From Verrucomicrobia bacterium LP2A (lineage in GTDB: Bacteria; Verrucomicrobiota; Verrucomicrobiia; Methylacidiphilales; Methylacidiphilaceae), in the NCBI GenBank assembly GCA_000526255.1, contig JAFS01000001.1, forward strand, positions 806,001-870,000: a DNA stretch of 64,000 nt, in the 5' to 3' direction. The number at the start of each line of letters is the position of its first letter. Within the stretch, counting starts at the first letter, position 1. The notes below the pieces were generated by a model. That model worked only from the letters and a program-made list of their open reading frames with translations. It was not told the DNA's origin and did no database searches. Both the position numbers and the translations under genes were made by a program. Shown one piece after another: positions 1-64,000 of this stretch.

Positions 1-744
1 GTGCGTGGCCCAGGCCATCTCAGGATTCGCCCTTTCAAAGGCGGTCGCATCCTTCTCCAGGGAGCGGGCAGCTCGTTGGCCCTGTGCCTCGATTTGCTGA
101 AGCTGTTTCTCAGCTTTGCTGAGGTTCTCTTGATCCGCTGCCACCCTCTTCGGGTCGTGAAGCCGGTCCTTCTCGAGCTTCTTCTCGTCTTTGAGAACTT
201 GTCCTTCCTGCTTGCGAAAAGCCTTCTCGTCATTCTGGAGCGCTTTGAACTCCGCCGCCAGCCGCTTGGCCTCCGCAGGAGCTCGGCCGCCAACTTCCTT
301 GCTACCCCGCTCAACCTCGTGGAGAGCTCTGCGAGCCTCAGCAGGAGTGGTTAGCTCTTGTGCCCCGAAGTCGCGGAGCCCCTTGTTTTGGTGTTGGAGG
401 GCCTGGTCTCGTTGTTCGAGCCCAGCGATTCTTTTTTGGGCGTTATGCCACAAGTTCCCGAGAGCTTCGTTTTCTCCCAAGAGGTGTTGGTTTTGCTGCG
501 TTAGATCTTCGTTTTCTTGCTTGGCCTGAGCGAATCGTGCACCGAGTTGGTTTTTCTCGTTGGTGAGAGCTTGGATTGTCCCGTCTTGATCCTGGATTCT
601 TACGTCGCGCTTTGTAACTTCACCTTTTAACGCCGCGTTCTCTTGTTCGGACCGTGCGTTTGCCTTTCGCAACTGCGCGAGCTCGACTTCGAGCTGTTGT
701 ATCTTTCTCTTGTTCTCCAGTTCCTCCTGGGTGGGTTCTCCCAT
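1..744 (-). CDS. Coiled-coil protein, C-terminus beyond left edge
   Basis: The minus strand is open without a stop from ATG 742-744 to the window edge, 248 codons. The product is almost entirely charged and helical, rich in Glu, Gln, Lys and Asn with heptad-like Leu spacing (for example IQQLEVELAQLRKAN and ENEDLTQQNQHLLGENEAL), so a long coiled coil is the safe description. There is no signal peptide or membrane segment in the visible part. The start is supported by CGGAGG six bases upstream. Base composition is lower in GC than the neighbours. It diverges from the exported protein at 895. Function is not recognised; scaffold or filament-like roles are possible but not shown. Confidence 0.7.
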   Translation of the reverse strand, partial: MGEPTQEELENKRKIQQLEVELAQLRKANARSEQENAALKGEVTKRDVRIQDQDGTIQALTNEKNQLGARFAQAKQENEDLTQQNQHLLGENEALGNLWHNAQKRIAGLEQRDQALQHQNKGLRDFGAQELTTPAEARRALHEVERGSKEVGGRAPAEAKRLAAEFKALQNDEKAFRKQEGQVLKDEKKLEKDRLHDPKRVAADQENLSKAEKQLQQIEAQGQRAARSLEKDATAFERANPEMAWATH

Positions 745-843
745 GGTTGCCTCCGTTTTTTCGGGAGCGAGGGCTCCTTTCTTCTATTGTTAGGCGATCG
801 AGGCTCTCCGCGCACCCGGTCCGGAAAGAATTTTGTCCCTCGG

Positions 844-871
844 TTGACACAATTCTTACGTTTCGTAATGA
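844..871 (+). promoter_or_regulatory. Candidate sigma-70 promoter for the exported protein
   Basis: A perfect TTGACA (844-849) is followed after 16 bases by TAATGA (866-871). Transcription would begin near 878, about 17 bases before the chosen ATG at 895. The -10 element is imperfect, so this is a candidate only. Confidence 0.35.
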
Positions 872-894
872 TCCGGGGCCGTCCTCCTTCCCCC

Positions 895-1833
895 ATGGCA
901 GCTTCATCAAAGAGCCCGGTAGCGTCGCGTCCTAGGCTCTGGAAGGAGTCGGGAAGGCGAGGGCGGGTCGTAATCGGCCTGCTCTTCTTGGTCGTTGCGG
1001 CACCCTTGCTGTCGATTGCCGGATCGCTCTCCTACGAGGAGCTTTCCGTCGATGAGCCCTCCCTGGAGAAGGCGAAACGGCGGCTTGAGTTGCTCCGCCC
1101 TCCCGAGCCCGAGCAGGGCTGGACCAAGGGGCTGGTCGTTGGTGGCTTCTTTGGTGGCGCATGGCCCACGGCGCAGCGGGTTTCGGGAATCGCGCAGACC
1201 CCGGAAGGTCCGCAAAGCTCTCATGGCTACTCGCAGTCGCATACCGGCATCTTTGCCGGCCCCTATCTCGGCTACAATTTCATGGACAATGGGCTGCCGC
1301 TGACCCGGGATGGGAGCTGGAAGGCGATCCCCGGAGTCCTTCTGATCCTCAATTATGCGGAAATGAGCTCCTCCGCCCTCTCTTACGGCCCCCATTTTGG
1401 CCCACCGACGGTTTCCACGGGATCCAGCCGCACCTTCCTTCCGGAGATTGGCGGGATCGTGCTCATCTCCAACCCCTCCCGTTTCGTCCCATTCCTGGGT
1501 GCGACCGCCGGGGTGGCACTCTCCTGGACGAGCGGAAATTCCGTGGTGAACCCCTCGGGCATGGAGCTGGTTGCTCCCGGACAAACGGCCTTCGCCTATG
1601 CCCCCTCGACCAAGGTGTTGGCGGGGGTGGCGATCCGGATCGTCCCTCACTGGAACTGGATCCTGGGATATGCGACCCGCTTCATCGCTCCGACCAGCTC
1701 GAGCGTCGAAGGGCTCCATCCGGATCTGGTCTCCTCGATCCGATCCGAGACTGGCTGGTATCAGGATTTCGAAGGGTGGGTCGCCCTCCAGTATGACTTC
1801 GGCACGATGCGTCAGGCGGTTCCGATGCCCTAG
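895..1833 (+). CDS. Exported, probably outer-membrane barrel-like protein
   Basis: This is a 312-residue protein. A basic N-terminus is followed by a hydrophobic stretch at about residues 25-42 (VVIGLLFLVVAAPLLSIAG), which reads as a signal peptide or anchor. The rest is rich in Gly, Ser and aromatic residues, with repeated short amphipathic segments ending in GWVALQYDFG, in the style of small outer-membrane beta-barrels. A longer in-frame reading to 643 exists, but it would run antisense through the coiled-coil gene, so ATG 895 is preferred; a TTGACA-type promoter lies just upstream. No specific family is recognised. It stands alone, 101 bases before the glycosyltransferase operon. Confidence 0.6.
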   Translation: MAASSKSPVASRPRLWKESGRRGRVVIGLLFLVVAAPLLSIAGSLSYEELSVDEPSLEKAKRRLELLRPPEPEQGWTKGLVVGGFFGGAWPTAQRVSGIAQTPEGPQSSHGYSQSHTGIFAGPYLGYNFMDNGLPLTRDGSWKAIPGVLLILNYAEMSSSALSYGPHFGPPTVSTGSSRTFLPEIGGIVLISNPSRFVPFLGATAGVALSWTSGNSVVNPSGMELVAPGQTAFAYAPSTKVLAGVAIRIVPHWNWILGYATRFIAPTSSSVEGLHPDLVSSIRSETGWYQDFEGWVALQYDFGTMRQAVPMP

Positions 1834-1934
1834 CCGGACCTTCCTTTCCGGCTGGAGGCACCCGGCACGAAAAGCGCCTCCCCCGCTTTGGCTTTGACAG
1901 ACCTTCTTTCCCGTTTCACGCTACGGGGCTACCG

Positions 1935-2885
1935 GTGAGGGAGTCGATCGAGGTATCCGCCATCCTTGTAACCTACAACAGCCGTCCGGTGCTGGACGGC
2001 TGCCTCCGTTCGCTTCAGGCGCAAGAGGGGATTGGGCTGGAGATTCTCGTCATCGACAACGCATCCGAGGACGGGACGGCGGATTGGCTCGCCGAGCGCT
2101 TCCCCGAGATCCGGCTCTGGAGAAATCGCGAAAACGTGGGTTTCGGAAGGGCCTGCAACCAGGGGATGCGGGAGGCGAGGGGGGAGGTGCTTCTTTTTGT
2201 GAATCCGGACCTCCGGTTCCCCGAGCCAGACGCGGTGGCGCGGCTGGCTGGCGCCTTGCGCGCCGACCCATCTTTGGGCGCTGTGGGTCCGGCCCTCTAC
2301 GAGGAGGACGGCTTGCGGCAGCCGAGCACGGCTCGGAGCTATCCGAACGAACGATGGACAAAGGGGGAGCTCGGGCCTCTGCCCGGCGAGCTTGCCGCTC
2401 TCTTGGGCGCCTGCCTCGCGCTTCGCGCGGAAACCGCCAAGTCGGTCGGGGGGTTCGATGAGGATTTCTTTCTTTATGGGGAGGACCAGGATCTCTGCCT
2501 GCGCCTTCGCCGGAAGGGGTTGCGGCTCGCCTGCCTTTCCGAGGTGCGGGCCCTGCACATCGGCCGGCACAGCGAGGAAGGGACGAGCCCACGGGAGTAT
2601 TGGCGCAAGAAGCTGCAAGGGGAATATCTCTTCTACCGCAAGCACTATGCGGCCCATTCTCTCCGTCGGATTCGGATCAGCCAATGGGTGAAGAGCTCGT
2701 GGGAGCTTTTCCTGCTTGCGCTCTGTTGGCCGATGGCCGGGAGGGCGAGCGCCTGGAAGGAGCGATGGGGCAAGTACGCCGCCATTCGGGCGGCGGCGGA
2801 GGGCAGGGGAGGGGTCGACCCGAAAGAGGGGATCGGTCCCGCCACCCATTGGGAACCGGCTGTCATGGAAGTAAATCGGGAATGA
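1935..2885 (+). CDS. Family 2 glycosyltransferase (rhamnosyltransferase-like)
   Basis: A 316-residue GT-A fold enzyme that should transfer a sugar from a nucleotide donor to a cell-surface glycan in the cytoplasm. The N-terminus VSAILVTYNS is the usual GT2 opening. It is followed by a LVIDNASEDGT motif, an NVGFGRACNQG motif typical of the rhamnosyltransferase-like branch, a VNPDLRF segment in place of the metal-binding DxD, and GGFDEDFFLYGEDQDLCLRLR, which carries the catalytic ED. The start is GTG 1935 with a poor ribosome site. It overlaps the next gene by ATGA, so the three glycosyltransferases are very likely translationally coupled. Acceptor and sugar cannot be read from the sequence. 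Confidence 0.85.
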   Translation: MRESIEVSAILVTYNSRPVLDGCLRSLQAQEGIGLEILVIDNASEDGTADWLAERFPEIRLWRNRENVGFGRACNQGMREARGEVLLFVNPDLRFPEPDAVARLAGALRADPSLGAVGPALYEEDGLRQPSTARSYPNERWTKGELGPLPGELAALLGACLALRAETAKSVGGFDEDFFLYGEDQDLCLRLRRKGLRLACLSEVRALHIGRHSEEGTSPREYWRKKLQGEYLFYRKHYAAHSLRRIRISQWVKSSWELFLLALCWPMAGRASAWKERWGKYAAIRAAAEGRGGVDPKEGIGPATHWEPAVMEVNRE

Positions 2886-3670
2886 CGCAGGACTTCCGAA
2901 AGGATTTCGATGAGCTTCTGGATCTCTTCGATTCCGGAAAGCCGTTCGCCTTTGTCCGCTACAACGATGGGGAGGCGAGCATCCTGGCCAATCAGCCGAT
3001 CGGATGCAGGCACGAGTGGCAATACCGGCCCGGAAAGGACCTTCATTTTCGCTCGTCGCTCCGGGAATCGCTCCGAGTGCAGGACGATCGCTACTTTTAC
3101 GGCCTTCCCTCTTGGGACATGAGCCCATGGATGCACGATCTGGTTCGCGGCCTCACGGTCGCGGAGCTCGGCCGCCTGACCTTCGCGGCACTCTTCGCCA
3201 ACGGGAATCACGATCGATTCCTGGAGGAGTTCGTCCCCCGACTCCGCCGCCGAGACCGGCCGATCCTCTTCGTGGGAAATGCCCGTCTCAGCCGCCAGCG
3301 GCTCGAGGAGGCCCTCGGCATCTCGGATTTCCTCCCCCTTTCGGGGGACTGCGTCCGACTCTGGAAAAGAAGGGAGCGAGAGCTCCTCGATCTTCTCGAC
3401 CTCAAGGCTTCGCTCTCCCGAGGAGCGCTTTTTCTCGTCGCGGGAGGCCCCCTCGGCAAGATCCTGATCCACGCTCTTTGGAAGGTTTCGGCGGAAAATG
3501 TCTACCTCGATATCGGGTCCGCCCTTGACCCGCTGCTTTTCGGAAAGCCGACGCGAGCCTATCATCGGGATCCCGCCAACCGGGCCGTAATCCCCTGCTG
3601 GAAGCCGGAAGGAGAATCGGCGGAGGCGTCCAAGACGACGGAACCCCATCCGGAGAAACAACCAAGCTGA
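2882..3670 (+). CDS. GT-D fold putative glycosyltransferase
   Basis: A 262-residue protein. Near the N-terminus the motif FVRYNDGE matches the R-Y/F-x-DGE signature of the GT-D glycosyltransferase family (the family of streptococcal DUF1792 domains), and spacing and length fit a single GT-D domain. The C-terminal 25 residues are hydrophilic and probably disordered. ATG 2882 overlaps the stop of the GT2 gene (ATGA), and its own stop overlaps the next ATG (TGATG), which fixes the frame and start well. Its position between two GT2 genes supports a shared surface polysaccharide or glycolipid pathway. Family assignment rests on the motif only. Confidence 0.65.
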   Translation: MTQDFRKDFDELLDLFDSGKPFAFVRYNDGEASILANQPIGCRHEWQYRPGKDLHFRSSLRESLRVQDDRYFYGLPSWDMSPWMHDLVRGLTVAELGRLTFAALFANGNHDRFLEEFVPRLRRRDRPILFVGNARLSRQRLEEALGISDFLPLSGDCVRLWKRRERELLDLLDLKASLSRGALFLVAGGPLGKILIHALWKVSAENVYLDIGSALDPLLFGKPTRAYHRDPANRAVIPCWKPEGESAEASKTTEPHPEKQPS

Positions 3671-4671
3671 TGCCCGATCCCCAAAAGCCGCGGGTCACGG
3701 TAGGAATCCCGGTCTTCAACGGCGCCCGGTTTGTCGCGCAGGCGATCGAGAGCGCTCTGGCCCAAAGCTGGCCGCCGGAGGAAGTGATCGTGGTGGACGA
3801 CGGCTCCAAGGATGAGACGCCGGAAGTCCTGGAGAAATATCGCGACCGGGTGACGATCGTGCGCCAAAGCAACCAAGGTGCCCCCGCAGCAAGAAACCGG
3901 ATCCTCTTGGATGCCCAAGGGGAGTGGATCCAGTACTTGGATGCCGACGACTACCTGAAGCCCGGGAAGATTGAGCGCCAATGGACCGAGTGTTCCAATC
4001 GGGACGCGGACGCGATCCTTTCGCCCCTGCTCGAGGAGCGGTGGGAGGGGGGGAGACCCTTGCCGGTCCGGCAACCGCCAGACGAGGGGGATCCGGACTC
4101 CATCGTCCGCTGGTTTCAACGTAAGAACCCGCAAGTAGCCGCTGGGCTTTGGCGGAAAAAGTCGCTCGTCCGCATTGGAGGATGGAACCGTTCGATTCGC
4201 TGTGCGACCGAGGACAACGATCTCTACCTGCGGTCGCTGCAGGCGGATTTCCTCTTCGCTTGGACGCCGACTGCAGGGGCGGTCTACCGGGCCGACTGGT
4301 CGCCAGGGTCGTTCTGCCATCGGAACCATGTGGAGCTTTTCCAGACCGAGCTCTCCCTGCTCGACCGGATGGCTGGATGGCTCCACGAGCGGCGGCAATG
4401 GACGGATGCACGCAGGGAAGCTGCGGCACGGGCCTACTTCCAGACGCTCCGGGAGATTGCCAAGGACGATCTGAGAGAGGCGGCACGGCTTTACGAGGAG
4501 CGGAAAAAAGGTGATCTTGTCTACCCCTGCGGGCCGAAGGCGTCGCCGACCTACCGCACGATCTTCGGACTGCTCGGCTTCGAGGGAACCGAGCGGATCT
4601 GCCGGGTGGCGACCCAGCTGCGGCCGCTGGAGCAACGTTTTCGAAACTGGAGGAGAGAGCATGCCCGGTAA
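3670..4671 (+). CDS. Family 2 glycosyltransferase
   Basis: A 333-residue GT-A enzyme. The N-terminus has VTVGIPVFNGARFVAQAIES, then a VIVVDDGSKDET nucleotide-binding motif, QSNQGAPAARN, and YLDADDYLKPGKIE with the DxDD metal site near residue 93. The later CATEDNDLYLR supplies the catalytic acid region. The C-terminal 100 residues are helical and basic. The ATG overlaps the GT-D stop. It is the last gene of the three-gene glycosyltransferase run; 113 bases separate it from the DUF4013 gene, which has its own ribosome site. Sugar specificity is unknown. Confidence 0.85.
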   Translation: MPDPQKPRVTVGIPVFNGARFVAQAIESALAQSWPPEEVIVVDDGSKDETPEVLEKYRDRVTIVRQSNQGAPAARNRILLDAQGEWIQYLDADDYLKPGKIERQWTECSNRDADAILSPLLEERWEGGRPLPVRQPPDEGDPDSIVRWFQRKNPQVAAGLWRKKSLVRIGGWNRSIRCATEDNDLYLRSLQADFLFAWTPTAGAVYRADWSPGSFCHRNHVELFQTELSLLDRMAGWLHERRQWTDARREAAARAYFQTLREIAKDDLREAARLYEERKKGDLVYPCGPKASPTYRTIFGLLGFEGTERICRVATQLRPLEQRFRNWRREHAR

Positions 4672-4784
4672 GGAAGCGCCCAACCTTGACGGAGCCGACC
4701 GTATTCGCGGCTTCGACGAACGGCTTGACGATGCGCGCGATTTGATCCCTATCTACCCGTTATTCTTTTTGAGAGGAGAGCTCC

Positions 4785-5564
4785 ATGCATCGTGCCGTTG
4801 ATCCGTCACAGGCGTCCGGCGAGAGCGCTTATTTCTCCGATATCCGCGTCGGATTTGCGAAGCTCTTTACCGACCGTTTCTGGTTTCCCAAGATCTTTCT
4901 CGGCGGCTTGCTTCTGATCAATCCGGTTCTCTTGTCGCTTGCCCCGAAGTGGGCCGGCGGGTTCGCGCAGCACAAATCTCTGTTGTTCTCCCTTCTCGCC
5001 GTCAACGTCTCCAGCTTTTGGTTCTCCTTGGGCTTTACCTACGAGGTTCTCCGCCGGGCACGCTTCGGCGGCCAGCAGCTACCCGGATGGAGCTTGCGCG
5101 TTCTCGGCCAGTACGTGCGGGAAGGGGCGGTGAAATTCGCCATCTCCCTCACGACGTTGCTCTTGCCGCTTTTCGCTTGGGTCGCCTTCTGCTACGGCCT
5201 CTTCATCCGGCTCCTAGGGCTTCCTTCTACCTTGCTCTCGCTCTTCGTTCCTCTCGGCAGCTGGCTCGTGGTTCCCTTTTGCGCCGTGGCCTGTTGCCGC
5301 TGGCTCGATGGCGCCTCGGTAGCCGCTTGCGCCCTCGATTACCGGGAAAATCTACGGATTTTTTGGAGAAAGCGAGGCGACTTCCTCATCGCTTCCGCCT
5401 TCCTGGGAGGGCTCAACGCAATCCTCATCTCCTTCTTTTATACGCTCCCTTTCGCCCTCTTTTTCGGACTCTGCCTGGTCGATACCTGGTTCGGTCCCAT
5501 TTATGCTTCTGCGGTAGAAAATCATTCCCGCGCGTTCGCCTCGGCGGGCTCACAAACTTCCTAG
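4785..5564 (+). CDS. DUF4013-like integral membrane protein
   Basis: A 259-residue protein with about six hydrophobic segments, starting with a FPKIFLGGLLLINPVLLSL helix. The sequence GGQQLPGW followed by a hydrophobic GAVKFAISLTTLLL segment resembles the DUF4013 pattern (a short G-x-LP-x-W stretch between membrane helices). No catalytic motif is visible and the family has no known biochemical role. GAGGAG lies eight bases before ATG 4785. It sits between glycosyltransferase and desulfurase-like genes with only 24 bases to the latter, so it may be co-transcribed with the genes downstream. Confidence 0.6.
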   Translation: MHRAVDPSQASGESAYFSDIRVGFAKLFTDRFWFPKIFLGGLLLINPVLLSLAPKWAGGFAQHKSLLFSLLAVNVSSFWFSLGFTYEVLRRARFGGQQLPGWSLRVLGQYVREGAVKFAISLTTLLLPLFAWVAFCYGLFIRLLGLPSTLLSLFVPLGSWLVVPFCAVACCRWLDGASVAACALDYRENLRIFWRKRGDFLIASAFLGGLNAILISFFYTLPFALFFGLCLVDTWFGPIYASAVENHSRAFASAGSQTS

Positions 5565-5588
5565 GATCCAGCCAACCGGCGACACTCC

Positions 5589-6794
5589 GTGATCTCCTTG
5601 GACTCGGCAGCGGCGGACCCGGTCCTTCCGGCGGTGCTCGAAGCGATGCTTCCCTTTTTCCGGGAGGCCGGCAATCCCGCTAGCCTCCACAGCGCCGGTG
5701 CGCGGGCGAGGGAAGCCTTGGAGCGGGCGCGGGAGGGGGTTGCGGACTTTCTGGGGGCTGCTCCCTCCGAGATCTTCTTCACCTCCGGGGGAACCGAGGC
5801 GATCAATCTCGCCATCAAAGGCTTCTACGAAGCCAACCGCAAGCGGGGCAGCCGCATCCTCTGCACCCCCGTCGAATCGGCCGCGGTGTTGCGTTCGCTC
5901 GATTGGCTGCGTGGAGAGGGGGCGGAGATCGTGCAGCTCCCCATCGACCGGGAAGGTCGTGTCGATCCCTCCGTAATCGCTGCAGCGCTCAGCCCCGAGA
6001 CCATCCTGGTCTGCGTCCAGTGGGCCAATGGCGAAACGGGCGCCATGCAGCCGATCCAGCAAATCGGGCAAATCTGCGAGGCGGCGGGGACGGCTCTCTT
6101 CTGCGACGCGACGGCGGCTGCGGGTTGGACACCGGTCGATTTCCGCAGCGTCCCGGTCGCGCTCTCCGCGGTACACTTCCGTGGGTGTGGAGGTCCCGTG
6201 GGAGTCGGTGCCCTCTACAAGCGGGAGGGAGTCGCTCTCCAGGCGCAGATTCATGGGGGACCGCAAGAGAAGGGAGTGCGCGCGGGCACGGAGAATCTTC
6301 CGGGAATCGTCGGGGCGGGCAAGGCGGCAGAGTTGGCCACCGGGACCGTGGCTGCCTCGGCATTTCGCCTGCGCTCCCTTTCGGATAAGCTCTGGCTAGC
6401 GATCCGTGCAGAGGTTCCCTCCCTCCATTGGCACGGTCCTCCTCCGGGAGAGGGGCGGCTGCCCCATCATCTAGCCTGGAGCCCCGAGGGGGTCGAAGGA
6501 GAGGCGCAGGTGCTCGCCTGCGATCTCCAGGGGGCAGCAATCGCTGCGGGTCCGAGCTGCATCAGCAAGTCGCTGCGGGGCAGCCCTGTTCTTCGGGCGA
6601 TCGGCGTTCCAGCACGGCTGATCCTCTCAGCCGTCCAGATCACGCTGCATCGGGGGACCACCGAAGCGGATCTCGATTCATTCTGCAGAATTTATTCCAA
6701 GGTCGTCGAAAGGTTGCGATCGCTCTCGCCCGCCTGGCAGATCGCGAAGGAGCGGCTGGCTTCGCCTCCCTCCGCGGACGAGGGCGGCCGGTGA
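5589..6794 (+). CDS. Cysteine desulfurase homologue lacking PLP lysine
   Basis: A 401-residue fold-type I aminotransferase of the NifS/IscS group by overall sequence: MISLDSAAADPVL start, GNPASLHSAGARARE, FTSGGTEAINLAIKG, and a C-terminal SPVLRAIG. Several normally invariant residues are changed. The S-G/A-H-K-x-Y-G-P-K-G motif holding the Schiff-base lysine reads SAVHFRGCGGPVG (residues 193-205) with no lysine. The stacking His is Ser97, the Gln after the PLP aspartate (Asp173) is Ala176, and the Arg that holds substrate carboxylate is Gln350. The active-site Cys324 in GPSCIS is retained. There is no frameshift. Normal PLP chemistry is unlikely; a pseudo-enzyme, sulfur-carrier or altered-chemistry role is inference. 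It overlaps the PAP2 gene by GTGA. Confidence 0.75.
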   Translation: MISLDSAAADPVLPAVLEAMLPFFREAGNPASLHSAGARAREALERAREGVADFLGAAPSEIFFTSGGTEAINLAIKGFYEANRKRGSRILCTPVESAAVLRSLDWLRGEGAEIVQLPIDREGRVDPSVIAAALSPETILVCVQWANGETGAMQPIQQIGQICEAAGTALFCDATAAAGWTPVDFRSVPVALSAVHFRGCGGPVGVGALYKREGVALQAQIHGGPQEKGVRAGTENLPGIVGAGKAAELATGTVAASAFRLRSLSDKLWLAIRAEVPSLHWHGPPPGEGRLPHHLAWSPEGVEGEAQVLACDLQGAAIAAGPSCISKSLRGSPVLRAIGVPARLILSAVQITLHRGTTEADLDSFCRIYSKVVERLRSLSPAWQIAKERLASPPSADEGGR

Positions 6795-7570
6795 GCGATT
6801 CGCGGAGCCCGGCGACAGCCCAGCCGGACGGAACGAGCAGGCAGACGAAGAAAAAGCGCTGGCTCCACCGGCTCGCGCTTTCCGTGGGGTTTTTGGCAGC
6901 GGGATTCTTCCTCACGTTTCCGCTCGATTTTGGCACGTATCGCGCTCTGGAGCGGATCGACCGGCCCGTCTTCCAACAGATCGCGGAGCAGTTCAGTCTC
7001 TGGGGAGACTATTTTCCCGGAAGCATCCTCGTTTCGGTTCTGTTGTTTGCCGGGGGCTGGGTGGCAAGGAGCCGCCGGGCCCGCTTGGCCGCCTTGGCAA
7101 GTTTACTTGCCGCTACCGGCGCCGGGCTGACCGTCGATGCCGGACGCTTTTCCTTGGGCCGCCCTCGGCCCTACGCCACTGCGGCTGCGGCGGCTCTCAC
7201 GATCGGGTACAGGCCGGTGCCGAGAGTCTCCTTCGGAAGAAGCCGTCCGGACAATGACCTTTTCGACGGGTTCTACGGTCCGATCGGCATCCACATGTTT
7301 CAGGGATTTCCCTCGGGCCATGCCACCTCGTCGATGGCGAGCGCCGCCGCCATCCTCCCACTGGTTCCGGAAGTGGGCCTTCCTTTGAGCCTTCTTGCCG
7401 TAGGGGTCTGCTGGTCGCGAATGGAGCTCCGGCAGCACTACCTCTCGGACGTCACCGTCGGGGCAACTTGGGGCGCACTGTGGGGGTTTTGTCTCGGCGG
7501 ACTGCTCTCTCGACGCATGACCCTTCGACCGAGAGCAGCTCCCGCCTCGCCGCCCAAAAGGGAGATTTGA
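6791..7570 (+). CDS. PAP2-family membrane phosphatase
   Basis: A 259-residue integral membrane protein with the three phosphatase motifs of the type 2 phosphatidic acid phosphatase family: RFSLGRPRP (119-127, with Arg in place of the usual first Lys), PSGH (174-177), and SRMELRQHYLSD (209-220) carrying the catalytic His216 and Asp220. Substrates in this family are lipid phosphates or undecaprenyl pyrophosphate, acting at the outer face of the inner membrane; which one applies here is not clear. GTG 6791 overlaps the previous stop (GTGA); a longer frame upstream is only the antisense-like shadow of the desulfurase homologue. A strong terminator follows at 7646. Confidence 0.8.
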   Translation: MSDSRSPATAQPDGTSRQTKKKRWLHRLALSVGFLAAGFFLTFPLDFGTYRALERIDRPVFQQIAEQFSLWGDYFPGSILVSVLLFAGGWVARSRRARLAALASLLAATGAGLTVDAGRFSLGRPRPYATAAAAALTIGYRPVPRVSFGRSRPDNDLFDGFYGPIGIHMFQGFPSGHATSSMASAAAILPLVPEVGLPLSLLAVGVCWSRMELRQHYLSDVTVGATWGALWGFCLGGLLSRRMTLRPRAAPASPPKREI

Positions 7571-7645
7571 ACGAAAGCGGGGGAGACCGCGTCGAACTTT
7601 ATAGAAACCTCGAACGAATCGTTTTCCTCCTCTAACGATTCCACG

Positions 7646-7681
7646 AAGAGCGGCACGGTCGGTCCGTGCCGCTCTTGTTTT
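7646..7681 (+). terminator. Rho-independent terminator after the PAP2 gene
   Basis: A perfect 13-bp stem (7646-7658 with 7664-7676, arm AAGAGCGGCACGG) with a five-base loop is followed by GTTTT. It closes the plus-strand unit that begins with the glycosyltransferases and faces the 3' end of glnA. Confidence 0.8.
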
Positions 7682-7747
7682 GCCTCGGCAGAAAGAAGGC
7701 CACGCCCTTCGACGCGGCCTTCCTCGCTGCCATCCAGAGCCGACAGC

Positions 7748-9181
7748 TCAGACGTCGTAATACATCTGGTATTCGATCGGGTGCGGACGGAGTCGCAACG
7801 TGTCGTGATCCTTCTTCCGCAACTCGAGGAGCGTCTCGATGACATCCTTGGTGAAGACGTCGCCCTTGAGGAGGAACTCGTGATCCTTCTCCAGCGCCGC
7901 GACAGCTCCACGCAGGGAGTCGGGGACGGTCGGGACCTTCTTCAGCTCCTCGGGCGGAAGCTCATAGATGTTCTTCTCGAGCGGCTCGCCCGGATCGATC
8001 CGATTCTGGATCCCGTCCAAGCCCGCCATCATCATCGCCGCACACGCCAAATAGACGTTGGCCGCCGGATCGGGGGTGCGGAATTCGACGCGTTTGGCCT
8101 TCGGACTCGGAGAGTAGATGGGAATCCGAACCGAAGCGCTCCGGTTCCGAGCCGAGTAGGCGAGGTTGACCGGAGCCTCGAACCCGGGGACGAGGCGTTT
8201 GTAGCTGTTCGTCGTTGGATTGGTAATGGCAGTCAACGCGGGCGCATGTTTGAGGATTCCGCCGATGTAGTGGAGAGCGAGCTCGCTCAATCCCGCGTAG
8301 CGATTGCCCGCGAAGAGCGGCTTTCCGTCCTTCCAGAGAGACTGATGGGTGTGCATCCCCGAGCCATTGTCGCCGAAGAGAGGCTTCGGCATGAAGGTCA
8401 CGGTCTTGCCGAACCGGCGGGCGATGTTCTTGATGACATACTTGTACGTCATCATGTCATCGCCGGTCCGGAGCAGGGTGTTGAAGCGGATATCAATCTC
8501 CGCCTGTCCCGCCGTGGCGACCTCGTGATGCTGTCTTTCGACAGCGACGCCCAGGCTTTCCAGCCCCAATGCCATCTGATCCCGCACATCCTGGAGCGTA
8601 TCGGCCGGGGGCACGGGAAAATACCCTTCCTTGTGACGAATCTTGTGGCCGAGATTCGGCTCCTCATCACGGCCCGTATTCCAGATGCCCTCGACGGAGT
8701 CGACCTCGTAGAACGATCCATTGGACTGATTCTCGTAGCGGACGTCGTCGAAGATGAAGAACTCGGCTTCCGGACCGAAGTAGGCCGTATCTGCGATACC
8801 GGTGCTCTTCAAATAGGCTTCCGCGCGGATCGCGATGCTCCGAGGGTCGCGGACGTAGGTCTGGCGCGTGATCGGATCCGAAATAGCACAGATGAAGCTC
8901 AAGGTCGGCTCGGCGATGAACGGATCGATGAACGCCGTGTAGGGATCGGGCATGACGAGCATGTCCGATTCCTGGATGCCCCGCCAGCCCCGGATCGAGG
9001 AACCGTCGAAACCGAGCCCCTCGACAAACGCTTCGGCGGGCACCTCGTTGATGCCCATGGTGAAGTGCTGCCACGTTCCGAGAAGGTCGGAGAATTTCAA
9101 ATCCACCAGGCGCACATTGTGTTCACGCCCGAATGCCAGCGCCTCTTCTCCCGAAGCGCATCGTTTGTACTTTTCAGCCAT
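7748..9181 (-). CDS. glnA: Type I glutamine synthetase (GSI-beta)
   Basis: A 477-residue enzyme that makes glutamine from glutamate, ammonia and ATP in the cytoplasm, as a dodecamer. Visible landmarks are the N-terminal beta-grasp, [10 protein letters not shown] (58-67), EAEFFIF (138-144) with metal ligands, [12 protein letters not shown] (272-283), [13 protein letters not shown] and the [11 protein letters not shown] loop. Tyr406 in EKNIYELPP matches the adenylylation tyrosine of the GSI-beta type, and a GlnE gene is present at 25007-27604, so covalent control is likely. The start ATG 9181 is preceded by GAGGGAG. It is followed convergently by the PAP2 terminator. A sigma-54-like promoter candidate lies at 9357-9372. 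Confidence 0.97.
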
Positions 9182-9521
9182 ATACGACTCCCTCTTCCTC
9201 CTATAATTGATTTGCCTTCCCTTCCTGGGAGGTCCGGAACGGTATCCGGCGACAGTGCCGGCGCTTCCGTCCCTTCTTTTGCGCTAGATCATCCGGATCG
9301 CACTCGGAACCAACGCCCTAGCACAAAATAGGCGCAAACACAATAGACGCAGTAGACGCAAAAGGCTCCCCACCGGTCACGACTGCCCGTGCTGCTGGAA
9401 CGGCCCATGGCTTCTTCCCCCGGCTCAGAGGCGAGGGAGTGGGAACGCTGACCGAGCGGCCGCTTCGGCACCACAAGGACGGTCCGTCTTCCACAACAGC
9501 GAAAGAGCAGGGGGCCAAGCC
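9182..9521 (-). other. glnA-glnB intergenic region, glnA leader
   Basis: 340 bases without a supported gene. It holds the glnA ribosome site, a short direct repeat (TGCGTCTA, twice on the minus strand near 9343-9360), and one sigma-54-like -24/-12 match. I see no RNA gene or terminator with a T tract after glnB. Confidence 0.5.
9357..9372 (-). promoter_or_regulatory. Candidate sigma-54 promoter for glnA
   Basis: On the minus strand TGGGGAGCCTTTTGCG has the GG-N10-GC spacing and a TTGC -12 element. The -24 element is only half matched. Transcription would begin near 9346, giving a leader of about 165 bases before glnA. Support is modest; the parallel site before glnB strengthens it. Confidence 0.35.
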
Positions 9522-10357
<836 letters not shown>

Positions 10358-10708
10358 TTAGTTCGACCCGCCCTGCTTCCAACCCAGGGTCTCGCCGCCC
10401 AACAGGTGGAGATGAAGATGCGGAACGCCTTCGCCCGCGTCTTTCCCGTTGTTGATGATCACCCGGAAGCCCGTGTCCGCAATCCCAAGCTTCGTGGCAA
10501 CGCTCTTTGCGACGAGGAGCAGATACCCTAGGAGCTCTTGGTCGCCCGACTCCGCTTCAGAAAGGCGCAGGATTGGCTTTTTGGGAATCAGCAGCGCATG
10601 GACCCGGGCAACCGGATGGATGTCGTGAATCGCAATGCAGCGCTCGTCCTCGTAAATTACTTGCGCCGGAAGCTCTCGATCGATGATTCGGCTGAATATG
10701 CTTTTCAT
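10358..10708 (-). CDS. hinT: HIT family nucleotide hydrolase (HinT-like)
   Basis: A 116-residue histidine-triad protein of the branch that hydrolyses purine nucleoside phosphoramidates. It opens with SIFSRIIDRELPAQVIYEDE and carries the VHALLIPKKPI segment, the GFRVIINNGKDAG loop and the triad PHLHLHLLGG near residue 98. Length is typical. It lies 21 bases downstream of nrdR on the same strand, so the two are probably co-transcribed. The physiological substrate is unknown, as for most HinT proteins. Confidence 0.92.
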   Translation of the reverse strand: MKSIFSRIIDRELPAQVIYEDERCIAIHDIHPVARVHALLIPKKPILRLSEAESGDQELLGYLLLVAKSVATKLGIADTGFRVIINNGKDAGEGVPHLHLHLLGGETLGWKQGGSN

Positions 10709-10729
10709 AACTTGTGGGGGATAAACTAA

Positions 10730-11212
10730 TTACAGTAGCGGAAGGGTCTCCGATCGCGGAGGAGCTCGGTTCAACTTTTTTACCGCATGGACGAAGTCGC
10801 TCGCGTCTCGAAATTTTCGGTAGACGGAAGCGAAACGGACGTAGGCGACTTCATCGAGCGTTCGCAGCCGCTCGACGATCCCTTCTCCAATGGCGCTCGA
10901 AGGAATCTCTTGGCCGTGAGCCTGAACAAGATCGGCGATCACGCGGTCAACGAGATCTTCGATCGTCTTGAGGCTGATCGCACGCTTTTCGCAAGCTTTC
11001 TCTATGCCCAGGATCGTCTTCTGGCGATCGAAGTGCTCGAAGCGGCCGTCGCGTTTTTGCACCCGCAGGGGGAGGCGCTCAATCTCCTCGTAGGTGGTGA
11101 AGCGAGCCCCGCACTTGAGGCATTTTCGACGTCGGCGGACGGCCGCCCCATCCTGCAGCGGCCGTGAATCAATCACTCGGTCCTGTAATCCCCCGCATTT
11201 TGGGCATTTCAT
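10730..11212 (-). CDS. nrdR: Transcriptional repressor NrdR
   Basis: A 160-residue regulator of ribonucleotide reductase genes. The N-terminal zinc ribbon has paired CxxC motifs (CPKCGG at 3-8, CLKCGARFTTYE at 31-42), followed by an ATP-cone domain from about residue 50 (LRVQKRDGRFEHFDRQKTILGI) that senses dATP/ATP. It normally binds NrdR boxes before nrd genes, none of which are in this window. It starts the nrdR-hinT pair and diverges from the YceD gene at 11604. Confidence 0.95.
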   Translation of the reverse strand: MKCPKCGGLQDRVIDSRPLQDGAAVRRRRKCLKCGARFTTYEEIERLPLRVQKRDGRFEHFDRQKTILGIEKACEKRAISLKTIEDLVDRVIADLVQAHGQEIPSSAIGEGIVERLRTLDEVAYVRFASVYRKFRDASDFVHAVKKLNRAPPRSETLPLL

Positions 11213-11603
11213 CGTGACTCGACTGCGACTCTTTGCTCCCCGGTCGCACGGAGGGAGCCCGACTCAAAGGACCACGGGCGCCCGGCAACCGGCCCACCAA
11301 CCGCCCCTCCCCTATCCGCTCTGCAAGGAATGCCCCGCGAAGGCTCCCGCATCCTCCCGGAGAAGAATAGCCCTACTCCCGTCAAACGTATAGCCGCCAC
11401 GTCCCACAAATTTCGCACGCATGGCTAGGTCGGGCAGAAGCGCCTGCGGGAGCTCCCTCACCGGTCTGGCTCCCTGCTCCAAGGAAGGAGATGAAAGACG
11501 GTGCGGGAAGGCATAAGGCAACGCATTCCCGCTCTCCTTTCGCAGCGGCGTACTTTTTCGTCTTTTTAGTGGAAAAGCGGGCTTTCGTGGGCTTACTTGG
11601 GCC
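11213..11603. other. Divergent intergenic region, nrdR and YceD gene
   Basis: 391 bases without a supported gene. The last 60 bases before 11604 contain T-rich runs (CTTTTTCGTCTTTTTAG) that may hold the plus-strand promoter. I could not find a convincing -35/-10 pair, a NrdR box or a riboswitch fold. Confidence 0.4.
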
Positions 11604-12065
11604 ATGCAAATCAAGACGGCGAGTCTTTCGGCAGAACCGCTTCGCGTGCAAGAGCTCCTGCAACCGGCGATTCTCGGGTTGGATGAGCCTGCCGCCCGAG
11701 GGAAAGATCGGATCTCGATCGACCTCTTCCTCTCTCTGATCGACGATCTGGTCGTCGGCAGTGGGCGGGTCGAGACTACCGTCGAGTTGCAGTGTGGCCG
11801 ATGCTGTCGCTGGATGAACTGGCCGATTCGCTTGCTGAATTTTCAGCTTCGCATCCGGCCCCCTTTGCCCTTGTGGATCGACTTGACACCCTTTGTTCGA
11901 GAGGACATCCTGTTGGCCCTTCCGATGGTAGCCGTGTGCGACGAGCGGGCGGCGGGAGGCTGTTCCAGCGAGGGGATTCGAACACTGAACGAAACCGGAG
12001 TACAACAGTCGATTCACGGAAAGGATGTTTGGGGAATCCTGGACCGGTTCCAGAGGAATCGCTGA
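11604..12065 (+). CDS. YceD/DUF177 family protein
   Basis: A 153-residue protein of the DUF177 (YceD) family, encoded directly before rpmF as in most bacteria. The paired cysteines of the family core appear as LQCGRCCRW near residue 55. In E. coli this family is linked to 23S rRNA and ribosome assembly. It starts with ATG at 11604. The spacing of 85 bases to rpmF and the shared strand fit a YceD-rpmF-plsX-fabH operon. Divergence from the textbook family is high, so the assignment leans on gene order. Confidence 0.75.
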   Translation: MQIKTASLSAEPLRVQELLQPAILGLDEPAARGKDRISIDLFLSLIDDLVVGSGRVETTVELQCGRCCRWMNWPIRLLNFQLRIRPPLPLWIDLTPFVREDILLALPMVAVCDERAAGGCSSEGIRTLNETGVQQSIHGKDVWGILDRFQRNR

Positions 12066-12150
12066 TCCCGCGTTCTGAACGACCCCGGAACGACGGCGGC
12101 ACAGCCAATGGATTACGGATTTCCCGCAGAAGACCACAAAAGGAGATATC

Positions 12151-12336
12151 ATGGGAGTTCCTAAGCGCAAGACGTCAAAAGCCCGCCTTCGTTCTCGAAA
12201 AGCGGCGAACCGCTGGAAGCCACCGGGTCTTTTCAAAGACCCGAAGACAGGCAACCTCCACCTCCCCCATTGCGTTGATCCCGCTACCGGCAGCTATCGC
12301 GAGCGTCAAGTCCTGACCCAGACGACCGAGGAATGA
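12151..12336 (+). CDS. rpmF: 50S ribosomal protein L32
   Basis: A 61-residue ribosomal protein. The N-terminus MGVPKRKTSKARLRSRKA is the conserved L32 start. The usual CxxC zinc pairs are absent: only one cysteine (HLPHC) remains, so this is a zinc-free type. AAAGGAGATATC precedes the ATG. It sits 16 bases before plsX. Confidence 0.95.
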   Translation: MGVPKRKTSKARLRSRKAANRWKPPGLFKDPKTGNLHLPHCVDPATGSYRERQVLTQTTEE

Positions 12337-12352
12337 GAGACAGCTAGAGCGG

Positions 12353-13390
12353 ATGAAGATCGCTTTAGACGTGATGGGTGGTGATTTTGCGCCGCAAAAC
12401 CCCCTCTTGGGGGCCATGGAGGCGCTTCAAGCCTATCCCGACGCATTCCTCTTCCTCGTGGGAGATCAAGATCAGGTCGCCAATGAATTCTGGCGGCACG
12501 GAGGCCGTCCTTTCGCGAATCGTGTCGAGTTCGTCCATGCCACGCAAGTCGTCGCGATGGACGCTCAGGCCATCGAAAGCGTCAGACAAAAGCGGGACTC
12601 CTCGATCAGTCGCTGCGTACGGCTGGTGAAGGAAGGCAAGGCCGATGCCATGGTTTCCGCCGGGCATACGGGAGCAGTGGTCGCAGCGGCAACGATCCTT
12701 TTGCGAACCCTGCCCGGAATCCCACGAGCCGGCATTGCCACGGTCATCCCGACCGAGCAGAAACCCTTTGTGCTCATCGACTCTGGGGCTAATATCGATT
12801 CCGATCCCACGCATCTTCTCGGCTACGCGATCATGGGCAGCATCTACTCGCGCGAGGTGCTTCATGTTGCCAATCCACGAGTAGGGCTCCTGAGCATCGG
12901 GAGCGAAGACCTCAAAGGAAACGAACTGACCAAGCAAGCCTTCAAGCTGCTGACGCAGGCGGGCATCCATTTCAGCGGCAATGTGGAGGGTCACGACCTA
13001 TTCGAAAGCCCTGTGGACGTCGTCGTCTGCGACGGCTTTGTCGGCAACGTGGTCTTGAAAACGGCCGAGAGCATCGCGAAGGCCGTCATGCACTGGTTGC
13101 GTTCCGAGCTTGGCCGGAATCCCCTGCGAATGGTCGGTGCCTGTCTTGCTCGGGGAGCTTTCTTGTCGGTGAAGCAGAAATCGAGCTACGAGGAATACGG
13201 AGGAGCCCTCCTCCTTGGGATCAACGGGACGTGCATCATCGCCCATGGGGCTTCGACCCCGAAAGCCATTCGCAATGCGATTCGCATCGCGCGAGAAGCC
13301 GTGACGCAGAACGTGAACAATAGGATTGTCCAGGAAATGAAACGTCATTGTGAGGCGGAATCCGAAAATGCAACGGCTTCGAGAGCCTAA
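12353..13390 (+). CDS. plsX: Phosphate acyltransferase PlsX
   Basis: A 345-residue peripheral membrane enzyme that converts acyl-ACP and phosphate into acyl-phosphate for phospholipid synthesis. It has the family start MKIALDVMGGDFAPQNPLLGA, the VSAGHTGAVVAAA motif near residue 100, and VVCDGFVGNVVLKTAES. The C-terminus carries an extra charged tail that overlaps fabH by 23 bases. Its place between rpmF and fabH is the classical arrangement. Confidence 0.96.
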   Translation: MKIALDVMGGDFAPQNPLLGAMEALQAYPDAFLFLVGDQDQVANEFWRHGGRPFANRVEFVHATQVVAMDAQAIESVRQKRDSSISRCVRLVKEGKADAMVSAGHTGAVVAAATILLRTLPGIPRAGIATVIPTEQKPFVLIDSGANIDSDPTHLLGYAIMGSIYSREVLHVANPRVGLLSIGSEDLKGNELTKQAFKLLTQAGIHFSGNVEGHDLFESPVDVVVCDGFVGNVVLKTAESIAKAVMHWLRSELGRNPLRMVGACLARGAFLSVKQKSSYEEYGGALLLGINGTCIIAHGASTPKAIRNAIRIAREAVTQNVNNRIVQEMKRHCEAESENATASRA

Positions 13391-14363
13391 ACCCGCGATC
13401 GTGGGCACCGGTGCCTACCTTCCCGCAAAGATTCTCCACAACAGCGACCTCGAGCGGATGGTCGAAACGAGCGACCACTGGATCGTCGAGAGAACGGGCA
13501 TCCGGGAACGGAGAATTGCCGGCGAAAAGGAGTGTCCCTCCGACATGGGAGCCGCAGCGGCCGCGATGGCTCTGGAGCGGGCTGGCCTGGAACCTTGCGA
13601 TCTCGACTTGATTATTGTCGCCACGACGACCTCGGACACCCTCTTTCCCTCGACGGCTTGCCAGATTCAGCAAAAGATCGGCGCCCGCAAGATCCCGGCA
13701 TTCGACCTGCAAGCGGCCTGCTCCGGCTTTCTATACGGACTCGTGATGGCTCATCACCTGGTTGCCCTGGGAACCTATCGAACTATTCTTGTCGTTGGTG
13801 CGGAAAAACTCTCTTCCATCGTAAACTGGACGGACAGGAATACCTGCGTTCTCTTCGGCGACGGCGCGGGCGCAGTGATCGTCCGGCAGTCCACCGAAGG
13901 CGGACAGATGATCTCGCATGATTTGGGATCGGATGGATCCCAAGGTCAGGTGCTCACGGTTCCGGCGGGCGGCTCACGGACCCCCCTCACCGCGGAAAAC
14001 ATCGGAGAAGGGCTGCAGTTTATCCAGATGGTCGGCAAGAAAGTCTTCCGCCTCGCGGTCGACGCGATGGAATCCACTGCAAGAACCTGTCTCAAGAAAG
14101 CGGGCCTCCCTCCCGAAGAAGTAGGCTTCGTCATCCCCCATCAAGCAAACCTGCGAATCATCGAGCTGCTTGCCCAACGCCTGAACCTGCCGCTCAAGCG
14201 CTTCTTCACCCATTTGGAACGTTACGGCAACACCTCGGCCGCCTGCATCCCGATCGCCCTCCACGAAGCCCTGACCACAGGGCGTGTCCGGCCGGAAGAA
14301 AAAATCCTCCTGATCGCTTTCGGCGGTGGCCTTACGTGGGCCAGCGCCCTCCTCGAGTGGTGA
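13368..14363 (+). CDS. fabH: 3-oxoacyl-ACP synthase III
   Basis: A 331-residue condensing enzyme that starts fatty-acid synthesis from acetyl-CoA and malonyl-ACP. The catalytic triad is visible: Cys118 in QAACSGF, His in PHQANLR near residue 262, and Asn in YGNTSAA near residue 292. A GTG 18 bases further upstream is possible, but ATG 13368 is preceded by GAGGCGG. It ends the operon and its stop is four bases from the convergent parA. Confidence 0.96.
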   Translation: MQRLREPKPAIVGTGAYLPAKILHNSDLERMVETSDHWIVERTGIRERRIAGEKECPSDMGAAAAAMALERAGLEPCDLDLIIVATTTSDTLFPSTACQIQQKIGARKIPAFDLQAACSGFLYGLVMAHHLVALGTYRTILVVGAEKLSSIVNWTDRNTCVLFGDGAGAVIVRQSTEGGQMISHDLGSDGSQGQVLTVPAGGSRTPLTAENIGEGLQFIQMVGKKVFRLAVDAMESTARTCLKKAGLPPEEVGFVIPHQANLRIIELLAQRLNLPLKRFFTHLERYGNTSAACIPIALHEALTTGRVRPEEKILLIAFGGGLTWASALLEW

Positions 14364-14367
14364 CGGC

Positions 14368-15078
14368 TCAGGGAAAAATGAGCTCTGCCAACCGGTCAAA
14401 TTGATCGAAGAGGCCGCGCTGATATCGCCGGAAGCGGCTTCTCATCATCGTATCGGTGAGCCCCGGAATTTTTTCCTTCAGGGCAAGGGCGCTTCCCAGA
14501 GAGAGGTTGTTCTTGTTGAGCTCGGCAACGGCCGAGGAAGGAGCAAGCAAAGGGATGCGAACCTCTTCGGGCCGCCGCTTTTTTAGGAATTCCGCCCCCT
14601 CCTTCGTCTGCTCCAGCGCAGCCATCTCCTTGCCGTCCTTTTCGTTCTTGACGACAACGTACTGAAGCCGATCCCCCAAGGAGCTTGCCCATCGCAAAAG
14701 GACGACGACGGAATCCGGATCGGTGGTCACGCAACCCCAGCCAACGAAACGAACCGTCTCCCGCAACTCATCGAAAGGCACGTCCTCGAACCACTGCAAC
14801 ATCTCCTCGCCGCTACCCGCACGCAAATCGACCAGCACGATGCGATGGTCGCCGCTCTCCGCCATTGCGACGACGGAGTCAACGCTACGGACGTTCCGAG
14901 GATTCACCAGCACCGATTCAGGAAAAAACCGGTGAAACGAATGGTTTTCATCATCCGCATCCACAAGCAGGTGTGGGACGTGCTGCCCTGCAAGATAATC
15001 CGCCAAATGGCAGGCTAATGTTGTTTTTCCTACCCCGCCCTTCGTGCCGAGGACAATATGGATCACGCTTTTGGCCAT
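14368..15078 (-). CDS. ParA-like P-loop ATPase (plasmid type)
   Basis: A 236-residue ATPase of the ParA/MinD superfamily. The deviant Walker A is GTKGGVGKTT (residues 10-19), with LLVDADDENHSF and LVDLRAGSG downstream. The body resembles the short ParA-like proteins coded next to mobilization or partition genes on proteobacterial plasmids rather than chromosomal Soj. It lies 21 bases downstream of a putative DNA-binding gene on the same strand, forming a two-gene cassette between fabH and purF. A role in segregation or positioning is inferred; no parS-like array is visible. Confidence 0.7.
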   Translation of the reverse strand: MAKSVIHIVLGTKGGVGKTTLACHLADYLAGQHVPHLLVDADDENHSFHRFFPESVLVNPRNVRSVDSVVAMAESGDHRIVLVDLRAGSGEEMLQWFEDVPFDELRETVRFVGWGCVTTDPDSVVVLLRWASSLGDRLQYVVVKNEKDGKEMAALEQTKEGAEFLKKRRPEEVRIPLLAPSSAVAELNKNNLSLGSALALKEKIPGLTDTMMRSRFRRYQRGLFDQFDRLAELIFP

Positions 15079-15099
15079 TACGAGTCACTCCGATCGTCT

Positions 15100-15660
15100 T
15101 TATGCCGTGGATGATTTGCGAGAAGAGGGGCCACGGCGTCGGCCCTTTTCCGTCGTCGGCTCTTTTTCCTCTGACTCCTGCTCTCGCCGGGAAGGCAGGA
15201 ATGTTAGCCCTTCGATCCGCTCGACAGATTCCGCCGTCGTCTTGTGAGCGACACGCGTCTTGGCCGCGGCTTTGGCAGCGGCGATCACATCTTCCAAGCC
15301 GATCTCCTTCGATTCGATCGGGCGTTCTTGCGGGCGCTCTTCCGGGAGAGGGGATGCCACAGGCTTCGTCTTCTTCACCACTGCCTTTACCTCGGACTTC
15401 GTGTCGGGCTCGGCAGCGTCACGGCCCGCTCCCCCCTCGCCCTTTCCAATGGTGCTCGAGCGGGGAAGCTCGCTGAATTTTCCTTCTCGAGCCCATTTCC
15501 TGCGCACCTGCACAAAGTTGTACAAAGCATGCTGACTCACGTCCACACCGCGCCCGCGCAGGATTTCCGTAATTTCGCGCCAACTTTTTCGCCGCTGGCG
15601 CAATTCCCGGATCGTATCCCAGTGGGCCTCCAGCTTGCTCCGGTAGGGCTTTCCGGCCAT
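15100..15660 (-). CDS. Putative DNA-binding partner of the ParA-like ATPase
   Basis: A 186-residue protein. Residues 1-60 (GKPYRSKLEAHWDTIREL, then RKSWREITEIL and SQHALYNFVQ) look like a helix-turn-helix domain known from plasmid-borne hypothetical genes next to parA or mob genes. From about residue 70 the chain is charged, Lys/Glu/Pro-rich and probably disordered. ATG 15660 is chosen; a TTG 36 bases upstream is the alternative and neither has a strong ribosome site. The inverted repeat at 15756-15771 may be its operator. Function is inferred from context. Confidence 0.5.
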   Translation of the reverse strand: MAGKPYRSKLEAHWDTIRELRQRRKSWREITEILRGRGVDVSQHALYNFVQVRRKWAREGKFSELPRSSTIGKGEGGAGRDAAEPDTKSEVKAVVKKTKPVASPLPEERPQERPIESKEIGLEDVIAAAKAAAKTRVAHKTTAESVERIEGLTFLPSRREQESEEKEPTTEKGRRRGPSSRKSSTA

Positions 15661-15755
15661 GACCGCTTTTGTAGGCGCCCCTCTTGTTCTCGTCAAAGCA
15701 AAAATGCGCCTTACGCCAGAACGCCTGCTTCTTACTATTTAACCATCTTATTTTC

Positions 15756-15771
15756 TGTATTCATCCATACA
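15756..15771. promoter_or_regulatory. Inverted repeat upstream of the HTH/parA pair
   Basis: TGTAT-TCATCC-ATACA is a 5-bp inverted repeat with a 6-base spacer in an AT-rich stretch (15735-15780), about 100 bases before the DNA-binding gene. On the minus strand it overlaps a TTGCGC/TGAATA promoter-like pair, so autoregulation is possible. Confidence 0.3.
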
Positions 15772-15828
15772 TGATTCATTGCGCAAGCAACTCCGAAGCG
15801 TAGTATTTCTTTATCCATTCTTGCCCTT

Positions 15829-17292
15829 GTGCGCTCGACCGTGGTGCGTTATCAATCGGTAGTGCGCATTTACCCCGGGGAAGAGTGCGGAGTCGTCGCC
15901 GTATACGGCCATCCCAACGCGGCCACCCTTGCCACCTATGGTCTTTATGCGTTGCAGCATCGCGGAGAAGAAAGCGCCGGAATCGCCACGTCGGACGGAA
16001 AACACCCTTTTCGGATCCAAAAGGCAATGGGGCTGGTCTCGCAGGTGTTCGACTCGACCTCCCTAGCCGCGCTTCCCGGGCAGATGGCGGTCGGGCACGT
16101 CCGCTATTCGACCACGGGCTCGAGCAATCTCACCAATGCGCAGCCGATCGCGGTCGTCTGCTCGCAAGGGGAGTTGGCTCTGGCGCATAACGGGGATATT
16201 GTCAACGCATCCCATCTTCGTGCCCGGTTGGAAGGACGCGGCTCGATTTTTCAGACGACCACGGACAGCGAGGTGATTCTCCATCTCATGGCCCAGCAAG
16301 TCGGCAAGTCGGTGGAGCAGGCATTCCTCTGGGCTCTCGATCAAACGGAAGGCGCGTATTCCCTGGTCCTCATGGCCAAGGACAAGATCCTTGCGGCGAG
16401 AGATCCTCATGGCTTTCGCCCCTTGTCACTCGGGCGACTGGAAGATGGCTACTTTTTGGCAAGCGAAACGTGCGCCTTCGATCTGCTCCATGCGCAGTTC
16501 CTCCGAGATATTGAGCCGGGAGAGGTCATTTCCCTCGACGCGGACGGGGTACACAGGTTACGGCCGCCGAATCCGATTGAAACGTCGGCCTTTTGCATCT
16601 TCGAATACGTTTACTTTGCGCGGCCGGATAGCACGATCCATGGAATCAACGTCAGCCAGGCTCGCATTCAAATGGGTCGCGAGTTGGCTCGGCTCCATCC
16701 CGTCGAAGCGGATCTCGTCATCCCGGTGCCGGACTCGGGCAACTATGCCGCGCTCGGTTTTGCGGAAGAAGCGGGCGTCGCGTTCGACTTGGCGTTCGTA
16801 CGCAACCACTACATCGGCCGTACATTTCTCCAGCCCACGCAGCTCATCCGGGACTTCAATGTCCGGATCAAGCTGAACCTGGTCCAAGAGTCGGTTCGCG
16901 GGAAGCGAGTGGTCGTGGTAGACGACTCGATCGTGCGAGGCACCACGGCTCGTGCCCGAGTTGCCAACCTCAGGGAAGCGGGCGCCTCCGAAGTGCATAT
17001 CCGCGTGAGCTGTCCACCTCACCGCTTCGCCTGCCATTACGGGATCGATTTTCCCGATCCGAACTCTCTCTTAGCCAATCAATTACCGGTCGAGCGCATC
17101 CAATCCTACCTGAATGCCGATTCCATCGGATATCTCGATATCGCCGGCCTGCTCCGGGCGTGCGGATCGCAGCACTCCGGCATGGGTTTTTGCACCGCTT
17201 GCTTCACAGGAAATTATCCGGTTGCGTTTCATCGCGGATTGTACAAGGAGATCCTGGAGAAGAACCAAACGGCTCGCCTAGCCGCCAAATAG
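15829..17292 (+). CDS. purF: Amidophosphoribosyltransferase
   Basis: A 487-residue enzyme that makes phosphoribosylamine from PRPP and glutamine, the first step of purine synthesis. The glutaminase nucleophile is the Cys of GEECGVVAVYGHP, which becomes N-terminal after propeptide removal, as in the Bacillus-type enzyme. HRGEESAGI and the PRPP loop VVVVDDSIVRGTT (about residues 362-374) are intact. Cysteines near the C-terminus could hold an Fe-S cluster as in the Bacillus type. The start is uncertain: GTG codons at 15829, 15841, 15844 and 15862 are all possible and none has a clear ribosome site. Confidence 0.95.
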   Translation: MRSTVVRYQSVVRIYPGEECGVVAVYGHPNAATLATYGLYALQHRGEESAGIATSDGKHPFRIQKAMGLVSQVFDSTSLAALPGQMAVGHVRYSTTGSSNLTNAQPIAVVCSQGELALAHNGDIVNASHLRARLEGRGSIFQTTTDSEVILHLMAQQVGKSVEQAFLWALDQTEGAYSLVLMAKDKILAARDPHGFRPLSLGRLEDGYFLASETCAFDLLHAQFLRDIEPGEVISLDADGVHRLRPPNPIETSAFCIFEYVYFARPDSTIHGINVSQARIQMGRELARLHPVEADLVIPVPDSGNYAALGFAEEAGVAFDLAFVRNHYIGRTFLQPTQLIRDFNVRIKLNLVQESVRGKRVVVVDDSIVRGTTARARVANLREAGASEVHIRVSCPPHRFACHYGIDFPDPNSLLANQLPVERIQSYLNADSIGYLDIAGLLRACGSQHSGMGFCTACFTGNYPVAFHRGLYKEILEKNQTARLAAK

Positions 17293-17317
17293 AGAGCGGC
17301 GCTCCGGTATTCTGCTT

Positions 17318-18331
17318 ATGGACCGATACAGCCAAGCCGGAGTCAACCTTGATCTGGCCGCCTCGGTGAAAGCCGGGCTGCGGGGCATCGTCCGAAAAAG
17401 CACGCGCCCCGAGGTTCTCGGGGCAATCGGCGGTTTCGGCGGCCTATTTCGCCCGGTCCTTTCCGCGTTTCGGGAACCTGTCCTCGTTGCAAGCATCGAC
17501 GGGGTCGGCACGAAGCTCAAGGTCGCCGCCCTGGCACACCATCACCAAGGAGTGGGAGAAGACCTGGTCCATCATTGCGTCAATGACATCGCCACGACGG
17601 GAGCGGAACCTCTCTTTTTTCTGGATTACGTAGGAACCTCTCACCTCGATCCGGCCAGCTTTCATGACATTCTGCAGGGAATGGCTCGCGCCTGCCGGAG
17701 AGCCGGCTGCGCTCTCCTGGGAGGAGAGACGGCCCAGATGCCGGGAATGTACCGAGACGACGAATATGACCTGGTGGGTGCAATCGTCGGAATCGTGGAC
17801 CGCCCAGCGCTGCTCCCCAGCGCGGGGATGCGGGCGGGCGATCTCCTCATCGGCCTTCGTTCCTCTGGGCTCCATACCAACGGCTACTCCCTGGCGAGAA
17901 AAATCCTATTCGAGGAACAAAACCTTTCGCTCGATGCCCACATTTCCGGCTGCTCCCTCCCCCTGGGCGAGGAGCTCCTCCGCGTACATCGCTCCTATCT
18001 GCCTGAGCTTCGCCGACTGCGCCGGCTCAACCTTCCGGTCAAGGGAATTGCCCACATCACCGGAGGGGGGCTTCCGGAGAATCTCCCTCGCATTCTCCCA
18101 AAACGGCTCGACGCCCAAATCGAGATCAAAAGTTGGCGCGTTCCTCCGCTGTTCCGCTTCCTCACGAAGGTTGGGAAGCTCTCGCAGGAAGAAAGCTATC
18201 GCGTTTTCAACATGGGCATCGGAATGGTCCTGATCGTCTCGGACAATCTTGGAGAGCGCGTCGCTCGAGCAACCGACGGGCGAATCATTGGGAAGCTCGC
18301 AGCGGGTAAAGGACGTGTTCTCTTCAGTTGA
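17318..18331 (+). CDS. purM: Phosphoribosylformylglycinamidine cyclo-ligase
   Basis: A 337-residue ATP-dependent cyclase that forms aminoimidazole ribotide in purine synthesis. Family landmarks: DRYSQAGVNLD at the start, VASIDGVGTKLKVA, HHCVNDIATTGAEPLFFLDY, GGETAQMPGMY and GLRSSGLHTNGYSLAR. It follows purF by 25 bases on the same strand, a two-gene pur operon. It ends 39 bases from the convergent tmRNA gene. Confidence 0.96.
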   Translation: MDRYSQAGVNLDLAASVKAGLRGIVRKSTRPEVLGAIGGFGGLFRPVLSAFREPVLVASIDGVGTKLKVAALAHHHQGVGEDLVHHCVNDIATTGAEPLFFLDYVGTSHLDPASFHDILQGMARACRRAGCALLGGETAQMPGMYRDDEYDLVGAIVGIVDRPALLPSAGMRAGDLLIGLRSSGLHTNGYSLARKILFEEQNLSLDAHISGCSLPLGEELLRVHRSYLPELRRLRRLNLPVKGIAHITGGGLPENLPRILPKRLDAQIEIKSWRVPPLFRFLTKVGKLSQEESYRVFNMGIGMVLIVSDNLGERVARATDGRIIGKLAAGKGRVLFS

Positions 18332-18369
18332 ACAAACGTTTACCCGCGCTATTTAGAAAAACGAGAGAG

Positions 18370-18753
18370 TGGAGGCGGAGGGAGTCGAACCCTCGTCTTC
18401 TCGTGGAACCACGTTCGCTTCTACAAGTTTAGTAGCTCGATCGACAGACCGCGCACCGCCGCTTGCCAAGCTACCCGCGACGCAGGCGATACGCCGAGCT
18501 TTTGCTTACAACCCGCTCCTGGAGCCCGCAACCATGAGCGCATCGTCCGGCGATAAAACACATCTGTCTCGTCCGCGCCGGCGCGAGGCGAAACACACGC
18601 TTGCTGCTCAGCGGTTCGCTTAGGCAGCAAGAGCCAACTCGTGGTCGGCAGTTATCTTCTTCGAGCAGGTTTTTTTACGAGGCCAACCTACTCGTGAGCC
18701 CTCGACTTGCCACGAACGAGGATGCGCGAGAATCGATTACCGTTTGCGCCCCC
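18370..18753 (-). ncRNA. ssrA: Transfer-messenger RNA
   Basis: A 384-base tmRNA. The 5' end GGGGGCG pairs with CGCCUCC at the 3' end, and the T arm GAGGG-TTCGACT-CCCTC precedes it. The internal reading frame ends at TAA 18622-18620 and codes a tag finishing ADHELALAA, with the Leu-Ala-Ala degradation signal expected for ClpXP. CCA is not encoded. It lies downstream of smpB on the same strand. The exact resume codon is not certain. It rescues stalled ribosomes with SmpB. Confidence 0.93.
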
Positions 18754-18850
18754 GTGGAACAATTCAAGCTTACGAAGAGAACCGTGCTCTGTCAAATGGA
18801 GCCGCCGCCCTTTTTTAGGGGACGCGAAGAAAGAGAACAAACTGTGAAAC

Positions 18851-18871
18851 CCCGGCCCGGTTGAGGCCGGG
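18851..18871 (-). terminator. Possible terminator after smpB
   Basis: A 7-bp GC-only stem (CCCGGCC with GGCCGGG) and a seven-base loop, followed on the minus strand by GTTTCACAGTTTGTT. The T content is moderate, so it could be a weak terminator between smpB and ssrA. Confidence 0.4.
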
Positions 18872-18991
18872 AAGCGGAGATGGCGGATCCTGCGCACCTT
18901 TCTGCTTTGCGTCCTGTTGCTTCTTGGCGCTATCCATCATTCCATTCGCCATCGGGCTCCTCGTCGCCCGCGGCTTCCGGATCTGTCGCGG

Positions 18992-19456
18992 CTAGCGCCG
19001 CCGGTGCACCGCGTTGCGGATGTCCTTTTCTGCTTCCGCGGCGCGAAGCGATTCCCTTTTGTCATGCTCTGCCTTTCCGACCCCGAGCCCGAGAAGGACC
19101 TTGATCATGCCATTCTTCCAATAGAGCTTCAGAGGAATCAGGGCCCGCCCCTTGAGAGAGGTCGCTCCGAAAAGCTTCCGAATCTCTCCCTTGTGGAGCA
19201 ATAACTTCCTACGCGCTTTCGGGTCGCGGGTAGTGAAGCCGGCCGCATTTTCATAGAGGGGAATATTCGCTTGATGGAGCCAAGCTTCTCCACCCTCGAT
19301 CTGGGCATAGGCTCCGTCGATTTGGCCTCGCCCCTGCCTCAGAGATTTTACCTCAGAACCGAGGAGCACCAAGCCCGCTTCGTAAGTGTCGAGAAAGGTG
19401 TAATCCCGACGGGCGCGGCGGTTCACCACCAGATCGACGACAGCTCTTTCGCTCAC
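18992..19456 (-). CDS. smpB: SsrA-binding protein
   Basis: A 154-residue tmRNA partner. The family core is visible: VNRRARRDYTFLDTYEAGLVL, GSEVKSLRQGRGQIDGAY, and KGRALIPLKLYWKNG, followed by GLGVGKAEHDKRESLR and a basic tail. It is encoded 238 bases upstream of the tmRNA gene on the same strand, which confirms both calls. Confidence 0.96.
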   Translation of the reverse strand: MSERAVVDLVVNRRARRDYTFLDTYEAGLVLLGSEVKSLRQGRGQIDGAYAQIEGGEAWLHQANIPLYENAAGFTTRDPKARRKLLLHKGEIRKLFGATSLKGRALIPLKLYWKNGMIKVLLGLGVGKAEHDKRESLRAAEAEKDIRNAVHRRR

Positions 19457-19541
19457 GATCTATCCAACGGGTAGTAACGCCCTTGTGAGATACAGCGCGG
19501 GCGGCACTCGCTTCGGAAGCCCTTCCCGCCGTGCCAGGCGG

Positions 19542-19808
19542 TTAGACCGTCGGTTCTTCCGAAACCAACGAGGTGAACGCTGTGGGAGCCTCTTCCGCGG
19601 GAGCCACCGTCAGCTTCCCGTCCGCAATCTCCTTTAGGGCCACGTGGAGAAGGCTCCATTGAGGATGAACTTCCACCAAGGGTCTGGCGCCCTTCGCCAG
19701 CAGCCGAACCCGTCCCGACACGGCATTGATCAATACCTCGGGAGAGCCCATTTTACCGAGAGCCGCGGAAAGAAGTGCGTTAATCGTATCGCTCACTGTT
19801 CGACCCAA
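19542..19808 (-). CDS. rpoZ: RNA polymerase omega subunit
   Basis: An 88-residue protein. The central stretch KMGSPEVLINAVSGRVRLL plus ARPLVEVHPQWSLLHVALKEIADGKLTV matches the omega fold (an N-V-L/V-x-R-R-x-R-x-L segment and a final A-L-x-E-I-x-x-G-K-I). It should assist assembly of RNA polymerase. It is followed by smpB on the same strand. The sequence is divergent, so confidence is moderate. Confidence 0.75.
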   Translation of the reverse strand: MGRTVSDTINALLSAALGKMGSPEVLINAVSGRVRLLAKGARPLVEVHPQWSLLHVALKEIADGKLTVAPAEEAPTAFTSLVSEEPTV

Positions 19809-19930
19809 TTCTCAAGTTAAAAAGTTAATTGTGCAAATATCCGACCGAAAAAGCAATCCTTTCCCACAAGAAAAAGATTGCGACCAAGCACTCTTGTAGT
19901 CGGGGCCGGCCGATGGGAGATCACGAGTCG

Positions 19931-20635
19931 TTATTGTGCGACAAACAAGATGCGCCCGCAGTTTTCGCAAGAAGCCAGTTCCGCCGCCGCCTCTGCCCGT
20001 AAGAGCGTCTGTCGAGTCAGCTTCATATGGCAACCCCCACAGCCCCCATGCACGACCGGGACAATGGCATTTTCCCGGTGGCCTTGCACGAGCTTTTGAT
20101 ACCGAGCCAAAAGCGTCGGCTCCACGGTACCCTTTTTCCTTTCCCGATCCAGTTCAGCCTGGGCCAGCTGGCTCGTCAGTCGCGATTCTTTCTCCGCCAG
20201 CTCTCTTCTCTTTTGCCGGGCATCCCCTTCCGCCTCCTCCGCTTTCCGCTCCTCCTGCTTCACGCCGATCTGCAAGTCGTCGGCCTTCTCCAGCAGCAGC
20301 AAGACCTCATCCTCTTCGCGCTCCACCTCGCCCTTGACCTGAAGAATCTCATGGGAGAGCGCCTGATATTCCTCGTTTTTCCGCGCCTGCATCTGCTGGG
20401 CTTGATAGCGAGCCAACCGGCGCCGCAGCTCCTCGATCTCCCCTTCCTTTTGTCGCCGAAGGAGCTCGGTCGACTGCTGAGCCTGCTTGGCCTCCTGCAA
20501 CTTCCGCTTCGCTTCTTCAAATGCTTCTTCCACCCGTCTTTTAGCAACAGGCAGTTGGACGAACTCCGAGCGAAGCCGACCGATCTTATGATCTAGCTCT
20601 TGCAGATCAAGCAATGGGGGAAGGTCTGGATGCAT
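19931..20635 (-). CDS. Coiled-coil protein with C4 zinc ribbon (DUF164)
   Basis: A 234-residue protein. Residues about 10-165 form a long antiparallel coiled coil rich in Glu, Arg and Gln. The C-terminus has a zinc ribbon with GGCGGCHMKL and SCENCGRILF, the pattern of the DUF164/zf-RING_7 family, which is widespread and uncharacterised, with proposals of nucleic-acid binding. ATG 20635 is preferred over an in-frame start 24 bases upstream because GGGAAGGGAAG sits directly before it. Confidence 0.8.
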   Translation of the reverse strand: MHPDLPPLLDLQELDHKIGRLRSEFVQLPVAKRRVEEAFEEAKRKLQEAKQAQQSTELLRRQKEGEIEELRRRLARYQAQQMQARKNEEYQALSHEILQVKGEVEREEDEVLLLLEKADDLQIGVKQEERKAEEAEGDARQKRRELAEKESRLTSQLAQAELDRERKKGTVEPTLLARYQKLVQGHRENAIVPVVHGGCGGCHMKLTRQTLLRAEAAAELASCENCGRILFVAQ

Positions 20636-20707
20636 CTTCCCTTCCCATACAACCGCCAAGGAGCAAAGGCAAGGAGCGGTCGCCTCCTTTCGCGCTGCGC
20701 AAACGAT

Positions 20708-21451
20708 TCACCACAAGCGATAGACCGCCTGCACCGACGCCTGGATTCTCATTTCCCCGCCGCTGACAGGAACCGCTGCGAGAGGGTTCCGCGTTCCGGC
20801 CAAGGGAGCCATGTTGGCAAGACCGAAACGCGCGACGGGATGCGGATGCTCGCCCCCTTCCTGGATCTTCAAAACCGGTCCGAGTTGAGCGCCCGCCGCC
20901 TTGGCCAAAAGTTCCGCCTTCTCCCTCGCCTTCCCCAACGCCTTTGCCAGCAACTCCCGGTAGAGAGGCTCCAGCCGATCCGACAGCCACTCGACTTCCG
21001 TCACCTCGTCGACTCCCGCCGTGAAGAGAACGGCAAGCAGCCCACCCAACCGAGCAAACTCCGCCAGCTCGACCGCTTCCCTCCGGGTCACCCGATAAGC
21101 GATAATGCGCTCCTTACTCTCCTTCTTCCCCTTTTCCTCGACCGTCACGGGCTGCAACCGAATTTCCGACGTACGCCAAGTCCCCTTCCCGCCCCATTCG
21201 CTATCGACTCGCTTCCGCACGTCGCCCACGCGGGTTTCATCCATTTGCTCCGCCTCCCCGGGCGTCTTCCCCTCGCTGACCAAAACAAACTCCACGACGG
21301 CGCGATCGATGGGCACCGACTCCTCCGCCTCCGCGTGCACTCGGACCGACCGCACGCTCTCCGTCTCTCCGCGGGCGACGCCCATCCCCGCCCAGCCAAG
21401 CCACAATAACGCGAGGAAAACCGCCCTCGCACGCCACGGTCGATCCTGCAT
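20708..21451 (-). CDS. Periplasmic SIMPL-domain (DUF541) protein
   Basis: A 247-residue exported protein. Residues 1-28 are a signal peptide (RARAVFLALLWLGWAGMGVARG). The body starts RSVRVHAEAEESVPIDRAVVEFVLVSEG and ends with an RIQASVQAVYRLW strand, the layout of the SIMPL domain. The function of the family is unclear, and oxidative or envelope stress links exist for some members. ATG 21451 has GAGAGGGAGTGG upstream and gives a normal signal peptide; an earlier start at 21487 is less likely. It lies 73 bases upstream of the zinc-ribbon gene. Confidence 0.75.
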   Translation of the reverse strand: MQDRPWRARAVFLALLWLGWAGMGVARGETESVRSVRVHAEAEESVPIDRAVVEFVLVSEGKTPGEAEQMDETRVGDVRKRVDSEWGGKGTWRTSEIRLQPVTVEEKGKKESKERIIAYRVTRREAVELAEFARLGGLLAVLFTAGVDEVTEVEWLSDRLEPLYRELLAKALGKAREKAELLAKAAGAQLGPVLKIQEGGEHPHPVARFGLANMAPLAGTRNPLAAVPVSGGEMRIQASVQAVYRLW

Positions 21452-21677
21452 CACGCCACTCCCTCTCCCGATTCCTTCTCCACACACGCCAGCCCCCTTC
21501 CTTCTCGCCCCACGTAAGAAGAGGGCAAGGATAACCTATTTTTTTAAGCTCACCCGTGATAATGGCCCCGCTACTCTATTCCAAGAGAGAGTGGTCCACT
21601 TTAGGGAAGATTCGAGCCGATCGGATCATCCGGCAGCCGCTCCATTGCCTCCAAGACGACTTCTGAGGGAAACCGGC

Positions 21678-21749
<72 letters not shown>

Positions 21750-21861
21750 TCGTCTACAATAGCGTAGCGAAACCCGCAACATGGGAGCAAGGAAAGAAAA
21801 CGCCGAGGCAAGAGCCTGGCTGGAGCGCCCTCGTCGTCCGCCGTTGCCGCCGATCTTCGCC

Positions 21862-22473
21862 ATGCTAGACTCCTCCATGCCTACGGTACACCTCGCCTCC
21901 ACCAATCCCCACAAGCTTGCCGAGTTTCAGCGTCTGCTCGGGCCTTCCTTCGTACTCCGACCCGCCTTCTTTCCTACCAACTCTGATCCATGGATTGAAG
22001 ATGGTGTAACATTTCTGGATAATGCCATTACAAAAGCTGTATTTTATAGTCTCCGTAGACCCGGCTTGGTCCTTGCTGATGATTCCGGCCTCGCCGTTGC
22101 TGCGCTCGGCGGAGAGCCCGGCGTCTACTCCGCCCGCTATGCTGGACCCCGGGCGAGTGATGCCGAGAATCGCCGCCTGCTCCTTGAGCGTCTCGGGAAT
22201 ATGCCGCAAGAGGGGCGCAACGCCGCCTTTTACTGTGCGCTCGCCGTGGCTCGGCAGGGAAAGCTCATGGCCACCGCGGAAGCGAGCTGTCCAGGAACGA
22301 TTCTCCATTCACCCAGAGGAGAGGAAGGCTTCGGGTATGACCCGATCTTCCTTCCCCACGACGCCACCGCTACCTTCGCAGAGATGGCTCCGGAGGAAAA
22401 AGATCGTCACAGTCATCGGGCGGGAGCGGTCGCTCGGCTCCTGACTTCCCTTTCGGCCGAGGCTTGGACCTGA
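21862..22473 (+). CDS. rdgB: XTP/dITP pyrophosphatase
   Basis: A house-cleaning enzyme of about 203 residues that hydrolyses dITP and XTP to the monophosphate. Family motifs: LASTNPHKLAEF at the N-terminus, VLADDSGLAVAALGGEPGVYSARYAG, and EGFGYDPIFLP followed by FAEMAPEEKDRHSHR. The frame is open upstream to 21781, but homologues begin close to the LASTN motif, so ATG 21862 or ATG 21877 is likely; neither has a good ribosome site. Confidence 0.93.
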   Translation: MLDSSMPTVHLASTNPHKLAEFQRLLGPSFVLRPAFFPTNSDPWIEDGVTFLDNAITKAVFYSLRRPGLVLADDSGLAVAALGGEPGVYSARYAGPRASDAENRRLLLERLGNMPQEGRNAAFYCALAVARQGKLMATAEASCPGTILHSPRGEEGFGYDPIFLPHDATATFAEMAPEEKDRHSHRAGAVARLLTSLSAEAWT

Positions 22474-22542
22474 TCTTTCCGAACTCCATTTTCCCTTCCA
22501 TTCCACTCGACCTTTTCGGATGGCTAGGATCACAATTCGATC

Positions 22543-23250
22543 ATGAAAGCATTGATCCTGGCGGCGGGTAAAGGGACTCGGATGGGGTCGCTGACCTCGG
22601 GAACCCCGAAGCCGATGCTGGAGATCGGCGGGCGCCCTCTCCTCGAATGGATCGTTTGCGGGCTGCGCGATTCTGCGGGCGTGACGGAGTTTTGCCTGGT
22701 CATCGGGCATCAAAAGGAACGCATTTTCTCTCATTTCCGGGATGGAGCCGCTTGGGAAATCTCGATCACCTACCGGGAGCAGAAAGTCCTTGACGGGACC
22801 GGACGCGCGCCGCTTCTTGCGCGTGATTGGGTCCGGGACCACCCGTTTCTTCTTTCCTATGGAGACATCTTGGTCGACCCGGACGAATACCGCCGTTTGG
22901 CCGCCGCCTATCGCGACGACGGCGTCATTGCCGTCTGTCCCAGTCAGGACATCCGCCTGGGCGGAGCCGTGCTGCTCGATTCGCACGGCCTGGTTCAGGA
23001 TATTATTGAAAAGCCGGAAAATCCGGAGCTCTTCCCAAACAGCTATTACAACGCTGGGATCTACGCCTTTTCCCCGCGCGTTTTCGTTTTTATGGACGAG
23101 CTGGAAAAATCGGCAAGAGGCGAGTACGAGCTGACGGATGCCGTGCGACGTCTCGCCCGGGGCGGCAAGGTTCATGCGCTCGTTTTGAAAGGCGACTGGG
23201 CTGACGTACGAGATCCTCAAATCTTGGCAAAGCTCAATCGAGAACGCTAG
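22543..23250 (+). CDS. Sugar-phosphate nucleotidyltransferase
   Basis: A 235-residue enzyme of the NDP-sugar pyrophosphorylase family. The signature MKALILAAGKGTRMGSL and TPKPMLEIGGRPLLEWI covers nucleotide and metal binding. The sequences DGTGRAPLLARDW and LSYGDILVDPDEY supply the second part of the active site. It lacks the left-handed helix domain of GlmU. The sugar is not defined; mannose-1-phosphate or glucose-1-phosphate types share these motifs. It may feed the surface glycan genes at 1935-4671. It lies 13 bases before the Xer recombinase. Confidence 0.85.
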   Translation: MKALILAAGKGTRMGSLTSGTPKPMLEIGGRPLLEWIVCGLRDSAGVTEFCLVIGHQKERIFSHFRDGAAWEISITYREQKVLDGTGRAPLLARDWVRDHPFLLSYGDILVDPDEYRRLAAAYRDDGVIAVCPSQDIRLGGAVLLDSHGLVQDIIEKPENPELFPNSYYNAGIYAFSPRVFVFMDELEKSARGEYELTDAVRRLARGGKVHALVLKGDWADVRDPQILAKLNRER

Positions 23251-23263
23251 GGGGCGTCGTCTT

Positions 23264-24187
23264 GTGAAAAAAGCGGACAGCGACTCGTGGACCGGCGCGA
23301 TCGAATCCGTGTTGCGCTATCTCGCCACCGAAAGGGACCACTCGGCCAACACGCAACTGACCAACCGCCTCCTCCTCGAAGCCTTTGGCCGATGGGCGGT
23401 CGAAAAGCAACTCTTCGAGCCTGCCGACCTGACGCTGGAAGATGTCCAGCGGTATCTGGCAAAGGAGCGGGAGAGAGGGCTGGCTCCGAGCTCTCTGAAG
23501 GCGCTCGTCGTTGCTCTGCGCCATCTTTTTTCCCACTTGCGACGAGAAGGTATGATTCCCGTGGATCTCACTCAGGACCTAGAGCTGCCCAAAGTCGGGC
23601 TCCGCATTCCTCGTGTCTTGTCCGAAAAGGATGTAAACCAGCTATTAACCGTTGACTATCCATCAACGCCGGAAGGAGTGCGAGACCGCGCAATCGTCGA
23701 GATCCTCTACGGCTCCGGTCTGCGGGCGAGCGAGCTGGTCGACCTCCGGCTCACCTCTTTCTTATCGGATGAACGGATGCTGCGCGTTTTCGGAAAAGGA
23801 CGGAAAGAGCGGATGGTTCCCTTGGGAATCCCCTCCCTTCGCGCGGTTGAGGTCTATCTTGCAGAAAGTCGTCCTCGCCTGCTCGGCTCGCGAAGAAGCG
23901 ACGTTCTCTTTTTGAAGCGAGGCGGCAGTCCGCTCAGCCGCTTCGCGTTGAACCAACTCCTTTCGCATCTGGCCCAAAGAATCGGTCTCCGTCACGGGAT
24001 TCACCCCCACCTTTTGCGCCATTCGTTCGCCACCCATCTTCTCCACCACGGTGCAGACCTCCGCTCCTTGCAGCTCTTGCTCGGTCACGCCGACCTTGCA
24101 ACCACCCAGATTTACACCCACGTAGACGCAGACCGCCTGCGGGAGATCCATCGTCGCTTTCACCCTAGAGGGCAACGCCTTGCCTAG
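23264..24187 (+). CDS. Tyrosine recombinase XerC/XerD
   Basis: A 307-residue site-specific recombinase that should resolve chromosome dimers at dif with a partner Xer protein. An N-terminal SAM-like DNA-binding domain (about 10-95) is followed by the catalytic domain with Arg154 (GSGLRASEL), Lys179 (GKGRKERMVPL), His249 and Arg252 (HPHLLRHS), His275 (LLGHADLATTQIY) and nucleophile Tyr284. The full pentad plus tyrosine is present. GTG 23264 is preceded by AGGGGG. No integrase-type context (att site, phage genes) is present, so a housekeeping Xer is the best call. XerC and XerD cannot be separated with certainty. Confidence 0.9.
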   Translation: MKKADSDSWTGAIESVLRYLATERDHSANTQLTNRLLLEAFGRWAVEKQLFEPADLTLEDVQRYLAKERERGLAPSSLKALVVALRHLFSHLRREGMIPVDLTQDLELPKVGLRIPRVLSEKDVNQLLTVDYPSTPEGVRDRAIVEILYGSGLRASELVDLRLTSFLSDERMLRVFGKGRKERMVPLGIPSLRAVEVYLAESRPRLLGSRRSDVLFLKRGGSPLSRFALNQLLSHLAQRIGLRHGIHPHLLRHSFATHLLHHGADLRSLQLLLGHADLATTQIYTHVDADRLREIHRRFHPRGQRLA

Positions 24188-24357
24188 CGGACTATGCGTT
24201 TTTACTTTTTCGGAGCGAAAGTCCGATTGCTCAACGCTCCTCTTGGATTCCGGGATCGGGACCTCCTCGATTCCGCAGCGATGCAGTCGAAACTGCGCAA
24301 GTGTTTAGCAGACCAAAGGATGCTTGCCTTATTACGCATGGCGGCAACAACGTGCCA

Positions 24358-25092
24358 ATGAAGTTAAAGCGCTTCCAGGAAGCCATTGGGCATGAATTTC
24401 GCAACCCGCCATTGCTGCGTGAGGCGCTCACACATCCTTCCTACACGGCGGAAACTCAATCCGAGGGTCCTAACTACCAGCGATTGGAGTTTCTCGGCGA
24501 CGCTGTGCTTCAGCTTGCCATTACCGACCGCCTCTACTCCCTTTTCCCGAGGCACAAGGAAGGCTTGTTGACGAAGATGCGCTCGTTTCTCGTCAATCGC
24601 TCCAGCCTTGCCGCGATTGCGAAGGGTCTCGGACTGGGCGATCATCTCCGCTTGGGCAAAGGCGAAGAGAGAAGCGGAGGTCGGGAAAAGGAGTCGAATC
24701 TCGCCGACGCCTGCGAGGCCCTGATCGGTGCCGTTTATCAAGACGGCGGGTGGCGCAAAGCCAAGACGGTCATCCGCAAGCTCTTTTCGAAAGCCCTCAG
24801 CCAAGTCGCTGCCTCGCCAGAAGCCCTTCCCGGCAATCCGAAGGGCTTATTACAGGAATTATTGCAAAAGGAAGGAGGCGAGCCCCCCCGTTATCGATGC
24901 ATCGGACAATCCGGGGCGGCGCACAGGAAATGGTACAATGTCGTCGTCGAATGGGACGAAGCGGTCCTCGGAGAAGGGTGTGGCAGCAGCAAAAAGGAGG
25001 CGGAGCTCAACGCGGCACGCGCTGCGCTCGCTCGCATAGCTCCGAATAGCCCTCACGGATCGCCTTTCGCTGCCCTTCGTAAGCCTCGATGA
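24358..25092 (+). CDS. rnc: Ribonuclease III
   Basis: A 244-residue double-strand-specific RNase for rRNA processing and RNA decay. The RNase III signature is QRLEFLGDAVLQL (41-53) and the second acidic site is NLADACEALIGAVY. The C-terminal dsRNA-binding domain contains KGLLQELLQKEGG and GCGSSKKEAELNAARAALARI. An in-frame start at 24301 exists, but ATG 24358 matches the family N-terminus. The last 86 bases, including the end of the dsRBD, overlap the convergent 3' end of glnE. Confidence 0.95.
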   Translation: MKLKRFQEAIGHEFRNPPLLREALTHPSYTAETQSEGPNYQRLEFLGDAVLQLAITDRLYSLFPRHKEGLLTKMRSFLVNRSSLAAIAKGLGLGDHLRLGKGEERSGGREKESNLADACEALIGAVYQDGGWRKAKTVIRKLFSKALSQVAASPEALPGNPKGLLQELLQKEGGEPPRYRCIGQSGAAHRKWYNVVVEWDEAVLGEGCGSSKKEAELNAARAALARIAPNSPHGSPFAALRKPR

Positions 25093-27604
25093 ACCCCTCG
25101 AGAGTAGCGTAGCCCAAGCGCCGTCCGAGTTGCTCCCAACCCGAGGGCTCTTCTGGCAGCACCTCTTGCTGCTGGTTCCTTTCTCTTCGAAGCACGGCCT
25201 CCATGCGCCGCAGGAATCGATAGCCCTCCTCGAAAACTTGGGCCAGCTTGGGTTCGACGGAGCGAAGTGCGACAAATGCCTTCCAGAAGTTGGGCTGCCT
25301 CTTTCCTTCCCCCATCAACCAGAGGGTCATCCCAAATTCGATGTCGAGTATCCCCCCCGCACCGGTCTTGAAACGCCGAAAGGACGGAATTTCCCCACGG
25401 CGTTCCTGTTCGATCCGCTCCCGCATGGAGACGACTTCGGCCACCGGGCAGGACGCACTTCGATCACGCCAGATCCGCTCCACCATCGCGATCCATCTTT
25501 CCCCCATCCTCACATTCCCGGCGACAAAGCGCGCACGCGTGAGGACCTGGATTTCCCAAAACTGCGCCTCATCCCGGTAATAGCTCTCGTAGGCTTCGAA
25601 CGGAAGAGCGAGCGGCCCTTCCCCGTGGGGCCGGAGCCGGTAGTCCATGGGGAAAAGAATGCCGGCCGGAAGAGTTTCCCCGAGGAATCGATGAACGGCC
25701 AACGCCGCTTGCTCCCGGGAACCAATGCAGAGGCAATCGAGATCGGATCCGTAAGCCAGCTCCCCGCCTCCAAATCTTCCGAGTGCCACATAGGCCAAGT
25801 CGTCTACATCCAAGCTTCGGCAAGCGAGCTCGACGCAGGCTTCGGCAAGCGCCGTATATTCCTGCTGGATCGCGGGGAGATCGGCCAGCATCAGAATGTC
25901 CCGAAGGAGGATACGCAAGAGTTCGCCGCGGCGGTAGATCCGCGTGGCGAGCGCCGCCTCCCCCGACAAGCCGCTCATCTCGGCGAGATAGTCCGCCTTC
26001 CTCTTCTGCTCTCCTAACGACCGGCTCTGCGTGATCTCTTCGAAGAGCTCCGGCTGGGCAAAGAGGATTTCACTAAAAAAGGAGCTGGCATCGAAAAGCT
26101 GGATCAAAAGCTCGAGCGCCTTCGGATTCGCCGCCAGCGTCTCAAAGAGGAAGGATCGCGCACCATATTTGGAGACAAAGGAGGCAAGGCGGCGGAGAAC
26201 CGTGTCCGGGTCGACCGCCGTGGCAAGCGCTTTCCCCAGGAATGGAGCCAAGCGTCGGAAGGCGCGAGCCGCTCGTGGAGCGCTCAAGAGGGAGTCCCGC
26301 GCCTGGAGTGCCTCGAGATTCCGCGTCGCCTCTTCCGGAAGAGCGAAGAGACGTATGGGAATAGAGATTGCCGATTCAACTTTAGTGATGAAATATTGCT
26401 GGAATAGTTCATGAACAAGCGAACGATGGGCTTGCAACGTCGACTCGAAATCCGGCGGCGACAATCCCAGAGATTCCGCGATCTGCGCCCGCGCCTCCTC
26501 CCCAGTCGGAAGTGAGTGAGTCTGGATCTCTTCTACCATTTGCAACCGGTGCTCGAGGTTCCGCAGAAAGCCGTACGCATCCTTGAGGCCCTCCACTCGG
26601 CCCTGCGGCAAGATCCCCACCGTCGCCAGAGCCCCCAGCGCGGCGCAGGTGGAACGGACCTGAACGATCGGTTGACGCGCTCCATAAAAGAGCTGGAGCG
26701 CCTGCGCGAGAAATTCGATCTCTCGTATGCCTCCGGGGCCGAGCTTCACGTCTCGCAGCCTCTGATCCCCCAGCAGGATTTCCGCATCGATCCGAGCCTT
26801 CATCTCGGCGATCTCCTCGAAGACCTCCTCCGTGAGGTGACGCGGAAAGCAAAACTGCTGTCGCAGAATCTCGAACTCATACCCGAGATCGGGCTCCCCC
26901 GCGACGAATCGCGCTTTGATTAATGCCATTCTCTCCCAGGTTTCGCCCGATGCGGCGTAATACCGCTCGCACTCGGAAAACGAGGGAACCAGGGCGCCGG
27001 CGTTCCCGTCAGGGCGCAGGCGTAAATCCACCCGAAAGAGCGCACCGACTCCACTCGAACCCGAGAGCCCGGACACAACGTGTTGAGCAATGGTCGTGCG
27101 AAGGGGCTCCGCAAAAGGCGTCTCTTCGTCACCGGCAACGAAGACGATATCGATGTCGGAGCTGTAGTTGAGCTCTTGTCCGCCCAGTTTCCCGAGCGCC
27201 AGGACGGCAAGCGGACCCTGCTCCACGCGAAGATCTTCAGCAACGATTTGAAGAACGCAACCGATCGAAAAATCGGCGTAACGGGAAAGGGCCAGGACCG
27301 TTTCTTCCCAGGAATGACACCCGGCAAAATCGAGGAAGCCGATCCGCAACTGCTCTCGCTGCTTCAAGGCCCGCAGCGCGTCCAGCTTCCGGGAAGCATC
27401 CGCGCCCTCCCCGCAAAGCTCTCGCCAGTCCATCCCCCACCTGCCGGGACCCCGATTTCCCGTTGCAGCCGTGGCCGCAACCCCAGCGAGCCATTCCAGC
27501 CAATCGGGATGAGAAGCCAGGCGACTGCGCGACACCGAGGAAAAGCGCAAGAACGCAGACAGGGCGGCTTCAAAATTCGAAAAGCGCCCGAACCCCTCGT
27601 CCAT
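25007..27604 (-). CDS. glnE: Glutamine synthetase adenylyltransferase/adenylyl-removing enzyme
   Basis: An 865-residue bifunctional nucleotidyltransferase that adds or removes AMP on Tyr406-type residues of GlnA, controlled by PII. Both catalytic domains are present: GKLGGQELNYSSDIDIVF (about 138-155) and GRFGGGELAYGSDLDCL (about 615). The C-terminal helical part GWEQLGRRLGYATLEGF is normal. It is somewhat shorter than the about 950-residue enterobacterial form. AAGGAGGAGGATTT precedes ATG 27604. Together with glnA and glnB it completes the covalent control loop. Confidence 0.95.
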   Translation of the reverse strand: MDEGFGRFSNFEAALSAFLRFSSVSRSRLASHPDWLEWLAGVAATAATGNRGPGRWGMDWRELCGEGADASRKLDALRALKQREQLRIGFLDFAGCHSWEETVLALSRYADFSIGCVLQIVAEDLRVEQGPLAVLALGKLGGQELNYSSDIDIVFVAGDEETPFAEPLRTTIAQHVVSGLSGSSGVGALFRVDLRLRPDGNAGALVPSFSECERYYAASGETWERMALIKARFVAGEPDLGYEFEILRQQFCFPRHLTEEVFEEIAEMKARIDAEILLGDQRLRDVKLGPGGIREIEFLAQALQLFYGARQPIVQVRSTCAALGALATVGILPQGRVEGLKDAYGFLRNLEHRLQMVEEIQTHSLPTGEEARAQIAESLGLSPPDFESTLQAHRSLVHELFQQYFITKVESAISIPIRLFALPEEATRNLEALQARDSLLSAPRAARAFRRLAPFLGKALATAVDPDTVLRRLASFVSKYGARSFLFETLAANPKALELLIQLFDASSFFSEILFAQPELFEEITQSRSLGEQKRKADYLAEMSGLSGEAALATRIYRRGELLRILLRDILMLADLPAIQQEYTALAEACVELACRSLDVDDLAYVALGRFGGGELAYGSDLDCLCIGSREQAALAVHRFLGETLPAGILFPMDYRLRPHGEGPLALPFEAYESYYRDEAQFWEIQVLTRARFVAGNVRMGERWIAMVERIWRDRSASCPVAEVVSMRERIEQERRGEIPSFRRFKTGAGGILDIEFGMTLWLMGEGKRQPNFWKAFVALRSVEPKLAQVFEEGYRFLRRMEAVLRRERNQQQEVLPEEPSGWEQLGRRLGYATLEGFIEAYEGQRKAIREGYSELCERAQRVPR

Positions 27605-27718
27605 AAATCCTCCTCCTTGTCATCCGTCGCCTAGGAAGCAGACCGCTCGGCTCCAGGACCCGCCCGGCTTTTCCCTCAACCATGCGTAACTTTATTCACG
27701 ACGTTGCCGATCAGTTGC

Positions 27719-28723
27719 TTATAACGCAACCCCCATCAAGGAAGGCGCGAAATAGGTAAAAATCAGATCTGCCCCCGCGCGCTTGATGGCAAGCAGGGAT
27801 TCCCGATAAGCCGCCTCCAAGTCGAGCCAACCGTTTTTTGCCGCGGCCATGATTTGCGCATACTCTCCACTGACTTGGTAGGCAGCAACGGGCAGCAAGG
27901 TTCGGTCGCGAACTTTTGCAATCACGTCGAGGTAGGGTCCCGCCGGCTTGACCATGAGAATATCGGCTCCTTCCTCCTCGTCCAGCTGAGCTTCCAGCAA
28001 GCCTTCGCGAAGGTTGGCCGGATTGAGCTGATAGGTCCTCTTGTCCAAGTATCCCTTCCCCCTCCGACTTCCGATCGCGTCACGAAAGGGTCCATAAAAA
28101 GCGGAGGCAAACTTCACGGCGTAGGCAAGGACGCCCACCCGCTCCAGTTCCGCCGAGTCCAAGCTTGTCCGGATCGCCCCGACTCTTCCATCCATCATGT
28201 CGGACGGTGCAACGAAATCGACCCCCGCTTCACCAAGGATCCGCGCCATCTCGCAGAGAAGGAAGACGGTGGGATCATTCTCGATCTCCCCACTCTCCGG
28301 ATTCCAAACTCCATCATGCCCATGGTTCGTATAGGGATCCAGCGCGACGTCGGCGATCACCAGCAGGCAGGGCGCCCGCTCCTTGATCTCCCGCACCACG
28401 CGGGGAACCAACCCCTTAGGGTCCAACCCAACCGATCCCTTCGCGTCCTTTTTCCCTTCCGGAATGCAGGGGAAAAGAGCGATGGCAGGGATCCCCGCGT
28501 CATGAAGGTCGAGCGCGAACCGAGCGGCATCATCGGGATTGTGACGAAATACCCCGGGCATCGACTCGATCCCCTCCCGCGGACCGCTTTCCTTGCAAAA
28601 CACCGGAGCAACCAGATCGTTTGCGCTCAAGCTATACTCCTCGATCAACCGCCGGACCCCTTCCGTGGCCCGGAGCCTCCGAGGGCGACGCCGCAATACG
28701 AGCTTTTCGGAAGACTTTGTCAT
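27719..28723 (-). CDS. hemB: Delta-aminolevulinic acid dehydratase
   Basis: A 334-residue enzyme that joins two aminolevulinate molecules into porphobilinogen for tetrapyrrole synthesis. Active-site lysines lie in AYAVKFASAFYGPFR and ILMVKPAGPYLDV. The metal region reads ADVALDPYTNHGHDG, without the cysteines of the zinc type, so it is a magnesium type. FVAPSDMMDGR is conserved. The frame extends to 28903, but ATG 28723 matches the family start. Confidence 0.95.
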   Translation of the reverse strand: MTKSSEKLVLRRRPRRLRATEGVRRLIEEYSLSANDLVAPVFCKESGPREGIESMPGVFRHNPDDAARFALDLHDAGIPAIALFPCIPEGKKDAKGSVGLDPKGLVPRVVREIKERAPCLLVIADVALDPYTNHGHDGVWNPESGEIENDPTVFLLCEMARILGEAGVDFVAPSDMMDGRVGAIRTSLDSAELERVGVLAYAVKFASAFYGPFRDAIGSRRGKGYLDKRTYQLNPANLREGLLEAQLDEEEGADILMVKPAGPYLDVIAKVRDRTLLPVAAYQVSGEYAQIMAAAKNGWLDLEAAYRESLLAIKRAGADLIFTYFAPSLMGVAL

Positions 28724-28986
28724 GCCCCAAGCTACGTCGTCCTCTTTTCCCTTTCCAAGGGCTTTCTGCGGAGGAGTTGACGCCCAACGCACCACGGGGG
28801 CCGAGACAACGCAGCCTTTACGGCTTCCTCCTCGTGGAGGATGGGCTCGGTAGAGAGGCGGGCTTCGTCTGACATTGCAGGGTTGGTCGACTCGGCAAAC
28901 CAAAAGAGGGGAACCTCGGTAACCTACTCCTTGCTTTTCAACAGTTTTTTGCCTTTTTAGAGCAGACTCATACGAGTTCTCCGATC

Positions 28987-29622
28987 ATGCCGTGCCTGCA
29001 TCACGTTCAGCATCCCATCCTTCTCGATCGAATTACCCGGCTGCGTGATCGACGGACCGATCAGCGGCTCTTCGTTCGTCTCCTGGAGGAAGCCTCTCTG
29101 GTTCTCGCCGTGGAAGCGACGCGGGATCTTGCGCTACGGCCAATTCCTGTCGTCACTCCCTTAGAAGAAACGCAGGGTGCCATGCTTGCGGATGAAGTCG
29201 TCCTTCTGCCCATCCTGCGCTCCGGCCTGGGGATGCTCCCGCCCTTCCGTACCCTTCTACCACACGCCGCCGTCTCCTTCGTCGGCGCACTGCGCAACGA
29301 GGTGACCCTCGAACCCTCCGTCTATCTCGACCGCGTTACCTCGGTAACTCCCGACGCCTGCATCCTTCTTCTGGATCCAATGCTCGCGACCGGAGGCACC
29401 GCTGCAACCATCCTCACCCTGCTCAAGGGACGAGGAGCTCGTCGCTTCCGCGTCGTCTGCTGTCTCGCCTCTCCGGAAGGGATCCGTAAGGTACAGGAAG
29501 CCCATCCAGATACGGTCATCTACACCGGAGCCATTGATCGCGAGATCGATGCGCATGGCTTCATTCTTCCCGGCTTGGGAGACGCCGGGGATCGCCAATT
29601 CGGGGCCTGCCCGAGTGGCTGA
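28987..29622 (+). CDS. upp: Uracil phosphoribosyltransferase
   Basis: A 211-residue salvage enzyme that makes UMP from uracil and PRPP. The PRPP-binding motif LLLDPMLATGGTAATIL (about 127-143) and the uracil-binding C-terminus IDAHGFILPGLGDAGDRQFG are both intact. A 263-base divergent region separates it from hemB; a promoter was not convincingly identified there. Confidence 0.95.
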   Translation: MPCLHHVQHPILLDRITRLRDRRTDQRLFVRLLEEASLVLAVEATRDLALRPIPVVTPLEETQGAMLADEVVLLPILRSGLGMLPPFRTLLPHAAVSFVGALRNEVTLEPSVYLDRVTSVTPDACILLLDPMLATGGTAATILTLLKGRGARRFRVVCCLASPEGIRKVQEAHPDTVIYTGAIDREIDAHGFILPGLGDAGDRQFGACPSG

Positions 29623-29826
29623 AACGCCGCGGAACAGGACGGCTGAAAACGCACTCGTTTCATATATTATCCAGTGTAATATCATCACTGTTTCATCCAG
29701 GAAAGTCCGCACTCCCTCCTCTCCCTCTCGGGCTTCGTGCTCGCCCGATCTTGGCGAATGCCTCTTGCGCTGGCTGTGGGTAAAAAGAGCCTTGCCTTCC
29801 CTCGGCAAGCTAATAACGTTGCCGCA

Positions 29827-30789
29827 ATGGAGACCCTGGAGAGTCTTCGGACGCTTTACGATCAGCCCTTCCTTTCCCTGCTGACCCGAGCACGCTCCGT
29901 TCACGTGGCCCACCATCCGGAGTCTGAAATCCAGCGCTGCGAGCTCGTGAACATCAAAGGCGGCGGGTGCCCGGAAGACTGCCGCTACTGCGCGCAGAGC
30001 GCGCGGCATACCACGGCGCTGGCCCCTCACAAGCTTCTCGACGCCCCTTCCCTGCTCCGGGCGGCGGAGGAGGCGCGCGCGCACGGAGCCACCCGTCTTT
30101 GTCTTGGAGCCGCTTGGCGCGGCCTCAAGGAAGGAGACGGCCGGCTCGAGGAGGTCTGCCGGCTCGTCGAAGCGATCCGCGGGGAGGGCTTGGAGATTTG
30201 CGTGACCTTGGGACTGCTCGGACCGGCGGCGGCTCGTCGTCTCCGCGAGGCCGGGGTCACGATCTACAATCACAACCTCAACTCCGGACCCAGCTTCTAT
30301 GGAAAGGTCGCAACGACCCACACCTTCGCAGATCGCCTCTCCACCCTCCGTGCCGCGCGAGAGGCCGGCTTGCGCCTGTGCAGCGGAGGCATTCTCGGCA
30401 TGGGGGAAAGCGTGGATGACCGGCTGGAGATGCTGCAGGCACTTCTCGAGCTCGATCCCGCGCCGGAAAGCGTCCCTCTCAACCTTCTCGTTCCCATTCC
30501 GGGCACTCCGCTCGCCTCGCAGCCGCCGGTCAACCCGTTCGATCTGATTCGACTGATCAGCGTGACACGCGTCGTCCTGCCCCGCTCCCGCATCCGGTTG
30601 GCGGCCGGCCGCCGTAGCTTGTCGCTCGAGGCCCAGGCGCTCTGCTTCCTGGCGGGTGCCAACTCTCTTTTCATCGGCGAGCGGCTTCTGACCACGCCCA
30701 ATGCCTCCTTCGACGCGGATCGAGCGCTTTTCGAAACGTTAGGGATCGAGCCGTCCGCTCCCGAATCCTGCGCGCCCTTCCGCAGATAG
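29827..30789 (+). CDS. bioB: Biotin synthase-like radical SAM enzyme
   Basis: A 320-residue radical SAM enzyme. The cluster motif CPEDCRYCAQS (about residues 44-54) and preceding NIKGGG match biotin synthase, as do YNHNLNSGPSFYGKV, GGILGMGES and PLNLLVPIPGTPL. The conserved Arg-containing strand RIRLAAGRRSLS appears near residue 260. It inserts sulfur into dethiobiotin. No other bio gene is adjacent. In the 204-base upstream gap an AT-rich stretch has the inverted repeat CAGTG-N9-CACTG (29672-29690), which does not resemble a BirA operator. Confidence 0.9.
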   Translation: METLESLRTLYDQPFLSLLTRARSVHVAHHPESEIQRCELVNIKGGGCPEDCRYCAQSARHTTALAPHKLLDAPSLLRAAEEARAHGATRLCLGAAWRGLKEGDGRLEEVCRLVEAIRGEGLEICVTLGLLGPAAARRLREAGVTIYNHNLNSGPSFYGKVATTHTFADRLSTLRAAREAGLRLCSGGILGMGESVDDRLEMLQALLELDPAPESVPLNLLVPIPGTPLASQPPVNPFDLIRLISVTRVVLPRSRIRLAAGRRSLSLEAQALCFLAGANSLFIGERLLTTPNASFDADRALFETLGIEPSAPESCAPFRR

Positions 30790-30869
30790 GGTTTTGCCCT
30801 TGGTCGGCACACTAGGGCGAAAGGGAACTTCCTCGACAATCCCACCCCAATCCTTCTAGCCTATAGCGC

Positions 30870-31721
30870 ATGAAGGAATATGCGCATCCCGATGCTCTGG
30901 TGGAGACAGCATGGCTTGCCGAGCATCTGCAGGACCCCGGAGTTCGCATCATCGAGAGCAACGAGGATGTTCTGCTCTACGATACCGGCCATATTCCCGG
31001 AGCGGTGCACATCGACTGGCGGGCGGACCTCAACGATCCCCTGGTCCGGGACTACATCGCTCCCGACCGATTCGCCGCTCTTTGCCGCAAGAACGGCATC
31101 AGCGAGACGACAACCTGCCTTTTTTACGGAGACAAGTCCAACTGGTGGGCCTGCTATGCTCTCTGGGCTTTCCGCCTGTACGGTCATGGCCGGGTGAAGA
31201 TTCTCAACGGCGGCCGAGACAAATGGATCCGGGAGGGACGGCCGCTCGTTCGCGAAAAACCGGTCTACCCGGAAACGTCCTACGCCGTGCCGACCGTCCG
31301 CCACGACAAGGAGATCCGGGCATTTTATGAGGACGTGCGGGCCTTTTTGTCGACCGGCGGCCCTTTGATCGACGTCCGCAGTCCGGGCGAGTACACGGGC
31401 GAGCTCCTTCACATGCCCGAATATCCACAAGAGGGAGCCCTTCGCGGAGGCCATATTCCGGGTGCCAGGAGCGTCCCTTGGAAAACGGCGGTGCGCGAGG
31501 ATGGGAGCTTCAAATCGGCCGATGAGCTCTCTCAGATTTACGAAGAGGGCTGCGGACTCTCCACGGATCGACAAGCGATCGTCTACTGCCGCATCGGTGA
31601 GCGCTCGAGCCATACTTGGTTCGTCCTGAGCTACTTGCTTGGTCATAAGAAGGTCAGGAATTATGACGGATCGTGGACCGAGTGGGGCAACAAGGTCGGA
31701 GCCCCGATCGAACGCCCGTAG
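30870..31721 (+). CDS. Thiosulfate/3-mercaptopyruvate sulfurtransferase
   Basis: A 283-residue two-domain rhodanese. The N-terminal inactive domain contains [14 protein letters not shown] and the C-terminal domain has [13 protein letters not shown] and the catalytic loop [10 protein letters not shown] with Cys240. The CRIGERS loop is close to the thiosulfate type (CysA/RhdA) rather than the mercaptopyruvate type. It lies directly upstream of a SufE-like gene, so it may pass sulfane sulfur into Fe-S or other sulfur carriers; this link is inferred. Confidence 0.9.
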
Positions 31722-31766
31722 AGCAACGATTGACGTTCGCGCCAATTGAGATTTGATTGATGCTCG

Positions 31767-32252
31767 ATGCAAAACGTCGATCCATCGTTACCTGTCCATC
31801 TGCAAGAGGTCGTCGATCTCTTTGCACATCTCCCCGAGCAGGAAAAGAGAGAGCTGCTCATCGCCTATAGCGATCGTTCCGTCGAATGTTCGCCAAAGGA
31901 AGGGGAGAACTTCACTCTCTCGGATATCCGCAAGGATGAGGAGTGCACCGATTCGGTCGGAGTGTTTTTGAAGGCCGATTCGCAAAATCGCCTTCTTTTT
32001 CGAATGACGCTCGGCCCTCATGTGCAGACGCTCACGCGCGCCATGGCCTCCATCCTCTGTCAGGGATTGGCCGGCTCGACCGCAGAGGAAGTAATGGCGG
32101 TCCCGAGCGGCTTTGTTCCAAAAATCGTGGGCACGGAGCTCGTGCGTCAGCGGAGCCAAACCGTCTACTACATCCTCGCACGCATGAAGGGTGCTTGCCG
32201 ACAGCTCCTTGCGGAACGGCGACAGGCGAACTTGGCGAGCTCGGCATCGTGA
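31767..32252 (+). CDS. SufE-like Fe-S sulfur acceptor
   Basis: A 161-residue protein of the SufE family, which takes persulfide from a cysteine desulfurase and passes it to the Fe-S scaffold. The sulfur-accepting cysteine lies in EECTDSVGVFLKA (Cys60), where family members have C-x-S-x-V. LPEQEKRELLIAYSD and the C-terminal helix are also typical. No SufS or SufBCD is near. It overlaps the next gene by GTGA, and follows the rhodanese by 45 bases. Confidence 0.85.
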   Translation: MQNVDPSLPVHLQEVVDLFAHLPEQEKRELLIAYSDRSVECSPKEGENFTLSDIRKDEECTDSVGVFLKADSQNRLLFRMTLGPHVQTLTRAMASILCQGLAGSTAEEVMAVPSGFVPKIVGTELVRQRSQTVYYILARMKGACRQLLAERRQANLASSAS

Positions 32253-32881
32253 GCTCCCCCTCACAAGACGACGAGGACACCTACCGCTCGCTAGGACTGG
32301 GCAGAGCCCCATTGCGCCTGGACGGCGAATCGGGCCTTCGGGAAAAGGCGGTCGCGATGGGAGGCGAGGCGCCCGAGTATCCTCGGGTTCTCATCGGACG
32401 AAGCCGCTATGAAGAGGTGCTGAACCGGCTCGTCTCTGACCGTCTCGTGCACTCCGCGAGCGAACCTTACCTCTTTCCCGAAGGCTTTCTGGCGGCCTAT
32501 TTCCGGGAACGATTGCGATTTGCCGCCTATGACGAAATCCTGCAAGGGTATGGCCCCCAGGCAAATCCGGCATCCGACGGAAAGCCGGCGAATCGGCGAG
32601 CCTACCTCTACCGACGAACTCTCGTTCAGCGGCTCCTCACCCGCATCGAACGGCGACGGACGAGCAGTCGTTCCTGGCTCGATCTGGCATGGCGGAAGAT
32701 CGTCGAGCCGCGCATCGCTGCGGAGTCGCAACTCGTTCGCGTCGACCGAGACGCGCAGCGCGCAATTCTCCGGTCGCTCAATGCATCGCTTGCCTTTTCG
32801 CTGCGGCAGCGCCCGGACCTGCCTTCGCGGCTTTCCGCCGCCCTCGGCATTCCGATTCGCGAGATTCGTGTGATCGTCTGA
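32249..32881 (+). CDS. Conserved-looking hypothetical protein
   Basis: A 210-residue protein with no family I recognise. It is basic and helical, with YPRVLIGRSRYEEVLNRLVSD near the start, an Arg-rich middle (RRAYLYRRTLVQRLLTRIERRR) and a C-terminal SRLSAALGIPIREIRVIV. GTG 32249 overlaps the SufE stop (GTGA), which supports translation as the third gene of the rhodanese-SufE unit. No signal peptide or membrane helix is seen. It converges on sucD 32 bases later. Confidence 0.6.
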   Translation: MSSPSQDDEDTYRSLGLGRAPLRLDGESGLREKAVAMGGEAPEYPRVLIGRSRYEEVLNRLVSDRLVHSASEPYLFPEGFLAAYFRERLRFAAYDEILQGYGPQANPASDGKPANRRAYLYRRTLVQRLLTRIERRRTSSRSWLDLAWRKIVEPRIAAESQLVRVDRDAQRAILRSLNASLAFSLRQRPDLPSRLSAALGIPIREIRVIV

Positions 32882-32913
32882 AGAACGAAGCGGCAACGCA
32901 ACAGCCGGTCAGC

Positions 32914-33786
32914 TCACGCCATGGCTCGGGCCATGCCGCTTCCGATCTCGGCGGGAGAGAGGATGACAGGAATTCCCGCCGCCTCGAAGGCCTCCATCTT
33001 TGCCTTCACAGTTCCGGCGGCTCCCGTAATGACCGCACCCGCGTGCCCCATGCGCCTTCCCGGCGGTGCGGTGGCTCCAGCCAGGAACGCCGCAATCGGC
33101 TTTCGGGAAGAAGTTTTCCAAAACGCGGCCGCTTCCTGCTCCTCAAATCCGCCGATCTCTCCGATGATCAAGATTGCCTCCGTCGCGGGATCCCCCTCAA
33201 ACATCTCGACGACCTCCCTCAACCCTAGGCCATGAACGGGATCTCCGCCGATTCCGACGCAGCTGCTCTGGCCGATGCCCCGCTGCGAGAGCTGCCAAAC
33301 TGCCTCGTAGGTAAGAGTCCCGCTGCGGGAGACGACACCGACGGGGCCTGGTCTATGGATATAACCCGGCATGATTCCGATCTTACACTCTGCCGGTGTA
33401 ATGACTCCCGGACAGTTGGGTCCGATCAGGCGCGTCTCCTTTCCTTCCAAGCAGGCGAGGACCCGGACCATATCGATGGTCGGAATCCCTTCGGTAATGC
33501 AGACGATCAACCCGATACCGGCGGCAGCGGCCTCGAGAATGGCATCCGCCGCTCCGGGCGCAGGCACGAAGATCAAGCTCGCATTGCACCCGGTCGCTTC
33601 CTTCGCTTCGGCGACGGAGTCGAAGACGGGCACGCGCTCATCGAGCTTCTGCCCTCCCCTCCCCGGCGTCACTCCCGCCACGACGCTCGTCCCGTAATCG
33701 AGACAGGCGCGGGCATGAAAGGTTCCGGCTTTCCCGGTAATCCCCTGCACGACGACCCGAGTGGAACGATCCACCAGAATCGACAT
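32914..33786 (-). CDS. sucD: Succinyl-CoA ligase, alpha subunit
   Basis: A 290-residue subunit of the TCA enzyme that converts succinyl-CoA to succinate with nucleotide synthesis. The phosphohistidine loop [13 protein letters not shown] is near residue 245, and the CoA-binding N-terminus has [31 protein letters not shown] and GIGGDPVHG are conserved. It starts immediately after the sucC stop codon. Confidence 0.96.
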
Positions 33787-34977
33787 CTACCCAGCCTCCC
33801 GAGCCGCCGCCACCGCTTGCTCTGCCGCATCCGCCAGATCGTCCGCAGTCCGGATGGGGAGTCCCGACCGCTGCAAGATCTCCTTGCCCTCTTCGAAGTT
33901 CGTCCCCTGCAGCCGCACGACGATCGGCACCTTGGGCTTCGCGTGAGAAAGCGCCTCCACCATCCCCCGAGCGATCAGATCGCAACGCATGATGCCACCG
34001 AAGATATGAACCAAAATCGACCGCACTTTGGGATCCGCCATCAGGATGCCAAACGCCTTGACCACCTGGTCCTGGTCTGCCCCTCCGCCAACGTCGAGGA
34101 AGTTGGCCGGCTCCGCGCCGCAGCGCTGGAGGATATCCATCGTAGCCATCGCGAGCCCGGCCCCGTTGACCATGCAGCCGATCTCTCCGGAGAGTCCCAC
34201 ATAATTGAGCCGGGCCTTCATGGCCTCCGCCTCGCGGGTGTCCTCAATCAGTTCCTCTCGGTAACCGGCGATCTCCGGATGGCGAAACAGGGCGTTTTCG
34301 TCAAAGCCGACCTTTGCGTCGATCACAGCGATCTCCTCGTCCTCGACGACAGCGAGCGGGTTGATCTCCACAAGGCTCGCGTCGTTCTCGCAAAAGAAAC
34401 GATAGAGCCGAACCACCACGTCGGCAGCCCGGTTCAGCAAAGAGCCGCGCAAACCCAGACGAGCGGCGAACCCCCGCGCCTGGTAGGGCCAAAGCCCGGA
34501 TTGCGGATCGATCCATATCCGATAGATCTCTTCGGGATTTTTTCGGGCGACCTCCTCGATGTCGACCCCGCCCCGAGAGCTTCCGACGAGCGCGGGACAT
34601 CGACGTTCGCGATCGATGAGGATCGCTAGGTAGAGCTCGCGGACGATCTGCGGAGCCTCGGCCACCAGGAGCCGATTGACCGGGCGCCCTTCCGGACCGG
34701 TCTGCGCCGTAACCAAGACCCCTCCGAGCATCGCCCGCGCGACTCCTTCCACTTGCGCCGGATCTCCGCAAAGCCGCACTCCCCCGGTGAACCCGCTCAA
34801 AAAGCGCCCTTTCCCCCTTCCCCCGGCCAGAATCTGCGCCTTTACAACAAGGGGGCGCTTGGTCAACCCCTCCGCCACTTGCCGAGCCTCCTCGGGACTC
34901 GACGCCACATGACCGGGAGGAATAGGAAGACCATACCGGGCAAGAAGATCTCTCGCTTGATATTCAAAAACGTTCAT
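33787..34977 (-). CDS. sucC: Succinyl-CoA ligase, beta subunit
   Basis: A 396-residue ATP-grasp subunit. Landmarks are MNVFEYQARDLLARYGLP, QILAGGRGKGRF, VEINPLAVVEDEEIAVIDAKVGFD with metal ligands, and NGAGLAMATMDILQ plus FLDVGGGAD. Nucleotide specificity (ADP or GDP) is not decided by eye. The ATG overlaps the stop of the gene upstream (ATGA) and sucD follows with no gap, so three genes are coupled. Confidence 0.96.
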   Translation of the reverse strand: MNVFEYQARDLLARYGLPIPPGHVASSPEEARQVAEGLTKRPLVVKAQILAGGRGKGRFLSGFTGGVRLCGDPAQVEGVARAMLGGVLVTAQTGPEGRPVNRLLVAEAPQIVRELYLAILIDRERRCPALVGSSRGGVDIEEVARKNPEEIYRIWIDPQSGLWPYQARGFAARLGLRGSLLNRAADVVVRLYRFFCENDASLVEINPLAVVEDEEIAVIDAKVGFDENALFRHPEIAGYREELIEDTREAEAMKARLNYVGLSGEIGCMVNGAGLAMATMDILQRCGAEPANFLDVGGGADQDQVVKAFGILMADPKVRSILVHIFGGIMRCDLIARGMVEALSHAKPKVPIVVRLQGTNFEEGKEILQRSGLPIRTADDLADAAEQAVAAAREAG

Positions 34978-36254
34978 CGTGTGACGTCGATCCTGCGCCC
35001 CCGGCTCTCTGCTTCTAAGGGTTCGCGCATTCCCGTCGCACGGGAGGCCGGCACCAGAATCGCATCGCGCATGCCATGAACCAGTTTTTTATCTGCCGGA
35101 CAGATAGTGGCCAAAACCCCACGAAGCTCGGGCTTTCCATTCAGGACGAAATAGTAGGGCGAGATCCGGACGCGGCCCGTCATTCGTTCTTCTTCTCCGC
35201 TCGACGTAAAAAAACGATGTTCGGCAAGCGAGCCCTTGGCGAAGCGCTGCAGAACCCAAGGATGAGACGCGAAATCGTCCAGGGCATGCTCGATTCGCTT
35301 TTGCCACTCCGCTTGCGCCAGATCGGATCCCACCACGACCCCCCGAGAACCCCAAGCCAGAGGAGAAAAGCCGGAAATCTTGAGGACGAGATCCCGTTCC
35401 GTCTGGCTGAAATGACCGAGCTCGCGCCAATCATTGATCTCCAATCCAGGATAGACCGCCTGAGGAGGAAGAGGAGTGGGATCGAGAAGCCAGCTCTCTG
35501 GTATGATTTCCTGCAGGAGCCGAAACCCTTTTTCCGTGAGTTGGCGCCTCCAAAAATCCCGAAGAGGTCGGAGCCAAAAGAGCGCAAGCCAAAGCTTCTC
35601 CTCCAAGTAGGGCTTCGGCGGAGGCGTCATGACGGTCCGGTCCGGAGCGAAGCTCTCGCGGATCGAGAGAAGCTTCTCCCAGTCAAAACACTCGAAAAAG
35701 CGGTAAATCGGCTGGTCACCGCAGCGATAATCTTCCGCCCAGCGGACGCGCTCCGGTCCGACCAGATACTCCATCTCGGGACGGTAGGAAGAGGCCTCCT
35801 CCGAAACCACGATATCCCCACTCGGAAAAACCTGGGAGAAGCCTTTCCTCATTCCACCCGTTCCGCCGAGGAGAGCGGAATCCCAGTGGGAGAATCGCTC
35901 CTGCAGCCAGGCCGTCACCCCGATGCCGCCCGGTACGCTGTCGAGCTCGCAAAGCGCGAAGCCCGACTCGGTCCAGAGAAGATCCGGCCGAATCAGACGC
36001 GGAACCTGGCCTGCCAAGGAGGGATGGCGGGCAAGGCTCACCAGTTCCCTGGGTTTACCCCGATCCAGGAGTTCGGCGATCCAGGCCGGTGCCTTCCCTT
36101 GCAGGCTCCATCGATAGAGGAGATTGCAGCCCTGAACAAAATGCTGCAGGACCGGACCAAGCCGTTCTAACAACGCTACATGCCGCTCGCTCAGGGAAAA
36201 CGCGGCATCGCTGACGCGCCATTCCTTTTCGGCAAGCAGCCCGGAATCCGGCAT
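34974..36254 (-). CDS. Putative ATP-grasp-like protein of unknown function
   Basis: A 426-residue soluble protein. It shows scattered features of circularly permuted ATP-grasp enzymes such as glutathionylspermidine-synthase-like proteins: RPDLLWTESGFALCELDSVPGG, then MTPPPKPYLEEKLWLALFW and LVLKISGFSPLAWGSRGVVVG. This resemblance is by eye and weak. ATG 36254 is chosen because GGAGCGGG lies directly upstream; a GTG at 36374 is the alternative. The 3' end overlaps sucC by ATGA, so it is expressed with the succinyl-CoA ligase subunits, yet no link to the TCA cycle is known to me. Confidence 0.5.
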   Translation of the reverse strand: MPDSGLLAEKEWRVSDAAFSLSERHVALLERLGPVLQHFVQGCNLLYRWSLQGKAPAWIAELLDRGKPRELVSLARHPSLAGQVPRLIRPDLLWTESGFALCELDSVPGGIGVTAWLQERFSHWDSALLGGTGGMRKGFSQVFPSGDIVVSEEASSYRPEMEYLVGPERVRWAEDYRCGDQPIYRFFECFDWEKLLSIRESFAPDRTVMTPPPKPYLEEKLWLALFWLRPLRDFWRRQLTEKGFRLLQEIIPESWLLDPTPLPPQAVYPGLEINDWRELGHFSQTERDLVLKISGFSPLAWGSRGVVVGSDLAQAEWQKRIEHALDDFASHPWVLQRFAKGSLAEHRFFTSSGEEERMTGRVRISPYYFVLNGKPELRGVLATICPADKKLVHGMRDAILVPASRATGMREPLEAESRGRRIDVTR

Positions 36255-36690
36255 CCCGCTCCGCAGCAACGACAATCGATCGTGAGCGTTCAAGAGCGAA
36301 TTAGTTCCCAGACCGCCGGGCTTAAGCTGCCTTTGTCCCCAAGAACTCGCCTGTCCAGCTTTGCTCGGCGGCACCCTCTCGACAAAAACGGCGCGAGCGT
36401 TTTCGTTCTCACCGCCGGAGCCTCAAGCGCAGGCGGAACGCTTGGGGCCCGCCTTTGGAAGGCGGATTCAAGCCAGACTCTTCTAATAGCCCGCCCGCCG
36501 TCATCTCGTCAACCTCTTCTCCGTCAGGCGAGAGGCGGCCGCTCGTTCTCACAATCGGAGGAGAAGGCGGGGATCCCCAGTGCGCGATCCGATCGGCTCG
36601 ATGGCTAGGTTCACCTGGAGAAGCCCTCACCCGAGAAAACTTCCCAAGGGCTTGCGCCTTCCCCCGTTGGCCGCTTATATGGGCTTCTCT
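36255..36690. other. Divergent intergenic region before trxB
   Basis: 436 bases between the ATP-grasp-like gene and trxB. Open frames here are short or continue from neighbouring genes without ribosome sites. I see no RNA fold, repeat or clear promoter. Confidence 0.4.
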
Positions 36691-37635
36691 ATGGAAGAAC
36701 TCATCATCATCGGTTCCGGTTGCGCTGGCTGGACTGCGGCTATCTACGCCGCCCGCGCCAACCTCCGTCCGCTCGTCATCACGGGAACCGAGCCGGGGGG
36801 CCTGTTGACGACAACCACCCTGGTGGAGAATTTTCCAGGCTTTCCTAACGGAATCCAGGGGCCTGACTTGATGGCGGCCATGGAAGAGCAGGCCAAGCGG
36901 TTTGGGGCGCATATCCTCTCCATGGAGACCGTGATCCGGACCGAGCTCTCGGACAGCTCCAAGCGGATCGTTCTCGAAGACAAGACCCTGGAGGCAAAGG
37001 CCGTGATCCTTGCTGTAGGCGCTCGGCCCAGGCATCTTGATGCGCCGGGAGAGGCGGAGCTCGAGACACGCGGAGTCAGTTATTGCGCCACCTGCGACGG
37101 AGCCCTTCCCCCGTTTCGCAACCGAACCCTGGCGGTCGTCGGCGGCGGCGACACCGCCTGCGAGGAGGCCCTCTACCTGACCCGCTTTGCTTCGGAGGTA
37201 TGCCTCATCCACCGGCGTGATCAGCTGCGCGCCTCCCCGATCATGGCGAAGCGGGTCCTCGGCGACCCAAAGATCCGGCCAATCTGGAACACGGTGGTGG
37301 CCGAGGTGGTGGGGCGTGAAGAAGGCAAGCTCACCGGGCTGACCCTCCAGGAGCTTCCCACGGGCAGGACAAGCAGCCTCGCCTGCGCAGGACTTTTCGT
37401 GGCCATTGGCCATCAACCCAGCACAGAGCCGTTTCGGGGCCAAGTCGATCTCGACGAACGAGGGTATATCCAGGTCCACCATGGCTCTCTCACCAGCCAG
37501 CCCGGCGTCTTCGCCGCGGGGGATTGCGTCGATTTCACCTATCGGCAAGCCGTGACGGCGGCGGGAATGGGCTGCATGGCTGCGCTGGATGCGGAACGCC
37601 ATCTCTCCTCGCTGGCTGCGGCTTCCCACACTTGA
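36691..37635 (+). CDS. trxB: Thioredoxin reductase
   Basis: A 314-residue FAD enzyme that reduces thioredoxin with NADPH. The FAD motif GSGCAGWTAAIYAAR has Cys where most members have Pro. The redox pair is CATC (Cys132, Cys135), and the NADPH motif is VVGGGDTACEEALYL followed by HRRDQLRAS. The C-terminal FAD segment VFAAGDCVDFTYRQAVTAAGMG is complete. ATG 36679, four codons earlier, is an equally possible start. Confidence 0.93.
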   Translation: MEELIIIGSGCAGWTAAIYAARANLRPLVITGTEPGGLLTTTTLVENFPGFPNGIQGPDLMAAMEEQAKRFGAHILSMETVIRTELSDSSKRIVLEDKTLEAKAVILAVGARPRHLDAPGEAELETRGVSYCATCDGALPPFRNRTLAVVGGGDTACEEALYLTRFASEVCLIHRRDQLRASPIMAKRVLGDPKIRPIWNTVVAEVVGREEGKLTGLTLQELPTGRTSSLACAGLFVAIGHQPSTEPFRGQVDLDERGYIQVHHGSLTSQPGVFAAGDCVDFTYRQAVTAAGMGCMAALDAERHLSSLAAASHT

Positions 37636-37684
37636 TTCCCGTGAAACCGAGGATTAAGGTGGCATTTTTCACGAGAAAGCAAAT

Positions 37685-38986
37685 ATGGTGACTGTTCAAA
37701 CTGAGGAGCTCGGCCCTTGCCGGAAACGACTCCGCATCGAGGTTTCCGCCGATCAGGTAGACCAGGTCCGGAAGGATGTGGTGCAGCATTTCTCCCAAAT
37801 GGCGCGGCTACCGGGGTTTCGGCCGGGAAAGGCACCCACGCCATTGGTGGAAAGGCAGTTTCAAAAGGACATCAATGACGAGCTGCAGAAGATGCTGGTT
37901 ACCCAAGGCTTTCGAGAGGCCCTCGAAAGGCAGCAGATCGATGCGGTCCGCGGGCTGGGAACCGAGGATGTCCGCTATCTCCAGGGCCTTTCCTTTTCCT
38001 TCGCAGCCCTGATCGATTGCGCTCCCGCCTTTTCCCTGCCCGATTATTCTTCGATGCCCGTCCCTCAGGCGGAAACCGAGGTGAGCAAGGAAGATGTCGA
38101 TCAAGCGCTGGGCAAGCTCCTGGAAACCCGCGCGACGTTTGCCGATGCTCCGGCCCGTTCCTTGGCGGAGGGAGACTATGCGGTCCTTCGATACGAAGGC
38201 ATGGTCGATGGCCAACCGGTGAAAGCGCTTTTCCCTATGGCGGGAGTTCTTGCGGCCGGCGAGGAGCAGTGGCTCCTGGTGAAGCCAGGGGTCTTCGTTC
38301 CCGGATTTACGGAAGGCATCCTCGGAATGGAGGTCGGGCAGACTCGCTCGCTCGCTCTCTCCTTTCCCGAGGATTGGTTTTTCGAGCCTCTCCGCGGAAA
38401 AACGGTCGACTATTCGGTCACCCTCTCGGCCATCAAGGAACGCCACCTTCCTTCGCTCTCCGATGATCTGGCCAAAGAGATTGCCGGAACCGATGAGTCG
38501 GGGCTCCGCACCATGCTGCAGACCGCAGTGGAGGCCGAGAAAAAGCGGGCTGTGCACCGGGAGCAAGCCAACCACATCCTGAAGATGCTCCTCGGCTCGG
38601 TCGAGTTCCCGCTTCCGGAGTCGCTCGTGGAGGAGGAGACGGCAAACGCTGCTCGAGAAATCGTCGCGGAGAATCAAGAACGCGGCATACCCCTGGCCGC
38701 ACTCGAGGAGAAGAGGAGCGAAATTTTCTCGAATGCGCGAAGGCTGGCCGCCCAGCGGGTGAAGCTCCGTTTCCTTATCGAACGGATCGCGAAGAACGAG
38801 TCGGTGGCCATCACCGAGGAAGAGCTTTCTCGGGCGGTGACCTCCCTCTCCCACCGGCAAAACATTTCTCCCCGACAATTTGTCCAGCGTCTTCCGCAGG
38901 AGAGTCTCGAGGCCTTGAAAAGACAGATATTGATCGAGAAAGTAATGGACTTCCTCATCGAAAAAGCCAAGGTTGCCTCCGTATGA
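37685..38986 (+). CDS. tig: Trigger factor
   Basis: A 433-residue ribosome-bound chaperone and peptidyl-prolyl isomerase. The ribosome-binding signature is [16 protein letters not shown] near residue 41. The FKBP-type domain spans about 155-240 with [20 protein letters not shown], and the C-terminal helical chaperone arms follow. It overlaps clpP by ATGA, giving the common tig-clpP-clpX order. Confidence 0.95.
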
Positions 38987-39621
38987 CAGAGCAACGGTTC
39001 ACCGCACAGATCATTCCGTCCGTCATTGAGCAGATCGGTCGAGAAGAACGTCGGTACGATGTCTATTCTCGACTCCTCAAAGACCGCATTATTTTCCTGG
39101 GCGTTCCGATCGACGACATGATTGCCAACGTCGTGATCGCGCAGCTGCTTTTCCTCCAGATGGAAGACCCCAAGAAGGACGTGAGCATTTACATCCATTC
39201 CCCCGGCGGCTATGTCACGGCCGGGATGGCGATCTACGACACTCTCCAGTTCATCAGTTGCGACGTCGCGACCTATTGCATCGGGCAAGCAGCGAGCATG
39301 GCCGCAGTTCTTCTGGCCGCCGGCAGCAAGGGCAAGCGCTTTGCCTTGCCCAACGCCCGCATCATGATCCACCAACCTCTGGGAGGAGCCCAAGGCCAAG
39401 CTTCGGACATCAGCATTCAGGCCAAGGAAATTCTGCGGACCAAGCGCCAGCTCAATCAAATCCTGGCGATGCACACGAGCCAGCCACTCGAGAGGTTGGA
39501 AAAGGACACCGATCGGGATTTCTTCATGTCCGCCGACGAGGCGAAGGAATACGGGATCGTGGACGAGGTCGTGAAAACGAAGGTCGTCATCCCGCAGGTG
39601 CGGGAGCCGACGATCACGTAG
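38983..39621 (+). CDS. clpP: ATP-dependent Clp protease proteolytic subunit
   Basis: A 212-residue serine protease subunit that forms the ClpXP chamber. Catalytic Ser105 lies in [11 protein letters not shown], His130 in [10 protein letters not shown], with the Asp further on in [30 protein letters not shown] is the family signature. A short N-terminal extension before the usual processed start is present. It is coupled to tig and followed by clpX after eight bases. Confidence 0.97.
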
Positions 39622-39628
39622 GAGCCCC

Positions 39629-40891
39629 ATGGCGCGCCCCGTCCAGGTGACGATGTGCTCCTTTTGCGGAAGGAGCCACGCGGAAGTCCGCAAGCTCATT
39701 TCGGGCCCGGGCGTTTACATCTGCGATAGCTGCATCAACGTCTGCAAAGACATTCTCGAGCGTGAGGGAAAAGGGGAAGTCTCCGCAGTCGGGGCGCCAA
39801 CGATCCCGAAGCCGACCGAGATCCATCGGTTCCTCGATCAATATGTAATCGGCCAAGAGCGGGCAAAGAAGGTGCTCTCCGTCGCGGTCCATAACCACTA
39901 CAAGCGCGTGACGACGCAGGGAGTCGGCTCCGGGACAGGGAGTCGCTTGGACAAGCATCCCGACGTCGAAATCGAAAAGAGCAACATCCTTCTCGTCGGG
40001 CCGACCGGCTCGGGCAAGACCTTGCTGGCCCGCACCCTCGCCCGAATGCTCGACGTTCCCTTTTGCCTCGCGGATGCCACATCGCTCACCGAGGCCGGCT
40101 ATGTCGGCGAAGATGTCGAAAGCATCCTTCTCCGATTGCTCCAGAATGCCAACTTCGATGTGAAGAGAGCCGAGATGGGCATCATCTACATCGATGAGAT
40201 CGACAAGATCGCTCGAAAAAGCGAGAGCCCCTCGATCACGCGGGACGTGTCCGGAGAGGGCGTGCAACAAGCTCTGCTCAAGATGCTGGAAGGGACGGTC
40301 TGTCATGTGCCTCCCCAAGGGGGGCGAAAACATCCCCACCAGGAGTGCATCCGCGTGAACACGCAACATATCCTCTTCATTTGCGGTGGTGCCTTCGTGG
40401 GTCTCGATAAGATGGTCGCGCGGCGCCGCGTAAAGGGGCGCCTCGGCTTTGCCGCTCCCACGGAGAGCGTTCCGGCGGCCGTGGGACCCAGCGAGCTCGA
40501 GCCCGAGGACCTCGTCCAATACGGCATGATCCCGGAGTTCGTCGGCCGGCTGCCGATCGTCTCCTGGCTCGAAGCTTTAACCGAGGAGGAGCTCACTACC
40601 GTTCTGACGGAACCGAAGAATGCACTGGTCAAGCAATATGCAAAGCTGCTCGCGATGGACCAAGTGAAGCTTTCCTTCACCAAGGACGCCCTGCGGCTGC
40701 TGGCGCAAGAGGCGATCCGCAAGGGGACAGGTGCTCGCGGCCTTCGCGCCGCGCTCGAGAAGATCATGCTCGAGGTCATGTATGATCTTCCTTCTCGGAC
40801 CGATCTGGAAGAAGTCATCATTAGCCGTCCTGTCGTCGAGGGGAAACGGCTGCCCATCCTCCGTCGCCGTCAGGAACGAGAAGCGGCCTGA
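39629..40891 (+). CDS. clpX: ATP-dependent protease ATPase subunit ClpX
   Basis: A 420-residue AAA+ unfoldase. The zinc-binding domain has Cys10, Cys13, Cys32 and Cys35 (CSFCG and CDSC). Walker A is GPTGSGKT (124-131), Walker [12 protein letters not shown], and the [22 protein letters not shown] segment carries the pore-adjacent region and sensor. It delivers tmRNA-tagged proteins, among others, to ClpP. Confidence 0.97.
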
Positions 40892-40979
40892 GACGGGGAG
40901 AGCCTCCCCGCCCTGGCGCGGGGCGCAGCGTCGCTCAACCGCACTTTATTCTTCCGGCTGCGGACAGGGAAAAGAAAAG

Positions 40980-42089
40980 ATGGCTGCCAGGCATCGAGTT
41001 GTCGTGGGGATGAGCGGAGGAGTCGACTCTTCCGTGGCCGCCTATCTCCTCCAGCAGCAAGGATTTGATGTGATCGGCGTCACGCTCAAGGTCTGGTCCG
41101 ACTCCTGTCTCTCTCGCTCCCAGGAAAAATGTTGCGGACCGCAGTCGATCTCCGACGCCCGGCTGGTTGCCCATCGGCTCGGAATTCCCCACTTCGTGCT
41201 CGACGAAGCGGAGGCATTCGAAGAGGAAGTGATCGCTCCCTTTGTCCGGGAATACCGCCGAGGGCGCACTCCCAACCCGTGTGCGCTCTGCAACGAGAAG
41301 ATGAAATTCGGCCGGCTGCCGCGAAAGGCAAGGGCCTGGGGCGCGGAATATGTCGCCACCGGCCACTACGCCCGGATCGAGCGCGATGAGCACGGGGGTG
41401 TCCGGCTTAGCAAGGCCAAGGACCAACGAAAGGACCAATCCTACTTCCTTTTCCGGCTCGAGCCGCGCGCTCTCGAACGGATGCTGACCCCGCTCGGAGA
41501 CTACGAAAAGGACGAGGTGCGCCAGATCGCGAGGCAAGCGGGACTTTCCGTTTGGGACAAAGAAGAGAGTCAGGGGATCTGCTTCGTTCCGGGCAACCAG
41601 TACGACGCGTTTTTGGCAGAGCGGCTCGGCAAGAGCAGGGACGCCTGCGGCGAGATCGTCGATCTGTCCGGCAAGCCGCTCGGCCGCCACCAGGGAATCG
41701 AATCGTATACCGTCGGCCAGCGTCGTGGACTCCCTGGAGGGCAAGGAAGACCGCTCTACGTGGTGGATATCGATCCCGAGAAGCAGCGAATCGTCGTCGG
41801 CCCTTGGGAAGCCCTCCATCAGACCCACTGCTTCTTGACCGACGTGAACTGGCAGCAGCCGATGCCCACGAGCCCCCTGCCCGTGACCGTGAAGGTCCGA
41901 TACAACTACCCGGCCGTCTCCGCCCGGCTCACCCTGCTTCCTGGTCAGCGTGCGCGAATCGATTTTGCGACTCCTCAAGCCGGCGTGGCTCCGGGCCAGG
42001 CGGCCGTCTGCTATGCAGACAACCTGTTGTTGGGCGGAGGATGGATTGAACGAGCGGCGGAGCGCGACCCGGCGGAGGCCATTTCATGA
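40980..42089 (+). CDS. mnmA: tRNA-specific 2-thiouridylase
   Basis: A 369-residue enzyme that thiolates U34 of tRNA for Lys, Glu and Gln. The PP-loop is GMSGGVDSSVAA (10-21). Catalytic Cys101 lies in TPNPCALCNE and the second cysteine in SQGICFVPG near residue 200. The C-terminal beta-barrel (YTVGQRRGLPGG) is present. ATG 40980 is preceded by GGGAAAAGAAAAG; the longer frame covers the end of clpX and is not used. It overlaps cutA by ATGA. Confidence 0.95.
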   Translation: MAARHRVVVGMSGGVDSSVAAYLLQQQGFDVIGVTLKVWSDSCLSRSQEKCCGPQSISDARLVAHRLGIPHFVLDEAEAFEEEVIAPFVREYRRGRTPNPCALCNEKMKFGRLPRKARAWGAEYVATGHYARIERDEHGGVRLSKAKDQRKDQSYFLFRLEPRALERMLTPLGDYEKDEVRQIARQAGLSVWDKEESQGICFVPGNQYDAFLAERLGKSRDACGEIVDLSGKPLGRHQGIESYTVGQRRGLPGGQGRPLYVVDIDPEKQRIVVGPWEALHQTHCFLTDVNWQQPMPTSPLPVTVKVRYNYPAVSARLTLLPGQRARIDFATPQAGVAPGQAAVCYADNLLLGGGWIERAAERDPAEAIS

Positions 42090-42418
42090 AGCCGCTCCTG
42101 GTCCTCATCACCGCCTCCTCCTCGGAAGAGGGGGCGGAGCTCGCACGAGCCCTTCTGGAAGCCCGGATCGCCTCCTGCGTCAACCTCGTGCCAGGAGTTC
42201 GCTCGTTCTACTGGTGGCAGGGCAAGCGCGAAGAAGCCGGCGAGGTCCTCTTGCTGGTCAAGAGCGCCCACGAGCAATGGGAGGAGTTGCAAGCCACCGT
42301 CCACCAGCACCATAGCTATGAGTGCCCGGAAATCGTCGCCCTCGCTCCGGAGCGGGTCGAAAAGCGCTACCTCTCCTGGTGGGAGGGAGAGCTTTCGCGG
42401 TCCTCACTCGAATCGTAA
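42086..42418 (+). CDS. cutA: CutA1 divalent-ion tolerance protein
   Basis: A 110-residue trimeric protein of the PII-like fold. The family pattern is clear: LITASSSEEGAELARALLEARIASCVNLVPGVRSFYWWQGK, with the conserved LLLVKS and YECPEIVAL segments. Its true function is debated, with links to copper and other metals. Its 3' end overlaps the convergent Ppx/GppA gene by 15 bases. Confidence 0.93.
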   Translation: MKPLLVLITASSSEEGAELARALLEARIASCVNLVPGVRSFYWWQGKREEAGEVLLLVKSAHEQWEELQATVHQHHSYECPEIVALAPERVEKRYLSWWEGELSRSSLES

Positions 42419-43906
42419 CCGGAATTTCATCGGCTCGAGATACGCTGTCTCCGCTTCCAGATCGGCTTTCGTGAGCGGATGCTCGTCTAACCAATTTGCC
42501 GGGAAGCGGAACTTCCAGCGGCGATCTCCGGTATCGGCATCGATTTTGGGGAGCGAGGAATCTTGCCGGCTTCGCTGCAAAACGAGGGCGATCCGCAACA
42601 AGAGGCTCAACGACAGGGTGGCGTCTCGGTCCTCCTCCCGGAGCAGGAGCAGTTCCTCCCCCGGATACTTTCGGCGATGACTTCGCACCAGGAACGCCAG
42701 CCGCTGCTGATCCCGCAGCGAGAAGCCCGGCATATCGATGTGATTCAGAATGTAAGAGCCGTGCTTATGGTACTGCGTATAGGAGATCAAGAGCCCGATC
42801 TCATGAAGATGAGCGGCCCAGGATAGAAGGTGGCGATCTTCGTCTGCGAGCCGGCAATGCGCCGCTACCTGCTCGAAGAGCTTCAAAGCCTGCTCTTGCA
42901 CCCGGTCGGCCTGCTGCGCGTCGATGTGGAACTGCTCCGCCAGATGCCGCACCGTCTTCTCTCGAGAATCGGACTCCGAATTCCTACCGAGAAGATCATA
43001 GATCAGACCTTCCCGAAGAGCACCGTGCGAGATATCCAGCGTGTCGATGCCGAGCGACTGGAAAATCGCGGAAAGAATGGCTACCCCTCCGGGAAAGACG
43101 AGCCTCCGGTCTTCGTCGAGCTCGCGAAACGGCAGCTTTTCCACCCTACCCGTATCCAGGAGCACCTTCACGACCTTCTTGAGAGCGTCGGCCGTAATGC
43201 CGTTCGTCGACCAGCCTTCGGCTTGAACGACAGCCAAGACGGCGAGAACCGTTCCGGAGGAACCGATGGCTCTCCGCCATCCCGCCGACCGGTAGGTCGC
43301 CGCGATTGGCTCCAATTCTCGAAGAGCCTCGAGCTCCGCGCGACGCAAGCGGGACGGAGTGATCGTACCGTCGGCGAAGTAGGCGGTGTTCATGCTCACG
43401 CAGCCCATGAACAGGCTTTCCATCCGTTCCGGAGTCAATCCCCTTCCCAGGATGAGCTCGGTACTTCCCCCTCCGACATCCACCACCAGCCGCAGGCGTC
43501 CGTCATCGTCGGTGCCATGCGCTACGCCTAGATAGATCAGACGCGCCTCCTCATGTCCCGAGATCACGTCGATCGAATGACCGAGCGCCTTCTCGGCCTT
43601 TCGAATCAACTCCGCGGCATTGCGTGCCTTCCGCAGGGTATTCGTCCCGGCCACGCGGACCCGCGATCGAGGAATCGGCTTCAATCGCTGTCCGAACCGC
43701 TCCAGGCAGCGCAATGCCCGTTCCATCGCGTCTCGGGACAAAGTTCCATCGGCATCGAGGCCCGCCGCCAAGCGGACGGGTTCCTTGAGGCGGTCGATCG
43801 GTCGAATCTGCCCGTCTTCCTCCTGCACGACCAGCAGGTGAAAGCTATTCGAACCCAAGTCGGCGGCAGCAGCAAGTGGCACAGGACCCCCTTCCCCATT
43901 CCCCAT
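42404..43906 (-). CDS. Exopolyphosphatase/guanosine pentaphosphate phosphatase family protein
   Basis: A 500-residue protein of the ASKHA fold. The N-terminal AADLGSNSFHLLVV and VDVGGGSTELILG are phosphate-binding loops, GTNTLRKARN and ISGHEEARLIYLGV are further signatures, and SHGALREGLIYD closes the phosphatase domain. From about residue 310 an HD-type helical domain follows (SWAAHLHEIGL, HGSYILNH). It should hydrolyse polyphosphate or pppGpp. ATG 43906 is favoured over 43954. Ppx and GppA cannot be distinguished by eye. Confidence 0.9.
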   Translation of the reverse strand: MGNGEGGPVPLAAAADLGSNSFHLLVVQEEDGQIRPIDRLKEPVRLAAGLDADGTLSRDAMERALRCLERFGQRLKPIPRSRVRVAGTNTLRKARNAAELIRKAEKALGHSIDVISGHEEARLIYLGVAHGTDDDGRLRLVVDVGGGSTELILGRGLTPERMESLFMGCVSMNTAYFADGTITPSRLRRAELEALRELEPIAATYRSAGWRRAIGSSGTVLAVLAVVQAEGWSTNGITADALKKVVKVLLDTGRVEKLPFRELDEDRRLVFPGGVAILSAIFQSLGIDTLDISHGALREGLIYDLLGRNSESDSREKTVRHLAEQFHIDAQQADRVQEQALKLFEQVAAHCRLADEDRHLLSWAAHLHEIGLLISYTQYHKHGSYILNHIDMPGFSLRDQQRLAFLVRSHRRKYPGEELLLLREEDRDATLSLSLLLRIALVLQRSRQDSSLPKIDADTGDRRWKFRFPANWLDEHPLTKADLEAETAYLEPMKFRLRFE

Positions 43907-43975
43907 GGTCGACCCGCAGCCATGACGCAGCCGCCTCTTCTCTCCCTGCGGCATTCGGCTCCCGAAGAAGTGGGT

Positions 43976-45061
43976 TCACTGGGGGCGCCCGCACCCTCCG
44001 GAGACGCCGTGCTTTTCGTTGTATCTCTGGTGATACTCTTCCGCGAAGAAGAACCCGCCGGCGGACACGATCTCCGTGACAATCGGGTCGCGCAACCTCC
44101 CGCTCTCGGTCAGGACCCGGCGCGAATGCTCGGCGGCCTTCCGCTGCTCCTCGTCGTAGACAAAGATGGCCGAACGATACTGCGAGCCGACATCCGGGCC
44201 TTGCCGGTTCCGGGTTGTCGGGTCATGAATCTCCCAAAACTTGCCCAAGAGCTGTTCGTAGGAAATCTTTCTGGGATCAAAGAGCACGAGCACGGCCTCA
44301 GCGTGGCCCGTGCGGCCCGTGCATACCTCTTCATAAGTCGGGAAGGAAACCGAGCCGCCGGAGTAGCCGGAGAAAGCCGCTTCTACTCCTTTCTCCTTCT
44401 CGAACGCCTGCTCGATCCCCCAAAAGCAGCCTCCGGCGAAGACCGCGCGCTCCAGCGGCTCCCCCTCTCTGCCTCTCCCTTGGAGCAGACGCTGCGGAAG
44501 AAAGACGAGCGCTCCGGAGTTGATACAATAGCGAAGTCCGGTCGGGGGAGGGCCATCGGGAAAGACATGGCCCAAATGGGCTCCGCAACGGGCGCAGAGG
44601 ATCTCCTCGCGAACCATTCCATGACTCCGATCCTCTGCCTGTCGAATGTTCTGAGAAGCAAAGGGCTCGAAAAAGCTGGGCCAACCCGTCCCCGAAACGT
44701 ACTTCGCCGTCGAGGAAAAGAGAGGCAAGCCACAGTCGGCGCAGAGGTAAAACCCCGCTTCCTTGCTGGCATGAAAGCGGCCGCAGAACGCAGGCTCTGT
44801 CGCCGCTTCCCTGGTGATTGAGTAGGTTGAATTGCCCAGCAGATAGTGCCACTGCTCTTTCCTCTTCTGGATATACGCCGCCTTGGTCGGCGCGCTCGGC
44901 CGACCCCACTCGTCCAAAAAAACAAACGTCCCAGATCCCATCGGAGCATCTCCCGTCATCGCTTCGCACGCCATTCCGCTCCAAAGCAAGAGCGCCCCAA
45001 CCAGAAGCAAAGCACAGGTGACACCCAGCCCTTTGGCTTTCTTTCGGAGATCCGCTCCCAT
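43976..45061 (-). CDS. msrBA: Exported MsrB-MsrA methionine sulfoxide reductase fusion
   Basis: A 361-residue fusion. Residues 1-35 form a signal peptide (GLGVTCALLLVGALLLWSG). The MsrB domain (about 65-195) carries zinc cysteines 107, 110, 156 and 159 and the catalytic Cys179 in RYCINSGAL. The MsrA domain (about 205-355) has GGCFWG with Cys212 and a C-terminal GGCGRP resolving cysteine. Together they reduce both R and S methionine sulfoxide, here in the periplasm. The order B-then-A is the reverse of the common MsrAB. The frame upstream to 45811 is antisense to gap and not used. Confidence 0.9.
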   Translation of the reverse strand: MGADLRKKAKGLGVTCALLLVGALLLWSGMACEAMTGDAPMGSGTFVFLDEWGRPSAPTKAAYIQKRKEQWHYLLGNSTYSITREAATEPAFCGRFHASKEAGFYLCADCGLPLFSSTAKYVSGTGWPSFFEPFASQNIRQAEDRSHGMVREEILCARCGAHLGHVFPDGPPPTGLRYCINSGALVFLPQRLLQGRGREGEPLERAVFAGGCFWGIEQAFEKEKGVEAAFSGYSGGSVSFPTYEEVCTGRTGHAEAVLVLFDPRKISYEQLLGKFWEIHDPTTRNRQGPDVGSQYRSAIFVYDEEQRKAAEHSRRVLTESGRLRDPIVTEIVSAGGFFFAEEYHQRYNEKHGVSGGCGRPQ

Positions 45062-45238
45062 TTTCCTATTGCATTTTCCTCGATTCTCCCCAAGAAAGGC
45101 AACCCCGAACCGGAGCGAGGGCGATTTACTGGAGCGGTTACGTCTTTTGCCGTTGACGCCAGCGTGTTCGGCTTTTACGTTCGATGACAAGTAAACTCGA
45201 ACGAGCGGAGTAGCATCATTTTTCGGAGAGGAAACGCC

Positions 45239-46282
45239 GTGAAAAGAATTGCCATTAATGGATTTGGGCGCATCGGACGGCTCATCTTGCGCATCATTGC
45301 GGAGAGAAAGCTCTTGGGGCAGATTCCGATCGTCGCTGTCAACGACCTGGTTCCCGCGGACAACCTCGCCTATCTGCTTCGTTACGACAGCAACTATGGT
45401 GGATTCTCCGTTCCGATCCAATCCGCAAAATCCGATCCGGGCCTCGAGAAGGACGACCTCTTGCGGATCGCCGGGCATGAGATTCGCTGCCTGCAAATCA
45501 AGGAAGGGCCGGCGGCGATGCCCTGGGCAGATCTGGGTGTCGGCCTCGTTCTCGAATCCACCGGTCTCTTTACGAGTGCCGACAAGGCCCGAGGGCACCT
45601 CAAGGCCGGAGCGGAAACCGTGGTCATCACCGCCCCCGGCAAGAATGCCGACATCACGGTGGTTTACGGCGTCAACCACCAGCAGATCGACCGGAGCAAG
45701 CACTCGATTATTTCGAATGCGAGCTGCACCACCAATGGCCTGACGCCGGTAGTCCATGTCTTGCTCAAGGAAGGATTTGGGATTGAGGAAGGCCTCATGA
45801 CCACGGTGCACAGCGCCACGTCTACCCAGAAAGTCCAGGACGGGCCTTCCCGCAAGGATTGGCGTGGGGGCCGCTCGGTGACCGGTAATATCATTCCGGC
45901 GAGCACAGGCGCGGCCAAGGCAACAGCGCTCGTCTTACCGGAAGTCAAAGGGAAGCTCACTGGAATGTCCTTCCGGGTTCCCACCCCCACCGTCTCCGTG
46001 GTCGATTTGACCGTACGGACGACGAAGGCGACGAGCTACGAGGAAATTTGCGCGGCGATGAAGCATGCGAGCGAGAGCTACCTCGATGGAGTCCTTGGCT
46101 ACACGGAGGATCCGGTCGTTTCGCGCGACTTTCTCAAGGATTCCCGCTCCAGCATTTTCGATGCCAGCGCCGGCATTGGCCTCAACAGCCGCTTCTTCAA
46201 GCTGATCTCTTGGTATGACAACGAGTGGGGCTACGCGAATCGGTGCGTGGACCTCGCACACTATCTCTTGCAGTCGACGTAG
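45239..46282 (+). CDS. gap: Glyceraldehyde-3-phosphate dehydrogenase
   Basis: A 347-residue enzyme that interconverts glyceraldehyde-3-phosphate and 1,3-bisphosphoglycerate, in glycolysis or the Calvin cycle. The Rossmann start [15 protein letters not shown], catalytic Cys163 in NASCTTNGL, and [11 protein letters not shown] near the C-terminus are complete. Start is GTG 45239. It leads the gap-pgk-tpiA-secG run, 71 bases before pgk. Confidence 0.97.
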
Positions 46283-46353
46283 GCCGAAAGGCCGGATAGC
46301 GAAAAGAAACGAAAAACAAGAGCGGTTTACCATCAACGGAGGCACGAAACGAT

Positions 46354-47643
46354 ATGGCAAGGCGGACCATTCTCGATGTAGACGTGCGCGGGAAACGAGT
46401 GCTCATGCGAGTCGATTTCAACGTCCCGGTGGAGTATGTCGACGGCGACGCGCGAATCACCGACGATACGCGGATTCGGGCCAGCCTCCCGACCATTCAG
46501 AACCTTGTGAAGAGGGGCGCTCGAGTCGTGCTGATGAGTCACCTGGGTCGCCCCAGGGGAAAGGCGGACCCTAAGTTGAGCTTGCGCCCGGTGGCCGATC
46601 GCCTGGGCTATTTGTTGCAACAGCCGGTTTCCTTCTCGAACGACTGCACCGGTTCCGGTGCGGAAAACTCGGTGAACGCACTTCAGGACGGGGCGGTCCT
46701 CCTGCTCGAGAACCTCCGTTTTCATCCCGAGGAGGAAAAGAACGACCCGGCCTTCAGCCGGCAGCTCGCCCGCCTGGGGGAGATCTACGTCAACGATGCG
46801 TTCGGAACGGCGCACCGCGCGCATGCCTCGACCGAAGGTGTCGCTCACTTCCTCCCAGAGCGGGTCATTGGCTTCCTCATGGAGAAGGAACTCCACTTTC
46901 TTGGAGAGGAGTTGGAGAACCCGGCTCGCCCCTTTGTCGTGATCTTGGGCGGGGCGAAAGTTTCCGACAAGATCCGCGTGATCGACCGGCTCCTCAGCAA
47001 GGCCGATGCCCTCATCATCGGGGGAGCGATGGCGTACACGTTTTATCTGGCACAGGGCAAGGCGGTAGGCAAATCGCTCGTCGAGCCCGATCGGGTGGAG
47101 ATAGCCCGGCGGGCTCTCGACAAGGCGGCGAGCAGCAGAATCGAGCTCCTTCTGCCGGTCGACAGCTACATCGTCGAGAAGATCGATTTCGAACGCCATC
47201 AAACCTCTCCGGGGCGTTACACGCAGCCCGGGGAGGAGATTCCCGAAGGCTGGCGAGGAGTCGATGTTGGCCCCGCGACGATTGCGGCCATGCGGCGGCT
47301 GGTCGCTGCGGCACGGACGATTTTCTGGAACGGCCCGATGGGCGTCTTCGAGATTCGCGGTTGCGACAAGGGAACCTTTTCCGTCGCGGAGATGATCGCC
47401 GAGAACCGGGATGCCGTGAGCATCGTGGGGGGAGGAGATTCCGTGAAGGCCCTCCACCGCTCCGGACTCTCCGATCGCATCACCTTCATTTCGACGGGCG
47501 GCGGCGCTTCGCTCGAATTTCTGGAAGGAGAACCGTTGCCCGGGGTATCGGTGATCCCCGACAAGGACGAGAAGGAAGAAAGCCGAGCAGCGGCTATCCA
47601 TTTTTCCGGCGAAGGACCAAGCAAGGCGTTTCTTCCAGCGTGA
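46354..47643 (+). CDS. pgk: Phosphoglycerate kinase
   Basis: A 429-residue kinase linking 3-phosphoglycerate and 1,3-bisphosphoglycerate. Signature: VLMRVDFNVPVEYVDGDARITDD, SHLGRPRGK, and GGGDSVKAL with the C-terminal FISTGGGASLEFLEGE. Its length is slightly above average because of a C-terminal tail. Its stop overlaps the GTG of tpiA (GTGA). Confidence 0.97.
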   Translation: MARRTILDVDVRGKRVLMRVDFNVPVEYVDGDARITDDTRIRASLPTIQNLVKRGARVVLMSHLGRPRGKADPKLSLRPVADRLGYLLQQPVSFSNDCTGSGAENSVNALQDGAVLLLENLRFHPEEEKNDPAFSRQLARLGEIYVNDAFGTAHRAHASTEGVAHFLPERVIGFLMEKELHFLGEELENPARPFVVILGGAKVSDKIRVIDRLLSKADALIIGGAMAYTFYLAQGKAVGKSLVEPDRVEIARRALDKAASSRIELLLPVDSYIVEKIDFERHQTSPGRYTQPGEEIPEGWRGVDVGPATIAAMRRLVAAARTIFWNGPMGVFEIRGCDKGTFSVAEMIAENRDAVSIVGGGDSVKALHRSGLSDRITFISTGGGASLEFLEGEPLPGVSVIPDKDEKEESRAAAIHFSGEGPSKAFLPA

Positions 47644-48404
47644 GGGCGCGCACCAAAATCGTCGCCGGCAACTGGAAGATGAACAAGACGGTTGCCGAGG
47701 CGGCTTCCCTCGTCGAGAAGCTCCAGAAGCAGCTGGCGACCTTCTCCGGTTGCGAGGTTGTTCTCTGCCCTCCCTTCACGGCGCTGGCGAGCGTCAACAA
47801 GCTCCTGGAATCGACTCCTCGGATCCAGCTTGGGGCGCAAAATCTTCATCCCGCGCCCAGAGGAGCGTTTACGGGGGAAATTTCGGCTTCGATGCTTCGC
47901 GAAGTCGGCTGCCAGTTCGTCATCATCGGCCACTCCGAGCGCCGCCGCTACTTCGGCGAAACCGACACCTTCCTGCGCGCGAAGCTCCTTGCCGCCGTTT
48001 CGGCGGGTTTGCGCCCCATCTTCTGCGTGGGAGAGGAGCTGCCGGATCGGGAATCAGGCCGATGGCCATCTCATCTCCGCTCCCAGCTTCAAGGCGTGCT
48101 CGATGAGCTTCCCCCCCAGGTTCTCTCGGAAGTCGTGCTCGCCTACGAGCCCGTCTGGGCGATCGGCACCGGACGCAACGCCACTCCCGAGCAGGCGCAG
48201 GAGGCGCACGCCTTGCTGCGGCAAGAGGTAGAGAAGTTCCATGGGAAGTCCATCGCCTCTCGACTGACTCTCCAGTATGGGGGAAGCGTCACTCCGCAGA
48301 ATGCCCGCGAGCTTTTGGCCCAGCCCGATGTCGATGGACTCCTCGTGGGAGGTGCGAGCTTGGAGGCCGAAAGCTTTACCTCCATTCTCCTTTCCGTAGA
48401 ATAG
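47640..48404 (+). CDS. tpiA: Triosephosphate isomerase
   Basis: A 254-residue TIM barrel. Catalytic residues lie in AGNWKMNKT (Lys), IIGHSERRRYFGE (His) and AYEPVWAIGTG (Glu). The phosphate loop GGSV and LVGGASLE are intact. GTG 47640 overlaps the pgk stop; the frame reads further upstream only as a shadow of pgk. It precedes secG by seven bases. Confidence 0.96.
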   Translation: MRARTKIVAGNWKMNKTVAEAASLVEKLQKQLATFSGCEVVLCPPFTALASVNKLLESTPRIQLGAQNLHPAPRGAFTGEISASMLREVGCQFVIIGHSERRRYFGETDTFLRAKLLAAVSAGLRPIFCVGEELPDRESGRWPSHLRSQLQGVLDELPPQVLSEVVLAYEPVWAIGTGRNATPEQAQEAHALLRQEVEKFHGKSIASRLTLQYGGSVTPQNARELLAQPDVDGLLVGGASLEAESFTSILLSVE

Positions 48405-48411
48405 GGCGGCA

Positions 48412-48753
48412 ATGATACGGATACTCTTCGATCTTCTCGTCGTGGGATATGCGCTGGTGGCGCTCTTGCTCGTTCTGGTCATCCTCATGCAGCGAAGCAA
48501 GCAGGAAGGGTTGGGAGCCACGTTCGGCGGTGGGGTCACCGATGCCCTCTTTGGAGCGCAAACCTCCAGCATCCTCGTCAAAGGCACATCATGGCTGGCG
48601 GCGGTCTTTTTCAGCTTGGCGGTGATTCTCTCCTTTCTTTCCGGACGGATCGCCTCCGATCACGGAACGATCCAGGAGAAGCTACACCATCCCACGACCT
48701 CCTCGCCTGCGGCCCGAACCTCTCCGGCGACGATGCCGAAGCCGGCAAAATGA
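48412..48753 (+). CDS. secG: Preprotein translocase subunit SecG
   Basis: A 113-residue inner-membrane protein with two hydrophobic helices (about 8-26 and 58-78). The sequence VILMQRSKQEGLGATFGGG between them is the family signature. A Thr/Ser/Pro-rich tail follows. The gene commonly lies after tpiA, which supports the call. Confidence 0.93.
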   Translation: MIRILFDLLVVGYALVALLLVLVILMQRSKQEGLGATFGGGVTDALFGAQTSSILVKGTSWLAAVFFSLAVILSFLSGRIASDHGTIQEKLHHPTTSSPAARTSPATMPKPAK

Positions 48754-48762
48754 CCCGGAGCG

Positions 48763-50370
48763 ATGGGTTCGCGCAGTTCATGGACTCTCGCCTGCGGAAT
48801 CTTCCTCGTCGCCCTGGCCAATTGCAGCCATCCGCCCCCTTCCGATCGGTTGATCGTGATCAACGGCCCCGAGCCGGAGAGCCTCGACCCCCAGGTGATC
48901 ACGGGGCAGCCCGAGGGGCGCATCTGCAAAGCCCTCTTCGAAGGTCTCACCGCAGAGGACAAGGAGGGAAACGTCGTTCCCGGCATCGCGCGAGAGTGGC
49001 TCATCTCCCCGGACGGACGGATCTACCGCTTTCTCCTCCGTGAGAGCTGCTGGAGCGACGGGAGTCCGCTCACCGCTCAGGATTTCGTTGCATCCTGGCA
49101 GCGTGCTCTCGAGCCCCGGATGGCGGCCAAATATGCGGATCTGTTCTATTTCATCGAAAACGCCGAAGCCTACAACAGAGGCCATCTCCGCGACTTTTCC
49201 CAAGTCGGCGTCCGAGCGATCGATTCCCGCACGCTCGAAGTCCGTCTGATTGGTCCGACCCCATTCTTTCCCTCGCTCTGCTCTCAATCCATCTTTTCTC
49301 CAGTTCCGCTTGCGGTCGTGCGAAAACATGGCGACGATTGGATCAAGCCGGGAAAGCTCATCGGCAACGGCCCCTACCTTCTCGATTCGTGGCAGATCAA
49401 CGATCGCATCGTCCTTCGAAAGAATCCCCGATACTGGCGGGAGGAGACGGTTCGCATCCCCTGGATCGAAGCGCTGGCCATAACGCGAGCGTCCGCTGCG
49501 TTCAACCTTTTTGCGAGCGGCAAGGCCGACCTCGTCCTCGACAAGGGACTCATTCCGACCTTCTTTCTTTCCGAGCTGCGGAAGCAGCCCTACTTCCATT
49601 CCGCCCCGTTCCTGGCCACCTACTTTTATCGGATCAACGTGAGCGCTCCACCCCTGAACGATCCGCGCATCCGGAAAGCGCTCGCCTTGTCCGTCGACCG
49701 GGAGCGACTGATCCGCACGATCACTCGCGGCGGAGAGCGTCCGGCCCATTCTTTGACACCTCCCGGGATTCCGGGGTATACACCGCCGACCGGCTTGGGA
49801 TTCGATCCCGACCGGGCCAGGACCCTTCTCGCCGAGGCGGGCTTTCCCGGCGGGCGAGGTTTCCCCCCCCTGACCCTGCTTTATAACTCGAGCGAGCAGA
49901 ACGAGCAGATCGCAACCGAGATCCAGGCGATTTGGCAACAGGTTCTGGGAATTTCCGTGAGCCTGCGCAATCAGGAGTGGAAGGTCTACCTCAATTCGGT
50001 CCAGTCACTCTCCTACCAGATCGCGCGTTCCAGCTGGGTGGGAGATTACGAAGATCCCTTCACCTTCCTCGGATGCTTTCTGCGCAAGAGCGGGAACAAT
50101 AATACGGGCTGGTCGGACGGCCGGTACGAGAAGCTCTTGGCCGAAGCGACGGTGACCGTAGCTCCGAAAGAGCGCCTTGCCCTGCTGCACGAAGCTGAGG
50201 CCATTCTCGTCAAGGAGGAGCTTCCCATCCTTCCGATCTACTTTTACTCTGGAATCATGCTCTACGACGAAGCCCGCCTGGGAGGCATCGCCGCCAACCT
50301 GCTCGACAAGCACCCGTTCCGAGAGATCTACTTTCGCCCTCGGTCAGCAGGCGATTCGGCCAACCCCTAA
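48763..50370 (+). CDS. oppA: Oligopeptide ABC transporter, solute-binding protein
   Basis: A 535-residue family 5 binding protein. The N-terminus has a signal peptide ending LVALANCSH, which suggests a lipoprotein although the lipobox is imperfect. LIVINGPEPESLDPQ and YRFLLRESCWSDGSPLTAQDFVASWQRALEP are typical of peptide-binding proteins. The KALALSVDRERL segment is also conserved. Peptides, including murein peptides, are the expected ligands. Two permease genes follow after 143 bases; no ATPase gene is seen. Confidence 0.9.
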   Translation: MGSRSSWTLACGIFLVALANCSHPPPSDRLIVINGPEPESLDPQVITGQPEGRICKALFEGLTAEDKEGNVVPGIAREWLISPDGRIYRFLLRESCWSDGSPLTAQDFVASWQRALEPRMAAKYADLFYFIENAEAYNRGHLRDFSQVGVRAIDSRTLEVRLIGPTPFFPSLCSQSIFSPVPLAVVRKHGDDWIKPGKLIGNGPYLLDSWQINDRIVLRKNPRYWREETVRIPWIEALAITRASAAFNLFASGKADLVLDKGLIPTFFLSELRKQPYFHSAPFLATYFYRINVSAPPLNDPRIRKALALSVDRERLIRTITRGGERPAHSLTPPGIPGYTPPTGLGFDPDRARTLLAEAGFPGGRGFPPLTLLYNSSEQNEQIATEIQAIWQQVLGISVSLRNQEWKVYLNSVQSLSYQIARSSWVGDYEDPFTFLGCFLRKSGNNNTGWSDGRYEKLLAEATVTVAPKERLALLHEAEAILVKEELPILPIYFYSGIMLYDEARLGGIAANLLDKHPFREIYFRPRSAGDSANP

Positions 50371-50513
50371 TCCCGGCAGGGAACACGACGAAGAGGAACT
50401 CCTTATTCTCCACCCATCAATAGACCATTCTCTCCACAGCATCGGGACTGCCCTCAGGTGCGCAACAGCTGAGGCGACCGACGCGAACAGAAGACAGTCT
50501 GGATGAATCCCCG

Positions 50514-51431
50514 ATGCTCGTCTTTCTTCTCCGCCGCTTGACGGGAGCCATCCCCGTGCTTCTGGGGGTGATCACGATCACCTTCTTCCTCGTTCGTCTG
50601 GCTCCCGGCAGCCCATTTTCCGGAGAACGGGCCATCCCTCCAGCGATCCTGCAGGAGTTGGAAGCCCGCTACAAGCTGAACGGTTCCCTGTGGGAACAGT
50701 ATACGAGCTACGTCTCCGACGTCCTCCACGGAGATCTCCGTCTTTCGACCCGATATCGGAATCGCACCGTCAATGAGATTATCGGCCAGACGCTTCCCAT
50801 ATCCCTGGCGCTCGGGGGCAGTGCATTCGCTCTCGCCCTCGGCTTCGGCATCGCAGCCGGAGTCTGGGCTGCGGTTCGGCACAACCGGATGGCGGACCGC
50901 CTCGTTCAAGTCCTCTGCTTGGGCGGTCTTTCGATTCCCAGCTTTGTGCTCGCTCCCCTCGCCGTGCTGCTCTTCTCGCTGCAATGGAGGCTGCTCCCTC
51001 CCGGTGGGTGGGGAGGCTTCCGCGAGCTCCTTCTCCCGGCAAGCTGCCTCGCCCTCCCCTATGCCGCCGTCGTAGCGAGGCTGACGCGCGCCAGCATGCT
51101 CGAGATCCTGCCGATGGACTATATCCGTACCGCCCGAGCGAAGGGGCTCCCCTCAGCGACGATCCTCTTCATCCACGGACTCAAGCCCGCTTCCCTTCCG
51201 ATCGTCGCCTATGCAGGTCCCCTTGCCGCCAACCTTCTGACTGGCTCCCTCGTCATCGAGGAGATCTTCGGCATCCACGGCATGGGCTCTTTCTTCGTGG
51301 AGGGCGTCTTGAGCCGCGACGTTTTCCTGGTTGCCGGGGTGACTCTGGTCTATAGCGCACTTCTGATCGGCTTCAACCTGTTGGCCGATCTCGCATCCGC
51401 ATGGCTCGACAAGAGAGTACAACTATCGTGA
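50514..51431 (+). CDS. oppB: Oligopeptide ABC transporter permease (OppB type)
   Basis: A 305-residue integral membrane protein with six helices. The N-terminus LVFLLRRLTGAIPVLLGVITITFFL is the OppB/DppB signature, and the EAA loop reads YIRTARAKGLPSATILFIHGLKP for contact with the ATPase. It forms a dimer with the OppC-type permease encoded next. Its stop overlaps the following GTG. Confidence 0.93.
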   Translation: MLVFLLRRLTGAIPVLLGVITITFFLVRLAPGSPFSGERAIPPAILQELEARYKLNGSLWEQYTSYVSDVLHGDLRLSTRYRNRTVNEIIGQTLPISLALGGSAFALALGFGIAAGVWAAVRHNRMADRLVQVLCLGGLSIPSFVLAPLAVLLFSLQWRLLPPGGWGGFRELLLPASCLALPYAAVVARLTRASMLEILPMDYIRTARAKGLPSATILFIHGLKPASLPIVAYAGPLAANLLTGSLVIEEIFGIHGMGSFFVEGVLSRDVFLVAGVTLVYSALLIGFNLLADLASAWLDKRVQLS

Positions 51432-52321
51432 AGGCGCATGGCCAAAGGCCCAAGGCGAGGCTCGACCGATGGACCACCCTTGCGGCTGTCTCCCTCGCCT
51501 TTTTGCTTTTGGCCGCGATCTTCGGTCCCCTGCTTTCTCGCTATTCGGCGGCGGAGATCGGTGAAGAGTCCTTGGTGTGCCCGAGCCTGAACCATTGGAT
51601 GGGGACGGATATTCACGGCCGTGACCTTTTGACCCGTCTGCTTTGCGGCGCTCGGATCTCCTTCCTGGTCGGGTTCTTCGGTGCGTTCGTAAGCCTGGTG
51701 ATCGGGTCGACCTACGGAGCGCTCGCGGGGTACGCGGGAGGAAAGGTCGATCGGCTCCTCATGCAGCTAGTCGATCTCCTCTACTCGCTCCCCACCCTTA
51801 TCTTCGTCATCGTCCTGATCGCCTTGCTCGAAGCTCCTCTGAGGAAGACGTTGATCGGCTGGCAGCTCGCGAGCCTGCTCCCCTACAGCCGCATCTTCCT
51901 CCTCTTCCTTGGCCTTGGGCTCGTCGAATGGCTCACCATGGCCCGCGTCGTCCGGAGTCGCGTCCTGGTACTCAAAGCCGCGATCTTCGTCCAAGCAGCG
52001 CAGGTGATCGGGAGATCACCCTTTGGGATCCTCCGCTACCACATTCTGCCCCACCTCTTGGGAATCGTGGCTGTCTACCTAACCTTGACCGTCCCCGCCG
52101 TGATCTTGGCCGAATCGTTCCTGAGCTTCCTCGGCCTGGGAGTCGAGCCCCCCTCCGCAAGCTTGGGGACGCTCTTGGCCGATGGAGCCCAGGCGATCAA
52201 CCCGATGAAGATGGCCTGGTGGCTTCTGGTCTTCCCCGGCGGAATGCTCGCCTGGACCCTCTGGTCGCTCAACGCTCTTGGAGACAAGCTGCGGGATCTA
52301 CTCGACCCCTCCAGCCGGTAA
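51428..52321 (+). CDS. oppC: Oligopeptide ABC transporter permease (OppC type)
   Basis: A permease of about 297 residues with the OppC features: a soluble N-terminal tail, LNHWMGTDIHGRDLLTRLLCGARISFLVG, and an EAA loop AAQVIGRSPFGILRYHILPH. GTG 51428 gives a GTGA overlap with oppB, an arrangement seen repeatedly in this window. ATG 51401 is the alternative and would add nine residues. The gene is followed by a convergent hydrolase-like gene, so OppD and OppF must be elsewhere. Confidence 0.92.
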   Translation: MKAHGQRPKARLDRWTTLAAVSLAFLLLAAIFGPLLSRYSAAEIGEESLVCPSLNHWMGTDIHGRDLLTRLLCGARISFLVGFFGAFVSLVIGSTYGALAGYAGGKVDRLLMQLVDLLYSLPTLIFVIVLIALLEAPLRKTLIGWQLASLLPYSRIFLLFLGLGLVEWLTMARVVRSRVLVLKAAIFVQAAQVIGRSPFGILRYHILPHLLGIVAVYLTLTVPAVILAESFLSFLGLGVEPPSASLGTLLADGAQAINPMKMAWWLLVFPGGMLAWTLWSLNALGDKLRDLLDPSSR

Positions 52322-52327
52322 AGAGAA

Positions 52328-52921
52328 CTACTCATCGGTCGCGTCGGGGAAGCAACCAAGGGCGAGCGCCGCATCGAGGCGAAGCCTCGCATGCTGCAAG
52401 GCATACCTCACCATATCCTCGTGATAGACCGGGCGTCCGTCGGGAAAGCAAAGAGCTTCTTCGTCCTCCAACACCGGCTCCGGCGATCGGCCGCTCCTGC
52501 AGGGCGCTCCTCTGCCCAAGCGTCCGGGAAGGAGCCACAAGCGTGCTCCATTGTGCTGTCGGCAGCAGAAAGTCCGCTCCACCGAGGAAGGGACGGAAAG
52601 AGTCCCGCCCCAAATCACGACCGGATCAATCAGGTAGAGCAGAGCCACCCGAATCCGCTCCTTGGCCAGGAAGCGGGCGAGACGGACCGCACTCGCTCCT
52701 CCCCGGCTGTAGCCGAAAAGAGAAACGGTTTCGGGTTTCCCCCAGAGCCGGGAGAAGAACAGAGGAAGAATCCAGCCCGCACCGGGAGGGAAGACGGCGG
52801 CGCCCGCCCGCCGCGCCGCCTCGACCAGTAGAAAATTGGTCCACCCGGGCCCGGCGGGACCGACCCCGTGAAAGACGATCCGGCAGATCCTTGGTCCGCC
52901 TTGGCGGACTCCCATCCTCAC
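52328..52921 (-). CDS. Small alpha/beta-hydrolase-like protein
   Basis: A 197-residue protein. IVFHGVG near the N-terminus resembles an oxyanion-hole HG motif and [16 protein letters not shown] (nucleophile elbow GYSRG) supports an alpha/beta-hydrolase fold. [13 protein letters not shown] could carry the acid. It has no signal peptide. The start overlaps the acnA stop (ATGA), so it is the second gene of the acnA unit. Substrate unknown. Confidence 0.55.
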
Positions 52922-55764
52922 CCGACCTTTCCTTCACGAGCGAGGATTCGGCGCAACACGTAGGGCAGAATTCCGCCGTGTCGGAAGTAGTCCGCCTCGG
53001 CGGGAGTGTCGATCCGGCAAAGGATCGGCACCTCGCTGATCTCCCCACCGGCTCGGCAGATCCTCAGGGAGAGCTCCTGGCCCGTCCCGAGGTCCTGCTC
53101 GAATCCGGGAATCTCGAAGGTCTCGCTTCCGTCGAGCAAGAGATCGGAAAGCCGGACGCCGCTGCGGAAGGTGCAGGGCAAGACCCCCATGCCGACCAGG
53201 TTGCCCCGATGGATGCGTTCGAAGCTCTCCGCAATCACGGCGCGCACTCCCAAGAGCGCACTCCCCTTGGCCGCCCAGTCACGGGAGCTGCCGGTCCCAT
53301 ACTCCCGTCCGGCCAAGACCAGCAGCGGCACTCCTTCCCGCCGATACTGCATGGCGGCGTCGTAAATCGGCATCGTAGCACCATCCGGCATGTGCCGGGT
53401 GACGCCGCCCTCCACTCCCGGCACGAGCTGGTTGCGTAACCGGACGTTCGCAAATGTGCCGCGCACCATCACCCGATCGTTGCCGCGGCGGCTGCCATAG
53501 CTATTGAACTCTTCACGGCTCACCCCCAGCTCCTTCAAATATCGGCCCGCCGGGCCGTCCGCCTTGATCGCCCCCGCCGGCGAGATGTGATCGGTCGTCA
53601 CCGAGTCCCCCAGGACGCAGAGGGCGCGTGCGCCCGCGCAAGGGCGGCGAGCGGGAGCCTCCAAGGAAAACCCTTCCAGAAACGGAGGCTCTTGGATGTA
53701 GGTGTTGTGCGCATCCCAGGCATAGATCTCGCCGCCGGGAGCCTCGATCTCCTTCCATTGAGGATTGAGCTCGGCGAAATTGCGGTAGAGCCGGCCGAAT
53801 GCTTCCGGATCGATCGCCGAATCGAGCAGATGGCTCACCTCCTCTCCGCTCGGCCAGATGTCGCGCAGGAATACCGGCCGACCATTCTCGTCTCGGCCCA
53901 GAGGATCTGATTCCGGATCCCAGTCGACCCGCCCCGCCAGGGCGAAGGCGACAACCAGAGGCGGAGACATGAGGAAATTGGCTCGAACCGCCGCATGGAT
54001 CCGCGCCTCGAAATTGCGATTCCCGGAGAGCACCGCCGCGACAACCAGGCGGTGCGAGCCGATCGCCTCCTCTAGCGGTGCGGACAAAGGTCCGCTGTTG
54101 CCGATGCAGGTCGTGCAGCCGTAGCCAACCACTTGGAATCCGAGTCGGTCCAAGGAATCCTGTAGCCCGGCGCGCGCCAGGTAGTCCGAGACCACGCGGG
54201 AGCCGGGCGCCAAGGAAGTCTTCACGTGCGGCGGTACCTTCAATCCGCGCTCTACGGCTTTCTTCGCGAGAAGGCCGGCTGCGAGCATGACACTCGGATT
54301 GGAGGTGTTCGTGCAGCTGGTGATGGCCGCGATGACGACGCTCCCGTGTCCGATCTCCTCGGGAAAACCGTTGGACACTACCTCCACGGGATCTGGCGTG
54401 GGGCGAAGATCCCGTAGCTCGCTTTCGCTCGGAGATCCCGGTTCCGGGCCGTTGGGATCGGGCGGACGGGGCCCTCTGGCAGCCTGCGGCCGGACGTGGG
54501 TTCGAGTCGCTAGCTCCTCCGGGCTTTTCCCATATCCCCCACGATCCACGGAAAGAGTGAGCCACTGCCGAAAGGCTCCCTTGAGAGACTTGAGCCCGGT
54601 GCGATCCTGCGGACGGCGCGGGCCCGCGACGGCCGGCTCCACCTCCTCAAGCGGCAGCTCCACGATCTCGCTGTAGTCGACCTCGCCCACTTCCTGGGGA
54701 ATTTGGAACATCCCTTGGCTGACGTAGTACCGCTCCACCAGCTCGAGCAGCTCCCGCGGACGGCCGCTCCGCCGCAAATAGGCGAGCGATTCCCGGTCGA
54801 ACGGGAAATACCCCATCGTGGCCCCGTACTCCGGTGCCATGTTGCTGAGGGTGGCTCGATCCGGCACGCGGAGCGATGAAGCGCCCGGACCGAAGAACTC
54901 CACGATCTTATTGACCACCCCAACTTGACGGAGCTTCTCGGTCATCCGCAGCACAAGGTCGGTTGCCGTGACTCCGCGAGCCAAGGCGCCCGTCAGGTGG
55001 ACGCCGACCACCTCGGGCGTGAGCAGATAGTAGGGCTCCCCGAGCATCGCCGCCTCGGCCTCGATCCCGCCGACACCCCATCCGACCACGCCCAGCCCGT
55101 TGATCATCGTCGTGTGCGAATCAGTTCCCAAGACGGTATCGGGGTAGAGGACCTTCCCATCCCTTCCCTCCTGAACGAAGACCCCTTTGGCGAGGTATTC
55201 GAGGTTGACCTGATGACAGATCCCGATCCCGGGCGGGACGATCCGCAGCTTCCGGAAAGCCCCTTCCCCCCATTTCAAGAAGGCATACCGGTCCCGGTTC
55301 CGCGTAAACTCCCATTCCAGGTTTTTGGCCAGCGCGTCCGACCTTCCGAAGACATCGACCTGAACGGAGTGATCGATGACCAAGTCTACCGGAATCTCCG
55401 GCTCCACCCCGCTCGGGACTCGGCCGATCCGCGCGAGCGCGCTACGCATCGCCGCCAGATCGACGAGAAGAGGAACTCCGGTGAAGTCCTGCAGAAGAAT
55501 GCGAGCCACGCGAAGAGGAATTTCCCGCCGCGCCGGGTTCTTCGCGTCCCAGCGAGCCAGTGCCTCCACATCCACTACCTCGACCCCCGCCGTTCCACAA
55601 AAACGCGCAAGCGACTCGAGAAAAATGCGCAAGCTGATCGGAAGCCGGCGGACCGGACCCAAGCCCGCTTCTTCCAAAGCGGGAAGCGAAAAGAAGGAAA
55701 ACTCTCCCACTCCTGGGATCGCCAGACTTCGCCTCCATTCTGCGTTTGCTAACTTTGCCTTCAT
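52918..55764 (-). CDS. acnA: Aconitate hydratase A
   Basis: A 948-residue 4Fe-4S enzyme of the TCA cycle. Cluster cysteines lie in [13 protein letters not shown] and [14 protein letters not shown], and the substrate loops [12 protein letters not shown] and [20 protein letters not shown] are intact. Compared with usual AcnA (about 890-900 residues), a Pro-rich insert of roughly 45 residues ([19 protein letters not shown] and flanks) lies just before the cluster cysteine SCTN. ATG 55764 is used; the frame extends to a TTG at 55818. Confidence 0.95.
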
Positions 55765-55919
55765 AGCGGACTTGGCATGATCCGAAAAAAGAGTAGGCTG
55801 CGAAAAAACCGATGGCAACCGGATTCCTTTGGTTGGGATTAGCGAAGCCGATTGGCACAGTTCCCGCTTTCCTACTGGAGAGAAATCCGATTCGCAAAGA
55901 AACAGGAAGGAGGTATGGG

Positions 55920-56075
55920 ATGCGTATAACCCAAGATCCGTTCGATTCTTGCCTGAAGTCGAAGACCCTGTTCCGCCTGCCGGGCCACAAGCAGGAAAAG
56001 ATCCTCGCTCGTCGCTACGAGCGCCGAAAGGTCCGGCAGCATCTCCATCGTCTCGGCTACCCGGAAGAGAGCTGA
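55920..56075 (+). CDS. Small basic protein, 51 residues
   Basis: This short gene is antisense to neither neighbour and lies between acnA and rbcS. The ribosome site GGAAGGAGGT, five bases before ATG 55920, is among the best in the window. The product is strongly basic ([22 protein letters not shown]) and has no membrane segment. A strong hairpin at 56133-56163 follows. It resembles small ribosome- or nucleic-acid-associated proteins only in composition; no family is recognised. Confidence 0.55.
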
Positions 56076-56132
56076 GCCGCTCTCATCCGGAAACGCCTGC
56101 CGGCTGTTGAGGCCGACCGGATGCGGAGAACC

Positions 56133-56163
56133 TTGAGCGGCACTTCCGGGAAGTGCCGCTCAA
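56133..56163. terminator. Long hairpin between the small gene and rbcS
   Basis: A 13-bp perfect stem (arm TTGAGCGGCACTT) with a five-base CCGGG loop. It sits between two convergent genes and could stop both. No clear T tract follows on either strand, so termination may be inefficient or factor-assisted, or it may protect the rbcS 3' end. Confidence 0.5.
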
Positions 56164-56192
56164 GCTCCCGTGATTCCTCGCCTAAGCGCCGG

Positions 56193-56609
56193 TTAGTAGC
56201 GATGGCCCGGAGGCTTCTGGGCGGCGTAGGGACGGGTGGTGTAGCGGATCTGCCGGTCCGCGGCCTCCATCCGGTCGAGGAAGAAGCCGGGCTCCTCCTT
56301 CGGCCGCTGCACCAGAAACGAGAGCATCGTGGTCTGATACCCCTGCTGCCGGTTGTAGCCGTTGATCCGAATGTAGTCCTGAGGACGGGCCTTCCGGCAC
56401 TCCGCCAACTCGTGCATCACCCCCGCCGCGTCCTTCAGATCAAAGAGCGGCAGCCCCCACATCTCCCAGTAGACATTCCGCGGATGCGGGTCGTCGGTAC
56501 ACTCGATGCTCACCGCCCATTCGTTGCCCAGGCAGTACTCCACCTGCGCCCCAATCTCCTCCTCGGTCAAATCCGGCAGATACGAAAAAGTCCCTTGCGT
56601 CAGTCTCAT
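56193..56609 (-). CDS. rbcS: RuBisCO small subunit (red-type form I)
   Basis: A 138-residue subunit of ribulose-1,5-bisphosphate carboxylase. The start [19 protein letters not shown], the [14 protein letters not shown] segment and the C-terminal extension ([22 protein letters not shown]) fit the red-type small subunit, which has a longer C-terminal hairpin than plant or cyanobacterial types. GGAAGGAGAAAGCG precedes ATG 56609. It lies 14 bases after rbcL. Confidence 0.95.
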
Positions 56610-56623
56610 CGCTTTCTCCTTCC

Positions 56624-58210
<1,587 letters not shown>

Positions 58211-59149
58211 ATGGATGTGACACTGCAGCAACTGCGGCTCTTCGAGGCGATCGCCCATCACCGGAGCTTCACCAAGGCGGCCGAGGCCGTTCACTTGACT
58301 CAGCCGGCCGTCTCGATCTCGATCAAGCGCTTCGAGGAGACCGTCGGTCTCCCGCTCTTCGAGCGCATCGGCAAGAAAGTCTATCTCACCCGCGCAGGGG
58401 AGGCCTTGGCGGAGCAGATTCGCGTCATTCGCCGCGAGGTCGATGCCCTGGGCAATCTCGTGCTGTCGCTTCAAGGAGGAGTCCAGGGTCCGCTGCGCAT
58501 CGCGGGAGTCACCACCTGTAAATATTTCATGCCCCATCTGCTGGGAGCCTTCGTCCGCTTCTATCCCGGAGTGCGTCCGAGCCTGACGGTCACTAACCGG
58601 GCGCGAGTACTGCAACGGCTTGGGGAAAACCAGGACGACCTGGTTGTGATGGGTCAGGTGCCCGAAGGTCTTCCGGTGGAAACCTTTCCCTTTTTGGACA
58701 ACTCTCTTGTCGTCGTCGGCTGGGCGGATCACCCGCTTGCCGGGAGGCGGAATATCCCACTGCGGGATCTGCTCCAGGAGCGGTTCTTGAGTCGCGAGCC
58801 CGGCTCCGGAACGCGCGCGGCCGCCGATCAAGCCTTTCGACGCGAACGAATGGCCATCGAGCCCTACATGGAGCTCGGCAGCAGCGAGGCCATCAAGCAG
58901 GCCGTGATCGCTGGCCTGGGCATCTCGGTGCTTTCCGCGCGCAATATCCGTCTCGAGGTGGAACAGGGACGTCTTCGCATCCTCGATGTCGTCGGCTTTC
59001 CTCTGCAACGGCACTGGTATGCCGTCCATCCCAAGGGAAAGCATCTCTCCCGGACCGCAGAAGCCTTTCTCGCCTTTCTCGGCACAGAAGGCGCCGCCAT
59101 CCTGGAAGACGAGCCGAACGGAGCCGCTTTGCCTCCGGCTAAGGGGTAA
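58211..59149 (+). CDS. cbbR: LysR-type regulator of the RuBisCO operon
   Basis: A 312-residue LysR regulator. The winged helix-turn-helix is at about residues 3-60 (LRLFEAIAHHRSFTKAAEAVHLTQPAVSISIKRFEE), followed by a periplasmic-binding-like effector domain. Its divergent position and 126-base shared promoter region with rbcL identify it as CbbR, which in other autotrophs senses metabolites such as RuBP or NADPH. Its own 3' end overlaps the convergent flavoprotein gene by 11 bases. Confidence 0.88.
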   Translation: MDVTLQQLRLFEAIAHHRSFTKAAEAVHLTQPAVSISIKRFEETVGLPLFERIGKKVYLTRAGEALAEQIRVIRREVDALGNLVLSLQGGVQGPLRIAGVTTCKYFMPHLLGAFVRFYPGVRPSLTVTNRARVLQRLGENQDDLVVMGQVPEGLPVETFPFLDNSLVVVGWADHPLAGRRNIPLRDLLQERFLSREPGSGTRAAADQAFRRERMAIEPYMELGSSEAIKQAVIAGLGISVLSARNIRLEVEQGRLRILDVVGFPLQRHWYAVHPKGKHLSRTAEAFLAFLGTEGAAILEDEPNGAALPPAKG

Positions 59150-60431
59150 CGGGAGAGGCGCCCGAGCGGACGACGGGATTCCGATGATAATCGAGGGCGG
59201 GAGCCAGTCGCCAATGCCGCTGGAGCACGCAGAGCAGATAAAAGAGCTTCACCCGGAGCCAGAGAGACAGATTGAGGTCGCTGTTTCCCGCGAGAAGATG
59301 AATGACGGCCTTCTTCATGGCCCGGGGCGGGCGCGGCGTCATGAAGACCTCGAAGGAGCGATCATCGTAGAACATCCGGATCATCTCTTCGAAACGGCGC
59401 GCGAGCGCATGGACCCGCCGGGTATATACGCGCTGTTGCCTGGAGGAGAATCCACCCGATCCCTCAGGTTGAGCCAGGATCATCTCGGCCGCCGCCACCC
59501 CACCCTCCAAGGCGACCGTCACACCCGAGGAAAAGACTGGATCCAGGAACCCGGCCGCATCCCCTGCCGCCAGCCACCGGGAACCAGCCAGATGTTCCAA
59601 GCGGTAGGTATAGTCCGCCGTCGTCCGGAAGGGAGAGATCGCTTCCGCCTTTTCCAGGCGCCCGCTCAGCTCCCTGCTCTCCCGCACCGTCGCCTCGAAG
59701 AGCTCCCGAGGACCTCCCTTCCCATCCTGAAACGCCCCAAGCGGCCTCACCATGCCCACCGATGTCTTTTCCTCATCGAGGGGAATCAACCAGAACCAGC
59801 CGCCAGAGAGGCGAACCACCGTGATGTTTCCCGCAGCTTTCCCCGGGCTGCGCCGCACATTCCGGAAATGGGCGTAGACCGCCATCTTCTTCGGGATGCC
59901 CAGATCGGTTTTGGCCAAGCGCAGGACCTTGCCCAAGAATGGTTCCCGTCCCGTCGCATCGATGAGCCAACGCCCTTGGGCCCGCTCGATCTTCCCGCCA
60001 AGCTCATACTCCACCTCGACCCCATCCGGCCCCTCCCGGAAGCTCCGAGCCGAGGCCCCGACATGGATGGTCGCTCCCGATTCCCTGGCATGATCGAGGA
60101 GAAGAGCGTCGAACTTCGCCCGCTCTACCTGAAAGGTCTTGTCGTAGGGCGCGGCCAGGCTCTCTCCGAACCAGAAGCAGCGAAAGCCGCTCCCATCGCT
60201 CAAGACAAACTCGGCTCCGGGCTTGATCATGAATCCCGCCTTTTGCACCTTTTCCCAGATCCCGATCTTCGCCAGATCCCGATTGCAAAAGGGCAAGAGC
60301 GATTCCCCGATATGAAAACGAGGAAAGGTCTCTTTCTCGAGAAGCAGGACCCGCTTTCCGCTCCGGGCAAGGAGGCTTGCGGCGGTGCATCCGGCCGGGC
60401 CGCCTCCCACGATGATGACGGCGTCGTTCAT
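59139..60431 (-). CDS. FAD-dependent oxidoreductase (halogenase/GGR-like)
   Basis: A 430-residue flavoprotein of the group that includes tryptophan halogenases and geranylgeranyl reductases. The FAD motif VIIVGGGPAGCTAASLLARSG is at the N-terminus, FPRFHIGESLLP is the substrate-side motif of the group, and GDAAGFLDPVFSSGV is the second FAD motif. The halogenase WxWxIP motif is not complete: it reads GGWFWLIPLDE, close to the pattern of PKS-tailoring flavoenzymes. Its start overlaps the ACP stop (ATGA), so it likely acts on an ACP-bound substrate; that is inference. Confidence 0.8.
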   Translation of the reverse strand: MNDAVIIVGGGPAGCTAASLLARSGKRVLLLEKETFPRFHIGESLLPFCNRDLAKIGIWEKVQKAGFMIKPGAEFVLSDGSGFRCFWFGESLAAPYDKTFQVERAKFDALLLDHARESGATIHVGASARSFREGPDGVEVEYELGGKIERAQGRWLIDATGREPFLGKVLRLAKTDLGIPKKMAVYAHFRNVRRSPGKAAGNITVVRLSGGWFWLIPLDEEKTSVGMVRPLGAFQDGKGGPRELFEATVRESRELSGRLEKAEAISPFRTTADYTYRLEHLAGSRWLAAGDAAGFLDPVFSSGVTVALEGGVAAAEMILAQPEGSGGFSSRQQRVYTRRVHALARRFEEMIRMFYDDRSFEVFMTPRPPRAMKKAVIHLLAGNSDLNLSLWLRVKLFYLLCVLQRHWRLAPALDYHRNPVVRSGASPVTP

Positions 60432-60703
60432 TTCTCCTCACCGACCTGCTGTTCCAGGAGCCAGCTCCGCAGCGTAGTCAAGTTCTCCAGGACCTTTCGC
60501 GCCATGTCCGGGTCTTGCAGGGCGACCCCATACCTCCGCTCGAGCTCCGCGGTCAGCTGGAGGGCATCGATCGAATCGAGCCCGATGCCGTTCGGACCAA
60601 AAAAAGGAGTCTTCTCCCCGATGCTTTCGACCGGGATGCGGAGCATGCAACATTCCACCAAAAGAGCGCGCAGGTCGTCGTGCGTTACAGATTGATTGGT
60701 CAT
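60428..60703 (-). CDS. Acyl carrier protein
   Basis: A 91-residue ACP. The phosphopantetheine serine is Ser44 in GIGLDSIDALQLTAELE. It differs from the housekeeping AcpP in having a more Cys- and Arg-containing first helix and a C-terminal extension. It pairs with the flavoprotein on the same strand and diverges from the ketosynthase gene; a dedicated secondary lipid or polyketide role is likely. Confidence 0.85.
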   Translation of the reverse strand: MTNQSVTHDDLRALLVECCMLRIPVESIGEKTPFFGPNGIGLDSIDALQLTAELERRYGVALQDPDMARKVLENLTTLRSWLLEQQVGEEK

Positions 60704-60840
60704 CTGGTGGCAAGGTCTGGTGTATATAGAAAAAAGGTCGTGGCGAAGTCGATTCGAAACTTTTTCCTTCCCGCCGATCCTTCCCTCGGAAGAGACCTCG
60801 GTCTCTTTTTCCCGGATCGTCCCTTTTCTCCTGCTCGAGT
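60704..60840. promoter_or_regulatory. Divergent control region, ACP and ketosynthase genes
   Basis: 137 bases. On the minus strand a TATATACA element lies at about 60712-60720, only nine or so bases upstream of the ACP start, which would leave a very short leader. The plus side has T-rich runs but no clear promoter pair. Confidence 0.3.
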
Positions 60841-62085
60841 ATGATGCACGTTATGGCCTCGCAGCGCGAAGCAAGACCTGTCGTCGTGGTGACCGGAATC
60901 GGCATGGTCACAGCCCTCGGCGTGGATGTCGCCTCTTCCTGGGATCGGATGCTCGAGGGGAAGGACGGGGCGCGACCGGTCGATCTCTTTGCCACCGAGG
61001 GATGCCGCTGCCGCTCGGCCGCCCAAGCGGCCCTGCCACCACTTCCCTCGCTCGCTCCGCCCGAGCTCCGCAAGCTCCCTCGCGCCTCGCGGCTGGCCAT
61101 TCCCGCCGCGCGGGAAGCCCTCGCGCAGGCCGGTCTCCTGGCCGCCGATCAGCGGGCAAGGCTTCCGCAGATGCCCCTCTGCCTCGCGACAACCGAAGGA
61201 GGCATGGAGTTCGGAGAGCGATTTCTTGAGGAACTTCTCGCGGGCCGGAAAGGGCGTCTCCAATGGGTCGGCCGCTACCAGCCCCATCAGCAGGCCATTG
61301 ATCTTCAGCGAGCCTTCGGCCTGCGCGGCCGCTCCGTCGTGATCGCCAACTCCTGCTCGAGCGGGGCTGATGCCCTCGGTTATGCCGCCCAGATGATCTG
61401 GTCCGGGGAAGCGGCCTGCGTGCTGGCGGGAGGGTTCGAGGCTCTCGCGGAGACAGTCTTCGTCGGATTCGACTCGCTGCGGATCCTCACGACCGATCGC
61501 TGCGCCCCATTCGACCGAGGGCGAACCGGGCTCTTGCTTGGAGAAGGGGCCGCCTTCCTCATACTCGAGAGCCTGGAACATGCATCGGGCCGCCACGCAC
61601 GGCCGCTCTGCCGGATCACCGGATATGGCCAAGCGACCGATCTCCATCACCTCACCCAGCCCGCTCCCGACGGCAGCGCTCTCTGTCGAGCCATCGAGTC
61701 GGCTCTCGCCCAGGCCAAGGTGGAACCAGAGACAATCGGCTACCTGAATGCGCACGGGACCGGCACTTCCTTGAATGACGAATCGGAAGCGCGTGCGTAT
61801 TCCCGATTCTTCGGCGTCGGCTGGCAGATTCCACGGATGAGTAGCGTCAAGGCGATGATCGGCCATACGCTGGGGGCCGCCGGAGCGATCGAAGCCGTCT
61901 TTTCCATCCTCGCCCTGCAAACAGGCCGTCTTCCTCCGCAGTGGAACTCCGTCTCTCCCCTTCCCGAGGTCGAGCAAGCGCTGGTCCGACCTGGGGAGTC
62001 CCCCCGGCCGCTCAGCCACGTGATGAGCGCAAACGTCGGGTTTGGCGGCTCCAACTCCACTCTGGTCTTTTCGTCTCATGGTTGA
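60841..62085 (+). CDS. Beta-ketoacyl-ACP synthase (FabF-like)
   Basis: A 414-residue condensing enzyme of the KAS II type. Cys172 in ANSCSSGADALG, His305 in NAHGTGTSLND and His342 in MIGHTLGAAG form the complete triad. It elongates ACP-bound chains by decarboxylative Claisen condensation. The start could also be ATG 60853; neither has a good ribosome site. It overlaps the ketosynthase-like gene by eight bases. Pairing with a Cys-less partner recalls KS/chain-length-factor pairs of type II polyketide and aryl polyene systems. Confidence 0.9.
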   Translation: MMHVMASQREARPVVVVTGIGMVTALGVDVASSWDRMLEGKDGARPVDLFATEGCRCRSAAQAALPPLPSLAPPELRKLPRASRLAIPAAREALAQAGLLAADQRARLPQMPLCLATTEGGMEFGERFLEELLAGRKGRLQWVGRYQPHQQAIDLQRAFGLRGRSVVIANSCSSGADALGYAAQMIWSGEAACVLAGGFEALAETVFVGFDSLRILTTDRCAPFDRGRTGLLLGEGAAFLILESLEHASGRHARPLCRITGYGQATDLHHLTQPAPDGSALCRAIESALAQAKVEPETIGYLNAHGTGTSLNDESEARAYSRFFGVGWQIPRMSSVKAMIGHTLGAAGAIEAVFSILALQTGRLPPQWNSVSPLPEVEQALVRPGESPRPLSHVMSANVGFGGSNSTLVFSSHG

Positions 62086-63136
62086 TCGCCTCCTTCTCCA
62101 TGCGCGTGCGGTTGGCGTGGTTTCTCCCGCAGGCTTCGGGGCCGAAAGCCTCATCCAGCGGACCCCGCCCAAGGAGCATGCCATGCAACTCTCTTCTTCC
62201 CCGTCCAGGAGCTTCCCCATCTTCGCGGTCGATCGATCCCATCCCCGATGGCGCACATGGGCGGAAGAGCCGCGGCTTCGCCGCGCCGGCGGCCTGGCGC
62301 AATTCCTTCTCGAGGCGATCCAGCAGGCGCTTGCGGGGATCGATGAGCCATCGAGACAGCGCATGGGGCTCATCGCGGTCCTCAACAACGGGAGCATCGC
62401 CCATATTGCACGCTTCTTCTCCGGCTATCGAAGCCAGGGGCGACGATTTGCCAGCCCCCTTCTCTTTCCCGAAACCGTTTACAACGCGGCAACCAGCCAC
62501 GCGGCAGCCGTACTCGGGCTCGGCGGTCCTAGTTGCTCGCTCGTCGGCGATGAATCCGCCTGGATTGAAGGGCTCCGCATGGCAAGGGTCTGGCTTGAGC
62601 TCGGGCACGCATCCACAGTGCTTCTCGCTGCATCCGAAGAGATTACCACTGCGAGCCTAGCCGCCTTTCAGTGCGCCGGCTGGCTTCGCGGCTCTCGTCC
62701 CTTTCGACCTGCGGAGGGCGCGGTTGCCCTCCTTCTGACCGTCCAACCGGAAAGCGCCCTCTTTGCTCTCGAAGCAGCACCGATCAGCCTCCCCTATACG
62801 AGCCGAAAGGAGCTGCTTCCGGTTGCCGCCCGACTCGCCCGAAAGATGCCGACGCATCTTCCCGTCTACCCGACGGCCCAAGGCTCCTGGCTCGGTCCGC
62901 TCGAAAAGGCCGTGCTCGGTTCCCACCCTGTAGCGGAACCCTACCCATACCTCGGAGAAGCCTTCCCGGTTTCCTCCGGATGGCAGACGATCCGCGCCGC
63001 CACCCTTCTCTCCGAAGGGCGACCGGAAATCCTCGTTCCGATTTGGGGCAGCAGCCATCAGCTTTCGTGGCTCCATCTCCGACTCGTCCGACGCGGCCGG
63101 CTCCCCATCCCGCCGCTGGGCCGATCAGAAGCATGA
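62078..63136 (+). CDS. Ketosynthase-like protein lacking the active cysteine
   Basis: A 352-residue thiolase-fold protein matching the N-terminal half of ketosynthases: LFPETVYNAATSHAAAVLGLGGPSCSLVGDESA (split: LFPETVYNAATSHAAA and GGPSCSLVGDESAW). The catalytic cysteine of the elbow is replaced by the Asp158-Glu159 region, and the His motifs of the second half are missing. It should be a KS-beta or chain-length-factor-like partner of the upstream enzyme rather than an independent synthase. ATG 62078 lies inside the previous gene, so the two are coupled. Confidence 0.7.
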   Translation: MVDRLLLHARAVGVVSPAGFGAESLIQRTPPKEHAMQLSSSPSRSFPIFAVDRSHPRWRTWAEEPRLRRAGGLAQFLLEAIQQALAGIDEPSRQRMGLIAVLNNGSIAHIARFFSGYRSQGRRFASPLLFPETVYNAATSHAAAVLGLGGPSCSLVGDESAWIEGLRMARVWLELGHASTVLLAASEEITTASLAAFQCAGWLRGSRPFRPAEGAVALLLTVQPESALFALEAAPISLPYTSRKELLPVAARLARKMPTHLPVYPTAQGSWLGPLEKAVLGSHPVAEPYPYLGEAFPVSSGWQTIRAATLLSEGRPEILVPIWGSSHQLSWLHLRLVRRGRLPIPPLGRSEA

Positions 63137-63158
63137 TCACGACCGAAAGTGCTCTCCT

Positions 63159-64000
63159 TCACGATGCCCGCCCTTCGCTGCTTTCCTGCCGATCCGTCGC
63201 CACGTCCCCAACGGAAGACGCGGGAATCGACCCGCGCGAAGACAGGGGAGAAACCGAAGAACGGAGCGAGGAAGAGACGGCGATCCAGCTGTCGGGACTC
63301 GGCTCAGAGCCCGCCTCCTCGATCGCACGCAAGACCCGCTCCTCCGTCATGATCCAGCGGCCCGGGCGATAGAGAGGGTAATCGTCCCTCCATGCGCTCG
63401 GAGTCAGGTTGATGGTCGCCAGGTTCGCTCCCGCCCGGAGCGCCCGCACATACCCGGAAGCGTGGCAGAGGTTCAAGGCGCTCACGGCCGGGATCACCCA
63501 GTGAGGCGAGGAGAGCCGGAGGATGGCGACCGCGTTGAGCGTTCGTTCGAGATCCGCCGCCTGCGCCCCAGAAAGAGGGGTCCCTTCGCCAGGAATGAAT
63601 GGGCTCACGCTGCACCCGGCGAGCGGCAGCGAGCAGAGCAGGTCGAGCGTCTCTGCCGCCCGGTCCGGAGTCTCCTCCGGCAGTCCATGGATCCAGCCCG
63701 AGGAGACGCTCCAACCCGTTTGCGCAAGATACCGGATCGCCTCGAGCCGCCGCTCGAGCGTGCCCGGGCACCGCAGGAGCCGATAGTGCGCGGCATCTCC
63801 CGTTTCGATCTTCAGGATATAACCCCGCGCCCCCGCCTGCTTGAGCTCGTCGTAGAGACGAAGATCGAAGGTTCCAAGGCAGGCGCTGATGCCCAGACGG
63901 CTCTCATTCGCCAGCTCTTCGATCACCGGCAGCACGACCTCCCGCAGGACGACGGGATCCTCCCCGGCCTGGAAATTGAGATCCGTGACCGATGCCGGCA
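63159..64000 (-). CDS. HydE/BioB-like radical SAM protein, N-terminus beyond right edge
   Basis: The frame is open to the window edge, so 280 codons of the 3' part are visible. LNFQAGEDPVVLREVVLPVIEEL, GYILKIETGDAAHYRLL and GWIHGLPEETPDRAAETLDLL plus FIPGEGTPLSG match the barrel of HydE-like radical SAM enzymes. The CxxxCxxC cluster motif must lie outside. The last 60 residues after IEEAGSEPSPDSW are Ser-rich and of low complexity, so the natural end may be disordered. Whether it is a hydrogenase maturase or a relative with another substrate is unknown. Confidence 0.7.
   Translation of the reverse strand, partial: PASVTDLNFQAGEDPVVLREVVLPVIEELANESRLGISACLGTFDLRLYDELKQAGARGYILKIETGDAAHYRLLRCPGTLERRLEAIRYLAQTGWSVSSGWIHGLPEETPDRAAETLDLLCSLPLAGCSVSPFIPGEGTPLSGAQAADLERTLNAVAILRLSSPHWVIPAVSALNLCHASGYVRALRAGANLATINLTPSAWRDDYPLYRPGRWIMTEERVLRAIEEAGSEPSPDSWIAVSSSLRSSVSPLSSRGSIPASSVGDVATDRQESSEGRAS

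Follow-up and report, generated by a model that had tools for sequence, protein, structure and literature searches.

The locus and its neighbors

The window analyzed here, a 64,000-nucleotide stretch of contig JAFS01000001.1, comes from a genome of Verrucomicrobia bacterium LP2A (2.47 Mb in three contigs) that carries two pmoA-type genes and, judged by PmoA, genome size, and relatives, most likely belongs to a methanotroph of the verrucomicrobial family Methylacidiphilaceae. One of its genes codes for a homologue of the cysteine desulfurases IscS and NifS in which the Schiff-base lysine is missing (Table 1). Residues 3-365 of the protein match the Pfam family Aminotran_5 (PF00266, E 2.9e-50), that is, fold-type I, aminotransferase class V, and residues 3-381 match the NCBIfam NifS model TIGR03402 (E 9e-101). 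The bit score of the latter match (337, with a cutoff of 531) and that for the IscS model TIGR02006 (270, with a cutoff of 643) both fall short, which sets the protein apart from curated NifS and IscS proteins. Its predicted model has a pLDDT of 89.1, and its closest folds are human NFS1 (Z 51.9) and Escherichia coli IscS (Z 51), with Archaeoglobus fulgidus IscS at Z 50.8. The domain match, the model, and these Z scores of about 51 bear out the initial annotation in describing a full-length NifS/IscS homologue, and the open reading frame is uninterrupted, as had also been claimed.

Two further features are shared with E. coli IscS and NFS1. The loop that holds Cys324 (residues 324-328) is predicted to be disordered, with pLDDT under 50, and a C-terminal helix (residues 381-391) carries SPAWQIAKERL, in which the SP-x-W element is kept. 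In E. coli IscS, the Cys loop is disordered and the protein does not bind IscU when residues 376-404 are missing (PMC2854127). The SP-x-W segment is absent from the lysine-bearing NifS-type paralogues of the same genome (L002-L004).

Table 1. Features at and around the gene for the lysine-less IscS homologue (window coordinates).
Feature	Position	Strand	Remarks
DUF4013-like membrane protein	4785..5564	+	upstream neighbor, conserved in genera g1, g2, and g3 of the family
Lysine-less IscS/NifS homologue	5589..6794	+	401 aa, GTG start, frame intact
Gly199 codon	6183..6185	+	Schiff-base lysine position (IscS Lys206), from alignments
Cys324 codon	6558..6560	+	persulfide-cysteine position (IscS Cys328), from alignment and model
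C-terminal RLRSLSPAWQIAKERL segment	6711..6758	+	similar to the part of the E. coli IscS C-terminus that contacts IscU (RLRDLSPLWEMYKQ)
PAP2-family phosphatase	6791..7570	+	GTG start (inferred); downstream neighbor conserved in g1 and g2
Intrinsic-terminator-like hairpin	7646..7676	+	13 pairs, 3' of the PAP2 gene; consensus match only

The PAP2 gene shares its first 4 bases with the 3' end of the IscS gene, and the hairpin behind it likely marks the end of an operon. A run of genes on one strand (1935-7570) comprises a glycosyltransferase-like open reading frame, a 356-aa frame with no Pfam match, a GT2 glycosyltransferase, and the DUF4013-like, IscS, and PAP2 genes. The run up to the hairpin is possibly a single operon, and its upstream genes are common only to the genus.

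Pocket residues lost and kept

Alignment with E. coli IscS is free of gaps around the Schiff-base position and places Gly199 opposite Lys206 (LSAVHFRGCGGPVG in the window, LMSFSGHKIYGPKG in E. coli). Misalignment of this motif was ruled out by its gap-free placement in both MAFFT and HMMER alignments. His104, Gln183, and Arg354 of E. coli IscS are replaced by Ser97, Ala176, and Gln350, while Asp180 and Cys328 are kept as Asp173 and Cys324. Every residue named in the initial annotation is thus correct, although it overlooked a further loss, Asn155 to Gly148. Lys211, twelve residues downstream of Gly199, is the next lysine in the chain, and no lysine occupies the Schiff-base position in any lysine-less relative or orthologue, so an alignment with a conserved pocket lysine, which would have undone the earlier claim, was not obtained. 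Compared with E. coli IscS and NFS1, then, the window protein has the fold and the Cys loop without the Schiff-base lysine, His104, Asn155, Gln183, or Arg354. The E. coli IscS variants K206A, H104Q, and Q183E are each without desulfurase activity (PMC9978102), which means that a single such loss would already predict a desulfurase without activity. A cysteine, Cys200 (6186-6188), comes immediately after the lost lysine position in all six gene-carrying genomes of the genus and has an equivalent in no other lysine-less relative of the alignment; pairing with Cys324 or metal binding would be possible roles for it.

The same pattern holds across 129 aligned sequences, 98 with the lysine and 31 without. 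His104, Asn155, Asp180, Gln183, Cys328, and Arg354 are each present in all 98 lysine-bearing proteins. Of these residues, Asp180 and Cys328 alone persist in 31/31 lysine-less proteins, which retain Gln183 in only one case, Asn155 in three, and Arg354 in four. The residue at the lysine site itself varies among them (Gly, Gln, Arg, Ser, Thr, or Pro). This pattern bears on whether the protein might be an altered enzyme that holds PLP noncovalently, or another ligand, and catalyzes a different reaction. The invariance of Asp180, the PLP-nitrogen residue, would fit such an enzyme, as would the observation that some PLP remains on E. coli IscS K206A (PMC9978102). However, most lysine-less proteins have also lost the substrate-carboxylate Arg as well as Gln183 and Asn155, no conserved replacement set of polar residues was noticed, the lysine site is variable, and the phosphate residue Thr76 is Trp in genus g2. 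We consider a new catalytic activity quite unlikely.

Orthologues and selection

Five of the six other congeneric genomes have the gene, at 72-88% identity; it was not found in the remaining one (G002), which is 83% complete. All six gene-carrying genomes of the genus have an identical HFRGCGG motif around Gly199. In the sister genus g2, the lysine is replaced by Gln (NPNQFNGPKG); a third genus, like other families of the order, has Arg there (SPHRFYGPKG). Across the order, 34/62 genomes match at 484 bits or more, the remaining copies being clearly separate at 409 bits or less, and the lysine is missing in all 27 proteins from those 34 genomes whose residues were read. Orthologues therefore share the losses, where a normal motif in them would have spoken for a single decaying copy.

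A duplicate drifting toward loss of function could account for dN/dS values within the genus that exceed those of canonical NifS in the same genomes (0.12-0.25 vs 0.08-0.18) and for the missing gene in the incomplete genome G002. Yet the orthologues are intact in six congeneric genomes despite high synonymous divergence, the neighbors are the same in a second genus, and Asp, Cys, and the HFRGCGG motif do not vary. The orthologues and the dN/dS values, which indicate purifying selection within the genus, refute decay in substance, and we regard it as highly improbable. Because the same positions are lost together (31 vs 98 proteins) and the losses are kept genus-wide at high synonymous divergence, they are not chance. 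As judged from sequence comparison, selection for an altered, nondesulfurase role, which the initial annotation had proposed, is well supported by an alignment with no pocket lysine and by orthologues with the same losses.

Spread beyond the order, and descent

A scan of named genomes turned up lysine-less homologues in Aminicenantes, Nitrospirota, Chloroflexota, Myxococcota, Thermodesulfobacteriota, and one euryarchaeote. The scan of contigs with the family profile recovered mostly canonical IscS, so the lysine was read locus by locus. A sample of 245 genomes around the Nitrospirota locus L069 added many more. The best 30 loci of this sample were read, and all retain Asp and Cys but have Gln at the lysine position, Ala or Val at Gln183, and Val at Arg354. 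These proteins and other lysine-less forms (mostly Gln) in iscR-iscS-iscU operons resemble the window protein in what is lost and what is kept. They differ in that the Nitrospirota type keeps His104 (Ser97 in the window protein) and lacks a two-residue insertion (NGPxPGPxR) found in the verrucomicrobial clade.

In a tree built with the trait columns masked, the lysine-less proteins, L093 excepted, lie on one side of a branch with SH-aLRT 97, and the verrucomicrobial clade has support of 100/100. The iscR-iscS-iscU type forms its sister clade, with SH-aLRT 97 when A. fulgidus IscS is left out. Adding that protein lowers support for the wide clade to 87/52, and its own placement outside the clade is unsupported. 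An AU test did not reject A. fulgidus IscS and the lysine-less proteins as one clade (p 0.214), and single descent with the archaeal protein is not established. The window protein belongs to a lysine-less clade that is old and kept by selection.

Several outlying copies deserve mention. L093/L254 (G450, Rokubacteria) has Leu for the lysine and Gln for His104, keeps Gln183 and Arg354, and has IscR- and IscA-like genes nearby; it was left out of the clade as a lone loss inside canonical IscS, one that is isolated and probably younger. The same genome has, at L261, an A. fulgidus-like IscS domain with Lys changed to Asp (ASNDIYGP) in an 857-aa open frame, perhaps a fusion. In the archaeal genome G448, a lysine-less copy (Arg) stands in tandem (L247/L259) with a lysine-bearing IscS in which Gln183 is changed; this genome also has a third IscS copy, lysine-less with Thr.

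Gene context and candidate roles

The gene neighborhoods of relatives point to a role in Fe-S assembly. In family f9, IscU, the lysine-less IscS, and Mrp follow one another on one strand, with IscU in 12/12 genomes and Mrp in 10/12 (the other two are cut by contig ends). The cluster ligands of this IscU are intact, and it retains the LPPVK motif together with its aspartate and three cysteines. Some genomes of families f2, f6, and f25 have the lysine-less gene followed by Mrp, an Fe-S carrier NTPase (PF10609). At the best 30 Nitrospirota loci, the lysine-less gene is flanked on the same strand by IscR in 30/30 and IscU in 29/30 cases. The window genome differs from this picture: in its family, the DUF4013-like and PAP2 genes take the place of these neighbors. 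A search with NifU_N for a true IscU found only the SufU gene, which adjoins SufS, and Mrp is encoded far from the lysine-less IscS, so the context seen in the families of the relatives is missing here.

The closest known kind is archaeal. A. fulgidus IscS (PDB 4eb5, 4eb7, and 4hvk; D199K mutant 4r5f) has no desulfurase activity, and its Cys is a ligand of the IscU cluster, the protein being described as a ligand donor rather than a sulfur donor (PMC7585200). At 39% identity to the window protein, it shares the IscS fold, keeps the Asp180 and Cys328 positions, and has lost the lysine, Gln183, and Arg354 positions (Ala and Leu at the latter two there, Ala and Gln in the window). Its lysine is replaced by Asp, in contrast to Gly in the genus of the window protein, Gln in g2, and Arg elsewhere in the order. 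It is also paired with an IscU, as are the f9 relatives, whereas the window genome has none. Methanosarcina acetivorans IscS1 belongs to the closest known kind as well; our sequence comparison covered the A. fulgidus protein only. In the open-access PMC literature we found these archaeal precedents and no description of a bacterial lysine-less IscS. The window protein is not an ordinary desulfurase but a bacterial version of a type already described in archaea.

We favor the view, with a probability of roughly 0.5, that these proteins form a nondesulfurase IscS clade whose members present a cysteine as partners in Fe-S cluster assembly or hand-over; the window protein itself is probably a nonenzymatic assembly partner. 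Mechanistically, the dimer would keep the IscS fold and its mobile Cys loop, the C-terminal helix would dock a scaffold protein, and the Cys thiol, either free or carrying sulfur from another donor, would be offered as a short-lived ligand or to accept a persulfide. Sulfur could be supplied by sulfide or by the normal desulfurases of the cell. Sulfide can feed IscU in anaerobic E. coli without IscS (PMC13015791), which makes a noncatalytic IscS thinkable. In the family of the window protein, where IscU was lost, candidate acceptors are SufU, Mrp, or something membrane-linked. Several points count against this explanation. The A. fulgidus-type mechanism is at its weakest for the window protein because its IscU is gone, and the full conservation of Asp180 means that PLP could still be bound. 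The position of A. fulgidus IscS outside the lysine-less clade in the tree, itself without support, also belongs here. Moreover, genomes with the lysine-less form usually also encode an active-type desulfurase, which leaves the need for a second, dead IscS unexplained. The host itself encodes several such paralogues, namely SufS and NifS-type proteins in which the lysine, His, Gln, and Cys are all present. In Methylacidiphilum fumariolicum SolV, the transcriptome contained transcripts of all five nifS genes, the lysine-less one not being singled out (PMC3404531).

The initial annotation had suggested a sulfur-binding pseudoenzyme, which corresponds to a sulfane-sulfur carrier: Cys324 would take a persulfide from an active desulfurase or sulfurtransferase and pass it on, without serving as a cluster ligand. 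On sequence grounds this is plausible. The Cys328 position is invariant in the lysine-less proteins, active-type desulfurases are encoded in the same genome, and DsrE-like frames, read by eye, lie near the relatives L067 and L088. However, the genes most strongly linked to the lysine-less form encode IscU and Mrp, a cluster scaffold and a carrier, rather than sulfurtransferases, and the A. fulgidus precedent is a donor of a ligand. A role confined to sulfur relay therefore seems unlikely to us, and the operon context together with A. fulgidus IscS points more precisely to a cysteine-presenting Fe-S partner.

In the IscS dimer, some active-site residues are contributed by the other chain. The lysine-less chain might accordingly join a lysine-bearing paralogue and regulate it or supply one of its Cys loops. 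Thr243, which in established IscS structures contacts PLP from the other chain of the dimer, is retained in 26/31 lysine-less proteins, and the archaeal tandem L247/L259 pairs a lysine-less with a lysine-bearing copy. Against such a partnership, the order yielded no tandem pair, and the NifS-type paralogues of the window genome (L002-L004) are distant (35-39% identity) and unlinked. We judge heterodimer formation improbable.

Returning to the cysteine-presenting partner, a fuller history can be proposed, tentatively and at lower confidence. The clade would be a separate, ancient Fe-S factor that lost PLP chemistry once and served as nonenzymatic cysteine donor in iscR-iscU operons of several bacterial phyla and some archaea. 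The methanotroph branch would then have lost IscU and taken on a different task, perhaps linked to the membrane, of which the genus-specific second cysteine next to the emptied pocket, Cys200, would be the mark.

Implications

The ISC system is generally assumed to obtain its sulfur through IscS, and cysteine desulfurase models match this family. Should the lysine-less forms be inactive, as we infer, many Nitrospirota isc operons carry an IscS unable to mobilize cysteine sulfur, the same applies to a large part of one verrucomicrobial order, and the corresponding annotations and pathway reconstructions would be wrong. The operon context of the relatives makes a noncatalytic contribution of IscS testable, with the Cys loop acting as a cluster ligand or as a persulfide relay.
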